A program made the position numbers and the translations under genes. Of a DNA stretch of 64,000 nucleotides, positions 1-64,000 are shown piece by piece. Under the pieces are notes generated by a model, which was given only the letters and a program-made list of their open reading frames with translations, had not been told where the DNA came from and ran no database searches. Each line of letters begins with the position of its first letter. Position 1 is the stretch's first letter. This DNA comes from Maricaulaceae bacterium EIL42A08 (GTDB lineage: Bacteria > Pseudomonadota > Alphaproteobacteria > Caulobacterales > Maricaulaceae). Location: positions 452,527 to 516,526 of the forward strand of contig JAMZNZ010000003.1 of assembly GCA_024178355.1 (NCBI GenBank), in the 5' to 3' direction.

Positions 1-2
1 AG

Positions 3-1382
3 GAATTTGCCCAGATCTACCCTGAGCCGGGCTGGGTGGAACATGACCCGGAAGTGATCTGGGCGACCGTCCTGTCCACCGCGCGCGAAGCGCTGAGCAA
101 GGCCGAAGACCAGGGCTTCGAGGTGCAGGCCATCGGCGTCACCAACCAGCGCGAGACCACCATCGTCTGGGACTGCGCCACAGGGCGGCCCATCCATAAC
201 GCCATCGTGTGGCAGGACCGGCGCACCGCGGATGTGTGCGCGGGCCTGCGTGCGGCGGGGCATGAAAAGCTGATTGCGGAGCGGGCAGGGCTGGTTCTGG
301 ACCCTTACTTTTCGGCCACTAAGCTCGCCTGGATCCTGGACCATGTGCCCGGCGCAAGAGCCAAGGCTGAAGCCGGGTCGCTCGCCTTCGGGACCGTGGA
401 CAGCTTCCTGGTCTGGCGACTGACCGGCGGCAAGGTTCACGCGATCGAGGCAACCAATGCCAGCCGGACGAGCCTCTACAGCCTGGCGAAAGGCGATTGG
501 GACGAGGAGCTTCTCGATATCTTCAACATCCCGACTGCGGTCCTGCCCACCGTCGTCGATAGCGCGGGGGAGATTGGCCACAGCGAGGCGTCTATCTTTG
601 GTCGCGCCATTCCCATCACCGGCGGTGCAGGCGACCAGCAGGCCGCCGCCATCGGTCAGGCTTGTCTAAAGCCGGGGGAGATGAAATCGACCTATGGCAC
701 CGGCGCCTTCATGCTGGTCCATACCGGCGAGGAGATTGTCACCTCCACCAACCGCCTGCTCGCCACGACCGCGTGGAAGATCAAGGGCGAGAGCCGCTAC
801 GCGCTGGAGGGCTCTGTCCTCTCCGCGGGGGCAACGGTTCAGTGGGTGCGCGATGGTCTGGGCCTGATTGCCAAGGCGAGCGAGATCGAAGCGCTCGCTG
901 CGGACGCGGATCGCGAAAGCGGGGTCTATCTGGTGCCGGCGTTTTCAGGGCTCGGTGCGCCCCACTGGAACCCGGACGCACGGGGCGCGCTGGTGGGCCT
1001 GACGCGGGGCTCAGGCCGGGCGGAGATCGCCCGTGCGGCGCTGGATTCGGTGGCCTATCAGACCCACGACCTCTTGGTGGCCATGGCCGCTGACGGGGTG
1101 GAGGTGTCCACCCTGAAGGTGGATGGCGGCATGACGGTCAACAACGCGCTGATGCAGCGCCTCGCCGATCTGTGCGCGGTGGAGACGATCCGCCCGCGCA
1201 ACGCCGAATGCACCGCCTGGGGCGCAGCCTTCCTCGCAGGGCTGGGAGCCGGGCTCTACAGCTCTATCGAAGATGCCCGCGCGCTCTGGCGCGAAGACCG
1301 CCACTTCGTGCCCGCCATGGACCCGGTCACCCGCGCCCGGCGGCTGTCGGGCTGGGCCGATGCGGTCAAGCGGGTCCTTTGA
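3..1382 (+). CDS. glpK: Glycerol kinase, 5' end cut by the window
   Basis: Phosphorylates glycerol to glycerol 3-phosphate with ATP in the cytoplasm, as the entry step of glycerol catabolism. The reading frame is open from base 3 and encodes E-F-A-Q-I-Y-P-E-P-G-W before the first possible start codon. That stretch matches the conserved region after the N-terminal DQGTTSSR motif of FGGY kinases, so roughly the first 35-40 residues lie outside the window. Visible family motifs are TNQRETT, the GDQQAAAIGQ loop and STYGTGAFML of the ATPase fold. The 459 residues seen fit a full length near 500. No glycerol facilitator or repressor gene follows. Confidence 0.95.
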   Translation, partial: EFAQIYPEPGWVEHDPEVIWATVLSTAREALSKAEDQGFEVQAIGVTNQRETTIVWDCATGRPIHNAIVWQDRRTADVCAGLRAAGHEKLIAERAGLVLDPYFSATKLAWILDHVPGARAKAEAGSLAFGTVDSFLVWRLTGGKVHAIEATNASRTSLYSLAKGDWDEELLDIFNIPTAVLPTVVDSAGEIGHSEASIFGRAIPITGGAGDQQAAAIGQACLKPGEMKSTYGTGAFMLVHTGEEIVTSTNRLLATTAWKIKGESRYALEGSVLSAGATVQWVRDGLGLIAKASEIEALAADADRESGVYLVPAFSGLGAPHWNPDARGALVGLTRGSGRAEIARAALDSVAYQTHDLLVAMAADGVEVSTLKVDGGMTVNNALMQRLADLCAVETIRPRNAECTAWGAAFLAGLGAGLYSSIEDARALWREDRHFVPAMDPVTRARRLSGWADAVKRVL

Positions 1383-1395
1383 GTGTGCGTTGAAA

Positions 1396-1430
1396 CCCCG
1401 GCCAAGGCATAGCCGCAGAGCCGGGGCCTT
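1396..1430 (+). terminator. Possible terminator after glpK
   Basis: A 7-bp GC stem (1396-1402 with 1420-1426) lies 14 bases after the glpK stop. The T tract behind it is poor, so this may be an inefficient terminator or only an RNA-stabilising hairpin. Confidence 0.4.
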
Positions 1431-1462
1431 GTGCAATGTAGGGCGCGCAACGCTGATACAGG

Positions 1463-1481
1463 TCCCGGATCAAGTCCGGGA
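1463..1481. repeat. Short palindromic repeat (TCCCGGA dyad)
   Basis: A 7-bp inverted repeat (TCCCGGA / TCCGGGA) with a 5-base loop lies between glpK and the thioesterase gene. Short palindromes of this type are scattered between genes in many alphaproteobacteria. No coding role is visible. Confidence 0.5.
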
Positions 1482-1561
1482 TTTCACAGAAGTGAGCGTG
1501 ATCTCTTCCCAAACGCCTCACCGGCGGGCCATAAAGCGCCTCTCATTCAAGAGGATCGCCC

Positions 1562-1999
1562 ATGAAGCCCGCAGCCCACCGCCTCGATCTGGATAACTAC
1601 CCGCTCCATGTGACCGTGCCATCGCGCTTTCGCGATCTCGATACGCTGGGCCACATCAACAATGTGGCGATTGGGTCGTTTTATGAGGAAGGCCGCGCGC
1701 GGCTGAACCGGGAGTGCTTCCCGCTTGAGATGCGCAAGCGCCATTCCATGCGCATGCTCATCGCCGACGTCCACATCGCCTATTTGCGCGAAGCTCACTA
1801 TCCCGGCGAAATCATCGTCGGTGCCGGCATCGGCAATATCGGCAACACCAGCTACCGCATCGATCTGGCCCTGTTCCAGAATGGCCAGTGCGTGGGTGTG
1901 TGCGAAACCGTGCTGGTCAATACCGATGGTAAGGCGACCGCGGCAATTCCGGATGAGGGGCGCGAGGCGCTGGAGGCTGTGCGGGTGCGGGGCGGTTAG
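1562..1999 (+). CDS. Acyl-CoA thioesterase of the hotdog fold
   Basis: A 145-residue single-domain hotdog protein of the 4HBT/YbgC type, expected to hydrolyse acyl-CoA thioesters in the cytoplasm. The N-terminal motif D-L-D-T-L-G-H-I-N-N (about residues 24-33) is the family's active-site signature: an Asp followed by GH and NN. Length is normal. An AAGAGGA Shine-Dalgarno precedes the ATG closely. It stands alone between repeats and the convergent pnt operon, so its substrate cannot be inferred from context. Confidence 0.8.
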   Translation: MKPAAHRLDLDNYPLHVTVPSRFRDLDTLGHINNVAIGSFYEEGRARLNRECFPLEMRKRHSMRMLIADVHIAYLREAHYPGEIIVGAGIGNIGNTSYRIDLALFQNGQCVGVCETVLVNTDGKATAAIPDEGREALEAVRVRGG

Positions 2000-2090
2000 G
2001 TCGCCCAATCCGTTGTTTACGCTCTCCTAGCGCAAGGCCTTGAATAGGATGACGTGGCAGACATGCCTCCAACCGTCATCCTGACGAAAG

Positions 2091-2130
2091 TCAGGACCCA
2101 GGTGCGCTGTCGGTGCCAGCTGGGTCCTGA
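2091..2130. repeat. Inverted repeat with 11-bp arms
   Basis: Arms 2091-2101 and 2120-2130 (TCAGGACCCAG / CTGGGTCCTGA) form a hairpin in the 350-base gap between the thioesterase gene and pntB. It resembles dispersed palindromic units of alphaproteobacteria and codes for nothing. Confidence 0.5.
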
Positions 2131-2167
2131 ATCAAGTTTTCCGATGACAGGTGTGGACAAGGGGTGC

Positions 2168-2269
2168 GTCCTTCGAGGCTTTTGCTAGCGCAAAAGCACC
2201 TCAGGATGAGGGATGTAGAAGCTCTATGGCACCCTCATCCTGAGGAGCGCGAAGCGCGTCTCGAAGGAC
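2168..2269. repeat. Long imperfect inverted repeat
   Basis: The left arm (2168-2212) contains GTCCTTCGAG and CCTCAGGATGAGGG. The right arm (2232-2269) contains CCCTCATCCTGAGG and CTCGAAGGAC, so the unit folds into one long hairpin. Each arm also has its own small internal hairpin (CTTTTGC/GCAAAAG; GCGC/GCGC). The CTCGAAGGAC / CATCCTGAGG combination is typical of dispersed extragenic repeats in this class. It fills the gap between two convergent transcription units, and I see no gene in it. Confidence 0.6.
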
Positions 2270-2289
2270 CCTCATAATGATCCCCAAAC

Positions 2290-2325
2290 AAAAACCCCGG
2301 CCGCATCTGCGAGCCGGGGCTTTGC
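2290..2325 (-). terminator. Intrinsic terminator of the pnt operon
   Basis: The stem CCCCGGC (2295-2301) pairs with GCCGGGG (2313-2319). Read on the minus strand it is followed by a run of T, and it lies 24 bases past the pntB stop. Confidence 0.7.
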
Positions 2326-2348
2326 TTTTGAAGCGTCTGCGCTGCGTT

Positions 2349-3770
2349 TTAATCCAGCGCCTTCACCACGCTTTCGGTCATCTTCTTGGCGTCACCAAGG
2401 AGCATCATGGTGTTGTTGCGGAAGAAGAGCGGGTTTTCGATTCCGGCATAGCCAGACCCCAGCGAGCGCTTGATGAAGAAGACGGTTTTGGCCTTCCACA
2501 CCTGCAGGACAGGCATGCCGTAGATGGGCGAGCCTGGATCATCTTCAGCGGCCGGGTTGGTCACGTCGTTGGCGCCGATCACGAAGACAACGTCAGCGGT
2601 GGAGAACTCGGAGTTGATGTCTTCCAGCTCAAAGACTTCGTCATAGGGTACCTGGGCTTCGGCCAGCAGCACATTCATGTGACCGGGCATGCGGCCAGCC
2701 ACCGGGTGGATGGCGTAAGACACGTCCACGCCCTCCTCTTTGAGCATGTCGGCCATTTCCTTCAGCGCGTGCTGAGCCTGGGCCACGGCCATGCCATAGC
2801 CCGGCACGATGATAACCTTGCCCGCGTTCTTCATGATGAAGGCGGCATCGTCCGCTGAGCCCTGCTTGGCAACCTGATCGCCGCTCCCGCTGGCGGCCGC
2901 GCTTGCGCCATCAGCGCCAAAGCCACCCAGCAGAACCGAGATGAAGGAGCGGTTCATGCCCTTACACATGATGTAGGACAGGATCGCGCCGGATGAACCG
3001 ACCAGCGCGCCGGTGATTAGCAGCGCGGTGTTTTCCAGTGTGAAGCCCAGAGCGGCTGCGGCCCAGCCAGAGTAGGAGTTCAGCATCGACACCACGACCG
3101 GCATGTCAGCACCACCAATCGGGATGATCAGGAGGACGCCCAGGATCAGCGCGATAATGGTGATGATCCAGAAGGCGGTCTTGTTGTCACCGGCAGAGGC
3201 CGACAGGAAGACGATGAAGACCGCAACGGCCACACCGAGCGCCAGGTTCAGCCAGTGCTGACCTTTAAACACGATAGGCGCACCACTCATCAGGCCTTGC
3301 AGCTTCATGAAGGCAATGACGGAGCCGGAGAAGGTGATCGCACCAATGGCGACACCCAGGGCCAGTTCTACGAGCGACAGCAGCTTCAGCTGGTTCAGCG
3401 CCGCACCTTCATAGCCCCGCGAAATGCCAAATGCGGCTGGCTCATAAAGCGCAGCGGCGGCCACCAGAACCGCACACAGGCCCACCAGAGAGTGGAAGGC
3501 GGCCACCAGCTGGGGCATGGCGGTCATGGGGATTTTCTTGGCGATAAAGGCCCCGATGCCGCCACCAACCGCGACCGCAAGGGCGATCAGGAACCATCCG
3601 AGGCCATTCAGGTCGATGAAGAACAGGCTCGTCCCGACCGCGAGGGCCATGCCGGCCATGCCGAGATAATTGCCTTGGCGTGAGGTTTCCGGGCTCGACA
3701 GGCCGCGCAGGGCCATGATGAAGAGGATCCCGGAGCCGAGATAGAACAGGGCAGCTAGATTAGCGGACAT
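2349..3770 (-). CDS. pntB: Proton-translocating NAD(P) transhydrogenase subunit beta
   Basis: Subunit beta of the Re/Si-specific transhydrogenase, which uses the proton gradient to drive hydride transfer from NADH to NADP+ in the cytoplasmic membrane. The first ~270 residues form a series of transmembrane helices starting at YLGSGILFIMALRG. The last ~180 form the soluble NADP(H) domain dIII, with a G-Y-G-M-A-V-A-Q motif after KVIIVPG, then H-P-V-A-G-R-M-P-G-H-M-N. Length 473 is typical. It is the last gene of pntAA - small lipoprotein - pntAB - pntB, 62 bases after pntAB, and a terminator follows. Confidence 0.97.
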   Translation of the reverse strand: MSANLAALFYLGSGILFIMALRGLSSPETSRQGNYLGMAGMALAVGTSLFFIDLNGLGWFLIALAVAVGGGIGAFIAKKIPMTAMPQLVAAFHSLVGLCAVLVAAAALYEPAAFGISRGYEGAALNQLKLLSLVELALGVAIGAITFSGSVIAFMKLQGLMSGAPIVFKGQHWLNLALGVAVAVFIVFLSASAGDNKTAFWIITIIALILGVLLIIPIGGADMPVVVSMLNSYSGWAAAALGFTLENTALLITGALVGSSGAILSYIMCKGMNRSFISVLLGGFGADGASAAASGSGDQVAKQGSADDAAFIMKNAGKVIIVPGYGMAVAQAQHALKEMADMLKEEGVDVSYAIHPVAGRMPGHMNVLLAEAQVPYDEVFELEDINSEFSTADVVFVIGANDVTNPAAEDDPGSPIYGMPVLQVWKAKTVFFIKRSLGSGYAGIENPLFFRNNTMMLLGDAKKMTESVVKALD

Positions 3771-3832
3771 GGTCGGTCTTTCGACTGGTGAATTTTAAAA
3801 GGGTGGAACAGGCGGTCAGGAGCCGGGGCCAG

Positions 3833-4156
3833 TCAGGCCTCGGCCTTGGGTGCCGGTTTTTCTTTCTTCTTGTACATGGCCAGCATGCGCTGGGTGACGA
3901 GGAAGCCGCCAAAGATGTTTACGCTGGCAAGCGCAACGGCGACAATTCCGGCCCCCTTGGCAAAGATGGCCCCGTCCGTGGCTGCAGACGCCCCCGCCGC
4001 GATCAGTGCGCCCACGATGATCACCGAGGAGATCGCGTTGGTCACACTCATCAGCGGGGTGTGCAGGGCCGGGGTCACCGACCACACCACGTAATAGCCA
4101 ACGAAGACTGCCAGGACGAAAATCGCCAGGCGGAAAATGATCGGATCGACTTCCAT
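3833..4156 (-). CDS. pntAB: NAD(P) transhydrogenase subunit alpha part 2
   Basis: A 107-residue membrane protein giving the dII helices that enteric PntA carries at its C terminus. Alphaproteobacteria commonly split the alpha subunit this way. The signature [17 protein letters not shown] (about 27-43) sits between hydrophobic helices, and the C terminus is Lys/Pro rich. It lies between the small lipoprotein gene and pntB and is surely cotranscribed with them. Confidence 0.95.
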
Positions 4157-4189
4157 AAAGACGCCTCCAGATGGCGGTAGAGTCAGGGT

Positions 4190-4327
4190 CTAAGCTTCGG
4201 TTTCAGTTTCAGCAGGCGCTTGGGGCGCGGTGGCCAGTTCCTGGCTGTCTGATGAAATGATGATGCAGGCGGACAGGGTCACAACGGCAACAACGGCAAT
4301 GGCGACCTGGGTGATACGACGTTTCAT
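4190..4327 (-). CDS. Small lipoprotein encoded inside the pnt operon
   Basis: An ORF of 45 residues on the minus strand between pntAA and pntAB. It begins MKRR, continues with a hydrophobic stretch (ITQVAIAVVAVVT) and a lipobox L-S-A-C (Cys about residue 21), and ends in a short Thr/Pro/Glu-rich acidic tail. This is a complete lipoprotein signal with a tiny mature part of about 25 residues. The start codon lies two bases past the pntAA stop, and AGGAAG overlapping the end of pntAA serves as ribosome site, so translation is probably coupled. I know no standard pnt partner like this; function is unknown. Confidence 0.7.
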   Translation of the reverse strand: MKRRITQVAIAVVAVVTLSACIIISSDSQELATAPQAPAETETEA

Positions 4328-4329
4328 TC

Positions 4330-5457
4330 TCAGCTTCCTTTAAGGGTCTCGTGAACGACTTCACCATCCTTGGTGAGAGCCATGCCCTTAATAATGTCAT
4401 CTTCCCAGTGCGGCGCTAGTGCTCCGTCGTCTGAGATCAGGAGCGGGAAGAGATTCACGAGATTTTTCGCCAGAAGTTGAGAGGCGTCGGCGGGCAGGCG
4501 GCCAGGCAGGTTGGAGAAGCCAGCAATCTTCACGCCTTTGTGCTCCACAACCTTGTCGGCTTCGGTCAGATCGGTGTTGCCGCCATTGGCTGCGGCAATG
4601 TCGATGATCACCGAGCCCGGCTTCATCGCTTCGATCATCGCTTTGGTAATCAGCTTGGGCGCTGGACGGCCCGGGATCAGCGCGGTGGTGATCACGATGT
4701 CCTGTTTGGCGATGTGGTTGGCGACGAGCTCAGCCTGCTTGGCCTTGTATTCGTCGCTCATTTCCTTGGCATAGCCGCCTGCGGTTTCAGCCGCCTTGAA
4801 TTCTTCGTTCTCAACGGCGACGAATTTGGCACCGAGCGAGGCGACCTGCTCTTTCGCTGCCGGGCGCACATCGGTTGCCGACACAATCGCGCCCAGACGG
4901 CGCGCGGTGGCAATCGCCTGAAGGCCCGCAACGCCGGCACCCATCACAAAAGCCTTTGCCGCTGCAATGGTTCCAGCGGCCGTCATCATCATCGGGAAGG
5001 CGCGACCATAGAGTTCTGCGGCCTCGATGACTGCGCGATATCCGGCAAGGTTGGACTGGCTGGACAGCGCGTCCATGGCCTGGGCGCGGGTGATGCGCGG
5101 GGTGAATTCCATGGCCAGAGCATTGACCTTGGCATCGGCGCAGGCCTTGGCGAACTCAGTCGCGCCATGGGGCTCAAGAAGACCGATGACGACCGTGCCC
5201 GCCTTCAGCTTGCCCAGCGTCGCATCGTCCGGGCGGCGCACGCAAAAGAGCGCCTCAGCCGCTTTCAAAGCCGCGGCGCGGGTGGCCAGCTGGGCCCCCG
5301 CTGTTTCATAGGCTTCGTCGGTGAAGTCGGCTTTCAGGCCCGCCTTCTTCTCCACCGTGACCGTTGCACCGGCTTTGACCAGTAGCTTCACAGTGTCTGG
5401 TGTGGCAGCCACGCGGGCTTCACCAGGAAGGCTCTCAGCGAGAACGGCAATATGCAT
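4330..5457 (-). CDS. pntAA: NAD(P) transhydrogenase subunit alpha part 1
   Basis: The soluble NAD(H)-binding dI domain of the transhydrogenase, 375 residues, homologous to alanine dehydrogenase. The N terminus M-H-I-A-V-L-A-E-S-L-P-G-E-A-R-V-A-A-T-P is the family signature. The nucleotide fold shows G-A-G-V-A-G-L-Q-A-I-A-T-A-R-R around residue 177, followed by the acidic D-V-R-P. It is first in the operon, and the 94 bases upstream should hold the promoter, although I cannot place -35/-10 boxes with confidence. Confidence 0.97.
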   Translation of the reverse strand: MHIAVLAESLPGEARVAATPDTVKLLVKAGATVTVEKKAGLKADFTDEAYETAGAQLATRAAALKAAEALFCVRRPDDATLGKLKAGTVVIGLLEPHGATEFAKACADAKVNALAMEFTPRITRAQAMDALSSQSNLAGYRAVIEAAELYGRAFPMMMTAAGTIAAAKAFVMGAGVAGLQAIATARRLGAIVSATDVRPAAKEQVASLGAKFVAVENEEFKAAETAGGYAKEMSDEYKAKQAELVANHIAKQDIVITTALIPGRPAPKLITKAMIEAMKPGSVIIDIAAANGGNTDLTEADKVVEHKGVKIAGFSNLPGRLPADASQLLAKNLVNLFPLLISDDGALAPHWEDDIIKGMALTKDGEVVHETLKGS

Positions 5458-5551
5458 CTACAAAAACCCCAAAGGCCGAACAATACTGTTCCTAGCATGG
5501 ACAATCTGTCGCACGCCGCAAGGGGGTTTATAGGTCAGAAGTGGCTGACGT

Positions 5552-5842
5552 CTAGCCGAGGGCGCTGACAAGCCCGCCAGAGATCACGGCAATGACAGCC
5601 AGCACGGCCATAAACACCCAGTACAGCGCGCCTTGTTTCAGGACGAAACCAGCGATGCCGCCGACCACAAGGCTGACCAGAAGTGCTGTGATCCAGCTCA
5701 TTGCGGCACCGAACACCAGCGTCAGGTAAAGGACCACGAGGCCAGTCAGGATGGAGGCAAAGACCGACACCGACATGACGCCGTCGAAGGTCGCCTTGTG
5801 GTGGGAGATATCCATTTCACCGCGGGTGTAATCGTTGGCCAT
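5552..5842 (-). CDS. aa3-type cytochrome c oxidase subunit IV-like protein
   Basis: A small membrane protein of 96 residues. The segment Y-T-R-G-E-M-D-I-S-H-H-K-A-T-F (about 4-18) is the signature of the bacterial aa3 oxidase subunit IV family, which packs against the oxidase core in the inner membrane. Two or three helices follow. The start at 5842 is preferred over a longer upstream frame because the family begins close to this Met and a GAGGA ribosome site precedes it. The other oxidase subunits are not in the window. Confidence 0.85.
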   Translation of the reverse strand: MANDYTRGEMDISHHKATFDGVMSVSVFASILTGLVVLYLTLVFGAAMSWITALLVSLVVGGIAGFVLKQGALYWVFMAVLAVIAVISGGLVSALG

Positions 5843-5962
5843 GTCGTCCTCAAGCCGATGTGAATTCCAAAGATATGCGGGCTTTATCATGCGTCCTTCG
5901 CGACGCCAAGATAGCTGCAGCGCTTGCAGGTGCGGTCAAATGCCGTGCCACGCAGTGGCTGA

Positions 5963-6883
5963 CTAGGTCGCCCAGCCTTCGATCAGGGCTTCCAGCGCAG
6001 TGGTGGTGGCCAGCGGGTCATCTAAAAGCAGGTGGTGGCGCGTGTTCGGCACCGTCACGAAGGGCGAATTGGTGAAGGTCGCCTTCATGTAGTCCCAGGT
6101 CTCCGCACCCATCAGCTGGGACTGCGCGCCGCGAATGAAGGCCAGCGGACATTTCAGATTTGCGGCGGCCTCCTCTGGGTCGCGGCGTTCATAGGTAAGC
6201 TTGGCCCATATGCCGGGATCGAAATACCAGGTACAGCCACCGTCCACGGCCTTCAGGCTGCCACGCGCGATGTGATCGATGAGCCAGACATTCTCGCACG
6301 GCTGTTCCGGCAGGAGCCGGAAGCGCGCCAGCGCTTTGGCCAGATCGGGATAGACCTTGCCGCCGCGCTTGGGCGGTGCGCCTTCGCGTTGCTTTTCCGG
6401 TTTGCGGATGGGGCTGTCCAGAATGATCGCCGCTTTCAGCTCATCACCGAAATTCACCGCAGCCTTCAGCGTGGCGAAACCGCCAAAGCTGTGGCCGACA
6501 TAAACCGGCCTGCCCGCGTCAAATGCGCCGCCAGATTCACCGCCTGCGCGGGCGGCCGCGGCGTGGTCATCCATGGTGTAGGCCTCGCGCCAGCCGCTCT
6601 CGCCCATTCCGGGCAGGTCTGGGGCCACGACCCGGCGCCCCTGTCGCGCCAGCAGAGGCCCGATGGCATCCCACCAGCCTTTGTGCGCCGTGCCGCCATG
6701 GACAAGGATCACTCCTGGCGCGCCGCGCTCGCCCCACGCCTTCCACGCGATGTCAATCCCGTCGTGGCTGGCCGTGCCGGTCTCAACCGGGTCGCTCTGT
6801 GCATCAGTGAACCAGGCGGGCGCGGGGAGCGGTTCGCCGTTGAGATCAGCGAGCGGTGGAGGAAGGGGGGTGGGGCGAGTCAT
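5963..6883 (-). CDS. Alpha/beta-hydrolase
   Basis: A 306-residue alpha/beta-fold hydrolase without signal peptide, so probably cytoplasmic. The oxyanion-hole motif V-H-G-G-T-A is near residue 70, the nucleophile elbow G-H-S-F-G-G near 140, and the catalytic His may lie in N-T-R-H-H-L-L-L near the C terminus. A start at 6883 (MTRPTPLPPP) is chosen because the longer upstream frame is not hydrolase-like. Substrate unknown. It stands alone, divergent from the next unit. Confidence 0.85.
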   Translation of the reverse strand: MTRPTPLPPPLADLNGEPLPAPAWFTDAQSDPVETGTASHDGIDIAWKAWGERGAPGVILVHGGTAHKGWWDAIGPLLARQGRRVVAPDLPGMGESGWREAYTMDDHAAAARAGGESGGAFDAGRPVYVGHSFGGFATLKAAVNFGDELKAAIILDSPIRKPEKQREGAPPKRGGKVYPDLAKALARFRLLPEQPCENVWLIDHIARGSLKAVDGGCTWYFDPGIWAKLTYERRDPEEAAANLKCPLAFIRGAQSQLMGAETWDYMKATFTNSPFVTVPNTRHHLLLDDPLATTTALEALIEGWAT

Positions 6884-7159
6884 AGAAAACAGGTTCCGGA
6901 GTATGTGCGCGCGAGCGTTAGTCGTGGTTTGACCGAACGTCAAATCGAGTGGGGGAGTATGCCTGCTTACGAGGTGCCAGAGGGTAGAGTCTAAACACTG
7001 CATTAGGGAGATGGATCGGGTCGAAGCAGGTTCTCTGGCGCATTCGCAGACCGCGAAAACCTGGAGACGAATTAATTTTAAGGTTGAAATCGCCTAAAGA
7101 AGTACGGTTAACTTCTCAAGTTGCGGAGTCTTCTAGTGGGTTCTGGGAGGAGATTTGAA

Positions 7160-7444
7160 ATGATGTGTTCGGTAAAAGTTATGAAATCTGTGGCACAAGC
7201 TTTGGAAAAAGTGCTTGGCGAGGCAGGTTGTGGTGGTGATTTCTCGCCCTCAACCAAGCTGGGTAAAATCTGTAATGGCGGTCCGCTCAATGAAGGCGTT
7301 AAGGCTGACCTTTTAAGGGAAATCTATGCTGAGCTGAAAGAGGAAACGGGCGGGCAGTCATATCCGCCAGAGCTCTACAAGGACCTTGATAAGTTATCTG
7401 TGACACAGCTCTTAAGTCGTGTGATCAAGGATGCCTGCAGATGA
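7160..7444 (+). CDS. Small protein of unknown function, first gene of a two-gene unit
   Basis: Encodes 94 residues starting MMCSVKVMKS, with a strong GGGAGGAG ribosome site seven bases before the ATG. No signal peptide or membrane helix is visible. The C-terminal half is mostly predicted helix, with Leu-rich and charged segments (LLREIYAELKEET, LSVTQLLSRVIKDA). The stop overlaps the next start as ATGA, so the two proteins are translated together. I do not recognise the family. Confidence 0.7.
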   Translation: MMCSVKVMKSVAQALEKVLGEAGCGGDFSPSTKLGKICNGGPLNEGVKADLLREIYAELKEETGGQSYPPELYKDLDKLSVTQLLSRVIKDACR

Positions 7445-8874
7445 TTTTTATAGCTGCGGCTGCGCTAAGCCAATCACTTAGTTTCGTTCCTTGGCCAGAC
7501 GTTTCTGAATGTTCTGATCAACAGATGGAGGGCACACTTTTCGTCTCACATCTGCTTGAATCTTCAGAAGTGGCTCCCGCGATGACATCTTATCGGTGGG
7601 TGCCTAATCAAACCGGCTTGGAGCGTTATCGCGGCGAGGTTGAGCGCGTTCGTCAGGCCGCAATTGCTGCGTCATCGACCGAATTGAGGCCGCAGGCTGA
7701 GCAAGCTGGCGAGTGGTCCCGGTTTTGTTCACCTGCCGAAACTGTAGAGCAGCGCAATCAGTGCCAAGTCTACTCTGTTTTTTCGGTTCTGCTGGCCGAT
7801 ATGGAGATTTCGAGTAATCGGGAGTTTTCCATTGTGGATCGCCGAGGTTTTCCGCTCGGCGCAGCCGGATCTAACCAGATCGAGGTCATACGCCGGTCCA
7901 ACGCGGTCGCGGACCTTTTGGTTAATGCCGAAAACTTTGTTCTGAGGTGCCCTGCTCCTGAAGGGGAAGCGCAAGACCCGTCGCAAACTGATGATGAGAC
8001 AACTCAGACAACAGAAAATACATCTCAGAAAACTCCCATGTTTGAACGTTCTGGGAGCCGCTTGCTCCTGACTGGGGCCGTCTCGGATTTTGATGAGGCT
8101 GATCTGGAAGACCGTAGCTTTGCCACATACACCTTCACAGACGAGGTGCGCGCAGACTCGGAAACGTGGGATATAAATGTCGCGCTGGGTTACAATTGGA
8201 CCTTCCTGCCGACCAGTCGAGCACCGACGCGGATCGACCAGATTGACTTAACCCCCTTCGTCTCGGTCCGAAGAAAAGGCGGTGATCTGGATGACCCGGA
8301 AGATGAGTTAAATGAATTCTCGGCGGGTGTGGCTTGGGCAATGAGGCATATCAGGGATGTCAACGGCCCCACTCGCTTCACCTTGTTGTCCGGTGATTTT
8401 CGCTGGATCACGGATGATTCTGCGGACGCTCGGGCGGTTGCGGCGACATTGCGCTATCCGCTGCCGTTTTGGTCTGCTTTGGGATATCGCCAATGGTCAG
8501 ATCTAGGGACATCGGATTGGGAACTCAACTGGTCGACAGAGCCCGTGTTTGAAGGTGTCTGGATTGATAATCCCGGCGATACCTTCCCAACCGGATTGAA
8601 TGAGTACAGGCGCGTCGGTGCCGATACGCGTTTTGCGCTGCGCTACAACCGCGAGGGGATGCCGTTCGTACCGTCGGTCAATTTGTCCTACGCGGTTCGA
8701 GATGACCTTGATCCGTCCGGTGCTGCTGATGCAGCAATTTTTAAGGGATCTGTCGCGCTGGCACCCAATGACGAGAGCAACTATCAGATCAGCCTGCAAT
8801 ACCGGACAGGCCAGGATTTAACAAAGCTGACCGAGCAGCAACAATGGCAAATTGTCTTCGGCGTTCGCTACTAA
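7441..8874 (+). CDS. Probable outer-membrane beta-barrel protein of unknown function
   Basis: A 477-residue protein with a short hydrophobic N terminus (MIFIAAAALSQSLS) that may be an export signal. A globular N-terminal part (~20-180) contains three Cys, then comes a Thr/Gln/Glu-rich linker (~180-205). The long C-terminal half alternates hydrophobic and polar residues and ends in G-V-R-Y. A final aromatic residue after alternating strands is the usual beta-barrel assembly signal. Base composition is somewhat poorer in GC than the neighbours. It overlaps the preceding small gene by ATGA. Function unknown. Confidence 0.65.
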   Translation: MIFIAAAALSQSLSFVPWPDVSECSDQQMEGTLFVSHLLESSEVAPAMTSYRWVPNQTGLERYRGEVERVRQAAIAASSTELRPQAEQAGEWSRFCSPAETVEQRNQCQVYSVFSVLLADMEISSNREFSIVDRRGFPLGAAGSNQIEVIRRSNAVADLLVNAENFVLRCPAPEGEAQDPSQTDDETTQTTENTSQKTPMFERSGSRLLLTGAVSDFDEADLEDRSFATYTFTDEVRADSETWDINVALGYNWTFLPTSRAPTRIDQIDLTPFVSVRRKGGDLDDPEDELNEFSAGVAWAMRHIRDVNGPTRFTLLSGDFRWITDDSADARAVAATLRYPLPFWSALGYRQWSDLGTSDWELNWSTEPVFEGVWIDNPGDTFPTGLNEYRRVGADTRFALRYNREGMPFVPSVNLSYAVRDDLDPSGAADAAIFKGSVALAPNDESNYQISLQYRTGQDLTKLTEQQQWQIVFGVRY

Positions 8875-9055
8875 CCCCTCGCTAACCTCCCGTTTACCCT
8901 AACCAAATCTGACCAACGCCTACACCCGATCTTTACAGAGCCTGTGTCATATCAGGTCACATCAAGACGGGACGCCGGTTGTCAGGCACGGGGAACACCC
9001 CGGTCGGGCACACAAAAAAGCCGGGTCCGATAGCGACCGAAAAGGCGTGGGTGAG

Positions 9056-10516
9056 ATGGCAAAGACTGTACTGGTCGTCGATGACGATCCGACACAACGT
9101 CGCCTGTTACAGGCGGTTCTGGAAAAGCAGGGGCATCATGCGCAATGCGCGGAGGACGGCGAAGCCGGTCTGGCCGCGGTCAAGCGTGGTGGGGTCGACG
9201 TGGTCATGCTGGACATGGTCATGCCGGGCATGGATGGCATCGAAACGCTGGAGGCCATGAAAGCCTTCAACGCCGAACTGCCAGTTATCGTACTGACCGC
9301 CCATGGCGGGATTGAAACCGTGGTAAAGGCAATGCGCGCCGGGGCGTGTGACTTCTTCGTCAAGCCGGCCAGTCCTGAACGTATTGCGGTTTCGATCCGC
9401 AACGCTTTGAAGGTCAAGGACCTGTCGGGCGAGGTAAACCGTTTGAAGAAGACCAAATCCGGTCAGCTCGGCTTTGGCGACATGATCGCTGGCGCGCCAG
9501 CCATGCGCCAGGTGGTGCGTCTGGGTGAGCGGGCAGCCAAATCCAACATCCCGATCCTCATCACTGGCGAGAGCGGTGTGGGTAAGGAGCTGGTGGCTCG
9601 GTCCATCGCGGCGGCCTCTGATCGCGCCGGGCGTCCCTTCGTGGCGGTGAACTGTGGTGCAATCCCGGAAAACCTGGTTGAAAGCACCCTGTTCGGTCAC
9701 GAGAAGGGGGCCTTTACCGGTGCTGTAGCCAAGCATCTGGGTAAATTCCAGGAAGCTGATGGTGGTACGCTTTTCCTTGACGAGATTGGCGAGCTTCCGC
9801 TCGACATGCAGGTTAAGCTTCTGCGCGCCCTGCAGGAAGGCGAAGTAGACCCTGTTGGCGGCAAGCGCCCGCTCAAGGTGGATGTGCGCATTGTGTCGGC
9901 CACCAACCGTGATCTTGCTGATCAGGTGAAGGAAGGTCAGTTCCGCGAGGATCTGTTCTACCGTCTCAACGTTTTCCCGATTGAGGTGCCGAGCCTGGCC
10001 CAGCGCCGCGAAGACATCCCGGCTCTGGTGCGCCACTTCATAGGCCGCTTCAATGCTCAGGAAGGCAAGGCCGTCCTGGATGCGAACTCGCAGACAATGG
10101 ATCTTCTGGCCAAGCATGACTGGAAAGGCAATGTTCGTCAGTTGGAGAACGCGGTCTTCCGCGCAGTGGTCCTGTCTGACAGCGATTATCTGACACCGGA
10201 AGACTTCCCGCAGATCTCCGGTCTCGCGCCGACGCTGGATAGCGGTCCGGCTCAGGTAGCGGATGCCAGCGTTCCTGAAGCCGAACCCTCGGCTTTTGCC
10301 GATGCGGTGGAAGAAAGCGGTGTCGACATTCTTGATGCCGGGGGGCATCTGCGCTCTCTGGAGCATATCGAGCGCGATCTGATCGCCTTTGCGATCGAGA
10401 CCTATTCAGGCCGCATGGCCGAAGTGGCCCGCCGCCTGGGCGTCGGCCGTTCCACGCTTTACCGCAAGGTGCGCGAATACGAGCTCGACGTGGACAATTT
10501 CCGCGAAGCGGGCTGA
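9056..10516 (+). CDS. tacA: Sigma-54-dependent response regulator, TacA-like
   Basis: An NtrC-type regulator of 486 residues. An N-terminal receiver domain starts at VLVVDDDPTQRR with the phospho-acceptor Asp in V-V-M-L-D-M-V-M-P. An AAA+ domain follows, with Walker A G-E-S-G-V-G-K-E and the sigma-54 contact loop G-A-F-T-G-A. A Fis-type helix-turn-helix (ARRLGVGRSTLYRKVREY) lies at the C terminus. The DDDPTQRRLLQ start and the Fis end recall Caulobacter TacA, which drives stalk genes, but I judge this from memory only. The ATG at 9056 is preferred to the GTG at 9047 since GGTGAG sits just before it. No kinase gene is adjacent; a terminator follows. Confidence 0.9.
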   Translation: MAKTVLVVDDDPTQRRLLQAVLEKQGHHAQCAEDGEAGLAAVKRGGVDVVMLDMVMPGMDGIETLEAMKAFNAELPVIVLTAHGGIETVVKAMRAGACDFFVKPASPERIAVSIRNALKVKDLSGEVNRLKKTKSGQLGFGDMIAGAPAMRQVVRLGERAAKSNIPILITGESGVGKELVARSIAAASDRAGRPFVAVNCGAIPENLVESTLFGHEKGAFTGAVAKHLGKFQEADGGTLFLDEIGELPLDMQVKLLRALQEGEVDPVGGKRPLKVDVRIVSATNRDLADQVKEGQFREDLFYRLNVFPIEVPSLAQRREDIPALVRHFIGRFNAQEGKAVLDANSQTMDLLAKHDWKGNVRQLENAVFRAVVLSDSDYLTPEDFPQISGLAPTLDSGPAQVADASVPEAEPSAFADAVEESGVDILDAGGHLRSLEHIERDLIAFAIETYSGRMAEVARRLGVGRSTLYRKVREYELDVDNFREAG

Positions 10517-10544
10517 TCAAACAGCAAAACTTTGCCAGACTTCA

Positions 10545-10582
10545 CGCCCCGCCGGCGAGAGCCGCGCGGGGCGTTTTGTTTT
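10545..10582 (+). terminator. Intrinsic terminator after the TacA-like gene
   Basis: An 8-bp stem CGCCCCGC (10545-10552) / GCGGGGCG (10566-10573) is followed directly by TTTTGTTTT, 28 bases past the stop. Confidence 0.85.
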
Positions 10583-10594
10583 GAACTGTCGCGT

Positions 10595-12139
10595 CTAGCC
10601 GCTCGACGCGATAATCGCATCCAGCTGCGCTGAGACTTCAAGGTCGCGGTCGAGGCGTGCGGCTTGGGCGGCGACTTCGCGTTCGATGCGGGCCAGCGCC
10701 GGGGCGAGGGCGCCGCTTTGGAGAAGGGACCCCAGAAAGGGCGAGTCTTCAATTAGGCCGGCATCGCGCCAGCCTAAATCAATCGCGGCATTGACCAGAA
10801 GGACGGCACGCTCAGCCTCGCCGCGTGCTGCGGCGATTTCCGCCAGGCGAAGACGCCCCTCCGGCCACGTGTCATCGGGGGCAAGGGTGTCAAAGTCGGC
10901 GGTTTGTCCCATCAATGCGGCTAACGCTGCGCGTTCTGCGGTGGCGCTATTTCCTGCCGCTTCAAACGCGGTTTGAGCCGCTTCGCGATCGCCTCGCATC
11001 AGCGCGGCACGACCGGATAGACGCAGCGCTTCGCCGCTGGGTTCGCTTGCAGATAGAATCTGATCAACGCGATCGAGCTCTGAGCGTGACAGGGCCGCTT
11101 CGGCCAGGCCAGCGCGGACCACCGGATTGTCTGGATTAAGCAGCAGCGCCCGCGCTTCGAACGCCCGGGCGCGCACATCATCGCCCATCAGGCGCAGACT
11201 GCGGGCGATCTGAAGCTCGGCATAAAGATTGGTGCCGGGTGCGGTCAGCGCGGTGACATCATTTCGAAGGGCCTCGTAGAGCCGCCCCCGGATCGCCATC
11301 AGGAAGGCCGCACTGGATCTGGCGGCAAAGTCATCGGGATTCAGGCGCAGCGACTCGCCATAGGCCGCGAGCGCTTCGTCCACCCGCCCTTGCGCATCCA
11401 GCGTGTATCCAAGCGCATGCCAGCCCGAGGCCATATCCGGTGCCGCATCCACGGCAGAACGGGCAAGACGCTCGGCTTCCTCGATACGGTTGCCTTCAAA
11501 TTTTGTCGCCTCGGTGGTCAGCGCGAAGGCGAGGCTCGTCATAACTCTGGGATCTTCAGGAGCGCGCTCGCGGGCGGTTTCAAGCAGTGTGATCGCCTGC
11601 TGTGTGGCGGTTGCGTCATGCAGAGCCAGACGCTGGCGCGCTCGATCCAGAAGCCCGTCGAGCGGATCGGTGATCGAGCTTTGTTGCTCATCTCGAACGG
11701 CAGAGGGGCCAAGGCGATCATACAGGCCATAGCCAGCCGCCGTGAGAGCTACAATAACGGTAAGGATCAGGACGCTTCGCAGGCGCGATGGCGAGGCGGG
11801 TTCTTCCGGTGCGGGCGGCGCAGCCGGCTCAAGGCTGGCAATCAGCGCATAGCCTTCGCCGCGCAGGGTCCGGATCACCCGGGGTGATTTAGGGTCGTCA
11901 TTGAACAGCTTGCGTAACAGCGCGATGCGCTGGGCAATCGTGTCTTCACTCACATGATCCAGTCGCCAGGCACCCCGGGCGAGCTGTTCAGGGCTGACCG
12001 TGTTGGGTGCCGCTTGGATCAGACACAGCAGGACGCGCGCCGACAGCCCAGTGACAGCCTGTGTCCCTTCGGGTCCGCTCAGCTGACCGGTCCTGGGGTC
12101 AAACGTGAATTCATTCAGATGGATAGTGGGGTCGGACAC
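10595..12139 (-). CDS. Membrane-anchored winged-helix regulator with TPR repeats
   Basis: Residues ~1-100 form an OmpR/PhoB-type winged helix (SARVLLCLIQAAPNTVSPEQLARGAWR ... VIRTLRGEGYAL) without a receiver domain. One transmembrane helix lies near 120-140 (SVLILTVIVALTAAGYGLY), and the remaining ~350 residues are Ala-rich TPR-like helical repeats, presumably periplasmic. This is the CadC-like design of direct signal-to-DNA regulators. It is divergent from a serine hydrolase gene, its most likely target. Direct repeats just upstream of its start may be its own binding site. Confidence 0.85.
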   Translation of the reverse strand: MSDPTIHLNEFTFDPRTGQLSGPEGTQAVTGLSARVLLCLIQAAPNTVSPEQLARGAWRLDHVSEDTIAQRIALLRKLFNDDPKSPRVIRTLRGEGYALIASLEPAAPPAPEEPASPSRLRSVLILTVIVALTAAGYGLYDRLGPSAVRDEQQSSITDPLDGLLDRARQRLALHDATATQQAITLLETARERAPEDPRVMTSLAFALTTEATKFEGNRIEEAERLARSAVDAAPDMASGWHALGYTLDAQGRVDEALAAYGESLRLNPDDFAARSSAAFLMAIRGRLYEALRNDVTALTAPGTNLYAELQIARSLRLMGDDVRARAFEARALLLNPDNPVVRAGLAEAALSRSELDRVDQILSASEPSGEALRLSGRAALMRGDREAAQTAFEAAGNSATAERAALAALMGQTADFDTLAPDDTWPEGRLRLAEIAAARGEAERAVLLVNAAIDLGWRDAGLIEDSPFLGSLLQSGALAPALARIEREVAAQAARLDRDLEVSAQLDAIIASSG

Positions 12140-12154
12140 GACAATTTTAGTCAG

Positions 12155-12174
12155 CTTCAGACTTCTTCAGACTA
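12155..12174. promoter_or_regulatory. Tandem direct repeat, candidate site for the winged-helix regulator
   Basis: CTTCAGACT occurs twice in tandem with a 10-base period in the divergent gap, 16 bases upstream of the regulator's start. OmpR/PhoB-type winged helices bind direct repeats of about 10-11 bases, so this is a plausible autoregulatory operator. It is inferred from spacing only. Confidence 0.4.
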
Positions 12175-12244
12175 GTTTGGGTGACCGCGCGGGCTGCCGC
12201 GAGGATCAAGGTCCTCCTTGCTAACCCGAATAAGGATTTACGTC

Positions 12245-13312
12245 ATGTCCCTGCGCAGCGCTTTGCTCTCTGCCTGTCTTCTTGCCGGTGTCACAGCCAA
12301 CCCGGCGTTTGCTGATTTCCACTGGTCGCCCGAGCTGGAGGCGGCCACAAATACCCGAATTGAATCGGGCGAGTTCGGTACCGTAACCAGCGTCCTGGTT
12401 CTGTCCGGCGGTGAGCCGGTCTACGAGGCTTATTTCAATGGTGCAGATGCCAGCACGCTTCACAACACCCGCTCGGTCACCAAGACCATTACCGGCATGC
12501 TGGTGGGCTTGGCGGTTGCCGATGGTGCGCTTGATCCTGAAGCTCCGCTCGCGCCGCTGTTTGCCGCCGAACAACCGTTTGAAAACGATCACCCGGCCAA
12601 GCACCAGATCAACGCCATCGACCTTATGACCATGTCCGGACCCATGGAGTGTGATGACTGGAACCAGTTCTCTCGCGGCAATGAGGAGCGCATGTATATC
12701 GTGGAGGACTGGCCGAGCTTTTACTGGGATCTGCCGCTTCGAGGCTTTCCGTCGTGGGTAACGCCGCCATCAGAAGCGCAATACGGTCGCTCTCACTCCT
12801 ACTGCACAGCTGGCGTTCAAATCCTGGGCGAGGCGGTCCAGCGAGCCACCGGGCGCGATATCCGCAGCTATGCCGAAACGCGCCTTCTTGAACCTCTGGG
12901 GGTCACCGATGTGGGCTGGCCAGAGACAGGGTCCGGTCGCATTCACCTTGGCGGTGGGCTGGAGCTTTCCGCGCAAAGCCTGGCTGCCTTTGGCGAGCTT
13001 CAACGTCTGGGCGGTGTTTATGCGGGCCAGCGCATCCTGCCTGAAGCCTGGACCGTCGCCTCAGTTGAGCCTCACGCGGTGATTGAGGGACCCGGCTTTG
13101 AGTATGGCTATCTGTGGTGGCTGCAGGATCGTGAAACTGCGGTCGGAACCACGCCGGTCGCCATGATGAACGGCAATGGTGGGAATCGGGTCTGGGTCAT
13201 CGACGAGCATGATCTGACCATCGTTTTGACCAAAATTGACTTCGGCACGGCCACCATGCACCGTGAAGCCATGATGTTTTTCCAGGAGATCATCGCGCCG
13301 AACGTGCGCTAG
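12245..13312 (+). CDS. Secreted serine hydrolase of the beta-lactamase fold
   Basis: A 355-residue protein with a Sec signal (MSLRSALLSACLLAGVTANPAFA) and a class C beta-lactamase/penicillin-binding fold. The nucleophile motif S-V-T-K lies near residue 80, the second motif is Y-C-T-A-G (Tyr general base) and a C-terminal G-N-G-G-N may replace the KTG box. Such proteins are usually esterases or peptidases rather than true lactamases. The start at 12245 follows AAGGA by seven bases. It is divergent from the CadC-like regulator, which may control it. Confidence 0.85.
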   Translation: MSLRSALLSACLLAGVTANPAFADFHWSPELEAATNTRIESGEFGTVTSVLVLSGGEPVYEAYFNGADASTLHNTRSVTKTITGMLVGLAVADGALDPEAPLAPLFAAEQPFENDHPAKHQINAIDLMTMSGPMECDDWNQFSRGNEERMYIVEDWPSFYWDLPLRGFPSWVTPPSEAQYGRSHSYCTAGVQILGEAVQRATGRDIRSYAETRLLEPLGVTDVGWPETGSGRIHLGGGLELSAQSLAAFGELQRLGGVYAGQRILPEAWTVASVEPHAVIEGPGFEYGYLWWLQDRETAVGTTPVAMMNGNGGNRVWVIDEHDLTIVLTKIDFGTATMHREAMMFFQEIIAPNVR

Positions 13313-13328
13313 GCGGCGCTGCGCCCCT

Positions 13329-13442
13329 TCACCTAACCTTTCCCCAGGTCTGGGGAGAGGGACCGGGTACGCGCTAAAAAACCGGCGTCAGCGTGGATGC
13401 CCCTCTCCCACTCGAACAAGGGGGAGAGGTAAGGTGAGGGGG
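13329..13442. repeat. Palindromic repeat pair, dispersed family
   Basis: The unit 13389-13442 contains CCTCTCCC ... GGGGGAGAGG flanked by GCGTGGATGCC and AAGGTGAGGGGG. It is nearly identical, in opposite orientation, to 23561-23616. A diverged copy with the same stem (CCTTTCCCC ... GGGGAGAGGG) lies directly upstream at 13329-13368. It is non-coding and lies between two convergent genes. Confidence 0.75.
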
Positions 13443-13479
13443 TACGTTTGAAACAAAGCGTCAGTGTCGATGTGTCGGA

Positions 13480-13989
13480 CTACCCCGCCCACACCCATTC
13501 AAATCGTTCACACACGACGTCCAGATCGTCGGAGTATTCAAACCCTTCGCGCGCCGCTTCGCGTTGCCAGAATTTGCGGTGCTCGGTGATCCAGTAGTCG
13601 TAGGACCGGTCGCCTTCGCCTTCGGCCCAGGCAAAATCGGCGTCCACCTCGCGCACCGGAATGATATCAACCTGGGTCGTCCGGATAACACAGCGAGGCG
13701 CGCCGCTACCGTCGGTGATGAGCACCAGGTCGCCGACCGTTGGCAGGGTAGCCTCGTCATACCAGCGCGCGAGGCTCGCCGTAGCCTGTTTGGTGCGGCT
13801 CAGCACCAGCGCCAGCAACTCGTCCTGCATCTCAGGACTGTCACCAAAGGCGTCGACATAGCGCGGGGCGTCGGCGGTTTCACCCGTGGCGGCCTGGTAG
13901 CGCGTCCAGAAGCGACGGTATTCGGCGTTGAGGTCACTCTTTGGTGCGGGGTAGCTGAGCACTGGCGCAAACGGTGGTGTTTCACTCAT
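13480..13989 (-). CDS. ASCH-domain protein, YhfF-like
   Basis: A 169-residue cytoplasmic protein related to the ASCH/PUA-like family of YhfF. Typical blocks are F-G-D-S-P-E-M-Q-D-E-L-L-A-L-V-L-S (~40-56), P-T-V-G-D-L-V-L-I-T-D (~78-88), P-R-C-V-I-R-T-T-Q-V (~93-102) and a C-terminal V-V-C-E-R-F-E. The fold is thought to bind RNA or nucleotides; some relatives hydrolyse N4-acetylcytidine. The true start is the Met at 13989 (MSETPPF). A longer open frame upstream only shadows the preceding gene, whose last bases it overlaps (ATGAGTGA). Confidence 0.8.
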   Translation of the reverse strand: MSETPPFAPVLSYPAPKSDLNAEYRRFWTRYQAATGETADAPRYVDAFGDSPEMQDELLALVLSRTKQATASLARWYDEATLPTVGDLVLITDGSGAPRCVIRTTQVDIIPVREVDADFAWAEGEGDRSYDYWITEHRKFWQREAAREGFEYSDDLDVVCERFEWVWAG

Positions 13990-14653
13990 CGCTCTTGCCG
14001 CCATCGATAACGCGAAAGCCGCCGCGCTTTGGCGGTGTGGGCGGCTTGGGGGCAGCTTGCTCTGAGCGTGTCTTGGGTTTGGACGCGGCAGGCTCCGGTG
14101 CGGATTTATCATGCGGAGTGTCATCCTGGCTGGGCGGCTCATCTTCGCCCACCAGCTTCGGCGTGAAGCCCTTGCGGATGGCCCCTGACCTGGCGAGTTG
14201 TTCGACCGGATCGGGCGGCGGTGTGTCGTCGACCTCAGCGATGATGTCGTCATTGATGTCGCGGCCATAGGACCGGCGCGGCAGGGCCTTGCGGCCAAAG
14301 CCACCTTTGGATTTGCCGCCCGGCTTGGCCTTGAAGCTCGATCCGCGTTTGAAGCCGGAGCCGCCCTTGCCCTTGGCCTTCTTCTCGATCTCTTTGAGTT
14401 TGGCGAGCTGGAGGCGAGAAAGCGCTTCGCCCTCTTCGCCCAGACGCGGATCGGCAAAGGCAGAGCCGAACTCCCCGAGGCGCTCCTCGATCGAGCTCAT
14501 GAACTCGTCCTCCCAGTCGGTCAGCTCCACGCGCGCTGCATCGGCGGCCTCTGTGTCTTCAGATTTGGCGATGGCACGCTCCACCGCAGCCTTCGCCCGG
14601 CGAATGCGGGCGAGGGCCTTGCGGGTGGATTTGTCGTCGACCTCTCGGGCCAA
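13982..14653 (-). CDS. Basic, low-complexity protein of unknown function
   Basis: A 223-residue protein. The N-terminal ~95 residues are charged and helical (STRKALARIRRAKAAVERAIAKS ...). They are followed by a Lys/Gly/Phe-rich stretch (KGKGGSGFKRGSSFKAK, ~95-125) and a long Pro/Ser/Lys-rich disordered tail. No signal or membrane helix is present. Such tails are common in nucleic-acid-binding proteins, but no domain is recognised. It overlaps the ASCH gene by eight bases and begins three bases after the NTF2-like gene stop, so the three form one operon. Confidence 0.7.
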   Translation of the reverse strand: MAREVDDKSTRKALARIRRAKAAVERAIAKSEDTEAADAARVELTDWEDEFMSSIEERLGEFGSAFADPRLGEEGEALSRLQLAKLKEIEKKAKGKGGSGFKRGSSFKAKPGGKSKGGFGRKALPRRSYGRDINDDIIAEVDDTPPPDPVEQLARSGAIRKGFTPKLVGEDEPPSQDDTPHDKSAPEPAASKPKTRSEQAAPKPPTPPKRGGFRVIDGGKSDE

Positions 14654-14656
14654 GGG

Positions 14657-15124
14657 CTACTCCTCAATCGCCTCCAGAGTGTAGGCCTTTGACACAATCT
14701 TCCACTCATCGTTGATCAGATAAAGCAGGAAGAAGTCATCAAACTGGCGCTCACCAGCGGTGAAGCTGAAATGGGCGAAGGCCATCGTTTCGTCAACAAT
14801 GCGAATGTCGAGGATTTCGCCGTTGCGCTCAACCGGGCTTGGCCGGGTCATGCGATTGGCAAAGTCACCCAGATTCATGGCGACCACCGCGTCGTTGCCC
14901 GCCTCGTCGGTGCGTCGGATGAACATGTCACCCACGTCGGTCTGAAAGGCGCGCTCCGCGAGCGTCGGGTCGCCCTGATTGCCGGCCTCGAAATAATTCA
15001 TCACCGCGGCGCGGACGCCTGATTCAGCGGCGCTCTCGCCGTGGTGATCAGCGTGGCCTGCAAATGCAGGCGTGCTCAAGGCCAGCGCAATTACGCCAGC
15101 GCCTAGAAGGTTGGAAAATCGCAT
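14657..15124 (-). CDS. Exported NTF2-like (SnoaL-type) protein
   Basis: A 155-residue protein with a clear Sec signal (MRFSNLLGAGVIALALSTPAFA), then a His-rich short linker and one cone-shaped NTF2-like domain (VRAAVMNYFEAGNQGD ... WKIVSKAYTLEA). Periplasmic members of this lumazine-binding-like group have unknown roles. The start at 15124 is set by the signal peptide. It is the first gene of the NTF2 - basic protein - ASCH unit. Confidence 0.75.
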   Translation of the reverse strand: MRFSNLLGAGVIALALSTPAFAGHADHHGESAAESGVRAAVMNYFEAGNQGDPTLAERAFQTDVGDMFIRRTDEAGNDAVVAMNLGDFANRMTRPSPVERNGEILDIRIVDETMAFAHFSFTAGERQFDDFFLLYLINDEWKIVSKAYTLEAIEE

Positions 15125-15205
15125 GGGGGCTCCTGTGTCAAAGCGGGGGGAGTGCCACGCTTCCACATCTAAGCCGCCATGCCTCGTTAAATGACGGTAA
15201 CGCGC

Positions 15206-15484
15206 CTACTCGCCCACAACGCCGAGATAGAGGTCGAGCAGGGCTTCCTGCTCCTCGCGTTCGTGGCGATCCTGCTTGCGGATGGAAATCACCTTGCGCA
15301 GCACCTTGGTGTCAAAGCCGAAGGACTTGGCTTCGGCGTAGACTTCCTTGATGTCGGCGGCGAGGGAGGCTTTCTCCTCCTCCAGGCGCTCGATGCGGGC
15401 CACAAACTGGCGCAGCTTCTCACGCGAGGCTCCCCCAATGGCATCACCTTCATCGGCTTCAGGGGTCGGGGCGAAGTCATTCAT
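15206..15484 (-). CDS. gapR: GapR/DUF2312 (UPF0335) nucleoid-associated protein
   Basis: A 92-residue protein dominated by the family core E-R-L-E-E-E-K-A-S-L ... I-K-E-V-Y-A-E-A-K-S-F-G-F-D-T-K-V-L-R-K-V-I-S-I-R-K-Q-D-R. Caulobacter GapR binds overtwisted DNA ahead of replication and transcription forks. The N terminus is acidic and variable, and the core ends in L-D-L-Y-L. The start at 15484 gives the length nearest the family. It is a single gene. Confidence 0.85.
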   Translation of the reverse strand: MNDFAPTPEADEGDAIGGASREKLRQFVARIERLEEEKASLAADIKEVYAEAKSFGFDTKVLRKVISIRKQDRHEREEQEALLDLYLGVVGE

Positions 15485-15589
15485 CGCAAGGCTCTCCACA
15501 GGGCAGGGTTAAATCACCGCTCCTCGATACGCGAGGCGAGGGCGTATGAGCAAGCACGCAAGGCGGACGGATGGCAGAAAAAGAGGGCG

Positions 15590-16549
15590 CTACCCTGCCC
15601 GCGCGATCACATCAGCAAGCGCGCTTGCGACGTCTTCGGCGTGGGCGTGGTGGGGGTTGTGGCCTTCGTCTTCGATCAGGCGCAGCTCGCCATTCTGGAC
15701 GGTGTCCACGAAGGGGGCGGAGTGGCGGTCAGTGAACACCACCGTGTCGCCGGGCGCAGCGACGACGATCACCGGCTGGGCGATCTCGTGATAGCGCCCT
15801 TCCTGCTCTTCCAGGCTGACATTCACCCGCGCCATGTCGTGGGCGTTGGCCCGCCAGGGACCAGGCTGCAGGATCAGCGGCAGGCGCACATCGTCCACAT
15901 AGCCTTCAGGCGGCTCCACCGGAGCAAAAGCACTGATCGAGCCGCTTTCCAGCGAGTTCGGGCCGACATTGGGCACCACGAGGCGCGTCATGATGGTGCC
16001 CACCACCGGCCAGCCGGTGAGGTGATTGTAAAACGCCGCATCGCCCACATGGGCGCGCAGGGCCGGGGCGATCAGCACCCCGCCTTCAATGCGATCTGGA
16101 TGATCCATCATCAGGCGTGCCGCGATGGCTCCGCCCCAGCTATGGCCGATGACGTGGGCGTCTTCGATGTCGAGCGCGGTCATCATGTCGGTGATCAGCG
16201 CGGCCTCTCGCCCAGGGTGCCAGGTGCCATCGCCCGGGCGTTCGCTCCACCCCAGACCCGGGCGGTCAATCCACAACACGCGATAGTCGGCGAGCACGTC
16301 ACCCAGTGCCAGCTTTGGCTCATGCAGATTGCCCGATGCGCCGTGCAGCACCAGCACTGTGGGTGCATCGTCTGGGCCGGTCAGCTCATAGTGGAGGCGC
16401 GTGCCATTGACCTCGATGAAGTCCCCGGTTGGCGGATAGCGCTCTGCGATGGACTGGGTGGAGGAATTACCCGACGCGCAGCCAGCCAGAATCAGCATGG
16501 CCACAAGGGCGATCGCGCCCAGGACATAGGTCATCGACAGTCTTTCCAT
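15590..16549 (-). CDS. Alpha/beta-hydrolase lipoprotein
   Basis: A 319-residue hydrolase with a lipoprotein signal (lipobox L-A-G-C, about residues 21-24), so it is probably membrane anchored. The oxyanion motif L-H-G-A-S-G lies near 69, the nucleophile elbow G-H-S-W-G-G near 135 and a C-terminal E-G-H-N-P-H-H supplies the His. It resembles epoxide-hydrolase/haloalkane-type alpha/beta hydrolases. Start and stop overlap with the upstream TPR gene as TAATG, so the two are translationally coupled. Substrate unknown. Confidence 0.85.
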   Translation of the reverse strand: MERLSMTYVLGAIALVAMLILAGCASGNSSTQSIAERYPPTGDFIEVNGTRLHYELTGPDDAPTVLVLHGASGNLHEPKLALGDVLADYRVLWIDRPGLGWSERPGDGTWHPGREAALITDMMTALDIEDAHVIGHSWGGAIAARLMMDHPDRIEGGVLIAPALRAHVGDAAFYNHLTGWPVVGTIMTRLVVPNVGPNSLESGSISAFAPVEPPEGYVDDVRLPLILQPGPWRANAHDMARVNVSLEEQEGRYHEIAQPVIVVAAPGDTVVFTDRHSAPFVDTVQNGELRLIEDEGHNPHHAHAEDVASALADVIARAG

Positions 16550-17133
16550 TAAAGCGCACGTCCGGCGAGATCGCGCTCAAGACGCGTCTTGCCCCGCCCT
16601 GCGGCGGCGTGGTGGGGGTGAAGGGCCAGCGCCTCTTCATAGGCATCAAGAGCGGCCTGGTTGGCGTCAGCGCGCTCCAGCGCCTGACCCAGCAGGGCCC
16701 AGGCATCAAAGCGGCGCGCATCCAGCGTCACCACGGTATCAAGGGCTTCCAGCGCGAACGTCCAGTCGCCGTCCTCGATGGCCAGCTCAGCCGACGCCAT
16801 CCAGCCTTCGGCATAGTCTGGCTCAAGGATGCGCAGATGGGCATAGGCGCGCTCTGCAGTCGCGTCGTCGCCCGCCTCGCGGGCTGTGGTGGCACGTTGC
16901 AGCAGTAGGTCTGCGGTGGGCCCGGCGGCCTGTCGCCACAGCGAGCGGATTTCATCGGCGATCAGGTCCGCACTGGCTGGCGTTTCAGCGGCTGCCAGCG
17001 CGGCGAGGCGTTCATCCAGACGCTCTTCCAGGTTGAGATAGGCGCGCGACTGCGGCTCGCTCACCTCTGCGCCAGGCAGGGTGATGGCGGGCGTCCCTTC
17101 AAGGAGGGCAGCAAGCGTGAACGCAATCAACAT
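16549..17133 (-). CDS. Exported TPR-repeat protein
   Basis: A 194-residue protein with a hydrophobic start (MLIAFTLAALLEGTPAI) that may be a signal peptide, followed by helical TPR-like repeats. Examples are AERAYAHLRILEPDYAEGW and ALLGQALERADANQAALDAYEEAL. It probably serves protein-protein contact in the periplasm or at the membrane. It is joined to the hydrolase lipoprotein gene by a one-base overlap. Confidence 0.75.
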   Translation of the reverse strand: MLIAFTLAALLEGTPAITLPGAEVSEPQSRAYLNLEERLDERLAALAAAETPASADLIADEIRSLWRQAAGPTADLLLQRATTAREAGDDATAERAYAHLRILEPDYAEGWMASAELAIEDGDWTFALEALDTVVTLDARRFDAWALLGQALERADANQAALDAYEEALALHPHHAAAGRGKTRLERDLAGRAL

Positions 17134-17187
17134 AATATGCAGGATAGGGCGGCGCGTCTTGCGAGCAAGTAAAGCCTGCTGTGATCG

Positions 17188-17799
17188 CTAAAGCGAAATG
17201 CCGCGTGTGGCGAGCGCGTCACGGACCTGGGCGGCATTTTCAAAGCGTTCGGCGTCAAACCCGAAGGCGCGGGCGGCGTCCACATTGTCCTGACGGTCGT
17301 CGAAGAACAGAACCTCAGACACCTCATGGGCAATGCGCTCGGCGGTAATCTCGTAGATCCGGCGATGGGGCTTCACTACGCCTTCAAGGCCGGAGACGAC
17401 AACGGCGTCAAACCGGGCGAGCGGCGGATACATGGCTTTGAGATTCGGCCATTTCTCGCCGGGAAGGTTGGTCAGGCCGTATTGCGGGATGCGTGCTAAT
17501 TCCAGCGCTTCAACAATCTCGCCCATGCCGGTCACCCAGCCGTCGAACATATCGTCCCAGCGCGTATCCCAGGCGGTAATCAGCTCGGCCTTGTCGGGGT
17601 GGGCGTCGATCAGAGGTTTACGATGCTCGGCCATGGGGATTCCCGCATCGTGGCCCACATGCCAGTCCATAGAACAAACGCCGCCGAGGAAAGCCTCGAC
17701 GGCGTTGTCTGTATCCAACATGTCGCGATAAACCCGGCGCGGATCCCAGTCGACCAGCGTGTGGCCGAAATCCCAGAGGATCGCGCGGGTGCGCGGCAT
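17188..17799 (-). CDS. HAD-superfamily hydrolase (subfamily IA type)
   Basis: A 203-residue HAD protein. Motif I is W-D-F-G-H-T-L-V-D-W-D-P near residue 9, with Gly where most phosphatases keep the second Asp, as in YihX-like members. Motif II is T-N-L, the motif III Lys is in V-V-K-P-H-R-R, and motif IV is F-F-D-D-R-Q-D-N. It is cytoplasmic with substrate unknown, possibly a sugar or nucleotide phosphate. It follows rpmJ by seven bases and may be read through from it. Confidence 0.8.
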   Translation of the reverse strand: MPRTRAILWDFGHTLVDWDPRRVYRDMLDTDNAVEAFLGGVCSMDWHVGHDAGIPMAEHRKPLIDAHPDKAELITAWDTRWDDMFDGWVTGMGEIVEALELARIPQYGLTNLPGEKWPNLKAMYPPLARFDAVVVSGLEGVVKPHRRIYEITAERIAHEVSEVLFFDDRQDNVDAARAFGFDAERFENAAQVRDALATRGISL

Positions 17800-17805
17800 G
17801 ACTGC

Positions 17806-17931
17806 CTAGCCAGCGCGGGCCTTGAAGCGCGGGTCGGTCTTGTTGATCACATAGACCTTGCCGCGGCGACGCACGACCTGACAGTCACGGTGACGGTTCT
17901 TCAGAGAACGAAGAGAGCTACGAACTTTCAT
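17806..17931 (-). CDS. rpmJ: Ribosomal protein bL36
   Basis: A 41-residue ORF beginning [18 protein letters not shown] and ending [13 protein letters not shown]. This is the bL36 form of alphaproteobacteria (the C-minus type, without the four zinc ligands). It is a component of the large ribosomal subunit. A hairpin with a T tract on the same strand lies just upstream of the start, inside the expected leader. Confidence 0.95.
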
Positions 17932-17956
17932 GGTCGTGACCTTTGTATTCACATAC

Positions 17957-17977
17957 AAAAAGCCCGCCGCAGCGGGC
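17957..17977 (-). terminator. Terminator-like hairpin in the rpmJ leader
   Basis: A 6-bp GCCCGC / GCGGGC stem (17962-17967 with 17972-17977, four-base loop) is followed on the minus strand by TTTTTGT. It ends about 25 bases upstream of the rpmJ ATG. No minus-strand gene exists upstream that it could end, so it may attenuate rpmJ transcription. Confidence 0.55.
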
Positions 17978-18134
17978 CTCGAAACTTTTGGAGCGCGGGA
18001 GTTACCCTACCTGAGCGGTCCAAGTCAACCGGATTGATGCCAAAACGCACTGCAGTTGCAGGCCGATTTGGCTCGCGCCGGGCCAGCAGCTCGGGTTAGG
18101 CTCCTCTACAGCTGGGGCCAAGAGGGAATATAGC

Positions 18135-19367
18135 ATGATCGCGCGCATCGTTCGATTTGTCAGCTTTGCCATCGCTTTACCGGTCTTTGCCGCCGCAACC
18201 GCACTGGCGCAGGACGTCTCAGACGAAGACGCCGCCAGCTTTGAAGTCTGGCGCAGCGGATTTGAAGCGCGCCTGGTGGAACGCGGCGTCGATGAAACGA
18301 TTGCAGCGTCCATGATGGAGGGGCTGGAGCTTGATCCGCGAATCCTTGAGCGTGATTCCAGCCAGCCTGAATTCGTACGTCCGATCTGGGTGTACTTGAA
18401 TGGAGCGGCCTCTGATGCCCGCGTCGCCAATGGTCGCCGGGCTCAGGAGAACCACGCCGAAGCCCTGATCGCGGTGGAGGGGCAGTTTGATGTCGACACC
18501 GATATCCTGACTGCCATCTGGGGTCTGGAGAGCGCCTATGGCGAGATCATGGGCAATTTCGATCTTGTGCGCTCACTGTCGACCCTGGCCTGGGATGGTC
18601 GCCGCCGCAGCTTTGCTGAAAGCCAGCTCTTTGCGGTCGCCGAGATGCTGACCCAAGGCTATGCGCGCCGCGATGACCTTCTGGGCAGCTGGGCCGGGGC
18701 CATGGGCCAGACCCAGTTCATCCCCACCACCTATATGGCCCGCGCTGTCGACGTGGATGGCGATGGCCGCCGCGACATCTGGCAGAGCGAAGCCGACGCG
18801 CTGGGCTCAGCGGCTAACCTTCTGACCATGGCCGGTTGGGAAGCCGAAGCGCCCGTCGTCTATGAGGTGTCTTTGCCGCATGACTTTGACTATGGCGACT
18901 GGAACTCGCGCCGCCGTCGAGCTGTGAGCGCCTGGGCGCTGGACGGGCTGCAGCTGGCCGATGGCGAATGGCTGGCCGAAGACATGTATCGCTCCGGCCG
19001 TCTGTTGATTCCGGCGGGCAGTGGTGGCCCGGCCTTCCTTGCCTTTGGCAATTTCGATGCGCTGATGGAGTATAATAACTCCACCGCCTATGCCTTGGGC
19101 GTGGCCTATCTGGCCCAGCGCATCGATGGCGATGTTGATCTGCCCGATGGCTGGCCGGAAGGCGATGTGCCGCTAACTCGTACCCAGGCCCGCGAACTGC
19201 AAACCGCGCTGACCGAGCTTGGTTATGACACGCAAGGCATCGACGGCCGCATCGGCCCCAACTCCCGCGCCGCACTCAGAGCTTTCCAGGCCGACAACGG
19301 CATGACGCCCGACGGCTATGCCGGGCGACGGGCCTATGATGCGGTGATGGCGGCGGGTGAGGGTTAA
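18135..19367 (+). CDS. Lytic murein transglycosylase, MltB type, with peptidoglycan-binding domain
   Basis: A 410-residue periplasmic enzyme that cuts peptidoglycan glycan strands. The Sec signal ends near A-T-A-L-A-Q. The SLT_2/MltB catalytic domain (~35-330) carries the catalytic Glu in G-L-E-S-A-Y-G-E and the conserved G-A-M-G-Q-T-Q-F-I-P-T. A C-terminal PG_binding_1 domain (~340-405) reads L-Q-T-A-L-T-E-L-G-Y ... I-G-P-N-S-R-A-A-L-R-A-F-Q. The stop codon overlaps that of the convergent MFS gene by four bases. Confidence 0.93.
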   Translation: MIARIVRFVSFAIALPVFAAATALAQDVSDEDAASFEVWRSGFEARLVERGVDETIAASMMEGLELDPRILERDSSQPEFVRPIWVYLNGAASDARVANGRRAQENHAEALIAVEGQFDVDTDILTAIWGLESAYGEIMGNFDLVRSLSTLAWDGRRRSFAESQLFAVAEMLTQGYARRDDLLGSWAGAMGQTQFIPTTYMARAVDVDGDGRRDIWQSEADALGSAANLLTMAGWEAEAPVVYEVSLPHDFDYGDWNSRRRRAVSAWALDGLQLADGEWLAEDMYRSGRLLIPAGSGGPAFLAFGNFDALMEYNNSTAYALGVAYLAQRIDGDVDLPDGWPEGDVPLTRTQARELQTALTELGYDTQGIDGRIGPNSRAALRAFQADNGMTPDGYAGRRAYDAVMAAGEG

Positions 19368-20653
19368 ACCGGACCCGGCTTATCGTCTTCGCGCTCCAGT
19401 GCTTTGGATGCTGCGGCCCTTACCCGAGGGTGGAGGAGGGCGAGCACCAGGCCCAGCACCGCGAGGATGCCGTTCAGAACGAAGGGCGCTTCGGGTGCCA
19501 GCGTCTGGTAGAGCCACAGGCCGGTTACCGGCGCGACCATGAAGCCTACGCCCGCCGTAGCGGTGGTCAGGCCCGCAGCTCGGCCCTGTTCTTCGGGGTT
19601 CACCGCGATGGAGGCCCCGCCGGTAAAGCCGGAGCGGGCCAGGCCAAAGCCGAAGCTGTTCATCATCAGGCCAAAGACGAGGGCGGCATAGTTGGGGGCC
19701 AGCACCAGCTCGATATTGCCCAGCACCACCATCACGGCACCCATCATCATCAGGACGCGCGGGCTGGTCTTCAGCGCCGGGATCACGACCAGCTGGGCAA
19801 AGATGAGCGCGGCAGCACCCGCTGTCAGAGCGACACCGGCCAACTGCAGGCCCTCCTGCGGCGTGGCGTTGAGCCGGTCCATGATGAAGAAGGATGTCGC
19901 CTGCAGGCTGGACGCCTGGGTCAGCCATAACAGGCAGCCATAGATCACGAAGGCGGTCAGGCGCGGATCGGCGGCAAACTTGAACTGGACGAAGGGATTG
20001 ATGGGGCGGCCCTGGCGTTTTGGCGGTGTGCGTTCGGGAAGGAATGCACGGATTGCGACAGCCCCTGACGCCACCAGTGCGGACACTGCAAACATGAAGC
20101 CGGCAATACCGATTCGCTCCACAAAGGCGGCCGCCAGCGCCGGGCCAATCACAGAGCCCAGACCAAAGGCAGCCGTCAAAGCGGCGAGCGCTTCGGTGCG
20201 GTCCCTCGGGTCGGTGCGGTCGGCGATATAGGCCTGTGCGCTAGGGCCAGTGGCTGAGCCGAGCCCGCCAAACAGGCAGCGCGACAGCGCCATGGCAAAG
20301 ATGGCCGCCAGCGGTGGCAAAAGCCCTGACTGCCCGGCCCATGCGCCTATCCCGAATACAAAGGTGGAGAAGGCAAAAGAGGACAGGCCGAAGACAATGA
20401 GAGGACGCCGACCATAGCGGTCCGACAGCGCGCCCCACACCGGGCTCATGGTGAGAAAGAGCAGGGCGGACACTGTATAGATTGCGCCGACCCAGACCTC
20501 GGCGACCTCCAGCTCTCTCGCCAGCGGCGGCAGGATAGCAAACAGCATCGAATTGCCGATGGCCGTGGCCATCAGGCACACAAATAACAGCCGGAACGCG
20601 CGGCGGCGGACCTCGGGGCTGGACGGGTTTTGCGGATCAAAGGGCGCGGTCAT
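19364..20653 (-). CDS. MFS transporter, TetA/multidrug-like
   Basis: A 429-residue membrane protein with about 12 helices. The loop 2-3 motif G-A-L-S-D-R-Y-G-R-R-P (~78-88) is the MFS motif A typical of drug/proton antiporters, and G-S-V-I-G-P-A-L resembles motif C. Such proteins export drugs or metabolites with proton uptake. No substrate clue comes from the neighbours. It is divergent from the DUF305 gene. Confidence 0.88.
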   Translation of the reverse strand: MTAPFDPQNPSSPEVRRRAFRLLFVCLMATAIGNSMLFAILPPLARELEVAEVWVGAIYTVSALLFLTMSPVWGALSDRYGRRPLIVFGLSSFAFSTFVFGIGAWAGQSGLLPPLAAIFAMALSRCLFGGLGSATGPSAQAYIADRTDPRDRTEALAALTAAFGLGSVIGPALAAAFVERIGIAGFMFAVSALVASGAVAIRAFLPERTPPKRQGRPINPFVQFKFAADPRLTAFVIYGCLLWLTQASSLQATSFFIMDRLNATPQEGLQLAGVALTAGAAALIFAQLVVIPALKTSPRVLMMMGAVMVVLGNIELVLAPNYAALVFGLMMNSFGFGLARSGFTGGASIAVNPEEQGRAAGLTTATAGVGFMVAPVTGLWLYQTLAPEAPFVLNGILAVLGLVLALLHPRVRAAASKALEREDDKPGPV

Positions 20654-20823
20654 GTTGGCGTTGAGATACGCCGATCAGCTGCAAGCGTCCAATCTTCAAT
20701 CTGCCATCGGGCTGTCTTGATGACGTAAATGTAATCGCCTTGCGCAGGTCACCAGCTTTGCGAGATATGATTGGCGCGCTAATCTTGCGCCCAGATAAAT
20801 CTCGCAAAGACGAGGGGGAAGTC

Positions 20824-21630
20824 ATGAAAACCGTTGTGACAGCGCTGGCTCTGGCTAGCCTGGGGGGGGCGATCAGCTGGGCGGCAAGCCCGCCCATCGT
20901 CAATCCAGGTGCGCCTGGGGCTCCATCGCGAACGATTTCGGCTGAAGAATCGCTGGCGCTCAGCGCGACGCAGCACACTGAGGCCGACGTGCAGTTCATG
21001 CAGCACATGATCGTGCACCATAACCAGGCCGTTCAGATGGGCTCGCTCATCGAAGAGCGGACCGATAATCGCTCCGTACGCCTGATCGGTCAGCGCATTT
21101 CCTTAAGCCAGCAGTCTGAAATGGACATGATGACGACCTGGCTGATGGTGCGCGGCGAAGAGGTGGCCGACGAGCACCTGGGCCACGACATGCACGCGAT
21201 GCACGGTGATCATTCCGGGCATGGCGATCATTCTGCGCATGCTGATCACTCGGATCATTCCATGCACAATGACCATTCCGAGCACGCCGATCATTCTGAC
21301 CATGAGGGCCATGACATGGCCGAAATGGACGAGGTTGATCCGCGCGAAATTCCGCTGATGCCGGGCATGCTGTCTGAAGCCCAGATGGAGCGGCTTGAAG
21401 CGGCTGAAGGCGCTGAATTCGACCGCCTATTCCTGGAAGGCATGATCGTCCACCACCAGGGGGCCATCGATATGGTCGAGAGCCTGATGTCCAATCCCGG
21501 TTCGGGCGAAGACCCACAACTGTCTGAATTTCTGTCCCACGTCGTGGCCGATCAGTCGGCTGAAATCCTGCGCATGCGCAATCTTCTGTCCGCCATGGAC
21601 GAAGAGCACGCACACGCCGGTCATCACTAG
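20824..21630 (+). CDS. Exported tandem DUF305 protein with His/Asp-rich linker
   Basis: A 268-residue protein. A signal-like N terminus (MKTVVTALALASLGGAISWA) leads to two DUF305-type halves. The first has D-V-Q-F-M-Q-H-M-I-V-H-H-N-Q-A (~55-70) and the second has F-L-E-G-M-I-V-H-H-Q-G-A (~200-212). Between them lie about 50 residues of repeated H-S-D/H-A-D/D-H units. DUF305 proteins are ferritin-like four-helix bundles often linked to copper handling, so metal binding is likely but unproven. The start at 20824 has a GGGGGAA ribosome site. The LVIVD gene follows 14 bases later. Confidence 0.85.
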   Translation: MKTVVTALALASLGGAISWAASPPIVNPGAPGAPSRTISAEESLALSATQHTEADVQFMQHMIVHHNQAVQMGSLIEERTDNRSVRLIGQRISLSQQSEMDMMTTWLMVRGEEVADEHLGHDMHAMHGDHSGHGDHSAHADHSDHSMHNDHSEHADHSDHEGHDMAEMDEVDPREIPLMPGMLSEAQMERLEAAEGAEFDRLFLEGMIVHHQGAIDMVESLMSNPGSGEDPQLSEFLSHVVADQSAEILRMRNLLSAMDEEHAHAGHH

Positions 21631-21644
21631 GAGGCTGTAACGCC

Positions 21645-23480
21645 ATGAAAACCCGTATCCGTCATCTCCCGATTTTCGCGCTGGGCTGTGCAGCCCTGCT
21701 CGCCAGCACGGCCACGGCTCAGCAGGTCATCGAACCTGATGAACGCACCGAGCTCGGCGCTGGCTTCCTTGATCCCGAAACCGCCGCCTGGAATATGGAG
21801 CGCACAGCCAACATCGCGCCGCCGGAAGGCTTTTTGAACAACGAAGCCATCTTCCGCCCGGCGGCCTTCATGGAAGCCATGCGCGCGGCGCGCGCTGCGG
21901 CTGAAGCCGGTGAAGAGCCGCCAGCCGGTCCGGCTTTCTCGCCGCTTGCGCTGGCTTCGACCGATTTCGCCTTTGATGGCGACCGGATTTACATGGGCAA
22001 TTACCATGGTTTCCTGACCTATGACGTGTCCTCTGGCGAGCCGGAGCACATCGGCACGGTGGTCTGCCCGGGCGGTCAGAATGACGTGTCTGTCTTTGGC
22101 TATCTTCTGTTCATGTCGGTGGAATCCAACCGCGCGCGCATCGACTGCGGCCCGGGCGGTGTTGAAGGCGAAGTCAGCTCTGAGCGCTTCCGCGGCATCC
22201 GCATCTTCGACATTTCCGACATCTCCAACCCGGTTCAGGTCGGTGCTGTCCAGACCTGCCGGGGTTCGCACACCCACACGATTGTGCCCGATCCGTCCGA
22301 TGAAGGCGTGATCTATATCTATAACTCCGGCACGTCCGGCGTTCGCCCGACCGAGGAGCTGGAGATCTGCACGGGGGGGCAGCCCGAAGAGAACGAAGAG
22401 ACCGCGCTCTACTCCATCGACGTGATCAAGGTGCCGCTGGCCGCGCCTGAGCTGTCGGCGATTGTAAACCGACCGCGCATCTTTGGTGACACTGACACCG
22501 GCTCCATCGCCGCGCTTTGGCGCGGTGGCCGGGCTGGTGTTGCGTCTCAGCGCACCGCCCAGACCAACCAGTGCCACGATATCACGGTCTATCCTGAATA
22601 CGGCCTGGCCGCCGGTGCCTGCTCGGGCAATGGCATTCTTCTGGACATTTCCGATCCGGAAAACCCGACCCGCATGGACGACATCTTTGATCCGGACATG
22701 GCCTACTGGCACTCGGCCAACTTCTCCAACGATGCGTCCAAGCTGATCTTCACCGACGAGTGGGGCGGCGGTGTTGGCGCACGGTGTACCGCTGACAGCC
22801 CGTCAAATTGGGGTGCCAACATCATCACCACGCTGGAAGACGGTGAGATCAACGGTCAGGCTTACTTCAAGCTGCCAACCGTCCAGAACGAGACCGAAAA
22901 CTGCGTGGCCCACAATGGCTCGCTGGTTCCGGTCCCGGGCCGTGATATCCTTGCTCAGTCCTGGTACCAGGGCGGCTTGTCCCTGATGGACTTCACCGAC
23001 CCGCAAAACCCGTTCGAAATCGCCTATTTCGACCAGGGCCCGGTTGATGGTGAAACGCTGGGCGTGGCCGGTTACTGGTCGGCCTACTGGCACAATGGCT
23101 ATATCTACGCCTCTGACATCGCCCGCGGCTTCCAGCAGTTCCGCCTGCTGCCGTCCGAGCATCTGTCTGAAGCCGAGATTGCCGCCGCCGAGCAGGTGAT
23201 GTGGGGACTTAACAACCCGCAGACCCAGCAGAAGATCGAGTGGGAAGACACCCCGGCGGTGGCCCAGGCCTATCTCGATCAGCTGCAGCGCGGTGACGCC
23301 ATCGATGCAGATCTGGCCGAGCGCATCAGCTCTGAAATCGAGCGCTGGGATGGTGGCCGTCCGCGCGGTCGCACGATGCGCCGTCTTGCCGGCGATCTGA
23401 CCGAGGCAGCTGGCGAGGCCGAAGGCGCACACGCTGAGCGCATGACGGCGCTGGCCGGCGTGCTGGAGCGTGCCGCCTAA
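21645..23480 (+). CDS. Exported LVIVD-repeat beta-propeller protein
   Basis: A 611-residue protein with a Sec signal ending A-T-A-Q-Q. The body has repeated strands of the LVIVD type (G-I-R-I-F-D-I-S-D-I-S-N-P-V-Q-V; G-I-L-L-D-I-S-D-P-E-N-P-T; L-S-L-M-D-F-T-D-P-Q-N-P), giving a likely beta-propeller. A helical C-terminal tail (~540-611) follows. Several Cys residues could form disulfides. It is cotranscribed with the His-rich DUF305 gene, and a terminator follows. Its role is unknown. Confidence 0.85.
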   Translation: MKTRIRHLPIFALGCAALLASTATAQQVIEPDERTELGAGFLDPETAAWNMERTANIAPPEGFLNNEAIFRPAAFMEAMRAARAAAEAGEEPPAGPAFSPLALASTDFAFDGDRIYMGNYHGFLTYDVSSGEPEHIGTVVCPGGQNDVSVFGYLLFMSVESNRARIDCGPGGVEGEVSSERFRGIRIFDISDISNPVQVGAVQTCRGSHTHTIVPDPSDEGVIYIYNSGTSGVRPTEELEICTGGQPEENEETALYSIDVIKVPLAAPELSAIVNRPRIFGDTDTGSIAALWRGGRAGVASQRTAQTNQCHDITVYPEYGLAAGACSGNGILLDISDPENPTRMDDIFDPDMAYWHSANFSNDASKLIFTDEWGGGVGARCTADSPSNWGANIITTLEDGEINGQAYFKLPTVQNETENCVAHNGSLVPVPGRDILAQSWYQGGLSLMDFTDPQNPFEIAYFDQGPVDGETLGVAGYWSAYWHNGYIYASDIARGFQQFRLLPSEHLSEAEIAAAEQVMWGLNNPQTQQKIEWEDTPAVAQAYLDQLQRGDAIDADLAERISSEIERWDGGRPRGRTMRRLAGDLTEAAGEAEGAHAERMTALAGVLERAA

Positions 23481-23506
23481 GCGCATCTGCCAGACGTAAA
23501 AAGAAA

Positions 23507-23534
23507 AGCCCTCGGCGTTGTCCGGGGGCTTTTT
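23507..23534 (+). terminator. Intrinsic terminator after the DUF305-LVIVD unit
   Basis: The stem AGCCCTCGG (23507-23515) pairs, with one mismatch, with CCGGGGGCT (23522-23530) and is followed by TTTT. It lies 26 bases past the stop. Confidence 0.75.
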
Positions 23535-23560
23535 GTTAGTGTGCCGGTCACTTTTAACGC

Positions 23561-23616
23561 ACCCCCTCACCTTAGCTCTCCCCCTTGTTCAAGGGGGAGA
23601 GGGGGCATCCACGCTG
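23561..23616. repeat. Palindromic repeat, second copy of the 13.4-kb family
   Basis: The core CTCTCCCCCTTGTTC / AAGGGGGAGAG is a near-perfect palindrome, flanked by CCCCCTCACCTTA and GCATCCACGCTG. It matches 13389-13442 in inverse orientation along its full length with only a few differences. It is non-coding. Confidence 0.8.
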
Positions 23617-23727
23617 CGTTTGAATTTTGAGCGTCAACACAGCCCCGCCACCCGGCTCGCCTTAAACGCGTCAGCGCACAACTCCCGCCTGCTTGCTTGA
23701 ACCGGCAAGCCCCCTAGCTTGCCGCTC

Positions 23728-24615
23728 ATGGAATCAGTCTTCGCTCAGGTCATCCTGCCGCTGGCACTCGCCTTCATCATGCTGACGCTGGGCGTTGGCC
23801 TGACGCCCGGTGACTTCCGCCGCATCTTTGTCCAGCCCAAGGCCTTTCTGGCCGGGGCTTTCCTGCAGTTCATTTCGTTGCCCCTGCTGGCGATCCTGCT
23901 GGTGGCGTTTCTGCCTGCACCGCCGGTGTTGAAGGTGGGCATCGTGCTGCTGGCGGCGTGTCCGGGCGGGACGACGTCCAACCTGCTCACCCATATGGCG
24001 CGCGGGGATGTGGCGCTGTCGATCTCGCTGACGGGGCTGACAAGCTTGTTGTCAGTGGTCACCGTGCCGATCGTGCTGACGATCGCCCTGTCGCTCTTCA
24101 TGGGTCCCGACGCGCCTGAAGTGGGGCTCGTCACCACCGGGGCCATGATCTTTGCGCTCACCGTCATTCCGGTGGGGCTCGGCATGGGACTGCGCGCTGT
24201 CGCCCCCAAAGTGGCGATGGCGCTGGAGAAGCACTCGCGCTGGCTTTCCGCGGCGGTCTTCGTGGCGGTAGTGGCACTGACGGTCATGGCTGATGGTCTT
24301 GCGGAAACCGCGCGCCGCTTTGCCGAGGCCGGGATTTACGCGCTGGCGTTGAACCTGGCGGCGATGGTGGTGGCGTTTGCTGTCTCCAGCCTGCTGGCGC
24401 TGAAGATGAAACAACGCATCGCCCTGACGCTGGAGTGCGGACTTCAGAACGCGACGCTCGCCATCGTGGTGGCGGGCGCGATGCTGGGCGATATCCACTA
24501 TGCCACCGCAGCCGCCGTCTACGGCCTGATGATGTTTGCCACAGCCGGGGTTTTCATCCTGTGGGCCCGCCGCTGGTCAGCCGCGGCCAGCCGTGCGCGG
24601 CGTATGTCCGCCTAA
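23728..24615 (+). CDS. BASS-family sodium-dependent transporter
   Basis: A 295-residue protein with about ten hydrophobic helices, of the bile acid:sodium symporter family. Conserved blocks include L-G-V-G-L-T-P-G-D-F near the N terminus, A-C-P-G-G-T-T-S-N-L-L-T (~78-89), which is the ion-binding crossing region, and E-C-G-L-Q-N-A-T-L-A (~238-247). Bacterial members import organic anions with sodium; the substrate is unknown. The start is set at the ATG at 23728. Its stop overlaps the convergent rluD stop (CTAA). Confidence 0.88.
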   Translation: MESVFAQVILPLALAFIMLTLGVGLTPGDFRRIFVQPKAFLAGAFLQFISLPLLAILLVAFLPAPPVLKVGIVLLAACPGGTTSNLLTHMARGDVALSISLTGLTSLLSVVTVPIVLTIALSLFMGPDAPEVGLVTTGAMIFALTVIPVGLGMGLRAVAPKVAMALEKHSRWLSAAVFVAVVALTVMADGLAETARRFAEAGIYALALNLAAMVVAFAVSSLLALKMKQRIALTLECGLQNATLAIVVAGAMLGDIHYATAAAVYGLMMFATAGVFILWARRWSAAASRARRMSA

Positions 24616-25628
24616 AGCCGCTCTAAAAACCCGATCAGGCGCTGCATGTCTTTTGGCGGCTCGGTTTCAAAGCGCAGGCGTTCGCCGGTCACCGGGTGGT
24701 CAAAGCCCAGGATGGCCGCATGCAGGGCCTGGCGGCGGAAGTCTTTAAAGTCCTTGCCGCTATCAAGCTTTGCCAGGGGTGCGGACCGCCCGCGGCCATA
24801 GAGCGGATCACCCAGGAGCGGACAGCCCAGATGGGCCATATGGATGCGGATCTGGTGGGTGCGCCCGGTTTCAAGCCGGCACTCCACAAGGCTGGCCAAC
24901 GGTGTGCCCACCGACTTGCCTGGTTCCTGACCAAAGGTTTTGAGCGTCTCGTAATTGGTAACCGCGATCTTGCCAGCGGTGCTGTGCGGATCATCGATCA
25001 CGGCGAATTTCTTGCGGTCATAGCTGGAGCGGCCAAGCCGTGTCTCCAGCCGATCTGCGCGCGGCTTCGGCGCGCCGCGCACACAGGCGAGATACGCCCG
25101 CTCCACATCGTGTTTGGCAAAATACGCACCCAGCCCCTGGTGCGCGCGGTCGGACTTGGCGACCACCATCACGCCGGAGGTGTCCTTGTCGAGGCGGTGG
25201 ACGATACCGGGCCGCTGCACCCCGCCAATCCCCGACAGACTGCCAGCGCAGTGGTGGAGCAGGGCATTGACCAGCGTGCCGGTCCAGTTGCCCGCGGCCG
25301 GGTGGACGGTCATGCCGGCCGCCTTGTTGATGACGATCAGATCGTCATCCTCAAACAGGATGTCCAGCGGGATGTCTTCAGCACGCGGGGTGGCCGGTTC
25401 AGGCTCTGGCACTTTCAGCTCATAGAGCGCGCCTTCCTTCACCTTGGCGGATGGATCGGTCAGCACGTCGCCGTCCACGCACAGCGCGCCAGCCTCCACC
25501 AGCGCCTTGCAGCGTGAGCGCGACAAGTCCTCAAAGACCTGCGTCATCCAGCGGTCGAGCCGCTCGCCTGAAGCATCAGGGCGGGCCTGGCGAATGTCGG
25601 CCGAGAGTTCCGGGCTGGAGTCAGACAC
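24612..25628 (-). CDS. rluD: Ribosomal large subunit pseudouridine synthase, RluD type
   Basis: A 338-residue enzyme converting specific uridines in 23S rRNA to pseudouridine. An S4 RNA-binding domain (~20-80: DRWMTQVFEDLSRSRCKALVEAG) precedes the RluA-type catalytic domain. The motif G-I-V-H-R-L-D-K-D-T-S-G (~141-152) contains the catalytic Asp, and G-R-T-H-Q-I-R-I-H-M-A-H is the second signature. Length and layout fit RluD (positions 1911/1915/1917), though RluC cannot be excluded without alignment. Confidence 0.88.
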   Translation of the reverse strand: MSDSSPELSADIRQARPDASGERLDRWMTQVFEDLSRSRCKALVEAGALCVDGDVLTDPSAKVKEGALYELKVPEPEPATPRAEDIPLDILFEDDDLIVINKAAGMTVHPAAGNWTGTLVNALLHHCAGSLSGIGGVQRPGIVHRLDKDTSGVMVVAKSDRAHQGLGAYFAKHDVERAYLACVRGAPKPRADRLETRLGRSSYDRKKFAVIDDPHSTAGKIAVTNYETLKTFGQEPGKSVGTPLASLVECRLETGRTHQIRIHMAHLGCPLLGDPLYGRGRSAPLAKLDSGKDFKDFRRQALHAAILGFDHPVTGERLRFETEPPKDMQRLIGFLERL

Positions 25629-25706
25629 AGGCGGGCTGTCCTTTGCTTGGCCATGTTACAGGCGTGTGACGTGATCAAAACGCCACGCCGGGCGGAGTTG
25701 TGCGCT

Positions 25707-25746
25707 GCGTCAAATACCCGTCATCGCTTCGTCAGGGAAGCGTCAT
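25707..25746 (+). promoter_or_regulatory. Four-repeat Pho-box-like array
   Basis: Four heptamers recur at exact 11-base spacing: GCGTCAA (25707), CCGTCAT (25718), TCGTCAG (25729) and GCGTCAT (25740). Heptamers of the CTGTCAT type with four-base spacers are the known PhoB operator, so this looks like two adjacent Pho boxes. They lie 72-112 bases upstream of the TonB receptor start. The match rests on motif and spacing. Confidence 0.7.
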
Positions 25747-25818
25747 CATGAGCGGGTATCGGCGAGCTACCCGCAGGTCAGACCACTGGCTTGCTGTCTT
25801 ATCAAGAGGAAACTCCCC

Positions 25819-28113
25819 ATGCGCCTGAAAGCCCATCTCCTCGCTTGCGCTGCGCTGACCGCTGTGTCCACGCCTGCAATCGCTCAAACCGAAGCGGCAA
25901 CGCCGGCCACCACCGACGTCATCATCGTGACGACCCAGAAGCGCGAACAGTCGCTGGCCGACGTGCCGATCAACCTGACAGCCTTCAACAGCCAGCGCCT
26001 CTCTGAGCTGGGTATCGAGCAGTTTGATGACCTGTCTGACTTCGTGCCGGGCCTGGAAGTCCAGGAGCAATCGCCGAACAATCCCGGATTTGTGATCCGC
26101 GGCATCACCTCTGACGACGGTGCAGCCACCGGCGAAGCCCGCGTGGCGGTGTTCCAGGACGGCGTGTCCATCTCTCGCGCGCGCTCGGCCTATGTGGAAC
26201 TGTTTGACATCGAGCGCGTCGAGGTTGCCAAAGGCCCGCAGGCGACGCTGTTTGGTCGCGGCGCGCTGATTGGCGGCATCAACGTCATCCAGAACAAGGC
26301 CCAGATCGACGAGCAGGGCGGCTCAGCGGAAATCAGCGTGGGCGATTACAACCGCTTTGAGCTGCGCGGCCACTACAACATGCCGATCACGGATACCGTG
26401 GCCCTTCGCTTTGCCGGTGTGCACAAGCAGCGCGACGGCTATGTGGAGAATGTTCTCGGTGGTGAAGCCATGAACGGCGTCGAGCTGTCGGCTTACCGTG
26501 TTTCCGGGCGCTGGGCCCCGAGCGATGCGCTGACCGTTGACGTGATCGCCAACTACCAGACCGATACGCCTGAAGGCGGTACCAGCTTTAAGTCCGGCGC
26601 GATTCTTCCGGCCCCTGGTGGGTCTCTTGATCCGTGGGAGCCAGCCGCGCTGAACACCTTTGGCGGGTTTGAAGGCGGAGCGCCTCTTGGCATCGACCGC
26701 CAGGTTTATGGCGTGACCATCCTGACGGACTACATCATCAATGACGCTTGGTCGCTGAGCTCCATCTCCGGCTGGCGCGGCTTTGAAAGCGTTGAAATCT
26801 TTGATCCCGATGGCTTCGGTGCCGAATTGCTGGTGGTGGCTGAAGATGCCTCTGGCCGCCAATGGAGCCAGGAATTCCGGTTCAACTATGACGCAGGCGG
26901 TCCAGTGACCGGCTTCTTCGGTGGATCATATTTCTACGAAAGCGGCTCGCAGCGTATTCCGCTGGCTACCAATGAAGTCGTGGCCCAGGCCTTCATCTTC
27001 GGGCTCGACCCGGCAACGGCTCCGACCTTCTCGCTCGGGTTCTTCCAGGCGACCGGCCAGATCCTGCCGCTGAACACCTTCTATCTTGAAGAGACGGCAA
27101 ACCGGGGTGAAACCACCGCGCTCGACCTGTTCGGAGACGTGTCCTATGCGGTCAATGATCGCCTGAGCCTCACGGCCGGCCTGCGCTGGACTCGGGAAGA
27201 GAAAGAGGCCAGCCTTTATGGTGGCAACCTGAATGGTGTGAACAATATCTCCTTCACGCCGACTCTCTTCCTGCCTGCCACGCCCAATAATGGCTCACCG
27301 ATCAGCTCGGGCACGCGCGAGTTTGATGACTTCACCTGGCGCCTGGCTGCCCAGTATGATGTATCCGACACCATCAATGCGTGGGTCAGCTATGCTCGCG
27401 GTCGTCGTCCTGATGTGATCAGCTTTGACTCCACCGATCCGAACTTCTTCGTCGAAGTCCCCGCTGAACTGGTTGATAGCTATGAAATCGGGGCCTTCTG
27501 GACTTATGACAGCACTACACTGCAGGGTTCGGTCTTCTACTCAGAATACCAGAACTTCCAGACCGGTCGTTTTGAACCCAATAATGCAGTCTTCATTACC
27601 GACAATGCCGGTCAGGCGACCCAGTATGGCGTCGAGCTGGAGCTGAACCACCGCTTCAACGAGATGACCAGCCTGTTTGCGTCCTACGGCTATAATTTTT
27701 CGGAGTTTGATGACACTGACGAAAACGGCAATCCGCAGGAGTTCGCAGGCAACACCTTCCGCCTGTCGCCGGACCACGCTGTGTCGGTGGGTCTTCTCAC
27801 CGAGTTCGATCTGCCCATCGGTCGCCTGTCGATCATCCCGACCTGGACCTGGCAGTCGGAAGTCTTCTTTGACAACGACAATGACCTGACCGACGCGGTC
27901 CAGGATGAAACCCAGACCGATTATGGCATTGTCGACCTTCGCGTGCGCCTCGATGCGGCTGATGATCGCTTCTACATGGTCGCCTTTGTCGAAAACCTGC
28001 TGGATGAAGAGTTTATCATCGATGCAGGCAATACCGGTGATGCCTTCGGTATCCCGACCTTTATCGCTGGCTCACCGCGCATGGTGGGGCTGCGGGTCGG
28101 CACCGAATTCTAA
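25819..28113 (+). CDS. TonB-dependent outer-membrane receptor
   Basis: A 764-residue receptor. After a Sec signal (…TPAIAQ) comes a TonB-box-like V-I-I-V-T-T-Q-K-R-E-Q (~35-45). The plug domain (~50-160) has D-V-P-I-N-L-T-A-F and R-V-E-V-A-K-G-P-Q-A-T-L-F-G-R-G. A 22-strand barrel follows and ends in R-V-G-T-E-F with the terminal Phe. It imports a large substrate using TonB energy. The Pho-box-like array and the downstream PhoD suggest a phosphorus-containing ligand, which is inference. A strong AAGAGGAAA ribosome site precedes the ATG. Confidence 0.93.
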   Translation: MRLKAHLLACAALTAVSTPAIAQTEAATPATTDVIIVTTQKREQSLADVPINLTAFNSQRLSELGIEQFDDLSDFVPGLEVQEQSPNNPGFVIRGITSDDGAATGEARVAVFQDGVSISRARSAYVELFDIERVEVAKGPQATLFGRGALIGGINVIQNKAQIDEQGGSAEISVGDYNRFELRGHYNMPITDTVALRFAGVHKQRDGYVENVLGGEAMNGVELSAYRVSGRWAPSDALTVDVIANYQTDTPEGGTSFKSGAILPAPGGSLDPWEPAALNTFGGFEGGAPLGIDRQVYGVTILTDYIINDAWSLSSISGWRGFESVEIFDPDGFGAELLVVAEDASGRQWSQEFRFNYDAGGPVTGFFGGSYFYESGSQRIPLATNEVVAQAFIFGLDPATAPTFSLGFFQATGQILPLNTFYLEETANRGETTALDLFGDVSYAVNDRLSLTAGLRWTREEKEASLYGGNLNGVNNISFTPTLFLPATPNNGSPISSGTREFDDFTWRLAAQYDVSDTINAWVSYARGRRPDVISFDSTDPNFFVEVPAELVDSYEIGAFWTYDSTTLQGSVFYSEYQNFQTGRFEPNNAVFITDNAGQATQYGVELELNHRFNEMTSLFASYGYNFSEFDDTDENGNPQEFAGNTFRLSPDHAVSVGLLTEFDLPIGRLSIIPTWTWQSEVFFDNDNDLTDAVQDETQTDYGIVDLRVRLDAADDRFYMVAFVENLLDEEFIIDAGNTGDAFGIPTFIAGSPRMVGLRVGTEF

Positions 28114-28142
28114 ACCGTTTCGTCCGGGGGGACGGGGCAGTG

Positions 28143-28185
28143 GCCGACGCCGGATCGAGGGGACCGGCGTCGGCTGCGCGTTTTT
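28143..28185 (+). terminator. Intrinsic terminator between the TonB receptor and phoD
   Basis: A perfect 11-bp stem (28143-28153 with 28164-28174) is followed after seven bases by TTTTT. It separates two genes that otherwise look like a functional pair. Confidence 0.75.
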
Positions 28186-28254
28186 ACCCCTTGCGAGCCG
28201 TGCCGGTGAGGATCACCCTTGCCGCTGGAACTGTTTCTAGGGGAGGACGCCACG

Positions 28255-29958
28255 ATGCAAAACGAGATGAAGCTGACACGGCGCGCTGCGCTTCTGGCTG
28301 GTGTGGGGGCCACGGCGGCGCTGGGCGCGTGTTCTGAGCCGAGCTTTGCGCCCCTGGGTCAGCCTGACGGGCCGTTCAAGCACGGGGTGGCCAGCGGTGA
28401 CCCTGACCAGACCAGCGTCATGCTGTGGACCGCCGTTACCGGAGATGAGGGCGCTCCGGTCACGGTGGAGCTGGCCGCTGATGAAGCGTTTGAAGACTTC
28501 ATGTATGAGGCCGAGGCGGGCCCCGCCGGTCCGCCCACAAATGGCGCAACGCCTTACAAGATCCTGATCGAAGGGCTGCAGCCGGCCCAGCGGATTTATT
28601 ACCGCTTCCGCTATCGGGAAATGGACTCTCAGGTTGGCACCACGACCACGCTGCCCGATGGCGCGGTGGATGAGTTCCGCATCGCGGCCTTCTCCTGCTC
28701 CAACTACCCGGCTGGCTTCTTTAATTCATACCGACACGCCGCTGAGCGTGGGGATGTCGATCTGGCGGTGCATCTGGGCGATTATCTTTATGAGTATGCG
28801 GCTGACGGTTATGCCTCTGAGGACGCTGAGCGGCTGTCGCGGGTTGTCGATCCGGCCCACGAGATCGTGACCTATGACGACTATGCGCGCCGCCATGCGC
28901 AGTATTCGTCCGATCCCGACCTGCAGGCGCTGAAAGCTGCCGTGCCGATGCTGCTGATCTGGGATGATCACGAGACAGCCAACAACGCTACGCGCGATGG
29001 CGCGGAAAATCATAACGAAGGTGAGGGCGACTGGATCACCCGCCGCGACGAGGCTTTGCGCGCCTGGCAGGCGTGGACCCCGACGCGCGAGCGCACGCCC
29101 ATGCATGAGCGCTGGGGCAGCCTGGATATTGGTGATCTGGCGCGCCTGATCTTCATCGAGACACGCCTGACGGCGCGCTCTGAAGAAATCCTGCTTGATC
29201 CCTTCCCGGTCGATCCGAGCACCGCAGATCCTGAGGATCCGGAAAACCGGCGCATTGTGGCCGAGTGGCTGGAGGCGACCGCGGGCGCTGAAGACCGCAC
29301 CCTGCTGGGGCCTGAACAGCTTGCCTTTGTCGAAGCTGCGCTGGGTGAAAGCGTCGCCAATGGCCAGCCGTGGCGCATCTTTGCCAACCAGGTGATTATG
29401 GGCCGCGTGCCGGCACCGAATTATCCCAAAGTCATGCCTTTCTGGCTGCGCTGGGCGGTGCAGAGCTCTGACCCGCTGGCGTGGAGCTATATCCAGCGCT
29501 TTGCCTTTGGCACGCCATTCAATCTGGATGCCTGGGACGGCTACCCGGCTGAGCGCGAGCGCCTGTTCCAGGCTGCGCGCGGCGCCAATGCCGACTTCAT
29601 CACCCTGACCGGTGATACCCACAACGCCTGGGCCATCGACCTGAAGACCGATGAGGGCACGCGTGTGGGGACCGAGTTTGGCGTCACTTCGGTCAGCTCT
29701 CCCTCGCGCTTTGAACGGCTGGAGCTGCCCGGTGTCGACTTTGGCGTCTACACCGAAGAGGCCGCCCCGGATGTCATGCGCCACAACGCCTATGACCGGG
29801 GCTATCTGCACCTGACGCTCACGCGCGATGAGGCGCGCGCTGAATTGATGGTGGTGGATACCTGTAAGAGCCGGAACTTCAACGCCTATCCAGACAGTGT
29901 CTGGCGTGTGCGCCCGGCTTCAGGTGGCGCGGTGCCCCAGGCCGAGCGCATCTCCTAA
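28255..29958 (+). CDS. phoD: PhoD-family alkaline phosphatase/phosphodiesterase with Tat signal
   Basis: A 567-residue enzyme releasing phosphate from phosphoesters outside the cytoplasm. The N terminus L-T-R-R-A-A-L-L-A-G-V is a twin-arginine signal ending in an A-C lipobox-like site. Metal-site motifs are visible: S-C-S-N-Y near 146, H-L-G-D-Y-L-Y-E-Y, W-D-D-H-E-T-A-N-N, and G-D-T-H-N-A-W toward the C terminus. The start at 28255 follows GGGGAGGAC. It lies behind the TonB receptor with a terminator between, so it may depend on read-through or an unseen promoter. Confidence 0.9.
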   Translation: MQNEMKLTRRAALLAGVGATAALGACSEPSFAPLGQPDGPFKHGVASGDPDQTSVMLWTAVTGDEGAPVTVELAADEAFEDFMYEAEAGPAGPPTNGATPYKILIEGLQPAQRIYYRFRYREMDSQVGTTTTLPDGAVDEFRIAAFSCSNYPAGFFNSYRHAAERGDVDLAVHLGDYLYEYAADGYASEDAERLSRVVDPAHEIVTYDDYARRHAQYSSDPDLQALKAAVPMLLIWDDHETANNATRDGAENHNEGEGDWITRRDEALRAWQAWTPTRERTPMHERWGSLDIGDLARLIFIETRLTARSEEILLDPFPVDPSTADPEDPENRRIVAEWLEATAGAEDRTLLGPEQLAFVEAALGESVANGQPWRIFANQVIMGRVPAPNYPKVMPFWLRWAVQSSDPLAWSYIQRFAFGTPFNLDAWDGYPAERERLFQAARGANADFITLTGDTHNAWAIDLKTDEGTRVGTEFGVTSVSSPSRFERLELPGVDFGVYTEEAAPDVMRHNAYDRGYLHLTLTRDEARAELMVVDTCKSRNFNAYPDSVWRVRPASGGAVPQAERIS

Positions 29959-30108
29959 GCCACACTGGTCCAAGGCTTGCTGAGGTTTAATCCGGTAAAG
30001 CTGGACAGGCCTGCCTGGTAACGCCAGTTTGTTAAGTGAACGCCGTTAGGCTTGGGCTGTAATTGCAGAGGGGGAGGACGCGTCAGCGGCCTCAACGAAG
30101 GAAATATA

Positions 30109-32010
30109 ATGTCTGAATCGACGAGTAATCAGAACCCGCTCGCCCTGGTGTGGCACTGGATTGGTGTGATCCAGCACGGGATTTTGCGCTTCTTTGGCAT
30201 CATCTTCATCGTGCTGTTCGCGCTGATGGTTCCAAGCTGCATTGCGGGCATGGCTGGCAGCGGTGATGAATTCACCATGGCCGACAATGGCGTTCTGAAG
30301 TTCGCACCCAATGGCGTTGTTGTTGAGGAAGAAGTTCGTCTGACCCCGGATCAGGCCTTCACCGGCGCTCTGCTGGGCGGCGGCGAGCCGGCCCAGATTT
30401 ATCTGCGCGATGTGGTCGAGGGCCTGCGCATGGCGGCTGAAGACGACGCGGTGTCCACCCTGCTGGTGAATTTTGATCGCCTGCTGGGCGCAACTCCGGC
30501 CGCGATGCACGAGATCGCCGAAGAGATGGAAGCCTTCCGCGCTGCGGGCAAAGAGATCATCGCCTATGGCGACAACTATTCGAACGGCTCCTGGTTCCTC
30601 GCCGCTCACGCCGATGAAGTCCATCTGCACGATTACGGCGCGGCGCTGCCGACCGGCTACGGATCGTATCGCACCTACTTTCGCTCTCTGCTGGATCGCT
30701 TTGAAGTTACGGTGAATGTCTACCGCATCGGCACGTTCAAGTCTGCGCTGGAGCCTTTCCTGGGCGACGCCATGAGTGAGGCGGCCGCTGAAGCCAACCT
30801 CTTCCTGTTTGGTGATATCTGGGACGAGTACCAGACCGCAACCGAAGAGGCCCGCGGCCTTGAGCCTGGCACCGTGCAGCGTGTGGCTGATACCGCACCG
30901 GACCTTCTTGAAGCGGCCGGCGGCAATACCGCCCAGGCGTCTTTGGATGCTGGCATGGTCGATGCGCTGGTGGGCCGTGCGGCCTTCCGCGATCAAATGA
31001 TTGAGCGCTTTGGGGCCGGTGACGATAACCGCAATGTTGAAGCCAGCGACTTCTTTGAATATGTCGAGGCAAACCGTGCGAATGGCTCCACCTCGGGCGA
31101 CAAGATTGCCGTGATTGTGGCGTCTGGCTCCATCGTTGCTGGCAACGGCGACGGCGGAGTGATTGGTGGCGATGCTCATGCCGAGCTGGTTCGCCGCGCC
31201 CGTCTTGATGACGACGTGCGCGCCATCGTGCTGCGCATTGACTCAGGCGGCGGTTCGGCCTTTGCGTCTGAGCTGATCCGCGAAGAGCTGGAGCTCGCTC
31301 GCCTTGAGGGCAAGCCGGTCATCGCGTCCATGGGCGGTGTAGCGGCCTCTGGCGGCTACTGGATTGCCACCCCGGCCAACCGCATCTTTGCCGAGCCGAC
31401 GACCATCACCGGTTCTATCGGCATCTTCGGTTTCATCCCGACCTTTGAGAACGCGGCCAATAACTATGGCGTGTTTGAGGACGGTGTGGCGCTGACCGAA
31501 ACCGCACGCGGTCCGTCGCCCTTTGGCGGTGTGCCGGAAAGCTGGGACCGGATCATCCAGTCCAATATCGAGTATGGTTATGAGCGCTTCCTGGGCATTG
31601 TGGCGGAAAGCCGTGGCATGACCCGCGACGAAGTTGACGCCGTGGCCCAGGGCCGGGTCTGGACCGGTAATCAGGCGCTGGAACGCGGCCTGGTGGACGA
31701 GCTGGGCGGTTATGACGAAGCTGTGGCGGCTGCCGCTGAGCTCGCAGGTCTGACCGATGGCGACTATTCGGTGGTGGAAGTCACCAAGCCGCTGACCGAG
31801 TTTGAGCAATTCTTAAAGGATATCGGCCTTGAAACCGAAAGCTCTGCCGTGGTGCGCGCGTTTGTGGGCGACGGCCTGTTCGGGACCGGCTTCCTGGGCC
31901 AGGCGGTGTCTGATGCCCGTGACGAGCTGGAGCGGATCAATCTCCTGAATGATCCAAACCACGTCTACGCCACCTGCCTGTCGTGTGAGAGCCTGCGCAC
32001 CTTCCGCTAG
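30109..32010 (+). CDS. sppA: Signal peptide peptidase SppA, 67-kDa type
   Basis: A 633-residue membrane serine protease that degrades cleaved signal peptides. One N-terminal helix (~30-50) anchors two tandem S49 domains. The catalytic Lys sits in the first half (Y-R-I-G-T-F-K-S-A-L-E-P-F) and the catalytic Ser in the second (M-G-G-V-A-A-S-G-G-Y-W-I-A). The start at 30109 follows GAAGGAA. A bidirectional terminator separates it from convergent folE. Confidence 0.95.
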   Translation: MSESTSNQNPLALVWHWIGVIQHGILRFFGIIFIVLFALMVPSCIAGMAGSGDEFTMADNGVLKFAPNGVVVEEEVRLTPDQAFTGALLGGGEPAQIYLRDVVEGLRMAAEDDAVSTLLVNFDRLLGATPAAMHEIAEEMEAFRAAGKEIIAYGDNYSNGSWFLAAHADEVHLHDYGAALPTGYGSYRTYFRSLLDRFEVTVNVYRIGTFKSALEPFLGDAMSEAAAEANLFLFGDIWDEYQTATEEARGLEPGTVQRVADTAPDLLEAAGGNTAQASLDAGMVDALVGRAAFRDQMIERFGAGDDNRNVEASDFFEYVEANRANGSTSGDKIAVIVASGSIVAGNGDGGVIGGDAHAELVRRARLDDDVRAIVLRIDSGGGSAFASELIREELELARLEGKPVIASMGGVAASGGYWIATPANRIFAEPTTITGSIGIFGFIPTFENAANNYGVFEDGVALTETARGPSPFGGVPESWDRIIQSNIEYGYERFLGIVAESRGMTRDEVDAVAQGRVWTGNQALERGLVDELGGYDEAVAAAAELAGLTDGDYSVVEVTKPLTEFEQFLKDIGLETESSAVVRAFVGDGLFGTGFLGQAVSDARDELERINLLNDPNHVYATCLSCESLRTFR

Positions 32011-32035
32011 GCTCCACGCCAGACCTTGCGCAAAC

Positions 32036-32072
32036 AAAAAGCCCGGGAGCGATGCTCCCGGGCTTTTCTTTT
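32036..32072. terminator. Bidirectional terminator between sppA and folE
   Basis: A perfect 10-bp stem GCCCGGGAGC (32041-32050) / GCTCCCGGGC (32054-32063) has AAAAA on its left and TTTTCTTTT on its right. It can therefore end transcription from both convergent genes. Confidence 0.9.
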
Positions 32073-32103
32073 AAAGCGTTTGGCTTCGCTTTGGTCGTCT
32101 TGT

Positions 32104-32730
32104 TTAGCGCTTGGACTGTTCGCACAGGCTCATGAAGCGCTGGCGCAGTTCAGGGTTGGCCTTGAACTCGCCGGTAAAGCTGGTGGTGATGGTCGACACA
32201 TTCGGGTGGTGGACACCGCGGGTCGTCATGCACTGGTGCTTGGCATCGACGAAGATCGCCATGCCGCGCGGGCTCATCGCCTCTTCGATGGCGTCGGCGA
32301 TCTGGGCTGTCATCGTCTCTTGCGTCTGCAGACGCTTGGAGAAGGCCTCGACCACCTTGGCGATTTTGGAGATGCCCACTACGGCCCGGTCCGGCAGATA
32401 GGCGACGCAGGCCGTGCCCAGGATCGGAGCCATGTGGTGTTCGCAGTGCGATTCCACATCGATATGGGTCAGCATGACCATGTCTTCATAGCCCTGCACG
32501 TCCTCAAAGCGCTTGCCGAGGATTTGCGTGGGGTCTTCGCCATAGCCGCGGAACCATTCTTCATAGGCTTTGACAACGCGCTTCGGCGTTTCCAGAAGGC
32601 CTTCACGCTTGGGATTGTCACCGGCCCAGCGCAGCAGGGTGCGCACGGCTTCTTCAGCTTCTTCGCGGGAGGGCTTGGGAGCCATTTCTTCAACCGACTC
32701 CAATGTCTTCTTGTCTGTTACAGCGTCCAT
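32104..32730 (-). CDS. folE: GTP cyclohydrolase I
   Basis: A 208-residue enzyme making 7,8-dihydroneopterin triphosphate from GTP, the first step of folate synthesis. Zinc ligands are seen in [11 protein letters not shown] and in the later C-M-T-T-R-G-V near the C terminus. Other core motifs are G-L-L-E-T-P-K-R-V and [11 protein letters not shown]. The start at 32730 (MDAVTDK) is taken because AAAGGAT precedes it; the longer upstream frame reads Pro-rich and is not family-like. Confidence 0.96.
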
Positions 32731-33012
32731 GACGCGGATCCTTTCGTTGACGGGCGCTGCACCAATCGGCGGCAGCGAAGTACCGGTTTCCGGATCCAGC
32801 GGAGTCGGGGCATGCACAACCCCCAGCACGCGCCGGGTCTAGATCATTCAGTACAGTTACAGTGTGAACTGTGCTGGCGCTTAAATAGGAGCCCGATTTG
32901 AGATTCCAAACCGATTGGCATCCTTTTTTTGAACGCAAGGGTGTTGTAGACCGCTCAAGACCAGCCTGCAAACACGCCGCAGGCGGTTTCCCGCATATGT
33001 GAAAGTGCCGTG

Positions 33013-34401
33013 ATGACCGATCTTGTCCTGTATGACACCGCAGCGCGTAAAAAGCGCGCCTTCGTTCCCGCTGATGCCAGCCGGGTAACGATGTATGTGT
33101 GTGGTCCGACGGTCTATTCCACGGCCCATATCGGCAATTTCCGTCCGCCCATCACCTTTGACGTGCTGTTCCGGGTGCTGCGCCATCGCTTTGGCGCGGA
33201 TCGGGTTGTGTATGCGCGCAACATCACCGATGTGGACGACAAGATTAATGCCGCGGCCGCCAAAGAGGGTGTCGACATTTCAGTCATCACCGACCGCTTC
33301 ACGAAAATCTATCGCGAGGACTCCGCCGCGCTGAACATCCTGCCGCCGGATCTTGAGCCAGCCGCAACCGCCCACATGGCCGAGATGATTGCGCTGATGG
33401 AAAAGCTGGTGGCCGACGGTTTTGCCTATGCCGCTGAGGGCCATGTCCTGTTCGATGTGACCGCGTATGACCAGTATGGCGCGCTGTCGCGCCGCTCGCT
33501 CGATGACATGATTGCAGGTGCCCGGGTGGAAGTGGCCCCGTACAAGCGCAATCCGTCCGACTTTGTGCTGTGGAAGCCGTCGAAAGCGGGCGAGCCGGTG
33601 TGGGACAGCCCGTTCGGGCCGGGGCGCCCGGGCTGGCACCTGGAATGCTCGGCCATGATTGAAAAAACGCTGGGCGAAACCATTGATATCCATGGCGGCG
33701 GGGCGGATCTGGTCTTCCCCCACCACGAAAACGAGATTGCACAATCAGCCTGCGCTCATGGCGGTAAGGCGCTGGCAAACTACTGGCTCCACAACGGGTT
33801 TTTGTCGATTGAGTCTGAGAAGATGTCGAAATCGCTCGGCAATATCGTCAAACCCAACGAGCTGTTAAGCGCCGGCATCAAGGGTGAGGTGATCCGCTAC
33901 GCCATGCTGACCGGTCACTATCGCGCGCCGCTGGACTGGAACCAGACGCTGATCGAGCGCGCCCAGAAGTCGCTCGACCGGCTCTATGGCGTGCTGCGGC
34001 GTTTAAAGGACGTGAAGGCCGCAGACGTGCCGCCGACCGAAGGTGTCATGAAGGCGCTGAACGACGACCTCAACACGCCCAAGGCACTCGCCGCCCTGTT
34101 CGAAATCGCTGGCCGCGCCAACAAGGCCGAAACCATCGAGGCGCAAGCCGAGGCCAAGGGCCAGCTGCTGGCCGCGGGCGCTCTGCTGGGCCTGTTTGAA
34201 AGCGACGCGGATGCCTGGTTCGGGCTCGATGACCTGTCAGAGGCTCAAAAGGCTGAAATCGACGGCCTGCTGGTCCAACGTGCCGAAGCCCGCAAGGACA
34301 AGGACTTCGCCCGCGCCGACGCCATCCGCGATGAGCTGACCGCCAAAGGCGTCATGGCCGAAGACGGCCCGGAGGGGACAACATGGCGGATGAAGGGGTA
34401 G
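33013..34401 (+). CDS. cysS: Cysteinyl-tRNA synthetase
   Basis: A 462-residue class I synthetase charging tRNA-Cys. It shows the HIGH-type motif H-I-G-N-F-R-P, the preceding zinc Cys in Y-V-C-G-P-T-V-Y, W-H-L-E-C-S-A-M, the H-G-G-G-A-D-L-V-F-P-H-H-E-N-E block and E-K-M-S-K-S-L-G-N. The C-terminal DALR-like domain ends K-G-V-M-A-E-D-G-P-E-G-T-T-W-R. GTG at 33010 directly before the ATG is an alternative start. Confidence 0.97.
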   Translation: MTDLVLYDTAARKKRAFVPADASRVTMYVCGPTVYSTAHIGNFRPPITFDVLFRVLRHRFGADRVVYARNITDVDDKINAAAAKEGVDISVITDRFTKIYREDSAALNILPPDLEPAATAHMAEMIALMEKLVADGFAYAAEGHVLFDVTAYDQYGALSRRSLDDMIAGARVEVAPYKRNPSDFVLWKPSKAGEPVWDSPFGPGRPGWHLECSAMIEKTLGETIDIHGGGADLVFPHHENEIAQSACAHGGKALANYWLHNGFLSIESEKMSKSLGNIVKPNELLSAGIKGEVIRYAMLTGHYRAPLDWNQTLIERAQKSLDRLYGVLRRLKDVKAADVPPTEGVMKALNDDLNTPKALAALFEIAGRANKAETIEAQAEAKGQLLAAGALLGLFESDADAWFGLDDLSEAQKAEIDGLLVQRAEARKDKDFARADAIRDELTAKGVMAEDGPEGTTWRMKG

Positions 34402-34432
34402 CGCGAAACGCCACCCCCCTCAGCCCCCACCC

Positions 34433-35224
34433 TCACACCTGCAGCAGTTGTGCCGGGCGGTGCTCGTCATAGAGGCGCTGGATGAACAGGCCGGTGGGGC
34501 GCTGGCGTAGCTCGGTATAGATCTTCTGCATGAAGACCGGGCATTTGGCGTGGTTGGGCAGCATGCCGTGATAGCCCTGGGCCAGGATCATCGGCGCCAG
34601 TGAGGCGGCCACACCGATATCGGCATAGGTCATCCGCTCACCCGACAGATAGGGCCGCCCGTCTGACAGCATCGCATCATAGTGATCAAAACCCGCGTAG
34701 ATCGATTTCAGCGCCTCATCAGCAACGCTCTGATCAAGCTTCAGGCCCGCATACATCAGCGACCGGATCACCGGGAAAGCCAGCCAGCAGATCAGCTTTT
34801 CGTGGAAGGGCACTTTGGTGGTCATGGAGGGCCAGACCAACGACTTGTATTTCAGGAAATTCCAGTAGGACCAGAACACGACCCGGTTACTGAGATGGGT
34901 GTGGTAATACTCCAGCGCCGCTTCCATTTGGTCAGCCAGTTCGGGCTCGGCCTTCGGGTTGGGAAAGAGCTTCTTGTCTTCGGCCGCCGCGCCATCAAAA
35001 TGCTCGGCCAGCTTTCGCACATTGGTGATCTTGGTTTTGCGATCTGCCTCCACATAGAGCGGATAGTCATCCTTGCCCGCACCCCAGGCCTTCAGGGCCA
35101 GTACATGGAAAATTGGCGCGTGAGGGCGCTCACGGTACTCAACGCCATAGTGCGCCAGGATCCAGCGCCCAAGGTCACAGCCCGAAGAGGGCAGCAGGGT
35201 AATCAGAAGTGGCGTCTTTGCCAT
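34433..35224 (-). CDS. Glutathione S-transferase family protein
   Basis: A 263-residue protein with an N-terminal thioredoxin-like half (LLITLLPSSGCDLGRWILAHYGVEY). The C-terminal all-helical GST half has P-Y-L-S-G-E-R-M-T-Y-A-D-I-G-V-A-A-S-L. It is longer than classic GSTs because of an insert between the halves (~40-100), and no typical Ser/Tyr catalytic start motif is obvious. It may be a binding or non-canonical member. Confidence 0.75.
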   Translation of the reverse strand: MAKTPLLITLLPSSGCDLGRWILAHYGVEYRERPHAPIFHVLALKAWGAGKDDYPLYVEADRKTKITNVRKLAEHFDGAAAEDKKLFPNPKAEPELADQMEAALEYYHTHLSNRVVFWSYWNFLKYKSLVWPSMTTKVPFHEKLICWLAFPVIRSLMYAGLKLDQSVADEALKSIYAGFDHYDAMLSDGRPYLSGERMTYADIGVAASLAPMILAQGYHGMLPNHAKCPVFMQKIYTELRQRPTGLFIQRLYDEHRPAQLLQV

Positions 35225-35302
35225 GGAAAGGGCCTTTGTTTCAGGTCTCAAATGAGAAAATCCGCACAAGGCCACCGGGGAAGCCTGCACACGTTTAAAG
35301 TT

Positions 35303-35337
35303 TTCACAGGATAGGCGCGCTTCGCCTCCCCTGTGAA
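35303..35337. other. Long imperfect hairpin in the GST/scaffold divergent gap
   Basis: TTCACAGG ... CCTGTGAA arms (35303-35310, 35330-35337) enclose a second AGGCG/CGCCT stem. There is no T tract. It may be a regulatory dyad or a repeat; the rest of this gap shows nothing clear. Confidence 0.4.
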
Positions 35338-35448
35338 GCGGTAATGCGTGCGACCAAGTGCGCTGAAGTTGTGGCGGGGCCTGATGTGCTCAGCTCCGAC
35401 CGCTTTGCCTTGCTTGACATGGGCCGGGACTGACCTGACTTAGGGGGC

Positions 35449-35889
35449 ATGTCTGATCCCTATTCCAATGGTGTGCTGGAGCTGGCCGCCAATATTCCTC
35501 ATTTGGGCCGTCTCGATGCGCCGGATGCGCGCGTTCACAAGGTTTCGCGCATCTGTGGGTCAGAGCTGACGCTGGATATCACGGTGGATGATGAGGGGCG
35601 GATTTCGGCGCTGGGGCTGGAGCTTCAGGCCTGCGCGCTGGGCCAGGCGAGCGCCAGCGCCTTTGCGCGCGGTGCGCTCGGGGCAAGGCTTGAAGATGTG
35701 GAAGCAGCGCGCGACCGGCTGAAGGCCATGCTGCAAGAGGGCGGTGATCCACCGACCGGTCGCTTCGAAGCGCTGGCTGCCCTGCAACCGGCTGCCAGCT
35801 ACCGCCAGCGCCATGGCTCGATCCTGCTGGCGTTTGAAGCCGCAGTCGACGCTTTGCGCACGCTTTCTTCTGATCGCGTGGCGGAGTAA
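35449..35889 (+). CDS. Iron-sulfur cluster scaffold protein (NifU N-terminal/IscU-like)
   Basis: A 146-residue cytoplasmic protein of the NifU_N/IscU-like group. Candidate cluster Cys residues are in S-R-I-C-G-S-E and L-Q-A-C-A-L-G-Q-A-S-A. A third family Cys position is not obvious in the C-terminal part (SYRQRHGSILLAF reads His), so it may be a shortened alphaproteobacterial variant. It is the first gene of a likely unit with yidD and a glycosyltransferase. Confidence 0.8.
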   Translation: MSDPYSNGVLELAANIPHLGRLDAPDARVHKVSRICGSELTLDITVDDEGRISALGLELQACALGQASASAFARGALGARLEDVEAARDRLKAMLQEGGDPPTGRFEALAALQPAASYRQRHGSILLAFEAAVDALRTLSSDRVAE

Positions 35890-35936
35890 ACCTCAAGGCC
35901 CGTCGCGAGCGCGGGTTCTGGGTCTGGAGCTGCCAG

Positions 35937-36281
35937 TTGAGCATCGCAAAGTTGATTGGTGAACGGATATTACGCCTTCCCGCACAGCTGGGTCTGCTGT
36001 TGATTGGTGCGTACAAGGTCTTGATCTCACCTGTGTTTTACACTTTAGGTGTGCGCTGCAGGCATGAGCCCACATGCTCAAGTTATGCCGCTGAAGCTGT
36101 TTCGTATCAGGGGTTGTGGCGCGGGAGCTGGCTTGCATTTGGGCGAGTGATGCGGTGCCGTCCAGGCGGCACATTTGGCCATGATCCCGCACCGGTGGTG
36201 GGCAACGGCTCGCCCTGGTGGAAGGTGTGGGCTTTGCGAACACCGATGGCGCGGCCATCGGACAGGAATGATCCGCACTAG
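35937..36281 (+). CDS. yidD: Membrane protein insertion efficiency factor YidD
   Basis: A 114-residue protein with the YidD core Y-K-V-L-I-S-P-V-F ... C-R-H-E-P-T-C-S-S-Y-A-A-E-A and R-V-M-R-C-R-P-G-G, plus an N-terminal amphipathic/hydrophobic helix. It sits at the inner face of the membrane and assists YidC-dependent insertion. The start is a TTG at 35937, since no ATG or GTG lies between the upstream stop and the conserved core. Confidence 0.9.
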   Translation: MSIAKLIGERILRLPAQLGLLLIGAYKVLISPVFYTLGVRCRHEPTCSSYAAEAVSYQGLWRGSWLAFGRVMRCRPGGTFGHDPAPVVGNGSPWWKVWALRTPMARPSDRNDPH

Positions 36282-36307
36282 GCGGCTTTTTGAGAGGGGT
36301 TCTGCCC

Positions 36308-37180
36308 GTGGGGTCCAGCGACCAACCCAAACTTGCTGTCGTCATGGTCAGCTATCGGACCGGTCCGGTGCTGTTTGACGCCATTGATGCGGTGCTGGCC
36401 GACCCCGCGATTGACGAGCTGATCCTGGTCAATCACGAGAACCCCGAAGAAGATATTGCCCGCCTTGATGCCCTGGCTGAGGCGCACGCCCGCATGACGG
36501 TCATTCACACGGGGGCCAATCTGGGGTTTGCGCGCGGTTGCAATCGCGCGATGGAAGCCTCCCGCGCCCGCCATGTGCTTTTTTTAAACCCGGATGCCTT
36601 GCTGGCTCCGGGCGTCGCCGAGACCATGCGCCAGACCGCAAGCGGCGCGATCGAGCCGGTGATAGTCGGTGCTCGTATCGTTTCAGAAGAAGGCAAGGAG
36701 CAGCGCGGGGGGCGCCGTGGCGATCTGACCTTCACCAGCGCGATAACGGGCTTTCTTGGATTGTCGCGGGCGCTGGGCCTGCGCGATATTCACCGCGAGC
36801 ATGAGCCAGTACCTGAGGGGCCGGTGCCGATGCCGGCGGTATCAGGCGCGGCCATGCTGATGTCGCGTGAGGGCTTTGATCAGCTTGGCGGGTTTGATGA
36901 GGGCTATTTCCTCCATGTGGAGGATCTCGATATCTGTCGGCGGGCGCGTAATCTGGGCGGAGAAGTCATCTTCGAGCCGCGCGCCGAGATCGTTCACCAC
37001 GGCTCGACCAGCGCGGTGAGCCTGTACAAGGTCGAACGCTGGAAAGCGGCAGGCCTCATCCGCTATTTCCGCCAGCATGGCGGACCGCTGGGCTGGCTGA
37101 AAGCTATGGTGCTGGCGGTGCCAATTTATGGCGCGCTTTTGACGCGAGCGGTTCTGCTGCGCCTTGTGCCGCGGGACTAG
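36308..37180 (+). CDS. Glycosyltransferase family 2, rhamnosyltransferase-like
   Basis: A 290-residue GT-A enzyme. It shows L-A-V-V-M-V-S-Y-R-T near the start, G-A-N-L-G-F-A-R-G-C-N (~75-85), the D-x-D-like F-L-N-P-D-A, and G-G-F-D-E-G-Y-F-L-H-V-E-D-L-D. This layout is typical of rhamnosyltransferases acting on surface polysaccharides. A C-terminal hydrophobic segment may touch the membrane. GTG at 36308 after GAGAGG is preferred; a TTG at 36290 is possible. Its stop overlaps the convergent lyase gene (CTAG). Confidence 0.85.
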   Translation: MGSSDQPKLAVVMVSYRTGPVLFDAIDAVLADPAIDELILVNHENPEEDIARLDALAEAHARMTVIHTGANLGFARGCNRAMEASRARHVLFLNPDALLAPGVAETMRQTASGAIEPVIVGARIVSEEGKEQRGGRRGDLTFTSAITGFLGLSRALGLRDIHREHEPVPEGPVPMPAVSGAAMLMSREGFDQLGGFDEGYFLHVEDLDICRRARNLGGEVIFEPRAEIVHHGSTSAVSLYKVERWKAAGLIRYFRQHGGPLGWLKAMVLAVPIYGALLTRAVLLRLVPRD

Positions 37181-38076
37181 TGCGCCGGGAAGCCGCCTGC
37201 CCTGGCGAGCGCTGAACTGATCGGATGTTTCAGCGCCACCTCTTCCAGCCAGCGCGCGGTTTCGATCAGGCGATCGAGATCAAGCCCGGTGGAATAGCCA
37301 CCCCGCTCTAAAAGATAGACCACGTCTTCGGTGGCCACATTACCGGTTGCCTTGGGCGCAAACGGGCAGCCGCCAATCCCGCCGCAGCTGGCATCGATGA
37401 CATCCACTCCGGCTTCCACCGCGGCGTAGACATTGGCGATGGCGGTGTTGCGGGTATTGTGGAAGTGCAGGCGCAGGCGCGGGCCCGGTGCGGCCTCTTT
37501 GACCGCCGCTACTGCTTTGGCAACATCATAAGGCGAGGCAACGCCAATCGTGTCGCCCAGAGCAATTTCCGTGGCTCCGGCCGCTTCAGCGCGCGCGGCC
37601 AGCGCGGCGACGCGCTTTGGATCGACCTCGCCATCAAACGGGTCACCAAACGCCACCGAAATGGTCGCTGACAGGGGGATGCCGGCGTCATGGGCCAGGA
37701 TCGCGATCCGGTCGAGCAGGTCGGCGGTGTCTTCAGGTGTGGCGTTCTGGTTGGCTTTGCCAAAGCCTTCTGAGGCGACCATCACATAGTTGATTTCATC
37801 GCAGCGCGCCTCGATCGCCCGGCGCATGCCACGCTCATTCAGCGCCAGGCCAATATAGGCGCACTTTCCGCGCGGCACGGATGCCATGATGGCATCAGAA
37901 TCGGCCATGGCCGGGACAAGCCTGGGATTTACAAAGCTCGCTGCTTCCATGCGTTTCACGCCCGCCTCGATCAAGCGGTCAATGAATTCCAGCTTCACCG
38001 GGGTCTCCAGCAGGGTGGGATCGTTCTGCAGGCCGTCGCGCGGGCCAACTTCAACGATATCAATCTTGCGGGTCAT
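37177..38076 (-). CDS. Hydroxymethylglutaryl-CoA lyase
   Basis: A 299-residue TIM-barrel enzyme splitting HMG-CoA into acetoacetate and acetyl-CoA in leucine breakdown. It shows E-V-G-P-R-D-G-L-Q-N near the N terminus, H-F-H-N-T-R metal ligands and the lyase signature G-G-I-G-G-C-P-F-A with its active-site Cys. The gene is coupled by an ATGA overlap to the upstream GT39 gene, though no functional link is apparent. Confidence 0.93.
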   Translation of the reverse strand: MTRKIDIVEVGPRDGLQNDPTLLETPVKLEFIDRLIEAGVKRMEAASFVNPRLVPAMADSDAIMASVPRGKCAYIGLALNERGMRRAIEARCDEINYVMVASEGFGKANQNATPEDTADLLDRIAILAHDAGIPLSATISVAFGDPFDGEVDPKRVAALAARAEAAGATEIALGDTIGVASPYDVAKAVAAVKEAAPGPRLRLHFHNTRNTAIANVYAAVEAGVDVIDASCGGIGGCPFAPKATGNVATEDVVYLLERGGYSTGLDLDRLIETARWLEEVALKHPISSALARAGGFPAH

Positions 38077-39830
38077 GGTTGGGCCTCGTTTTCGGTCATG
38101 GCGTCTCGCGGTGTGTCGGCTGGCGGCTCAACCTCACACCCGGTGACAAAGATAAAGACATTGATCACATCATCGCCGCGCGAGTAATTCACGCCTTGGG
38201 TGGCTTCTGCTGCACAGGCGTGCTGCTGCAGCTCCACCAGCCAGGCGCGCCGTCGTGCTTCGTCCTCGTCTGAAAGCTCACCGCGCTCGACACGCAGCCA
38301 CCGGCTTTCATCAATCACGTAGAGACGCGGCGCGGCCGGATCAATCTCGGTCTGACTCAGATCGGCAGGATCAATCAGCGCGACCTCACCGCCCAGATCA
38401 AAGACAAAGCTGGGTTCGGTGAAGGTAGAGACCGTTTCCGGCTGGCTGAGCCCCTCTCGCAGCGTAATAACCTCAGCGGCGGTGTCGCGGGAAATGAAGA
38501 GGTCTTCTGCACCAGGGATGACGCCGCCGCGAAAGCCGATATGCCAGCTCAGACCTGCCAGCACCGCAAAGACCAGCATGGTCCAGCGCTTGCCAAGCCC
38601 GGTGAAGATGATTGCCAGAAGCGCCAGGGCGCAGACCACGCCTGTGGCGGTGATCGCAGGTACCAGTGCATGGCCGCCATAAATGACTGCAAAGCCGGCG
38701 ATGCCGGGTGCGGCTATGAAGAAACCGAACAGACCCAATGCACCCCCCAGCCAGCGCCACAGCGCCGGGGTGCGATGCAGCCGCATCAGGCCCAGCCCCG
38801 CAATCACGCCAAGGGCGGCATAGGTGGGCAGGGTGTAGTGGGGCAGCTTGGTGGGCAACAGCTCAAAGACCATCCAGGTCGGCAGGGCAAAGGCGATGAC
38901 CGTGCGTGCCGCATCGGCAAACCGGGTCCGCCTGCGCAGGTTGATGACCAGTGCGCGCACGCCAGCAGGTAGCGTCAGGATGGCTGGGGCGCAGAGAACG
39001 GAAATCAGCACCAGGTGATACCCCGGCGGTCCATCATGGCCCTCATCACCGGTGACGACCTTGGTGCCCATGTCATCGCCAACCGCTTCCATCAAGAACG
39101 CACCACCGGTCGCCAGCTGTATTGCGATCAGCCAGGGCAGGACGATCAGGCCTGCGAGCACTGGCCCCGGCCACCACAGCAGGGGTCTGGCCCAGTCAAA
39201 GCGCCGCTCCAGCGCAAACAGGACGCCGATGGCCAGAAAGGCAGCAATGGGTGTCACCGGTCCTTTGATCAGAGCGCCAAGACCAAGGCTGACCCAGAAA
39301 AGCAGGGAGGCCATGTGGCTCAGTCGAGCTGAAGGCTCAGTCCTTAAAAGCACCAACGCCAGGAAGGCTCCCGCTGCGGTGGCCCCGAGCATGGAGTCGG
39401 TCTTTGCAATCCCGCCTTCTGCAGCCAGCAGGACGCTGACGGCGATCAGACTGGCCCCGGCAAAGCCAACGCCGCGACTGAAGAGCCGAGATCCGGCAAA
39501 ATAGGCCGCGAGTGCGGTCAGGATCGCGCCCAGAACGCTGGGCAGGCGATAGGCCCAGATCTCGCGCGCTTCTTCGCCGGTGGTGGCCTGCACCGCGATG
39601 GCTTGAAGCCAGTGAATGCCTACCGGCTTTTTATTGCGCGGCTGATCGAGAAAGCTGATCTCAACCAGATCTCCGCTTTCAATCATCTGGGCTGTGGCCT
39701 GGGCAAAGCGGGCTTCATCGCGGTCCAGAACCGGGATGGCAAACAGGCCGACAGCGGCTGCCGTCAGCGCCAGAAGCGCGACAATCAGACCCGCAACAGG
39801 GCTGTTCAAAAGACCGGGACGTCGCATCAT
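38073..39830 (-). CDS. ArnT-like GT39 glycosyltransferase
   Basis: A 585-residue membrane enzyme of the ArnT/PMT family. Many N-terminal helices are followed by a periplasmic C-terminal part. The conserved early loop V-L-D-R-D-E-A-R-F-A-Q-A (~30-41) carries the acidic pair needed for catalysis, and Q-P-R-N-K-K-P-V-G-I-H-W-L is typical. It transfers a lipid-linked sugar to lipid A or another acceptor. It is divergent from a DPM-like GT2 gene that may make its sugar donor. Confidence 0.88.
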   Translation of the reverse strand: MMRRPGLLNSPVAGLIVALLALTAAAVGLFAIPVLDRDEARFAQATAQMIESGDLVEISFLDQPRNKKPVGIHWLQAIAVQATTGEEAREIWAYRLPSVLGAILTALAAYFAGSRLFSRGVGFAGASLIAVSVLLAAEGGIAKTDSMLGATAAGAFLALVLLRTEPSARLSHMASLLFWVSLGLGALIKGPVTPIAAFLAIGVLFALERRFDWARPLLWWPGPVLAGLIVLPWLIAIQLATGGAFLMEAVGDDMGTKVVTGDEGHDGPPGYHLVLISVLCAPAILTLPAGVRALVINLRRRTRFADAARTVIAFALPTWMVFELLPTKLPHYTLPTYAALGVIAGLGLMRLHRTPALWRWLGGALGLFGFFIAAPGIAGFAVIYGGHALVPAITATGVVCALALLAIIFTGLGKRWTMLVFAVLAGLSWHIGFRGGVIPGAEDLFISRDTAAEVITLREGLSQPETVSTFTEPSFVFDLGGEVALIDPADLSQTEIDPAAPRLYVIDESRWLRVERGELSDEDEARRRAWLVELQQHACAAEATQGVNYSRGDDVINVFIFVTGCEVEPPADTPRDAMTENEAQP

Positions 39831-39965
39831 TCAAGGCTCCGCAGGGCGGGTTCGGGGCTGAAAGGGGCGCGCGTTCAAACCGCAAAGCGGAAAAAACAAC
39901 GTGCACCGCGCTGTATAATCGGTATGAAACGGCCCGTCCTGATCTGCAAGTATACTGGCTGAGCC

Positions 39966-40715
39966 ATGAGCGCTGAACCGACCGCGAACGACCGTCCTGA
40001 CCTGAGTGTCGTGACCCCCATGCATAATGAGGCGGGCAACGCTGCGCGTCTGGCGCGGGAGATTGCCGACGTGCTCAAAGGCCGCTCGTTCGAGATCATC
40101 TGCGTCGATGATGCCAGCACAGATACCACGCGCGAAGAGCTGGTTGCGGTCAAAGCCGACATCCCTGAACTGCGTGTCCTGACCCACCGCGCCAATTCAG
40201 GTCAGAGCCGGGCCATTCGCACCGGAGTGCTGGCGGCGCGGGCCAATGTGGTCTGTACCCTCGATGGCGATGGCCAGAACCCGCCTGAACACATCCCGGC
40301 GCTGGTGGATACGCTGATGCGCGCCGATGCGCCGCAGGACCTGGGCATGGTGGCCGGCCAGCGTGTGGGTCGTCAGGACAGCGCGGCCAAGAAATTCGCC
40401 TCACGCCTGGGCAATGGCATCCGCAAGTCGATGCTGGGCGATGACGCCAACGATACTGGCTGCGGGCTTAAAGCCTTCAAACGCGAGGCTTATCTGCTTC
40501 TGCCCTTCTTTGATCACCAGCACCGTTTCCTGCCCGCTTTGATGAAGCGTGAAGGCTACCGGCTGGAGTTTCGCGACGTGACCCACCGGGCCCGCACCGA
40601 AGGCGAGTCGAAATATACCAATATCGGTCGCCTTTTCGCCTCAGTCAGCGATATGGTAGGAATGATGTGGCTCAACAGTCGTGCGCGTCAGCCCGGCGGC
40701 TGGGACGAGTCCTAA
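39966..40715 (+). CDS. GT2 glycosyltransferase, dolichol-phosphate-mannose-synthase-like
   Basis: A 249-residue cytoplasmic-face GT2 enzyme. It shows S-V-V-T-P-M-H-N-E-A-G-N (~14-25), V-D-D-A-S-T-D, the D-x-D in L-D-G-D-G-Q-N-P-P, and D-T-G-C-G-L-K-A-F-K-R near 160. It lacks the C-terminal membrane helices of ArnC. It probably loads a sugar onto undecaprenyl phosphate for the divergent ArnT-like protein; the link is inferred from position. Confidence 0.87.
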   Translation: MSAEPTANDRPDLSVVTPMHNEAGNAARLAREIADVLKGRSFEIICVDDASTDTTREELVAVKADIPELRVLTHRANSGQSRAIRTGVLAARANVVCTLDGDGQNPPEHIPALVDTLMRADAPQDLGMVAGQRVGRQDSAAKKFASRLGNGIRKSMLGDDANDTGCGLKAFKREAYLLLPFFDHQHRFLPALMKREGYRLEFRDVTHRARTEGESKYTNIGRLFASVSDMVGMMWLNSRARQPGGWDES

Positions 40716-40776
40716 GACGGTCCTGATTTTTCTTCGGACCGATGGACAGGGCTGAGGGGGAATAAGGAGGACAGTC

Positions 40777-41328
40777 ATGTCCGGAGCTTCAGGAGCAGGT
40801 GTTGCGGTCGGGATCGCGAGCACCGATGGACAAAAACCAAACGGGGGGCTTAGCGTGTTCAATATCTTTCCAAAAATGCTGATCCCGGTGATCGTCTATG
40901 CGATCGTCGGCTATATCGTGACCTTCACCAATGGCGGTGATGTCAGCGCCTTTATCGGCGATATGGCGCAGTTCCGCGCTGGCGCGTGCGCTGATGGCGC
41001 ATCCTGCGCGGTGGGTGCGCTCAATGGCGGCCTGATGTCGATCGGCCTGCCCAGCGGTAGCTGGTCGATCTCGACCGGTGACCTCATTCTCATCCTGGCG
41101 CTGATCATGCTGTTCTTTGAAATGGTGAAGTCGTCCGGATCTGGAACGTCGACCCTTCTCAACCACGGCTTCTCGATCGGCGTGCTGCTGGTCTGCCTGT
41201 TGTTGTTCCTGCTGGTGCCGCTGTTTGCCAGCTCGGTCTTCTTCCTGATCATCATGATGGCGCTGATTGATGTGGCGGGTGGCTTTACCATCACCGCGGT
41301 TGCCGCCCGTCGCGACCTGGGCACCTAG
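40777..41328 (+). CDS. Hydrophobic membrane protein of unknown function
   Basis: A 183-residue protein with four predicted membrane helices: ~35-52 (MLIPVIVYAIVGYIVTF), ~100-115 (LILILALIMLFF), and two between ~128 and 170. A short loop with two Cys (GACADGASCAVG) lies between helices one and two on one side. A GGAGGA ribosome site precedes the ATG. It stands alone before a strong terminator. I do not recognise the family. Confidence 0.75.
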   Translation: MSGASGAGVAVGIASTDGQKPNGGLSVFNIFPKMLIPVIVYAIVGYIVTFTNGGDVSAFIGDMAQFRAGACADGASCAVGALNGGLMSIGLPSGSWSISTGDLILILALIMLFFEMVKSSGSGTSTLLNHGFSIGVLLVCLLLFLLVPLFASSVFFLIIMMALIDVAGGFTITAVAARRDLGT

Positions 41329-41355
41329 AACCCCAGTCTGCGACAACATCGAAAG

Positions 41356-41390
41356 AAGGCCGGTCTGCACACGCAGGCCGGCCTTTTTAT
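41356..41390 (+). terminator. Intrinsic terminator after the 183-residue membrane protein
   Basis: AAGGCCGG... pairs with ...CCGGCCTT through a 10-bp stem with one G-T pair, followed by TTTTTATTT, 28 bases past the stop. Confidence 0.85.
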
Positions 41391-41418
41391 TTGCCGTAAG
41401 CAAGCTGTGCGGTTCGTC

Positions 41419-41502
41419 CTAGATCACAAGGAACAGCACGGCCAGAGCGATGGCCGCATCGACGCCGCGCGAGGCGACGCAGGACAGGCGGGCCCGGCTC
41501 AT
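41419..41502 (-). CDS. Possible 27-residue single-helix membrane peptide
   Basis: The ORF starts MSRARLSCVASRG and ends in a hydrophobic stretch AAIALAVLFLVI right at the stop. Its ATG overlaps the stop of the upstream hypothetical gene (ATGA). The coupling and the membrane-like tail support it, but its size and GC-rich setting make chance likely. Confidence 0.35.
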   Translation of the reverse strand: MSRARLSCVASRGVDAAIALAVLFLVI

Positions 41503-41861
41503 GCGCAGCGCACCAGCGTCGGGCGTTGAACCGGAGCCGTCGGGCGACCGGCGGCGGCATAGCTTTCATGGTAGCGACGGCGTTCCACCGCATCGGCGCG
41601 CAGGCCGCGGCGCGGGGCCGGGGTGTCACACTGCAGCGCCAGGGCAGACTGGCCGCTACGAGCCGCAGAGCTCGCGTTAGTGGTCGACTGGGCGCGCGGG
41701 CGCTCGGTCTTGCGCGGTGTTGGGGTGACCGGGACCAGCGCGCGCTGGCGGTTGTCGTCTGAGCCGGACTGGCCAGACTTTGGCGCAGGCGCAACGCGCG
41801 CGCCCCGGTGGGTCGGGACGGATGAGCCAGGGCGGCGCGTATGCGGGTCAAAACCGATCAT
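41499..41861 (-). CDS. Uncertain hypothetical protein, Arg/Pro-rich
   Basis: An open frame of 120 residues starting MIGFDPHTRR. It is low complexity and rich in Arg, Pro, Ser and Thr, with no signal, helix or domain seen. Overlapping open frames on both strands make the coding call uncertain. This one is chosen because it ends in an ATGA overlap with the small membrane ORF. No good ribosome site precedes it. Confidence 0.35.
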   Translation of the reverse strand: MIGFDPHTRRPGSSVPTHRGARVAPAPKSGQSGSDDNRQRALVPVTPTPRKTERPRAQSTTNASSAARSGQSALALQCDTPAPRRGLRADAVERRRYHESYAAAGRPTAPVQRPTLVRCA

Positions 41862-42020
41862 GGTTTGACCCACGCAACGCCCGTGCCAGTCGTTTACGTC
41901 TCGTTAGGACCTGTAAATGCGCCGTTAACGGCAAGCTGACAGGCGGACGCGTCAGGTTTCAGCTCATTGTGGGTCAGTTTCTGCGAATCCTGATCCGAAA
42001 TGGCACGCTCGCCTGCCGAC

Positions 42021-42599
42021 TTATCCCCCAGCCAGCTTGTCCAGCTTGGCCTTCATGGCTTCAAGCTCGGCACGCAGCGCGTCCACGTCCTGCTTGTCCT
42101 CAGCGGTGTCCGCCGGAGCGGCGGTGGCAGCGTTGCTGGCAGCCTGGGCGAAGGGGGAGAACATCGACATGGCCTGCTGGAACATTTCCATATTACGTTT
42201 TGTCGCCTCTTCCATCATCGCCATGGAGGCGGTGGGAGAGCCCATCGCCTCAGCCATTTTCTTGCGCATCTCGGCATGCTGCTTGGCAAGGCTGTCCATG
42301 GACATGTTCAGATAGCCTGGAACCATCGACTGCATGCTGTCGCCGTAAAACCCGATCAGCTGACGCAGGAATTCTACGGGCAAAAGGGTTTCACCCTTGC
42401 TCTCTTCTTCAAAGATGATCTGTGCCAGAACACCGCGCGTCAGATCCTCGCCGGACTTGGCGTCTACGACCTGAAAGTCCTTGCCCTCTTTGACCAGCTC
42501 GCGCAGGTGATCCAGCGTCACATAGCGGCTCGCGGAGGTGTCGTAGAGGCGACGGTTTGCGTATTTCTTGATCACGATCGTGCCGGTTGTGTCGGCCAT
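42021..42599 (-). CDS. phaR: Polyhydroxyalkanoate synthesis repressor PhaR
   Basis: A 192-residue regulator that binds PHB and represses phasin and its own genes. The N-terminal DNA-binding domain reads I-V-I-K-K-Y-A-N-R-R-L-Y-D-T ... Y-V-T-L-D-H-L, followed by the PHB accumulation regulatory domain (L-L-P-V-E-F-L-R-Q-L-I-G-F-Y-G). A Met/Ala-rich helical tail ends in a coiled coil (DALRAELEAMKAKLDKL). The Met at 42599 fits the family start. It is divergent from phaB with CTGC-type dyads between. Confidence 0.95.
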   Translation of the reverse strand: MADTTGTIVIKKYANRRLYDTSASRYVTLDHLRELVKEGKDFQVVDAKSGEDLTRGVLAQIIFEEESKGETLLPVEFLRQLIGFYGDSMQSMVPGYLNMSMDSLAKQHAEMRKKMAEAMGSPTASMAMMEEATKRNMEMFQQAMSMFSPFAQAASNAATAAPADTAEDKQDVDALRAELEAMKAKLDKLAGG

Positions 42600-42668
42600 T
42601 GGTGCTCTCCTTGCCCCTCCCGAAGGGGGCGTTGACTGGGAACGCGACGTTTCGCGCCTCGACGTGTG

Positions 42669-42680
42669 CTGCAACTGCAG
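42669..42680. promoter_or_regulatory. CTGC-N4-GCAG dyad, candidate PhaR operator
   Basis: CTGC at 42669 and GCAG at 42677 with four bases between match the CTGC-N3/4-GCAG type reported for PhaR in related bacteria. A second dyad, TGCTGCGCAGCA, lies further toward phaB around 42751-42762. Both are in the phaR/phaB divergent gap. Confidence 0.5.
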
Positions 42681-42795
42681 CTTAAACAACGCGCTGGCCA
42701 GACTGGCCGTCGCGCATCAATATGCTGCATGCGCGTATAGCGTCATTGCTGCGCAGCATAAAGCTTTTCCAGCTTGGGGACAGAGAGGAAATACA

Positions 42796-43521
42796 ATGGG
42801 CAAGACTGCACTCGTAACCGGGGGTACACGCGGGATCGGCAAAGCGATCTGTCTCGCGCTGAAAGAGGCCGGCTACACAGTCGCGGCGAACTATGCTGGC
42901 AATGATGAAGCCGCTCAGGCCTTCAAGGCTGAAACCGGCATCGACGTCTTCAAGTGGTCGGTGGCTGATTATGACGCCTGCGTTGAAGGAATCGCCAAGG
43001 TCGAGGCCGCGCTGGGACCGGTGGACATCCTCGTGAACAACGCCGGGATCACCCGCGACGCGCCCTTCCACAAGATGACGCCCCAGCAGTGGAATGATGT
43101 CATCAACACCAACCTGTCCGGGGTGTTCAATATGACGCACCCACTTTGGAACGGTATGCGCGAGCGCAGCTTTGGCCGGATCGTCACGATCTCCTCGATC
43201 AACGGTCAGAAAGGACAGTTTGCCCAGGCCAATTATTCCGCCGCCAAGGCAGGCGATCTGGGCTTCACCAAGGCACTCGCCCAGGAAGGCGCGCGCAAGA
43301 ACATCACCGTGAACGCGATCTGCCCGGGCTATATCGCTACCGAAATGGTGATGGCGGTGCCTGAAGCGGTGCGCGAGCAGATCATCTCCACCATTCCAGT
43401 GGGACGTCTGGGTGAAGCCGACGAGATCGCGCGCTGCGTGGTCTTCCTCGTGTCTGACGAAGCCGGTTTCATCACCGGTGCCACGCTGACGGCCAATGGC
43501 GGTCAGTATATGGCAAGCTAA
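42796..43521 (+). CDS. phaB: Acetoacetyl-CoA reductase
   Basis: A 241-residue short-chain dehydrogenase reducing acetoacetyl-CoA to (R)-3-hydroxybutyryl-CoA with NADPH for PHB synthesis. It shows A-L-V-T-G-G-T-R-G-I-G-K at the start, N-N-A-G-I-T-R-D near 90, the catalytic Ser in I-S-S-I-N-G-Q-K-G-Q-F-G/A-Q and Y-S-A-A-K. The start at 42796 follows GAGAGGAA; a much longer upstream frame is ruled out because it adds unrelated sequence over the operator region. phaA and phaC are not nearby. Confidence 0.93.
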   Translation: MGKTALVTGGTRGIGKAICLALKEAGYTVAANYAGNDEAAQAFKAETGIDVFKWSVADYDACVEGIAKVEAALGPVDILVNNAGITRDAPFHKMTPQQWNDVINTNLSGVFNMTHPLWNGMRERSFGRIVTISSINGQKGQFAQANYSAAKAGDLGFTKALAQEGARKNITVNAICPGYIATEMVMAVPEAVREQIISTIPVGRLGEADEIARCVVFLVSDEAGFITGATLTANGGQYMAS

Positions 43522-43614
43522 AAGCGGCTTTGATCGGGGCGCGAGCTGCAGTGCGTTTGCGTCATTCATCCCGGCGCCCCGATTTTGCCCAAGTGCGCTT
43601 TTAAGCATGTACCC

Positions 43615-44349
43615 ATGTTAAGGGGAATCATCTCCCTGTTTGCTGCTGGTGCCGGGGCTTGGGCGCTTTCTGCAGCAGATGGGATCGGCCAGTCGAATCC
43701 ATTCCGCCAACTGCTCGGTCAGCAAACCGAGGAGCGAACAGACACATCCATCTGGTTTGAGCGGGCCGATGGGAATGGCCGCTTTATCCTGGACCGTACC
43801 ATGCGTCCGGCACTGCTCTGGCAGGAAGGAGGGCGTGAGGTTATTGCGCTTTACCGCGCTCCCGCATCAGGTGGAGGCCAGGTCTGGCTATCAGATACTG
43901 ACCGCACCGTGCTGCGCGAGAGCAATCTGGGCGGCTGGACCTATTTCCCACCGGACGCCCGCGACGGTGTCATCGTAGAGCCACTGGGCCGGGCGCGTAC
44001 CCTTGTCGCTGCGCCGGCTGGAGGCGACGAGCTGCAGGCTGCAGCTCGCGATATGGTCGATACGCTTGCCGGTTATTCGCGCAATGAAGTCAGCGCCCAG
44101 CTTACCAGTCTGACCCAGGATCAGAACCCTTACATCATTGATGCGATGGCGATGGTCGTGATGGGGGCCGACCAGGCCTCACGCCGATCCATGCGCGATC
44201 TTGAGGTGATCCGTATTGGGGTAGGGGAAGCCCCACGGGTCAGCTATGACGGGCGAACTCTGGACATCTCTGTCGCCACACATATGGGCTATGGCGGGCG
44301 GCCCAGTTCTGAATATATCCGCCGGGCCATTGATGCAGGTGGTCGTTAG
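43615..44349 (+). CDS. Exported protein of unknown function, possibly DUF4908
   Basis: A 244-residue protein with a signal-like start (MLRGIISLFAAGAGAWALSAA). A beta-rich half (FILDRTMRPALLWQEG ... VWLSDTDRTVLRESNLGGWTYF) precedes an Ala-rich helical half. The order resembles the DUF4908 group of Caulobacterales, which is a recollection and not checked. It is probably periplasmic. Its stop overlaps the convergent cupin gene (TTAG). Confidence 0.65.
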   Translation: MLRGIISLFAAGAGAWALSAADGIGQSNPFRQLLGQQTEERTDTSIWFERADGNGRFILDRTMRPALLWQEGGREVIALYRAPASGGGQVWLSDTDRTVLRESNLGGWTYFPPDARDGVIVEPLGRARTLVAAPAGGDELQAAARDMVDTLAGYSRNEVSAQLTSLTQDQNPYIIDAMAMVVMGADQASRRSMRDLEVIRIGVGEAPRVSYDGRTLDISVATHMGYGGRPSSEYIRRAIDAGGR

Positions 44350-44816
44350 TCGGCCTTGTGACCCGTTGGCGGACCGTCCGGTCCGGGGCGCCAGTGTTCT
44401 GGCGCCATTTCAAAGCCTGAAAACTCAAAGCCGGGTGCCACCACGCAGCTGACCAGCGTCCACGCGCCCAATGACTCCGCTGTTTGCCAGGCATCCGGTG
44501 GAACCACCGCCTGAGGCCGATCACCGGCGCGCAGGTCCGGGCCGAGCCGCTGGAAGCGGGCGTTTACACCGTCATCGCTGATCGTCAGGGCCAGCGGTGC
44601 ACCGGCTTGCCAGAGCCAGACTTCGGTGGCATCCACCTTATGCCAGGTCGAAACCTGATCAGCGGCGAGCAGAAAATAGATTGCCGTCATCGCCGAGCGA
44701 TCACCGGCCTCCGCCGCTTCGCGATAGGTTTCCACATACCAGCCGCCCTCTGGATGGGGCTGCATGCCCAGCATGCGCACGATTTCCTGCACTCCAAGGT
44801 CGCCAGATGGTCGCAT
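44346..44816 (-). CDS. Cupin protein of the DUF985 family
   Basis: A 156-residue single-domain cupin. It shows L-G-M-Q-P-H-P-E-G-G-W-Y-V-E-T-Y-R, A-I-Y-F-L-L-A-A-D-Q-V-S-T-W-H-K-V-D-A-T-E-V-W-L-W and V-S-C-V-V-A-P-G-F-E-F-S-G-F-E-M, all hallmarks of DUF985. Function is unknown; the fold suggests a small-molecule or sugar isomerase-like role. The start at 44816 has GGAGG at the right distance. Confidence 0.9.
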   Translation of the reverse strand: MRPSGDLGVQEIVRMLGMQPHPEGGWYVETYREAAEAGDRSAMTAIYFLLAADQVSTWHKVDATEVWLWQAGAPLALTISDDGVNARFQRLGPDLRAGDRPQAVVPPDAWQTAESLGAWTLVSCVVAPGFEFSGFEMAPEHWRPGPDGPPTGHKAD

Positions 44817-44921
44817 ATTGGCCTCCTGCAAAAGCGCGCTCACCACAAAACGTGTTCAATTAACCGGACGCTCACCCTGACTGGTCTAGGGTTATCGCCT
44901 AGTTTTTGTCGAGACCCAGTC

Positions 44922-46046
44922 ATGGCCAAAGATGTCTTTGGAAAATTGTCTTTCCTGAACCGGGGGGGCTCCACCAGCCGCGTCATCGATCTTGTGTCGG
45001 TGAAGGAACGCTATAGCGAGACGCCCGGCTGGGCTACCAACCCGATGTTTCGCACACCGCGGCTGAACAAGAGCTTTGTGGTCAAACACACTCTGCGCGC
45101 CTGGGAGCGTGAACAGCTGGGTGGCAATCGTACGACAGCAACCAAGGTGATCGTCCCGATCAGCGATATGAATCTTGATCTGGGTGGGCACTCCATCTTT
45201 GTTGAAGATCTCGGCTTTGATCGCCAGCTTGCAAACCATCTGGGCATTAGCCCGGGGCAGCTTGAATTCGTGGCGGATGTGGAGCGCCTGCGCGCGCTTG
45301 CGGCGCTGCCGTCCTTTGATCCCTATTTGCTGCACGAGTTTTTCCGCCGGAACGGTCAGACCATTGATGAGTGCTATTTTGTCATCTCTGATGACGAGCT
45401 TCAGCGCATTTCCAAATTCGTCGCCGCCCAGATCGACACGCTGGTGCAAAAGGCGATGGGAGCAGATGGTGACGCGACCACGCTGTCAAAGTCGCAGAAG
45501 CTGGCCAAGGTTCTGTTTGAAGATGAGGATTCGCCCCAGCTGACGGTCATTCGCGAAGCGCTCTGCATGACCCAGCAGGAGTATCGTGACGGCGTCTTCG
45601 GCTGGAAGGGTACGCTTTACTACAGCTGGCGGTCAGGCGACTGCTATGCCGATATGGTGGAGTTCCTACGCAGCCTGAAAAGTCTACACATCGTCGGTCT
45701 GATGGGATCAGACAAGGCTGAAATCCGCACCATCATGTCGTCCATCGCCCAGCTCGCGACGGGGCGCTGGAACCGTTTGAAGACCCAGCTGGATGCCTAC
45801 CACACCGAGTTTGATACCTTCGTTCAGCGCGGCGATCCTGCAGCGCTAAAGAACTTCATGACCCGCGCGCCGGAGCTGTTCGTGGAGATGGGCGAGGATC
45901 TTGGCCGCCTGCAGCACGTGACCGCCTACTGGCGCTTCTGGACCAAGGATCACCGCGGCAAGGCGCTGTCAGCGCAAGAAGCCTTCGACCTTTTGCCGGA
46001 CTTTGAAGCGGCACTTCAGACCACAAACATGAAAGACGCGGCCTAG
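44922..46046 (+). CDS. Unknown protein, paralogue of the gene at 61,109-62,212
   Basis: A 374-residue soluble, mostly helical protein with no signal peptide. Blocks shared with the second copy are L-G-G-H-S-I-F-V-E (~88-96), P-S-F-D-P-Y-L-L-H-E (~132-141), F-G-W-K-G-T-L-Y-Y-S-W (~222-232) and H-V-T-A-Y-W-R-F-W-T-K-D-H near the C terminus. I recognise no catalytic motif. The ATG at 44922 is the first in a region of good coding bias. The stop overlaps that of the convergent thioesterase gene (CTAG). Confidence 0.8.
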   Translation: MAKDVFGKLSFLNRGGSTSRVIDLVSVKERYSETPGWATNPMFRTPRLNKSFVVKHTLRAWEREQLGGNRTTATKVIVPISDMNLDLGGHSIFVEDLGFDRQLANHLGISPGQLEFVADVERLRALAALPSFDPYLLHEFFRRNGQTIDECYFVISDDELQRISKFVAAQIDTLVQKAMGADGDATTLSKSQKLAKVLFEDEDSPQLTVIREALCMTQQEYRDGVFGWKGTLYYSWRSGDCYADMVEFLRSLKSLHIVGLMGSDKAEIRTIMSSIAQLATGRWNRLKTQLDAYHTEFDTFVQRGDPAALKNFMTRAPELFVEMGEDLGRLQHVTAYWRFWTKDHRGKALSAQEAFDLLPDFEAALQTTNMKDAA

Positions 46047-46966
46047 GCCTTCAGTCCTTCAATGGCGATGCTGTTTAGCCGGGCAACTTCATCCGGCGTT
46101 GCCCGCTTCAGCTTGCGCGCTTCAAGATCCATCAGGCAAGCGACAGCTTCCATGGACCAGAGGTTCTCACCCGTCACCGGATCGACGACCCAGTGCACCA
46201 GCGTGCGTATCTTGTCATTGGCCGACTTTACACCAGAGCGCACCTCAAACCCCTGACCGGCCCGCGGCCAGCGGCGCATATGGATGCGCGCTTCAAGAAC
46301 GGCACCGGATGTGGTCAGCGGCTTGCCTTCGCGCAGGGCCTGCCAGTGATCGGGGAAGGCGGCTTCAAAATGGGTGACGCTGTCGGAGATTTTCCCGAAC
46401 GCGAACTCGGCGCGCATATGGCCGAGCGCATCGACCTCATGGGCGTTGATCATGCCCTGACCGATCGGCTCCATCCCCAGCGCTTGGGCGCGGGCCCGCG
46501 TTGGCTTCGCTTCGCGCTCAGACAGATCGATGGAGCGGGTGTTGCACTCCGGCGGCCGTTGAACGGTCAGGCCTTCAAGCGCGTCGCGAGTGCGGCTCGA
46601 CCAAGGAAAAGTTCGGCCAAAGGCGGGCGCGTAATGGACCAGCTTCACGGTAAAGCTCGCTGCCGGGATGCCGCGCGCCGGATGATCCATGATCAAGGCG
46701 GCGGTCAGGCTGGTCTCATCGTGATCAATCACGCCGCCCCGAATGGAGAGCGGGGTGCCCGGCCGCGCTTCCGCGAGGAAACGCACCGTGATCGCGCGCG
46801 CGATCAGGGTTGCATAGGGGCTTTCAGTGAAGGCATCGGGCATGGCCAGATGGCGAGCGAGACTTGCGACCGCTTCAGAGGCCTTGGCCAGATAGAAACG
46901 CACATTGAGATGGCCGAGCTCTTCACACTCCCAGGCGTTTGCGATCCCGCGCCACAGCGTCTCCAT
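46043..46966 (-). CDS. Double-hotdog acyl-CoA thioesterase-like protein
   Basis: A 307-residue protein made of two hotdog domains. The first carries E-E-L-G-H-L-N-V-R-F-Y (~15-25) and the second carries V-D-A-L-G-H-M-R-A-E-F (~176-186), each matching the GH-x-N active-site region of 4HBT proteins. Substrate unknown. It lies between the unknown 374-residue gene and the Fur-type regulator. Confidence 0.8.
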   Translation of the reverse strand: METLWRGIANAWECEELGHLNVRFYLAKASEAVASLARHLAMPDAFTESPYATLIARAITVRFLAEARPGTPLSIRGGVIDHDETSLTAALIMDHPARGIPAASFTVKLVHYAPAFGRTFPWSSRTRDALEGLTVQRPPECNTRSIDLSEREAKPTRARAQALGMEPIGQGMINAHEVDALGHMRAEFAFGKISDSVTHFEAAFPDHWQALREGKPLTTSGAVLEARIHMRRWPRAGQGFEVRSGVKSANDKIRTLVHWVVDPVTGENLWSMEAVACLMDLEARKLKRATPDEVARLNSIAIEGLKA

Positions 46967-46986
46967 GGTCGTTGCCCTTTTTCAAC

Positions 46987-47445
46987 TCAGGCGCAGTCGG
47001 CGCAGCGCCCGTAATGTTCAATCACGGAGCGCTCCAGCCTGAAGCCTTTCGGTGCACCGTCGCCGCTGACCCGTGGGACGTGACGCTCCTCAACCGAGCC
47101 GCACCGGCCACAGATAAACAGCGCCGCGGTATCGTCGGTATGCTGGTCTGCATGGTCGCCATGGCTGCAGGCGGTATAGGCGTTCAGCGCCTCAACCTTG
47201 TGGGCCAGCCCCGCCTTGGTCAGAAAGTCCAGCGCCCGATAAACGGTGGGGGGCTGTGCGCCGCCATTGGGTTTAAGCGCGGCCAGAAGATCATAGGCCT
47301 TCACCGGTCCGCCCGCTTCCAGCAGCAATTCCAGAACCCGCTTGCGCAGCGGCGTCAGGGACAGGCCCCGCTCCTCACAGCTGGTCTCGATGGCCGAAAT
47401 GGCGTGGGCGATGTCGGTGGATGTGGTGGCAGATGCGTCAGTCAT
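46987..47445 (-). CDS. Fur-family regulator, Zur-like
   Basis: A 152-residue regulator with a winged-helix N half (L-T-P-L-R-K-R-V-L-E-L-L-L ... T-V-Y-R-A-L-D-F-L-T) and a metal-binding C half. The latter has H-G-D-H-A-D-Q-H, C-G-R-C-G-S-V-E and a terminal C-A-D-C for structural zinc. This Cys pattern and the short His loop favour Zur over Fur. The start at 47445 matches the family; the upstream frame extension is not conserved in type. Targets are not visible nearby. Confidence 0.85.
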   Translation of the reverse strand: MTDASATTSTDIAHAISAIETSCEERGLSLTPLRKRVLELLLEAGGPVKAYDLLAALKPNGGAQPPTVYRALDFLTKAGLAHKVEALNAYTACSHGDHADQHTDDTAALFICGRCGSVEERHVPRVSGDGAPKGFRLERSVIEHYGRCADCA

Positions 47446-47604
47446 GGGCGCGAACTTACTGAGTCTGCTGGCTGAAGGCGAGGGGGCGAGCGGATAAAGC
47501 AAACAGTCTTTGCATTTACCCTCTCTCAACTTTCCTTAACGCACCCTATGCTCCCGAGTTGGGTTTAAGTGATTCGGGCTCTGGTGCTTTGATCGGGAGG
47601 GTGC

Positions 47605-48825
47605 ATGCCCAAGGCAGGCGACATATTGGTGGTTCTCACCTACGCCATGGTGGCTGTTGTCGCGGCGCTGGGCTTTGACCGATTTGGTCTGATGTCCACC
47701 GAGCTTGCCTGGATCATGGGCGCTGTCGTTTTCCTGATTGCTGGCCAGGTGCATTCGGCCGCCGCCCGCGCTGAAGAGCGCGCCCTGTTTGAAGACGAGC
47801 TGCACCAGCTTAAAGCCGCCAACCTGTCCATGCTGGATGAGCTTCAGGCCGCCCAGGAACGCATTGACGAGATTGGTGAGGCCAAGGCCTCTGACAGCGC
47901 CGCCGGGCTCTCGCTTGGGGGCGCGACGGGCAATAAGCCGGATGACCAGCTGGTCGCTGAGTTGCTGGCGCGCCTGAACAAGGGTGAAGCAGTCCCTGAA
48001 ACCACGCCAGCGCCCCACCGGACCCGCAGCGAAGCCACGCGAATCGTCCGCGAGGCGCTGGAGAACAATCGCGTCGATCTGTATCTGCAGCCGGTGGTCG
48101 GCCTGCCTCAACGCCGCACCTATTTCTACGAGGGCTATACGCGCATCCGCGAAAGCAATGGCGTGGTGGTGGCACCGGGGGACTTCCTGGCCGCGGCCGA
48201 AGAAGCCGGGCTCATCACCGATGTGGACAATCTGTTGCTGCTGCGCTGTGTCCAGATCGTGCGCCGCCTGACCAAGGCGGATCGCCGGGTTGGCGTGTTC
48301 TGCAACGTCTCCATCAACTCTTTGGCGGACGAAGATTTCTTCCCGGCCTTTCTCGATTTCCTGCGTCGCAACTCAGACCTTGCCGGTGCGCTGGTCTTCG
48401 AGATGCCGCGTGCCGCGTTTGAAAACCGCTCGGCGATCGCCGCCCGCAACATGGCCCGCCTGGCCGACTACGGCTTCCGCTTCTCCATCGACCAGGTCAG
48501 TGACCTGTCGCTCGATCTGTCGGAGCTGCAGCGCGCTGGCGTGCGCTTCTTAAAAGTGGCTGGCACCCGCCTGGTTGAAGCCGCCCATGGCGGTGAGCCG
48601 ATTGCCGGGCGCGAAGCCGGGGCCCTGCGCCCTGAAGATATCGCCGGGCTGTTTGCTCGCTACGGCATCGATCTCATCGCTGAGAAGATCGAAAACGAGG
48701 GCACCGTGGTCGAAGTCCTCGACCTCGACATTGCCTACGCCCAGGGCCACCTCTTTGGTGCCCCGCGTCCGGTGCGTGACGACGTCATCACCGAGGCCGA
48801 CAACAAGCTGCGCCAGACGGGGTAG
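47605..48825 (+). CDS. tipF: Membrane EAL-domain protein, TipF-like
   Basis: A 406-residue protein. Two N-terminal helices (~7-24, ~35-50), a coiled coil (~52-95) and a C-terminal EAL domain (~145-395) give the layout of Caulobacter TipF, a c-di-GMP receptor that places the flagellum. Catalysis is doubtful: the EAL signature reads Y-E-G-Y-T-R and the DDFG loop reads I-D-Q-V-S. N-V-S, L-K-V, E-K-I-E and A-Q-G-H-L-F-G remain and could still bind the ligand. The next gene is a TIGR01459 HAD, also next to tipF as I recall. Confidence 0.82.
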   Translation: MPKAGDILVVLTYAMVAVVAALGFDRFGLMSTELAWIMGAVVFLIAGQVHSAAARAEERALFEDELHQLKAANLSMLDELQAAQERIDEIGEAKASDSAAGLSLGGATGNKPDDQLVAELLARLNKGEAVPETTPAPHRTRSEATRIVREALENNRVDLYLQPVVGLPQRRTYFYEGYTRIRESNGVVVAPGDFLAAAEEAGLITDVDNLLLLRCVQIVRRLTKADRRVGVFCNVSINSLADEDFFPAFLDFLRRNSDLAGALVFEMPRAAFENRSAIAARNMARLADYGFRFSIDQVSDLSLDLSELQRAGVRFLKVAGTRLVEAAHGGEPIAGREAGALRPEDIAGLFARYGIDLIAEKIENEGTVVEVLDLDIAYAQGHLFGAPRPVRDDVITEADNKLRQTG

Positions 48826-48909
48826 GTTTTTCTCTGTCTTCCCCTACGGAGGTGGGGGAGGACAAACAAAGTTTGACCTCCCACCCCACACAGCCTAGCT
48901 CATCGGCCC

Positions 48910-49755
48910 ATGACCGATAGCTTTCAACTCTCCGCCGTCGCCGCTGATTATGATGCCATCCTGTGTGATGTCTGGGGGGTGATCCGGGGTGGGCATGATC
49001 TGGTGCCCTCCGCGATTGAGGCGCTTCAGAGATTCCGCGCGCAGGGCGGCACGGTGGTGCTGCTTTCGAATTCTCCGCGCCGGGCGTCCTCGTTGCTGAA
49101 TTTTCTTAAAGACATGGGCGCGCCCGATTATGCCTGGGACGATGCGGTGACCTCGGGCGAGGCGACGTTTTCGCTTTTGACCGATCGCGCGCCGGGTCCG
49201 GCCTACAAGATCGGCGCAAAATGGGATGAGGGACTTTATGAAGGTTCCGGCCTGGAGTTCGCCCCGCTGGATAAGGCCCGGTTCGTGTCCTGCACCGGGC
49301 TTGTCGATTACCCGGACGATCATCCCGATCGCTATGAAGACACGCTGCGCGAAGCCCAGCTGCGTGGCCTGACGATGATCTGCGCCAATCCCGATATCGT
49401 GGTGCGCCAGGGCGACAAGCTCGCCTGGTGTGCCGGTGCGCTGGCCCAGCGATTTGAGGAAATGGGCGGCGAAGTCATCCTGCCGGGCAAGCCCAACCCG
49501 CCGATCTATGATCTGGCCTATTCAAAGATTGAGACGATCCGCGGTGCGACGGACAAGTCCCGCATCCTTGCCATCGGGGACGGACCGCAAACCGATATCG
49601 CTGGCGCGGTGCGCGAAGATCTCGACGTGCTCTTCATTGCCGCTGGGATTGTCGAAGACCAGATGGGCGGGTCTTTCAGTGAAGACACCGCCCAAGCCCT
49701 GCTGGCGGAGCGCAAGCTCACCGCTCGCCATGTCGCGCCCGTTCTGGAGTGGTAG
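48910..49755 (+). CDS. HAD-family hydrolase of the TIGR01459 type
   Basis: A 281-residue HAD IIA protein. Motif I is L-C-D-V-W-G-V-I-R-G-G, motif II L-S-N-S-P-R-R-A, the Lys is in G-K-P-N-P-P-I-Y and motif IV reads I-G-D-G-P-Q-T-D-I-A-G-A. The missing second Asp in motif I (D-V-W) is normal in this alphaproteobacterial group. The substrate is unknown. It follows the TipF-like gene on the same strand. Confidence 0.87.
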   Translation: MTDSFQLSAVAADYDAILCDVWGVIRGGHDLVPSAIEALQRFRAQGGTVVLLSNSPRRASSLLNFLKDMGAPDYAWDDAVTSGEATFSLLTDRAPGPAYKIGAKWDEGLYEGSGLEFAPLDKARFVSCTGLVDYPDDHPDRYEDTLREAQLRGLTMICANPDIVVRQGDKLAWCAGALAQRFEEMGGEVILPGKPNPPIYDLAYSKIETIRGATDKSRILAIGDGPQTDIAGAVREDLDVLFIAAGIVEDQMGGSFSEDTAQALLAERKLTARHVAPVLEW

Positions 49756-49758
49756 GGC

Positions 49759-50472
49759 CTAGCCCTCAATCTCCCATACCGCGCTGACGCTGGCGGTTAC
49801 GGTCAGCTCGCCCGCGGCGATCTGGGTGCCCGCATCAGAGGCAAACTCAGCGCGTGCCATCATCGGCATTGGACGAGGCATTGAAGCGCCGCCTTCTGAG
49901 AAGTTCAAAAGCCGCACGACATCAAACCCGGCCGCCTCAGCGTAGAGATCGCGGCGGGCATTGAGATTGGTGACCGCCTGCTGGCGGGCCTGATCGAGAG
50001 CGTCTTCGTACCGTGAGGAAGAGAAGGTGACGCCGTTAAGCGTATTGGCACCCGCTTCAAACATGGCGTCCACTGCCGGGCCGACGTCATCGATGTCGCG
50101 CACCAGAGCGGTGACGGTATTGCGGGCCTCGTAGGCGATGATGCGCGGCTGTTCGCCTCGACTTGAATCATACCGGGAATAGACAGGATTGACCGAAAGC
50201 TGACTTGTCTGGATGTCGCGTTCCTCAATTCCGGCACGGCGCAGTTCGCGGAAGACTCCATCCATGGACGCCGCGTTGGCACGCAGGGCTTCGGCCGCGC
50301 TGTCACCGCGCGAGACGACGCCAACCGAGACCGTCGCCTGATCGGGGACCAGCGTGACTTCACCGGTGGCCGAAAGCGAGAGCTGGGCGATGCGCGGCTC
50401 GACCTCCTGCGCGAGCGCCGGTGCAGCCGGCAGGACAAAAAGGGTGAGGGCGAGGGCGGCAGAACGGATCAC
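49759..50472 (-). CDS. Exported SIMPL-domain (DUF541) protein
   Basis: A 237-residue periplasmic protein with a Sec signal (…PAAPALAQ) and one SIMPL domain. It shows L-S-L-S-A-T-G-E-V-T-L-V-P-D-Q-A-T-V-S-V-G-V, then I-Q-T-S-Q-L-S-V-N-P-V-Y and G-A-N-T-L-N-G-V-T-F. Related proteins (e.g. BP26 of Brucella, YggE) form large assemblies and affect oxidative stress, with unclear chemistry. Confidence 0.88.
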   Translation of the reverse strand: MIRSAALALTLFVLPAAPALAQEVEPRIAQLSLSATGEVTLVPDQATVSVGVVSRGDSAAEALRANAASMDGVFRELRRAGIEERDIQTSQLSVNPVYSRYDSSRGEQPRIIAYEARNTVTALVRDIDDVGPAVDAMFEAGANTLNGVTFSSSRYEDALDQARQQAVTNLNARRDLYAEAAGFDVVRLLNFSEGGASMPRPMPMMARAEFASDAGTQIAAGELTVTASVSAVWEIEG

Positions 50473-50708
50473 GACGGAACTCCTTCATATGGCAACAGAT
50501 CAACTTTGAAGCGGAGCGTGATCGCGCTCAATGGCGAATTTGTGGTGAGGGCCGTGCAAAGGCTGGGCCTCGTTATGAAGAGCACACCCCCATACAACCG
50601 GCCTATACCTCCCATCGACAAAATCCCTCACGCACTGGTGATGGGCTGAAGTCTTTGCCGCGGCGCGATGCTGACTTACCTAGCGGGTGAGATCACAGGA
50701 GCCTTGCC

Positions 50709-51389
50709 ATGGAACTCAACGCTGATTTTTCAAAGCCCGCCCAGGTGCACGACGCTCAGAACCCCTGGCGCGCCTCGCCGTCGGCTGGGGTGGAGCGCAA
50801 GATGCTTGATCGCATCGGCGATGAAGTCGCTCGCGCCACGACCATTGTGCGCTTTGCAGAAGGCAGCAATTTTGCGCCCCACACCCATGGCGGCGGCGAG
50901 GAGTTCATCGTGCTAGAAGGCGTCTTTCAGGACGAGCATGCCGACTATCCTGTGGGTAGCTATGTCAGGAACCCGCCAACCAGCCGCCACACCCCGCGCT
51001 CTGAGCCCGGCTGCACCATCTTTGTAAAGCTCTGGCAGATGCAGCCTGAGGATCGCCAGCACGTGGTGGTCGACATGAATAGGGTGGATCTGGTGCCAGA
51101 CGCGACCCGCCAGGGCGTCAGCTTCGCCACCCTGTTTGAGGATGACCATGAGACCGTCCGCAAGGAGCGCTGGACCGCCGGGGCAAGCGTGACGCTGGAT
51201 ACCACGGGCGGGGCCGAGCTTCTGGTCTTGAGCGGTGCTCTTCGCGAGGGAGAGACGCAGCTGGCCGCGCGTGACTGGTTGCGTGTGCCCGATGGCGAAG
51301 ACTGCACGCTGGTCGCGGGACCCGAGGGCGCAGAGATCTGGATCAAGATCGGGCATCTCGCCCATGTGCGCGTGCCGCAGGCGGCGTAA
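50709..51389 (+). CDS. ChrR-like double cupin protein
   Basis: A 226-residue cytoplasmic protein with two cupin halves. The first has the metal motif F-A-P-H-T-H-G-G-G-E-E-F-I-V-L-E-G (~56-72) and a later H-T-P-R; the second half looks degenerate. It resembles the C-terminal cupin of ChrR anti-sigma factors but lacks their zinc-binding N-terminal domain, so anti-sigma activity is unlikely. The monooxygenase-like gene follows five bases later, suggesting an operon. Confidence 0.78.
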   Translation: MELNADFSKPAQVHDAQNPWRASPSAGVERKMLDRIGDEVARATTIVRFAEGSNFAPHTHGGGEEFIVLEGVFQDEHADYPVGSYVRNPPTSRHTPRSEPGCTIFVKLWQMQPEDRQHVVVDMNRVDLVPDATRQGVSFATLFEDDHETVRKERWTAGASVTLDTTGGAELLVLSGALREGETQLAARDWLRVPDGEDCTLVAGPEGAEIWIKIGHLAHVRVPQAA

Positions 51390-51394
51390 CTTAG

Positions 51395-52468
51395 ATGGGC
51401 GTCGACACGCTCATCATCGGGGCCGGGATTAGCGGGCTAGCCGCCGGGTTGCGCCTGCAGTCGCTGGAGCGAGACTTTCTCATCCTTGAAGCCCGCAACC
51501 ACGTGGGCGGCCGGGCCCACGGTGTGGTGCTGGGCGACGATAGCGGGATCGATCTTGGACCCAGCTGGGTCTGGCCGGCGCACCAGCCGCGTGTGCGTAG
51601 TCTGATCGAGGCGCTGGGGCTGCGCCATTTTGAACAATTCGAAACCGGCCATATCCTTTATGACGCCCATGGCGGCGTTCAGCGCCTGGGTCATCCGGCG
51701 CGCTATGGCGATGCGCGCCGCCTGGCCGGTGGACCGGCCGCGCTGGCCAGAGCTATGGCAGAGCGGCTGCCAACCGCGTGTATTCGCACCGGCGCTGAGG
51801 TCACCGCGCTCGACTTTGCAGACGGTGTCACGGTGACGTTGGCGAGCGGTGAAACGCTCAATGCGCGCCGGGTGATTGCCGCTGTGCCGCCGCGGCTTGT
51901 TGCAGGCTGGACGATGACGCCAGAGCTCCCGTCCGAGCTGGTTTCAGGATTGACCCGCTGGCCCACCTGGATGGCGGCGCATGCCAAATTCGTCGCCCGG
52001 TTCGAGACACCGTTCTGGCGCGAGGCCGGGTTGTCCGGCTCAGCGCTTAGTCAGCGCGGTCCATTGATGGAAGTGGTTGATCACAGCGATGAAAAGGCGG
52101 GCATCCATGCGCTGTTCGGCTTTGTGGGTTGGCCAGCTCAGCAACGTCGACAACGCGGTGAAGCCGGGCTGATCGGCGATGCTTTGGGGCAACTCAAACG
52201 CCTGTTTGGAGACGCTGCGCTGTCGCCCACACAAACCTGGCTGAAAGACTGGTCGAGCGATCCTTTCACTGCCGGTCCCGGTGACACGGCCCCGCCGCAA
52301 GGCCATCCGCCCTACGGCGAGCCCGCGCTGCAACAGCTGTGGTTTGGCGGTCGCCTTGCCATCGCGGGCGCAGAAGCCGATGTCCGGCATGGCGGCCTGA
52401 TCGAAGGCGCGCTCGCGGCGGCCGACGCGGCGGTGGAGCGGTTGGAGGCGGCATCTTCAGCCGCTTGA
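51395..52468 (+). CDS. FAD-dependent amine-oxidase-like protein
   Basis: A 357-residue flavoprotein. The Rossmann motif T-L-I-I-G-A-G-I-S-G-L-A-A-G opens the protein, followed by E-A-R-N-H-V-G-G-R-A-H, typical of flavin monoamine oxidases. L-G-P-S-W-V-W-P is the next conserved block, and the C-terminal G-A-E-A-D-V-R-H-G-G-L-I-E-G-A acts as FAD cap. It is expected to oxidise an amine or similar substrate, and is cotranscribed with the cupin. Confidence 0.85.
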   Translation: MGVDTLIIGAGISGLAAGLRLQSLERDFLILEARNHVGGRAHGVVLGDDSGIDLGPSWVWPAHQPRVRSLIEALGLRHFEQFETGHILYDAHGGVQRLGHPARYGDARRLAGGPAALARAMAERLPTACIRTGAEVTALDFADGVTVTLASGETLNARRVIAAVPPRLVAGWTMTPELPSELVSGLTRWPTWMAAHAKFVARFETPFWREAGLSGSALSQRGPLMEVVDHSDEKAGIHALFGFVGWPAQQRRQRGEAGLIGDALGQLKRLFGDAALSPTQTWLKDWSSDPFTAGPGDTAPPQGHPPYGEPALQQLWFGGRLAIAGAEADVRHGGLIEGALAAADAAVERLEAASSAA

Positions 52469-52573
52469 CCGCACGAGTTAGACCGTTACCGGCCATCAGC
52501 TGAAACCTGCCCCTTCACCGCCACGCATAGCCGCGCTAAGAAAGCGGTCTGATTGCGCGCACACCGTGCAGCC

Positions 52574-52650
52574 GGGCCTGTAGCTCAATTGGTTAGAGCC
52601 GGCGGCTCATAACCGCTTGGTTGGGGGTTCGAGTCCCTCCGGGCCCACCA
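52574..52650 (+). tRNA. tRNA with CAU anticodon, probably tRNA-Ile2
   Basis: A complete 77-base cloverleaf. The acceptor is GGGCCTG / CGGGCCC, the D stem GCTC/GAGC, the anticodon stem GGCGG/CCGCT with anticodon CAT at 52608-52610, the T stem GGGGG/CCCTC, and the CCA is encoded. G1-C72 pairing excludes the initiator. The anticodon arm and CGCTTGG variable region resemble the tRNA-Ile that is modified to lysidine by TilS better than elongator Met. It is the probable insertion site of the element that starts here. Confidence 0.92.
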
Positions 52651-53762
52651 TTTTCTTCATAAGACTTTGAAATATCAGTGTTGTCGTTGGCGTAAGACAC
52701 TTTTTCAAAATCTTGAGTGTCGAACTGGTGCGACGCCGCAAGTTTGCTCATTGCTGAGTCGGCCAGAATCTTCTGGTCTGCACGGCGAGTGTATAGCTCA
52801 ACATCCGACAAACTCTTGTGGCCGGTGATAGACATTATTTCTTTAGCTGTGCATCCTGATTCAGCAAGGGCAGCTGCCGCGGCTTTTCTTAATCCATGTG
52901 ATGAACAGCGCTTTGGTAATCCTGCCGAATTACAGATTTTGCGAAACCAATTACCGTATCCATTTCTTGTAAAGGGCTTGCCAAAATAGGTCTTTAAAAT
53001 TGTACCTTCGGCGCTACCTGCATGTAATGCAAGCTCGCTTTCGAGGCTTGGATGAATTGGAATTAGAAGTTTGCTTCCAGTCTTAAACTGCGTAACGCTG
53101 ATGCTGCTGTTTTGAACCTCTTGCCAATTCATTTTAACGATGTCTGATCGTCTCTGGCCTGTGTAAAGGTGCAGACATAGCGCCAAGCGTTGTTTTGTTC
53201 CTCTCCCAAAGAATGATGCAAATTGAGCGATTTCTTCGGATTCCCATGTATGAATTTCGCCGGTAGGGAAGAAATCTAAACAAAGCGCCGGGTTGTCAGT
53301 TATGATGCCGACGCGCACAGCTAGCTTCATTAGCGCTCTTAGACGCTTGATGAGTTTATTTGCCTTGCCGGGTGTCTTCCAGAGATTTGAAATAATAATA
53401 TCTAATTTCGGCGCGGTGACATCGTCGACATATCGGTGACCATGGTCTTTGCAGAACGCCTCAAGCGTCGAGCGATAATCACGCTTGGTACTCTTCGCAA
53501 GAGTGTGGAATTCTGATCTGGTGTAGTAGAGATCAACCAGATTTCGAATTGTCGTACGCCCGCGCGATGTTTCGCGCTTCTTAGTACTAGAACGCTGATG
53601 CTGCTCCTTTAGAGCTATGCATTCAGCATAGGCTATCTTGAATGCGGCAGAAGTCTCGTCGTCTGGAAGGCGGGTGAGCGGAATGCCTTTGAATCTAAAG
53701 TACAGACGCATCTTGCCGTCGCGGCCCATGTCACGTTTTACGTATGGAAGCCCCTTAGTCAT
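52593..53762 (-). CDS. Tyrosine recombinase (integrase) reading into the tRNA
   Basis: A 389-residue integrase. An N-terminal arm-binding and core-binding half (~1-170) is followed by the catalytic half with Arg in T-G-Q-R-R-S-D, S-S-H-G-L-R-K, I-T-G-H-K-S and nucleophile Tyr in V-E-L-Y-T-R-R-A-D. The last 18 residues (GGPGGTRTPNQAVMSRRL) are encoded antisense by the tRNA, and the stop codon is in the D loop. The start at 53762 overlaps the AlpA-like gene by eight bases. It drives integration and excision at the tRNA. Confidence 0.93.
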   Translation of the reverse strand: MTKGLPYVKRDMGRDGKMRLYFRFKGIPLTRLPDDETSAAFKIAYAECIALKEQHQRSSTKKRETSRGRTTIRNLVDLYYTRSEFHTLAKSTKRDYRSTLEAFCKDHGHRYVDDVTAPKLDIIISNLWKTPGKANKLIKRLRALMKLAVRVGIITDNPALCLDFFPTGEIHTWESEEIAQFASFFGRGTKQRLALCLHLYTGQRRSDIVKMNWQEVQNSSISVTQFKTGSKLLIPIHPSLESELALHAGSAEGTILKTYFGKPFTRNGYGNWFRKICNSAGLPKRCSSHGLRKAAAAALAESGCTAKEIMSITGHKSLSDVELYTRRADQKILADSAMSKLAASHQFDTQDFEKVSYANDNTDISKSYEENGGPGGTRTPNQAVMSRRL

Positions 53763-54024
53763 CGCTGCCTCCCGTTTCACACTCGGCGCTAGCTATCACA
53801 TCATCCCAGCTGTCGACTCGATCTTCAGGGAAATTATCATTCGCTGCGCCGATCATTTGATTAAAGGTCTGCTCCAGCTCAGTCGTTATCCAGACCTTCA
53901 CACCGCCGATCCAATATGCTGGCGGCAGATGCCCTTCTTTCACGAGTTCGCGAAATTTCGTTCGACCAAGGCCTAAGTACTTTGCGGCGTCTTGCTCTCT
54001 AATTGCGTGGGGTTTGTAATTCAT
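53755..54024 (-). CDS. AlpA/excisionase-like helix-turn-helix protein
   Basis: An 89-residue protein. An N-terminal MerR-type/HTH_17 helix-turn-helix (IREQDAAKYLGLGRTKFRELVKEGHLP, ~9-35) is followed by a beta wing (WIGGVKVWITTELEQTF) and an acidic tail. Small proteins like this next to integrases act as recombination directionality factors or activators. It overlaps the integrase start, so the pair is coordinately made. Confidence 0.82.
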   Translation of the reverse strand: MNYKPHAIREQDAAKYLGLGRTKFRELVKEGHLPPAYWIGGVKVWITTELEQTFNQMIGAANDNFPEDRVDSWDDVIASAECETGGSDD

Positions 54025-54345
54025 AATTTTTGTTCCTTGTAAAATGCGGCTCTGCAGCCGACTTATTTTCATAATAGGATATTGACTAGGATTTCTAAGC
54101 AGCGCACAAAGAAAAAGTTTAAATAATTGAAAAATTTATGATATTATTGCTCGTCGGTTTGTCGAAAGTCTGGTCTAGAGGCCGCCTAAAGGCGTGCTCA
54201 TGGGTGTACACTTAAAGGCACGGCCGCGCGCGATAGTACATTCGAGTCTAAAAAAGAAGCAAAGTAGAAAAAATATTTTTTTGAGCGTTCTGCTCGTTGA
54301 CCAGCGGCATTGTCATATTTCTCTAAATAGAAACGGGAAATCGAC
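54025..54345. other. AT-rich control region between integrase and Rep-like genes
   Basis: A 321-base gap between divergent genes. It is AT-rich and holds a short perfect hairpin CGCCT/AGGCG (54183-54194). If the element replicates by a rolling circle, the origin could lie here, but I see no clear nick site or iteron array. Confidence 0.4.
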
Positions 54346-55110
54346 ATGAACATTAAGCAGGTTGCAAGAGAGCTGAAAACTACACCAGAGAAAGCGGCCA
54401 CCTACTTCGTGAAGAAGTACGGCCTAACGCCGACTACGAATTATCCGCAGAGATACGACCCGAACGTCGTTAGACCGTTGATAAAGGCAACCCGTGAGGA
54501 ACACAGAAAGAATCTTCGTCGCCGCAGCAATGTGAAGTCTAAAGGTCTTTCCAGAAAGCAGCTCCCAAAGAAGCAAGATTTTCAGCAACTGTGGAAAAAT
54601 ATTGTTGCGTCTCGCAACCATCCGATATCCCACCAAGCGGTGATCTCAGCACCAACTCATTTGATTGGTGTCACACCAGAAGAAGTCAGCAACTTCAACA
54701 ACTACCTTGAACGTCATATCGATGACATCTCGAAGAAGATCAGCCGACGTTTTTCAAAACTTTTACGAAAGCACCTTGGCTATACCGGCGCTGCTGCGAA
54801 GGTTGTTCCGCTTGATTGGTATCAGCACGTCTTTATCGCTGAGAAGAAAAGTAAGTTTGGTCATCAAGTTGCTTGGCATTTTCACATCGCGTTCTTTCTC
54901 GATGCACACGAAGCCAATCAACTCGATGACGAAGAGGCGCTGATCAAAAACTTTTTAAAAAGTGCAACAAAATCAGCCTTCGAGGGTAAGTACCAGTGTC
55001 GTGCCAATTTTGACGTCGCATTATCCAAATCAGATGATGGGTTCATATCCTATCTTGGTAAGGCGATCGATGATGAGGATTTTTACATTCACATCAGTGG
55101 TAAATCATAA
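54346..55110 (+). CDS. Candidate HUH-type replication protein (inovirus Gp2-like)
   Basis: A 254-residue basic protein. The second half shows W-Y-Q-H-V-F-I-A-E-K-K ... V-A-W-H-F-H-I-A-F-F-L-D (~158-186), matching the metal-binding His-hydrophobic-His motif of HUH endonucleases. Then comes G-F-I-S-Y-L-G-K-A-I (~232-241), where Y236 and K239 fit the Y-x-x-K nicking motif. The order matches inovirus Gp2-type Rep proteins, though overall similarity was not computed. It could nick the excised element for rolling-circle replication or transfer. Confidence 0.6.
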   Translation: MNIKQVARELKTTPEKAATYFVKKYGLTPTTNYPQRYDPNVVRPLIKATREEHRKNLRRRSNVKSKGLSRKQLPKKQDFQQLWKNIVASRNHPISHQAVISAPTHLIGVTPEEVSNFNNYLERHIDDISKKISRRFSKLLRKHLGYTGAAAKVVPLDWYQHVFIAEKKSKFGHQVAWHFHIAFFLDAHEANQLDDEEALIKNFLKSATKSAFEGKYQCRANFDVALSKSDDGFISYLGKAIDDEDFYIHISGKS

Positions 55111-55327
55111 AGCAGTCGAAGGGGACCCGGAGACGTGCATTTTGAATGATTTTGTGTCTGTTAGCGAACTAACAGATAAGGTTATCCTATTGTTACAATC
55201 ACCGTTTCTCTTACAACGGTTTAGTTTCACAATTAGACTTTAATCATCACTGTAACGATCATTATAAAGTTTGCTGGATGAACTTTATCTGACCATCGTA
55301 ATCAATGATCACAACAGACTTTCTCGA
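55111..55327. other. AT-rich non-coding stretch
   Basis: This gap after the Rep-like gene contains GTTAGCGAACTAACA, a 6-bp dyad (GTTAGC/ACTAAC type) around 55159-55173. I see no gene, tRNA or clear promoter in it. Confidence 0.4.
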
Positions 55328-55513
55328 TTAAGGAATCCAACACATGTTTTGAACAAGGCCGTCTGTCGACAAAGTCGCTCCAAATAAAATACGTTTTACT
55401 ACAGGTGTTGGATAATCACTTTCCAAAATAGTGTTTAAACGGGCGTACAGGGGCTCCAATAGTTCGAGCCTTCCATGGATGCCCCCAATCGCTACGTACA
55501 CTGTGGCAGCCAT
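55328..55513 (-). pseudogene. Truncated metallophosphoesterase N-terminal fragment
   Basis: A 61-residue frame starting V-Y-V-A-I-G-G-I-H-G-R-L-E-L-L-E. This matches the first metal-binding strand of serine/threonine phosphatase-like enzymes (G-D-I-H-G-R), with the metal Asp changed to Gly. The rest of such an enzyme (~200 residues) is absent. The start overlaps the stop of the upstream PcfJ-like gene (TAATG). Either a dead remnant or a small derived protein. Confidence 0.55.
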
Positions 55514-56598
55514 TAGATAAGCTCCAAGGCATCATTCAAAATCTGATTTGAAAATTTCTTTGCCAAATAGGCATCATCGGCATGGGTCAGGCGCGTAAAG
55601 CCACGTTTAAGATCATCAACGTCAGTAGCACGATCTTGAATCATCAGCTTGAAGCCGTTGACCTTCAGAATGTGCATGATTTCGTGCTTGAGATCAGGCG
55701 TGATTTCTCGGTTAGAGATACCCTTAATCTCTTGAACCACATGTTTCCCAAACCGCGGAGCTACACCGACTAGCGCCAGTTCTTCATCGCGACAGAAGAT
55801 ATACAGCCCCAGTTCACCACGCATGATTTCAGGAACATAGCTACGAATGCAATTTGCGAACTTATCCGCGGTCTTGAGGACCTGAGGTACCGTTGTGACT
55901 GGGTAAAAATTGGGATGATTGATTGTAGGAATTTCTGGAAGTGGACCGATTTTCGCAAAGATGGCGTCCATAACGCCGTTCCAAAAAGATTCTGATGAAC
56001 GTGTTTCTGCAAGAGACTTAGCTAGCTGTTGACGTTGCTTCTTCGCGAGTACTGAGCATTCTGTATTGGCCGCCAATTCGACCACTAGTGAAGCATCAGG
56101 ATGGCATAGCTTTGAAATGATACCTTGGACCCTAAATTCGGCTGGAAGATTAAAGAGAGTTCCAATCAGATCAGTCGTCACGGATTGAGAATGACGAAGG
56201 ACTTTCAAGGCATTCTCATCGTGAATAATCTTCAGAAACTTCTCGTAGCTATCAGCATCAAAAAGTTGGGCAGGACACTTTTTCAGGATGCCTTCTAGAC
56301 CGATGATGTGGTTGCCAAAACAGATTTCAACACCTGCAGAAAATTTGATCTGATCCAGAACCTGTTTAGCAAGATCAATTGATTTCGTTTTGAGATAGGC
56401 AAGAGCGATCAGGTGTGGATAGGAACGCGGCTTCCCCAAAATCTGATGATGGGGAAACGGATCAATTTCAGCAAAAATTGGCGCAAGATCACCAGCAACA
56501 GCTTCAAGACTATCGCTGATCCGGATTGGCTTACGGGTATCGTGACCAAAGCACTCAGTACAAGCGCTAGCAGCCAGATTATTTTTCGTATTTTCCAC
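55513..56598 (-). CDS. PcfJ-like protein of unknown function
   Basis: A 361-residue protein. The C-terminal third resembles the PcfJ domain found on mobile elements: V-L-K-T-A-D-K-F-A-N-C-I-R-S-Y followed by G-L-Y-I-F-C-R-D-E-E-L-A-L-V-G-V and V-V-Q-E-I-K-G-I-S-N-R-E-I. The N-terminal part (~1-230) is helical and unplaced; C14/C17 begin it as E-C-F-G-H-D. No signal or membrane helix. It is AT-rich like the other genes of the element. The PcfJ call rests on the local pattern. Confidence 0.6.
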   Translation of the reverse strand: MENTKNNLAASACTECFGHDTRKPIRISDSLEAVAGDLAPIFAEIDPFPHHQILGKPRSYPHLIALAYLKTKSIDLAKQVLDQIKFSAGVEICFGNHIIGLEGILKKCPAQLFDADSYEKFLKIIHDENALKVLRHSQSVTTDLIGTLFNLPAEFRVQGIISKLCHPDASLVVELAANTECSVLAKKQRQQLAKSLAETRSSESFWNGVMDAIFAKIGPLPEIPTINHPNFYPVTTVPQVLKTADKFANCIRSYVPEIMRGELGLYIFCRDEELALVGVAPRFGKHVVQEIKGISNREITPDLKHEIMHILKVNGFKLMIQDRATDVDDLKRGFTRLTHADDAYLAKKFSNQILNDALELI

Positions 56599-56767
56599 TT
56601 AGAACTCCAAAGACGGGTAATCGTCTTCGAAATTCAGAAATCTGGCTGACTGATTTAATATTCATAATCAGTTACTTATACGGTTAGGGCTATAAAGTCA
56701 ATCCAAAAATGAAATCCATTACCTCGATGTCCTATCATAAATAGATATGTAAATTTTCGAGGTTTCA

Positions 56768-57166
56768 TTGGTTTCAAAAATTCAAAAAAGAAGAAGTGCG
56801 CACCGACAGGTAACTGACTGGTTAGGGTCTGAAGGGCTCGTCCGCGACATCCAAAATGAAGCAATCAGTCACTGTCGAATAGGTCCCTTCGCGTGCTGCG
56901 TGGTTATTCTTCATAAGAATATGAAGTCCTGCACCCTCCTCTGGTCAGATTGGGCTATTGCAAAAATTTCAACCAGATACCCGGACCAACATCTTCACCC
57001 CGTTGTGTCGGTCAAAAATCGACATGACCTGCGTATCATTCAGAAAAAATACGGATTTCTGATCAATCGATCGCGCGCTTTATCATATTCAAAAGTCCAA
57101 AAATTACTGCGTGAGAGAGCGTTGCTAGAAGACCTTTTCGATCTTGTTGAGCAAATAATTCTGTAA
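56768..57166 (+). CDS. Unknown small basic protein of the element
   Basis: About 132 residues, start uncertain (TTG at 56768; no ATG near the beginning). It is basic with several Cys/His (ISHCRIGPFACCVVILH). The end is helical (LLRERALLEDLFDLVEQIIL). Very AT-rich surroundings and a steady reading frame support coding. No family recognised. Confidence 0.5.
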   Translation: MVSKIQKRRSAHRQVTDWLGSEGLVRDIQNEAISHCRIGPFACCVVILHKNMKSCTLLWSDWAIAKISTRYPDQHLHPVVSVKNRHDLRIIQKKYGFLINRSRALSYSKVQKLLRERALLEDLFDLVEQIIL

Positions 57167-57242
57167 ATTAAAAATAAAGTACAGAAAATATCACCTTCTC
57201 CATAAATAATAATAATAATGTAATTTAATATTGGAGAATAAA

Positions 57243-57557
57243 ATGAAAAAAAATTACATCAATCAAATTACTATGATGAATAGATACAGAATTACAAAGC
57301 GACTTGTAAAAATATTTTTTGCTGAACCTGACTACAAAAATACTAATCCATTCGGTGCTGGCCTACCACTTGAGCGAATGTTCTCGGTGGAACGCATTGA
57401 ACGCGTTATAGAAACCGAAAGATTCAAAGAAGAATTTGCATACAGCATGAAGTTCTCAAAGCGCCACAAGAACCGAGATCGAAGCACTTATCCGGGGCGT
57501 AAAGGTTATCCGAAAAAGGATTCCAGTGAGAAATCTTCACAGAAATCCTGCGATTAG
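57243..57557 (+). CDS. Unknown small basic protein of the element
   Basis: A 104-residue protein starting MKKNYINQITMMNRYRITK with GGAG before the ATG. It has a Lys/Arg/Ser-rich, probably disordered C-terminal tail (about residues 72-104). It may bind nucleic acid. No known domain. Confidence 0.55.
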   Translation: MKKNYINQITMMNRYRITKRLVKIFFAEPDYKNTNPFGAGLPLERMFSVERIERVIETERFKEEFAYSMKFSKRHKNRDRSTYPGRKGYPKKDSSEKSSQKSCD

Positions 57558-57604
57558 TTTTTCAATATACTATTATGTGAATATAAAAACAGAGGTATTT
57601 GAAT

Positions 57605-57934
57605 ATGATTGATTATTACGAGTACATTTTTGGCGAAGTGAATAACCAGCTTTCAAGACGCCTGACAGCAACTTGTTCTGACGACAAGGTCGAACTCAAC
57701 CAGAATGGCATCTTTTGCGGTAAGGCTAAGGTTGGCTCGCTATCAACGAAAGATCATGGCCGCAAGCTTATCATTGAGCTGTATGATGTAGGGCCAGACG
57801 GTGAAATATGGGACGAGGCGCTGCCTCTCTTTGTTGAGTGCGTTGATCTATCGGGTGACCTTGATCTAGCTCCAACAATTAGAGAGGTTGGGTTTCAAAT
57901 AAATGCTATTTCATCAAAGCTGAAAGACTGGTGA
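57605..57934 (+). CDS. Unknown small acidic protein of the element
   Basis: A 109-residue protein, acidic, starting MIDYYEYIFGEVNNQLSRR and with a beta-rich middle (KLIIELYDVGPDGEIWDEALPLFVECVDLSG). It lies 48 bases after the basic small gene on the same strand, and GAGG precedes it. An acidic partner beside a basic one could be a binding pair, which is only a guess. Confidence 0.55.
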   Translation: MIDYYEYIFGEVNNQLSRRLTATCSDDKVELNQNGIFCGKAKVGSLSTKDHGRKLIIELYDVGPDGEIWDEALPLFVECVDLSGDLDLAPTIREVGFQINAISSKLKDW

Positions 57935-58007
57935 GATAGCCGAGACGAGGTGTTCAAGTCGTTCTGCGCGCTTTACGAGTAGGGTTAGGAGAAAAGATCA
58001 GAAGCTA

Positions 58008-58484
58008 TCAACTCTGATCTTCGATCTGAAGTGGCCCAACCATTAGGTTCAGAGCTTTTGGATCGTCAGCAAGGTGTGGATAGAGCTGAATGGTTATGGC
58101 TCTCCTGACCTTGTGAATGTGGTCAACGACCTTTTCCAAACACAATCCACCAAGAAGCTTGTCAGTGACTGGGTGATCCAACGCGATACCATTTTGAAGC
58201 TGGCGTGCCTTTATCCTTGCTAGCTTCAACAGCTCTTCGTGAAGAGTGTGATCTTCAGGATCAAACCGTGTTGTTAGCTGGTTCAAATTGATGGCCGGTG
58301 ACTCTTCCTTACGATCGAAAAAGTTCCGCCCATAATCGGCCAACAAAGCATTCTCTAGAATGATCTTTGATCGGTGGTTATGACCATCATCCTGCAGGCG
58401 TAAGGCGATAGCCTGAGCTCTAGCAAGGTCTGTCGTGGCGTGAATGAGTCTGATCGATTGGTCTGCAATCATAACTGATTTCAT
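58008..58484 (-). CDS. Unknown protein coupled to the EEP lipoprotein
   Basis: A 158-residue soluble helical protein without signal peptide (MKSVMIADQSIRLIHATTDLAR ...). Its ATG overlaps the stop of the upstream lipoprotein gene (ATGA), so it is made with it. Several His and Asp residues are scattered, with no known motif. It could be a cytosolic partner or immunity-like protein; no direct evidence. Confidence 0.6.
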   Translation of the reverse strand: MKSVMIADQSIRLIHATTDLARAQAIALRLQDDGHNHRSKIILENALLADYGRNFFDRKEESPAINLNQLTTRFDPEDHTLHEELLKLARIKARQLQNGIALDHPVTDKLLGGLCLEKVVDHIHKVRRAITIQLYPHLADDPKALNLMVGPLQIEDQS

Positions 58485-59374
58485 TGCAACATGACGCTGA
58501 TGGGACAGTGATCAGAAGCCCTGCGGCCTTCTTCGAACGTGGTTTCTAAAAAAGATTTCTCAATCATCATCTTTGCAGCATTTTCATTCATCACGATGAA
58601 GTCGATGAATTGGTTATATCTGGGATCACAATTCGGCGTGATGCCATCGCCAGCAATGGTAAGGCCTACCGGGTCACCATCATTGAGATCGGCCCAGGCC
58701 TGATCATCGGCTAGTTCTAGCCTGCGATTAAAATCACCAGCAACGATGACGTTGCGGCCGGCTTCACTTCTCTCATCAATCCAATCTTCAACAATGGGTA
58801 TCTGGTCAAACAACGTTGGACAGTCATCAGACCCATCGCCAGAGAAGCAGCCTGATTTGAGATGGACACTTAAAAGGTCGATCTCATCATCATTGTGACT
58901 GATGGTGACGGTTACACCGTGACGAAGAAATCCGCGGCCCCCAACGTCTAACGAGGCAAGGTCATTGCCACGAGTGTGTTGAATATTTTCACGAACAACG
59001 ATGGCCGTTCTCTGCATGCGCAAGCGATTGCCATCATCTCTACCCCAACACTGAGGTTTTGAACCTGTGTCAGGCCGCTCTTCTACGTGAAAAGTCCAGT
59101 CATCAGCACCAAAGACACGAGCAAGGGCTTCTTCGTCTTCGATCTCTTGAAGCAACCAGATGTCTGCATCCACATCATCAATAACTTCTGCCACCAAGTC
59201 GTAGCCAGCTTCATCACGCGGTTCACATCCAAGACCGGGCCCTGATGCCAGATGTTCGATGTTCCACACAGCAACACGAAGGCCATCACCCTGATTAGGT
59301 TCAGCGACCTGTGAAGTGTTGCCGCTACAAGCGGTAAGCAGCAAACCAAAGCTGACACAGCTGGATCGGATCAT
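58481..59374 (-). CDS. Lipoprotein of the endonuclease/exonuclease/phosphatase family
   Basis: A 297-residue protein with a lipoprotein signal (MIRSSCVSFGLLLTAC; Cys about residue 16) and an EEP domain. Catalytic motifs visible are A-V-W-N-I-E-H-L, W-L-L-Q-E-I-E-D, S-V-H-L-K-S, A-G-D-F-N-R-R and S-D-H-C-P-I-S near the end. These form the metal-dependent nuclease/phosphodiesterase site. It would act outside the cytoplasm on DNA, RNA or phosphoesters. The start at 59374 is preferred (GGAGTAAGG before it). Confidence 0.85.
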   Translation of the reverse strand: MIRSSCVSFGLLLTACSGNTSQVAEPNQGDGLRVAVWNIEHLASGPGLGCEPRDEAGYDLVAEVIDDVDADIWLLQEIEDEEALARVFGADDWTFHVEERPDTGSKPQCWGRDDGNRLRMQRTAIVVRENIQHTRGNDLASLDVGGRGFLRHGVTVTISHNDDEIDLLSVHLKSGCFSGDGSDDCPTLFDQIPIVEDWIDERSEAGRNVIVAGDFNRRLELADDQAWADLNDGDPVGLTIAGDGITPNCDPRYNQFIDFIVMNENAAKMMIEKSFLETTFEEGRRASDHCPISVMLQ

Positions 59375-59472
59375 GGCCTTACTCCGCCTCATGAAACACG
59401 ATTTGACGTTATCAGATTTCCCGTAATCCGATACCTAGATGCTTGACTCTTTTGCACGGGAAGTTTGTGCTG

Positions 59473-59480
59473 TTAACCAT
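59473..59480 (+). promoter_or_regulatory. CtrA half-site-like TTAACCAT
   Basis: TTAACCAT lies 30 bases upstream of the membrane protein start at 59510. CtrA in Caulobacterales binds TTAA-N7-TTAA and TTAACCAT half-sites. A single octamer is weak evidence. Confidence 0.25.
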
Positions 59481-59509
59481 TCTGGGGTGAGAGCTGAGGG
59501 GCTAGCAGG

Positions 59510-60493
59510 ATGGACGACGTTTCTTCGATACGCCACGACGCAAGGCGGTCCACGTCATACGAAGAAACACGGACGCAGCCTGACCGGGCCTTCAACCAGT
59601 TCGCTAGCGCCGTTCGGAATGTTTATCCCGAGCAGTTTGATGGCAACCTCAATATGCGTCGTTCTTACAAGGCGTTTCGCAGGATCAAAGACCTGATCAC
59701 CCTTCGCACCCGCTTTCAGGTACTTGGGATGATATCGCTGGTTCTCGGGTTGATCTCAGGTGTGGTTTCATTTGGTGCCAATTGGTCATCTCTGATCGCT
59801 AACGCACAGCTGTACCTATCAATCGGTGAGTACATCTTGTGGGCCGCTGGGCTCACATCTGTTGGGTACGCTGAGTTCGGCTTGAGGCGGGAAATCCGAA
59901 CCCGCGTTGAAGCGCTTGAGAAGATAACAACCGATAGTCTGACCCACAGGACTTTGTACTTTGGGTCCGCCCAGTACAGCATCCGTTTGGGCGATGAAGG
60001 GCTACATTATTCCGCCAATCGGTTATCGGCCTTCATAAGCTACTGGGCTATCGATCTTGAAAAATTCATTGATCAGAATGGCTTTCCCAAAATCGATATA
60101 GCGCCATTCAGGGATGTGAGGCTGAGTGATGTAAAGTCGGGTCGTGCTGATGGTGAAGAGTTTAAAGAGTTCTTCAAAACTCTGACAGATTGGTTCGTTG
60201 AGGATCAGCGGCCCAATTCAATCGCACTCCCGCTTGTTACTGAAGACAGCTACCTGCATCCAAAATTTCGGAAAGCCGCTAACGACAAGAAGGGGGCCAA
60301 GAAACCCACTGAGGGCCCGGTGCGGCTCAAGTCTGAAACCCTGATCATTCCGTTATCACCCTTTGGCTCTAACAGAGACAGCGACATCAACCCGGTGGAG
60401 TTCACCATATGCCTCTATTTCGCAATCCGGCGTGCTCACCTTGATCGCATCAAGATGCGTGTTCACAAGATCGAAGCGACCAAAGCCGACTAG
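59510..60493 (+). CDS. Two-helix membrane protein of unknown function
   Basis: A 327-residue protein. A basic N terminus (~1-65) precedes two close membrane helices (~70-90 and ~101-121) and a long cytosolic-type part with a short coiled-coil region (~125-145). No enzyme motif is seen. Its TAG stop overlaps a GTG start (TAGTG) of the next gene. It begins the GC-intermediate cargo of the element and its role is unknown. Confidence 0.7.
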   Translation: MDDVSSIRHDARRSTSYEETRTQPDRAFNQFASAVRNVYPEQFDGNLNMRRSYKAFRRIKDLITLRTRFQVLGMISLVLGLISGVVSFGANWSSLIANAQLYLSIGEYILWAAGLTSVGYAEFGLRREIRTRVEALEKITTDSLTHRTLYFGSAQYSIRLGDEGLHYSANRLSAFISYWAIDLEKFIDQNGFPKIDIAPFRDVRLSDVKSGRADGEEFKEFFKTLTDWFVEDQRPNSIALPLVTEDSYLHPKFRKAANDKKGAKKPTEGPVRLKSETLIIPLSPFGSNRDSDINPVEFTICLYFAIRRAHLDRIKMRVHKIEATKAD

Positions 60494-61149
60494 TGTTTGG
60501 GCTGGGCAAGAAAGATAAAGACGGTCGTCAGGTTCGTATCGAACATCGCAGTAAGCATGTTCGTGCGTCTCGAACCGGTGGTGTTGCTGCACGCGTTGAG
60601 AAGAAGATCGGTCCTGTCAATGCGACCGCCAACACATCAAAAGGCATCAGGCTTTCAACAAGAGTAGCTAGAGGTACGCATGTCGCCCTCCAGAGTGGTC
60701 GCTTTCGGCTGATTGGTAGATGGAAAGCCGGTCCCATGGGCTTCAATCTTTCCAAATCAGGTGCCAGTGCATCTTTGCGGACGCAGACAGGGACATTGAA
60801 TTTTATCAAACCCCAGTACTCGTCATTTAAGGTGGCTGGCGTGCAGGTCAGAGGCCGCAAGGCCGCCTACGCCCAAATCATCGTAATGTTGCTGATGGTG
60901 GCAGGCTGGTTAGCCGTGCTGACCTTCAGGCTGGCGGTATTCCTTTCATGGATAATTTATCTGGTTGCCAGCTTCGTTTTCGATTTCATCAAGGGCTTCA
61001 TCAAAGGGTCGCGATCCGTGCCTACACCAAATCAAGCTGATAATCACAACAATGATCCCACTTGGTTATTCGCCTTAAATGGTGTGAATAATCGCCTAAT
61101 GGGTGTTTTTAGGGGAATTCGTCATACGTATTCATTAGGCTTGCGCTAA
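60493..61149 (+). CDS. Membrane protein with tandem DUF4236-like units
   Basis: A 218-residue protein starting at GTG. The basic N-terminal part contains two similar units: I-G-P-V-N-A-T-A-N-T-S-K-G-I-R-L-S (~39-55) and A-G-P-M-G-F-N-L-S-K-S-G-A-S-A-S (~79-94). The second matches the G-P-x-x-x-N-x-S-K-S-G core of DUF4236. Helices follow near 127-147 and 150-165. It is coupled to the preceding gene. The end overlaps the convergent unknown gene by 41 bases. Confidence 0.68.
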   Translation: MFGLGKKDKDGRQVRIEHRSKHVRASRTGGVAARVEKKIGPVNATANTSKGIRLSTRVARGTHVALQSGRFRLIGRWKAGPMGFNLSKSGASASLRTQTGTLNFIKPQYSSFKVAGVQVRGRKAAYAQIIVMLLMVAGWLAVLTFRLAVFLSWIIYLVASFVFDFIKGFIKGSRSVPTPNQADNHNNDPTWLFALNGVNNRLMGVFRGIRHTYSLGLR

Positions 61150-62212
61150 AATTCCGCAATAAATCAAAGGCCGCACTGACGTCCATGTTTTTTCCATGGT
61201 TTTTTGAGTGAAAAACCCAATAAGAAGTAATGTGTGTGATCGCTGAAATTCGACACCCAATATTATTAAACATATCAGGAGCAGATAACAAAAAAACCCT
61301 TAGCTGATCTGGGTTTTTTGTTCTCAAAAATACATCATAATTTCTGTCATATTCGTTCATAGATTTCTCAAGAGATTTATACCGATCGATAAGCTTTTTC
61401 ACAATAAAGCCTTGTATTTTCTTGATCTCTTTCTGATCTTCAGATCTAGCACCGATAATGTTGAGTGTAGAGAATTCATTTATAAAATGATTGATTTTTA
61501 TAGCCAACTGAGACATTTGCCAGTCATAGTATAGTATACCTTTCCAGCCAAACATGCCGCGATTGAAATTTTCCAGGTTGATTTTTAAGGCCGCCTGTAA
61601 AAGCGCTCGCTTATTATTATCGCTAGCTTCATCTGACATGATCGTAGAAACAAACCTATCGGCTTGCTCTTTGGTTGTAGAGTTTGTTTGCCCCGTAGCC
61701 ATACTTACGAGAGGTCTAATTCGGTCGGAGACGTAGCTTCTGAGCCTAAATAGTTCGTGATCTGTAACCTTGAAATATTCTGGATGGATTGTTCGATCAA
61801 AAGATAAAAGCGATTCATGCATTAAAAAGGGATCGAACGACGGAGCTTCACCCAAAATTGATATTAACTCCCAATCTCGCTTCGAGATCTGAGACTCGTG
61901 CACGCCTAAAAAGTTTGATAGCTTTCTTTTAAAGTCATGCTCTTCAATAAAAATTGAATGTCCGCCACAGGTGAGGTCAGAGCGATCGATTGGAAATACA
62001 ATCTTTGTCGCAATATGAGTTTCTTTTGATAGAAATCTCTCTTCGTGAGATCTAGGTGCGTGTTTGATGATGAAGCAGTTATTTAAAATGTCATGATCAA
62101 AGAGTTTACGTTTTGACGGGGCAAAGTGTTCTTCGGTTTGCGTTGTGGATAGTATATCGAAAATTCTCGGCGTAGCGCCTCCGACTTTAACAAGAGAAAG
62201 ATTATTATTCAC
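61109..62212 (-). CDS. AT-rich diverged paralogue of the 374-residue unknown protein
   Basis: A 367-residue protein, collinear with the product of 44,922-46,046: shared C-G-G-H-S-I-F-I-E, P-S-F-D-P-F-L-M-H-E, F-G-W-K-G-I-L-Y-Y-D-W and H-I-T-S-Y-W-V-F-H-S-K-N-H in the same order and spacing. Its AT-rich codon use differs strongly from that gene, so it was probably acquired, not recently duplicated. It lies on the same strand as the flagellin-like gene, 114 bases downstream of it. No known domain. Confidence 0.78.
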   Translation of the reverse strand: MNNNLSLVKVGGATPRIFDILSTTQTEEHFAPSKRKLFDHDILNNCFIIKHAPRSHEERFLSKETHIATKIVFPIDRSDLTCGGHSIFIEEHDFKRKLSNFLGVHESQISKRDWELISILGEAPSFDPFLMHESLLSFDRTIHPEYFKVTDHELFRLRSYVSDRIRPLVSMATGQTNSTTKEQADRFVSTIMSDEASDNNKRALLQAALKINLENFNRGMFGWKGILYYDWQMSQLAIKINHFINEFSTLNIIGARSEDQKEIKKIQGFIVKKLIDRYKSLEKSMNEYDRNYDVFLRTKNPDQLRVFLLSAPDMFNNIGCRISAITHITSYWVFHSKNHGKNMDVSAAFDLLRNFSASLMNTYDEFP

Positions 62213-62326
62213 TTAGAAAACGAGCCCATAAAAATTTGTCCATTGGTATGTGAAATAAAAAACATCAAATTGGATCATGAAGATCAAATTGAGTTTCTCA
62301 AAGTCCCCGTTTGCATCCTTAAGTGA
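62213..62326. other. AT-rich spacer between flagellin-like and paralogue genes
   Basis: A 114-base gap with strong AT bias. I see no hairpin terminator, so cotranscription across it is possible. Confidence 0.4.
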
Positions 62327-63874
62327 TTACGGCCAGCTGCTTAATGAAGGTCGCATAAGGCCGAGGGGTAAATCGGCACTTTGTGTGCCAGCGGTTTCAA
62401 GGCCCACGGGGCGGAAGCTGCCGATATTTATGGCGTCAAAGAGACCAAGCGCATTCGAGAATAAGCTGGTCTGCGCAGACAATGTAATGGTTTGGGTTTT
62501 CACCATCGCTTGAGCCAGTTGCTCGCGCACTTCACCAGCAGCCCGTAATGCGCCGAGGCGATCAATATCTTTGTTCGCTAAGCGCGCGGTAGCGCTGTCA
62601 ATGGCATCCACCATGCGCTGCTGGATCCGGGATTTGAGTTCAGCTGAACGGGCCGCACTGCCAAAGGAGGCTTCAACGGCTGCGAGGCTTTTGACGGACT
62701 GTTGTAGGTCGACACCAACCAAGTCCCATCGCCCAGAGTCTCGCCAATTGCTCCAGTTTTGCACTCCGATAGCGGACCATCTATCAGCTTTCTGTATCTC
62801 GGCTTTGGGCAGTGCAACAGCATAAATGGAGACGTCATCCTGCACACCGTTTCCTTCGAACCAGATTCGCTTTGTATTACTCTCATCGCCACCAATTGGA
62901 TTGGTTAACATAAATTTGGCGAAAATTTCCCCGTCCTTGTAAGCCGACGCGGAGCCGTTTTGATCTATTGATAATGCAAATCGAAACCATCCATCTCCAG
63001 TTTCGGCAGTTTGCTCTAACCAAGTGCCATTATGAGAAATGTATAGCAGTCCGTGCTCAAGATGGAATTTAATATCATCTGTGTTATTCGTGAACCGTAG
63101 TGCACTGACTGTAGAGGGTGAGTTTTCCGGACTTATGGCCCCCTCCTTGAGAGACATGCTTACAGTAATTTCATTCATGGCCGCATTTGCCCCGTTGAGT
63201 AGGTATTCTACCCGACTGTCCTTGAGCGCTTGGCCTCCACTAGCCCCTTCGCCATATTTCGGTGGATCTCCTAAAATCGTTGGTGGAGGGAGCGAGGCAA
63301 ATCCATGATGGGATTCTGCAGCAGTGCTGTCATCGAAAGCTATAGTGTACTGAAGGCGCTCATGCAGTCCAACCGAGAGGATAATGCCTTTATTCAGACG
63401 TAGGTCCCTAGCCTCGATCACTTGCCCATCTGGCAGTTCCAGATCGCCGGAGATTTGTGCTGCATCGGGATTGAGGAGGTTTCGGCCCCAGAAGCTGGCC
63501 ATCTCAGTCAGTTCATCAATGCGAGCGCCAAGCTTGTCGAGTTCATTTGTGAGGCTGGTGCGCATTTCGGCGGACAAGCTTTGGTCCTGCAGCTCCGCGG
63601 CCACAGACATCATCTTGTTAAGGATGTCATTGATCCCATCTGTTGTGGCGAGTGTGACATCCAGCAAGCCATCGATGCGCTCAAGTGAACGCACATCGTT
63701 GAGCCGGCTGATCTTGCTGCTCATAGCTTTGATGGCTGTACCTGCAGTGACGGCATCATCACGATAGGTGGGTCGCTCACCATAGCTGGTGGCGACTTTA
63801 GTGGCTTGAGTTGTTGAAGCACGCGCCGCCCCAACTGCTGCAAGGGACGGGGCGTAGGAAGAGATATCGACCAT
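62327..63874 (-). CDS. Flagellin-type protein with inserted laminin-G-like domain
   Basis: A 515-residue protein. The N-terminal flagellin core (~40-135) reads R-S-L-E-R-I-D-G-L-L-D-V-T-L-A-T-T-D-G-I-N-D-I-L ... F-W-G-R-N-L-L. A long insert (~145-390) shows beta sheets of a concanavalin/LamG fold (ALRFTNNTDDIKFHLEHG, WFRFALSIDQNGSASAYKDG, RIWFEGNG). The C-terminal core (~415-485) ends L-S-A-Q-T-S-L-F-S-N-A-L. It probably builds a surface filament with a sugar-binding-like decoration. The start is at 63874. Confidence 0.8.
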   Translation of the reverse strand: MVDISSYAPSLAAVGAARASTTQATKVATSYGERPTYRDDAVTAGTAIKAMSSKISRLNDVRSLERIDGLLDVTLATTDGINDILNKMMSVAAELQDQSLSAEMRTSLTNELDKLGARIDELTEMASFWGRNLLNPDAAQISGDLELPDGQVIEARDLRLNKGIILSVGLHERLQYTIAFDDSTAAESHHGFASLPPPTILGDPPKYGEGASGGQALKDSRVEYLLNGANAAMNEITVSMSLKEGAISPENSPSTVSALRFTNNTDDIKFHLEHGLLYISHNGTWLEQTAETGDGWFRFALSIDQNGSASAYKDGEIFAKFMLTNPIGGDESNTKRIWFEGNGVQDDVSIYAVALPKAEIQKADRWSAIGVQNWSNWRDSGRWDLVGVDLQQSVKSLAAVEASFGSAARSAELKSRIQQRMVDAIDSATARLANKDIDRLGALRAAGEVREQLAQAMVKTQTITLSAQTSLFSNALGLFDAINIGSFRPVGLETAGTQSADLPLGLMRPSLSSWP

Positions 63875-63941
63875 AACGCACCGAACGGTTTTTAACCGCT
63901 GCACCCTAAGTCGGGCCGATTGATAGACGCTTCCCATCGAG

Positions 63942-63956
63942 GCAAAAAAGGTGCGT
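63942..63956 (-). promoter_or_regulatory. Candidate sigma-54 promoter of the flagellin-like gene
   Basis: On the minus strand ACGCACC-N4-TTGC appears about 68 bases before the start codon. It matches the -12 TTGC and four or five of seven -24 positions of TGGCACG, though the first G of the -24 GG pair is missing. Flagellins in this class are commonly sigma-54 dependent. Confidence 0.35.
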
Positions 63957-64000
63957 AACCACAATCGAATGTGGTGCAGGGGTCTTCTGAATTGTCAGCG

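Follow-up and report, generated by a model that had tools for sequence, protein, structure and literature searches.

The usual default annotation of a TonB-dependent receptor is that of an iron-siderophore receptor. The locus described here raises the question whether such a receptor is under phosphate control, and which ligand it then imports. In the original prediction, four Pho-box-like repeats ahead of a TonB receptor gene and phoD were proposed to mediate induction by phosphate starvation, pointing to a phosphorus-containing ligand rather than iron. A conserved phosphate operator gives this receptor group a testable alternative role, the scavenging of organic phosphorus. We analyzed the array and its surroundings in the window, i.e., the whole stretch of 64 kb, in the remainder of the genome and in related genomes.

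Repeat array upstream of the receptor gene

The array (25707-25746, + strand) lies in a gap of 190 bp that separates a divergent pseudouridine-synthase gene (- strand) from the TonB-dependent receptor gene (+ strand). It consists of the heptamers GCGTCAA (25707-25713), CCGTCAT (25718-25724), TCGTCAG (25729-25735) and GCGTCAT (25740-25746), separated by the spacers ATAC, CGCT and GGAA. The GTCA cores at 25709, 25720, 25731 and 25742 confirm the exact 11-base steps that had been predicted, and the predicted distance to the receptor start was also correct, with 72 bases between 25746 and the ATG at 25819. With four units at a step of 11, the array has the form of a PHO box, i.e., 11-nt direct repeats of seven conserved and four variable positions. 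When compared with the heptamer CTGTCAT, the GTCA core is present in all four units and the preceding base is C instead of T in all four, so that each unit reads CGTCA, as opposed to the TGTCA of E. coli.

To what extent such a pattern can arise by chance was computed from the window's own GTCA frequency, for the core and step as found and thus post hoc. For the gap of 190 bp, both strands included, 1.7e-7 arrays are expected; the figure rises to 5.6e-5 for 64 kb and to 2.6e-3 for the whole genome. Elsewhere on the + strand of the window, no 4-mer occurs four times at any constant step of 8-14. A pattern search identified the array as the only four-unit array with zero mismatches in the 2.99-Mb genome. 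Allowing up to three mismatches gave 28 matches, against 15 for the reversed control; a site at C5:10868 deviates from the four-unit pattern at one position and the pst-operon site at three.

PhoB and the pst operators

A PhoB protein is encoded in the genome. The candidate at C3:58339-59013 scores 358.7 bits against TIGR02154 (cut-off 296.2) and is the only one of 44 matches to pass; seven more near-full-length matches all fall below the PhoB cut-off. Its gene is the last of an operon with the order pstC-pstA-pstB-phoU-phoB, which is preceded by a gene for a PhoR-like kinase (265.8 bits, below the PhoR cut-off of 334.2). A PstS match was counted in support alongside PhoB.

Upstream of the genome's own pstC we found GTTA-N7-GTCG-N7-GTCA-N7-GTGA, again with 11-bp steps. 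For the sequences upstream of pstC, summed over 29 of the 30 loci, the four-unit score was 328 at step 11, versus 258-301 at the other steps between 5 and 19. The array thus resembles the pst operators of both the genome and its relatives.

A unit matrix was built from 21 of the 30 pst promoters; these training sites, one of which is the genome's own pst site, were chosen by their fit to GTCA and the 11-bp step, and the nine pst loci without a usable site were omitted. Scoring with this Pho-box matrix upheld the original assignment, since over the whole window and both strands the array ranked first with 20.8, the next score being 11.8. A score of 20.8 was not reached by any of 2000 Markov sequences, each 190 bases long. 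The genome's own pstC site scored 37.6 and the pstS site 13.4. The array scores below pstC because it has four CGTCA units and its spacers contain less A than those of the pst promoters. The preference of the matrix for A-rich spacers is also apparent from a receptor upstream region of the same genome (L133/L188) and from the array-less genome G077, which score 20.9 and 22.8, respectively, without GTCA cores. Because of this bias, we relied instead on core, step and position of the -10 element.

Architecture and conservation of the probable promoter

A -10-like hexamer, TATCGG (25757-25762, +), is found 10 bp after the last heptamer, and AAGAGGAAA at 25804-25812 (+) is, as judged from the sequence, the likely ribosome-binding site. 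The spacing between array and -10 element is that of E. coli phoA, where PhoB stands in for the -35 element.

Conservation in the family was analyzed for 31 loci, the window and 30 others, and an array was called present if at least 11 of the 16 core letters matched. L004, L005, L006 and L008 duplicate L108, L095, L112 and L096, so that each pair entered as a single locus; the family conservation counts exclude L007 and L009-L012. Of the 31 loci, 30 have the array ahead of the receptor gene, and in three it is perfect (16/16). In all 30 arrays the last GTCA is perfect and a TA occurs exactly 11 nt past it, at the position of the -10-like hexamer, while TA starts at only about 2% of the positions in the family upstream regions. 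The distance from the last repeat to the -10 element, which should be fixed in a PHO-box promoter, is thus the same in 30/30. The summed step score over the 31 loci was 417 at step 11 and 276-303 elsewhere. The GTCA cores have a mean information content of 1.5 bits, versus 0.5 in the upstream and 0.3 in the downstream flank (28 of the 30 rows).

The single family exception, genome G077 (L109:4965-9295), has a receptor homologue accompanied by a divergent ECF sigma factor/FecR pair. At this receptor locus there is no GTCA array and no phoD alongside; one phoD is located elsewhere in G077. The locus appears to have undergone a change of regulation and serves as a natural negative control.

The footprint extends to other families of the order. 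For 20 loci, hand-picked for spread from 74 genomes with a match, the step score was 231 at step 11 versus 171-189 at other steps, TA was found at +11 in 13, and seven scored above 15.2, the highest Markov score of the pst matrix; in several of these loci no array was present. An earlier, overlapping set of 18 other-family loci gave a weaker step signal (186 versus 163-173). Within the genome itself, the array's receptor is the only one among the loci of 24 TonB-barrel matches with more than 13 of 16 core letters, although promoters of long receptors may fall outside the flank. The array looks like a genuine, evolutionarily conserved phosphate-shortage switch, and it is very probably the operator of a PhoB-activated promoter. 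This part of the original interpretation is supported by the architecture, the cross-genus footprint, the pst promoters, the cognate PhoB and the neighboring phoD; the part that placed the ligand as phosphorus rather than iron is less firm, as discussed below.

Other Pho-type sites in the genome

By itself, GTCA-N7-GTCA is too frequent to be of use (84 matches versus 36 in the reversed control). The signature GTCA-N7-GTCA-N11-TA occurs at four places in the genome and twice in the reversed control, which is not clearly above control. Three of the four places precede genes for outer-membrane barrels or phosphoesterases.

At C3:130596 (L201:3097-3146, -), a Pho-type array followed by TA at an identical distance is located upstream of an outer-membrane barrel gene (L209:652-4026, -) that we take to be Oar-like; it matches PF25183 and CarboxypepD_reg, with PF00593 below its cut-off. 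The Pho-type site at C1:1045928 (L208:5429-5456, -) lies just before a calcineurin-like phosphoesterase gene, with a terminator-like hairpin, recognized by eye, in between; the gene next after the phosphoesterase encodes a siderophore-type TonB receptor. The site at C5:10868 (L023:2867-2911) has three units, and its signature TA is part of the third repeat. CATAAT is found 10 bp past its last heptamer, followed by a hairpin and T run about 100 nt on. The next gene (LprI/DUF1176-like) starts about 390 bp downstream and no clear gene lies ahead of the hairpin; the site could possibly drive a phosphate-responsive small RNA. Similar DNA was absent from the 58 other family genomes searched (1/59, own only).

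The receptor, PhoD and the intergenic hairpin

The receptor (25819-28113, +; 764 aa) has a TonB plug (PF07715, 60.4 bits, cut-off 23.9) and barrel (PF00593, 108.6 bits, cut-off 27). A structure model with a mean pLDDT of 85.6 was closest to FyuA among solved folds (Z 39.4, rmsd 2.0, 617 residues aligned, 21% identity). By both sequence and fold, the nearest solved relatives are siderophore/colicin receptors such as FyuA, Cir, FoxA and FhuA, at identities of about 20% or less. The top-ranking folds are generic TonB receptors, mostly for siderophores, and include BtuB and PqqU. Since the latter two have the same fold with non-iron ligands, the fold decides no ligand, and naming the ligand by fold comparison was dropped. 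The receptor did not reach the cut-off of the siderophore-receptor model TIGR01783 (129.8 versus 223.5 bits), and its promoter had no match above shuffles to four iron-box consensus patterns.

The downstream gene (28255-29958, +) encodes a PhoD-type alkaline phosphatase/phosphodiesterase of 567 aa. It scores 298.4 bits against PF09423 (cut-off 27) and aligns to 9uya and 2yeq; its score for the equivalog NF058638 is 207.8 bits, below the cut-off of 1000. Its N-terminus is twin-arginine/lipobox-like, and PhoD is probably a secreted or periplasmic lipoprotein.

Between receptor and phoD, a GC-rich hairpin followed by TTTTT (28140-28185, +) is a candidate terminator or attenuator, although it was not picked up by a consensus terminator scan. 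The whole gap has a folding energy z-score of -3.1 relative to shuffled controls. Among 31 receptor-phoD gaps (the window, 29 family loci and L007, with L010 and L012 set aside because no gap was found there), 23 have a T-rich stretch whose preceding 45 nt fold with an energy of -25 kcal/mol or lower; the shuffle control applies to the window only. Of the remaining gaps, six have no T-rich stretch and two have weaker folds. The hairpin letters differ among relatives (most of L095-L124) though a comparable fold is present.

The prediction that the array stands ahead of PhoD is therefore right for the gene order, whereas simple co-transcription of receptor and phoD was not accepted, given the strong hairpin and T run in between. 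Because the hairpin separates the two genes, PhoD is probably made at a lower level by read-through, and the hairpin may set the receptor:PhoD ratio. A separate Pho promoter for phoD was not found in the window (two-unit score -4.4). In five of eight loci of genus g9, Pho-like units with GTCG or ATCA cores and a correctly placed TA precede phoD, which there seems to have a Pho-like promoter of its own; seven of these eight loci were assessed by reading the sequences and G066 by score.

Organization of the receptor-phoD module

The divergent neighbor (24612-25628, -; PF00849, S4), a pseudouridine synthase that we take to be RluD-like, marks a conserved site. The order pseudouridine synthase, receptor, phoD is found in 29 of 30 family loci and recurs in four genomes of family f3 and one of f4 (G311, G256, G248, G164, G320). 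The culturable relative Marinicauda pacifica (L006) is among the carriers of the module. Further upstream in the window are a His-rich DUF305 gene (20830-21630), CopM-like and below the NCBIfam cut-off, and a gene for a long protein (21645-23480) with a sub-threshold choice-of-anchor-B match; the two are possibly copper related.

The distribution of the receptor was determined in 119 family genomes (E up to 1e-100, at most eight candidates scored per genome) and in 299 sampled genomes of the order (E up to 1e-90, at most three per genome). It was found in at least 31 of the former, and relatives occur in at least 100 of the latter, in part of which the operator was examined. PhoD relatives are present in 109 of the 119 family genomes, so receptor and PhoD do not strictly co-occur. 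We inspected 20 genomes below the receptor threshold (E up to 1e-100), hand-picked for spread. In 10 of these (L210-L215, L218-L220, L227) the synthase gene directly adjoins phoD, which indicates that a single site has acquired or lost the receptor as a cassette; in G002 (L222), just a 114-aa frame lies between the two genes. Five receptor-less genomes (G003, G023, G046, G056, G111) have Pho-like units and TA before phoD, where TA was rewarded in site choice and the count has no null. In G013, also receptor-less, 14 letters of window 25731-25744 are kept before phoD, without the TA. Less expected in this system are the modularity of the receptor and the conservation of the hairpin. Since phoD naturally occurs with and without an adjacent receptor gene, relatives could be compared directly in order to find the ligand.

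Proposed mechanism and alternative explanations

We propose that the array consists of two Pho boxes in tandem and acts as the operator of a PhoB-activated promoter of the sigma-70 type. When phosphate is scarce, phosphorylated PhoB would bind head to tail on the four 11-bp direct repeats. The weak TATCGG element would serve as -10 without a -35 box and, since the last heptamer takes the place of that box, PhoB would recruit RNA polymerase, with a predicted transcription start about 7 nt past 25762. The receptor would thus be induced and, by transcripts that read through the intercistronic hairpin, PhoD to a lesser extent. An organic phosphorus compound would enter through the receptor and be hydrolyzed by PhoD, after which PstSCAB would take up the phosphate.

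If the repeats were a functionless chance pattern, as short cores and a step and core picked post hoc in the original prediction might suggest, one would not expect 30 of the 31 family loci to retain the array and a -10 element at a constant distance from it. With only 1.7e-7 arrays expected per gap and a cross-genus footprint that speaks strongly against it, the probability of this explanation is negligible. Binding of the repeats by another response regulator of the OmpR family has somewhat more in its favor: head-to-tail repeat binding is common to the family, the genome encodes the seven near-full-length matches below the PhoB cut-off, and the four units have CGTCA, not TGTCA. Yet the same step and GTCA-like cores are found in the genome's own pst site and in the pst promoters of its relatives, the partner gene is phoD, and CGTCA halves occur among E. 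coli PhoB sites in the list of one report, e.g., phnC and rbsK (PMC3465305). We consider a regulator other than PhoB very unlikely.

PhoB control could also be historically that of phoD, with the receptor as a passenger inserted between operator and phoD. The direct contact of synthase gene and phoD in half of the receptor-less relatives agrees with this, as do the Pho-like units and TA before phoD at some receptor-less loci. On the other hand, 9 of 18 other-family receptor upstream regions exceed the Markov maximum, albeit with the biased matrix, and phoD is within the 1.5-kb flank in only one of these 18 loci. Together with the three-gene order in the f3 genomes and one f4 genome, the other-family scores make receptor loss as likely as late gain, and we regard the passenger scenario as improbable. 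A less remote alternative is that PhoB controls the receptor but the cargo is iron, in a siderophore or another metal chelate, since cells short of phosphate would need more iron, e.g., for an Fe-dependent PhoD. The closest solved relatives, FyuA first, are siderophore/colicin receptors, and for Synechocystis a direct PhoB-iron link is described and PhoD is termed Fe-dependent in one paper (PMC11126600). Because of this published link, we still infer, rather than observe, that the ligand is not iron. Against iron stand the unmatched siderophore model and iron-box patterns, the non-iron ligands of BtuB and PqqU, and the partner gene, which is phoD and no iron gene. Iron import is therefore rated as rather unlikely. 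A phosphorus-bearing ligand agrees with the operator and the phoD partner, as originally proposed, and we lean toward it over iron, with the siderophore/colicin folds as a reservation.

A more specific form of the phosphorus reading is put forward tentatively, as a possibility that falls short of probable. The receptor and PhoD could constitute a dedicated importer and processing enzyme for phosphodiesters, such as a lipid head group, a teichoic-type polymer or a nucleic-acid fragment, under one PhoB operator. It would be an alphaproteobacterial, SusD-free counterpart of the Flavobacterium Pus systems, present or absent as a modular cassette between synthase gene and phoD. Where the receptor is missing, phoD would take over the operator, and the hairpin would set the receptor:PhoD ratio.

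Comparison with known systems

Searches of an open-licence library listed no paper on the receptor-phoD module. In E. coli and other bacteria, the PHO box is described as 11-nt direct repeat units, seven positions conserved and four less so, arranged head to tail with a GTCA core (PMC4415409, PMC3465305), an organization shared by the array. The array differs by having CGTCA in all four units, two tandem boxes and less A-rich spacers.

The outer-membrane transporter beside a phosphodiesterase gene has a parallel in Flavobacterium PusCD, SusC/SusD transporters that are reported to be induced by phosphate depletion and co-located with phosphodiesterase genes (PMC8115612). Those are of the SusC/SusD type and from Bacteroidetes, whereas the window has a single TonB receptor in an alphaproteobacterium. 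Next to this receptor there is no SusD-type lipoprotein, the neighbors being the pseudouridine synthase and PhoD.

Closer in phylogeny is the related alphaproteobacterium Caulobacter crescentus, where the genes induced by PhoB include, besides the pst operon, those for several TonB-dependent receptors, for phosphatases and for a phosphodiesterase; the section on the PhoB regulon does not name the receptor or operator of the window (PMC11208175). The Caulobacter receptor CC0171, tied to phosphate-starved stalks, is reported as constitutive (PMC2996285). PhoB-controlled TonB receptors that occur together with phosphatases are thus already known from Caulobacter, and the receptor described here is a well-supported addition to them.
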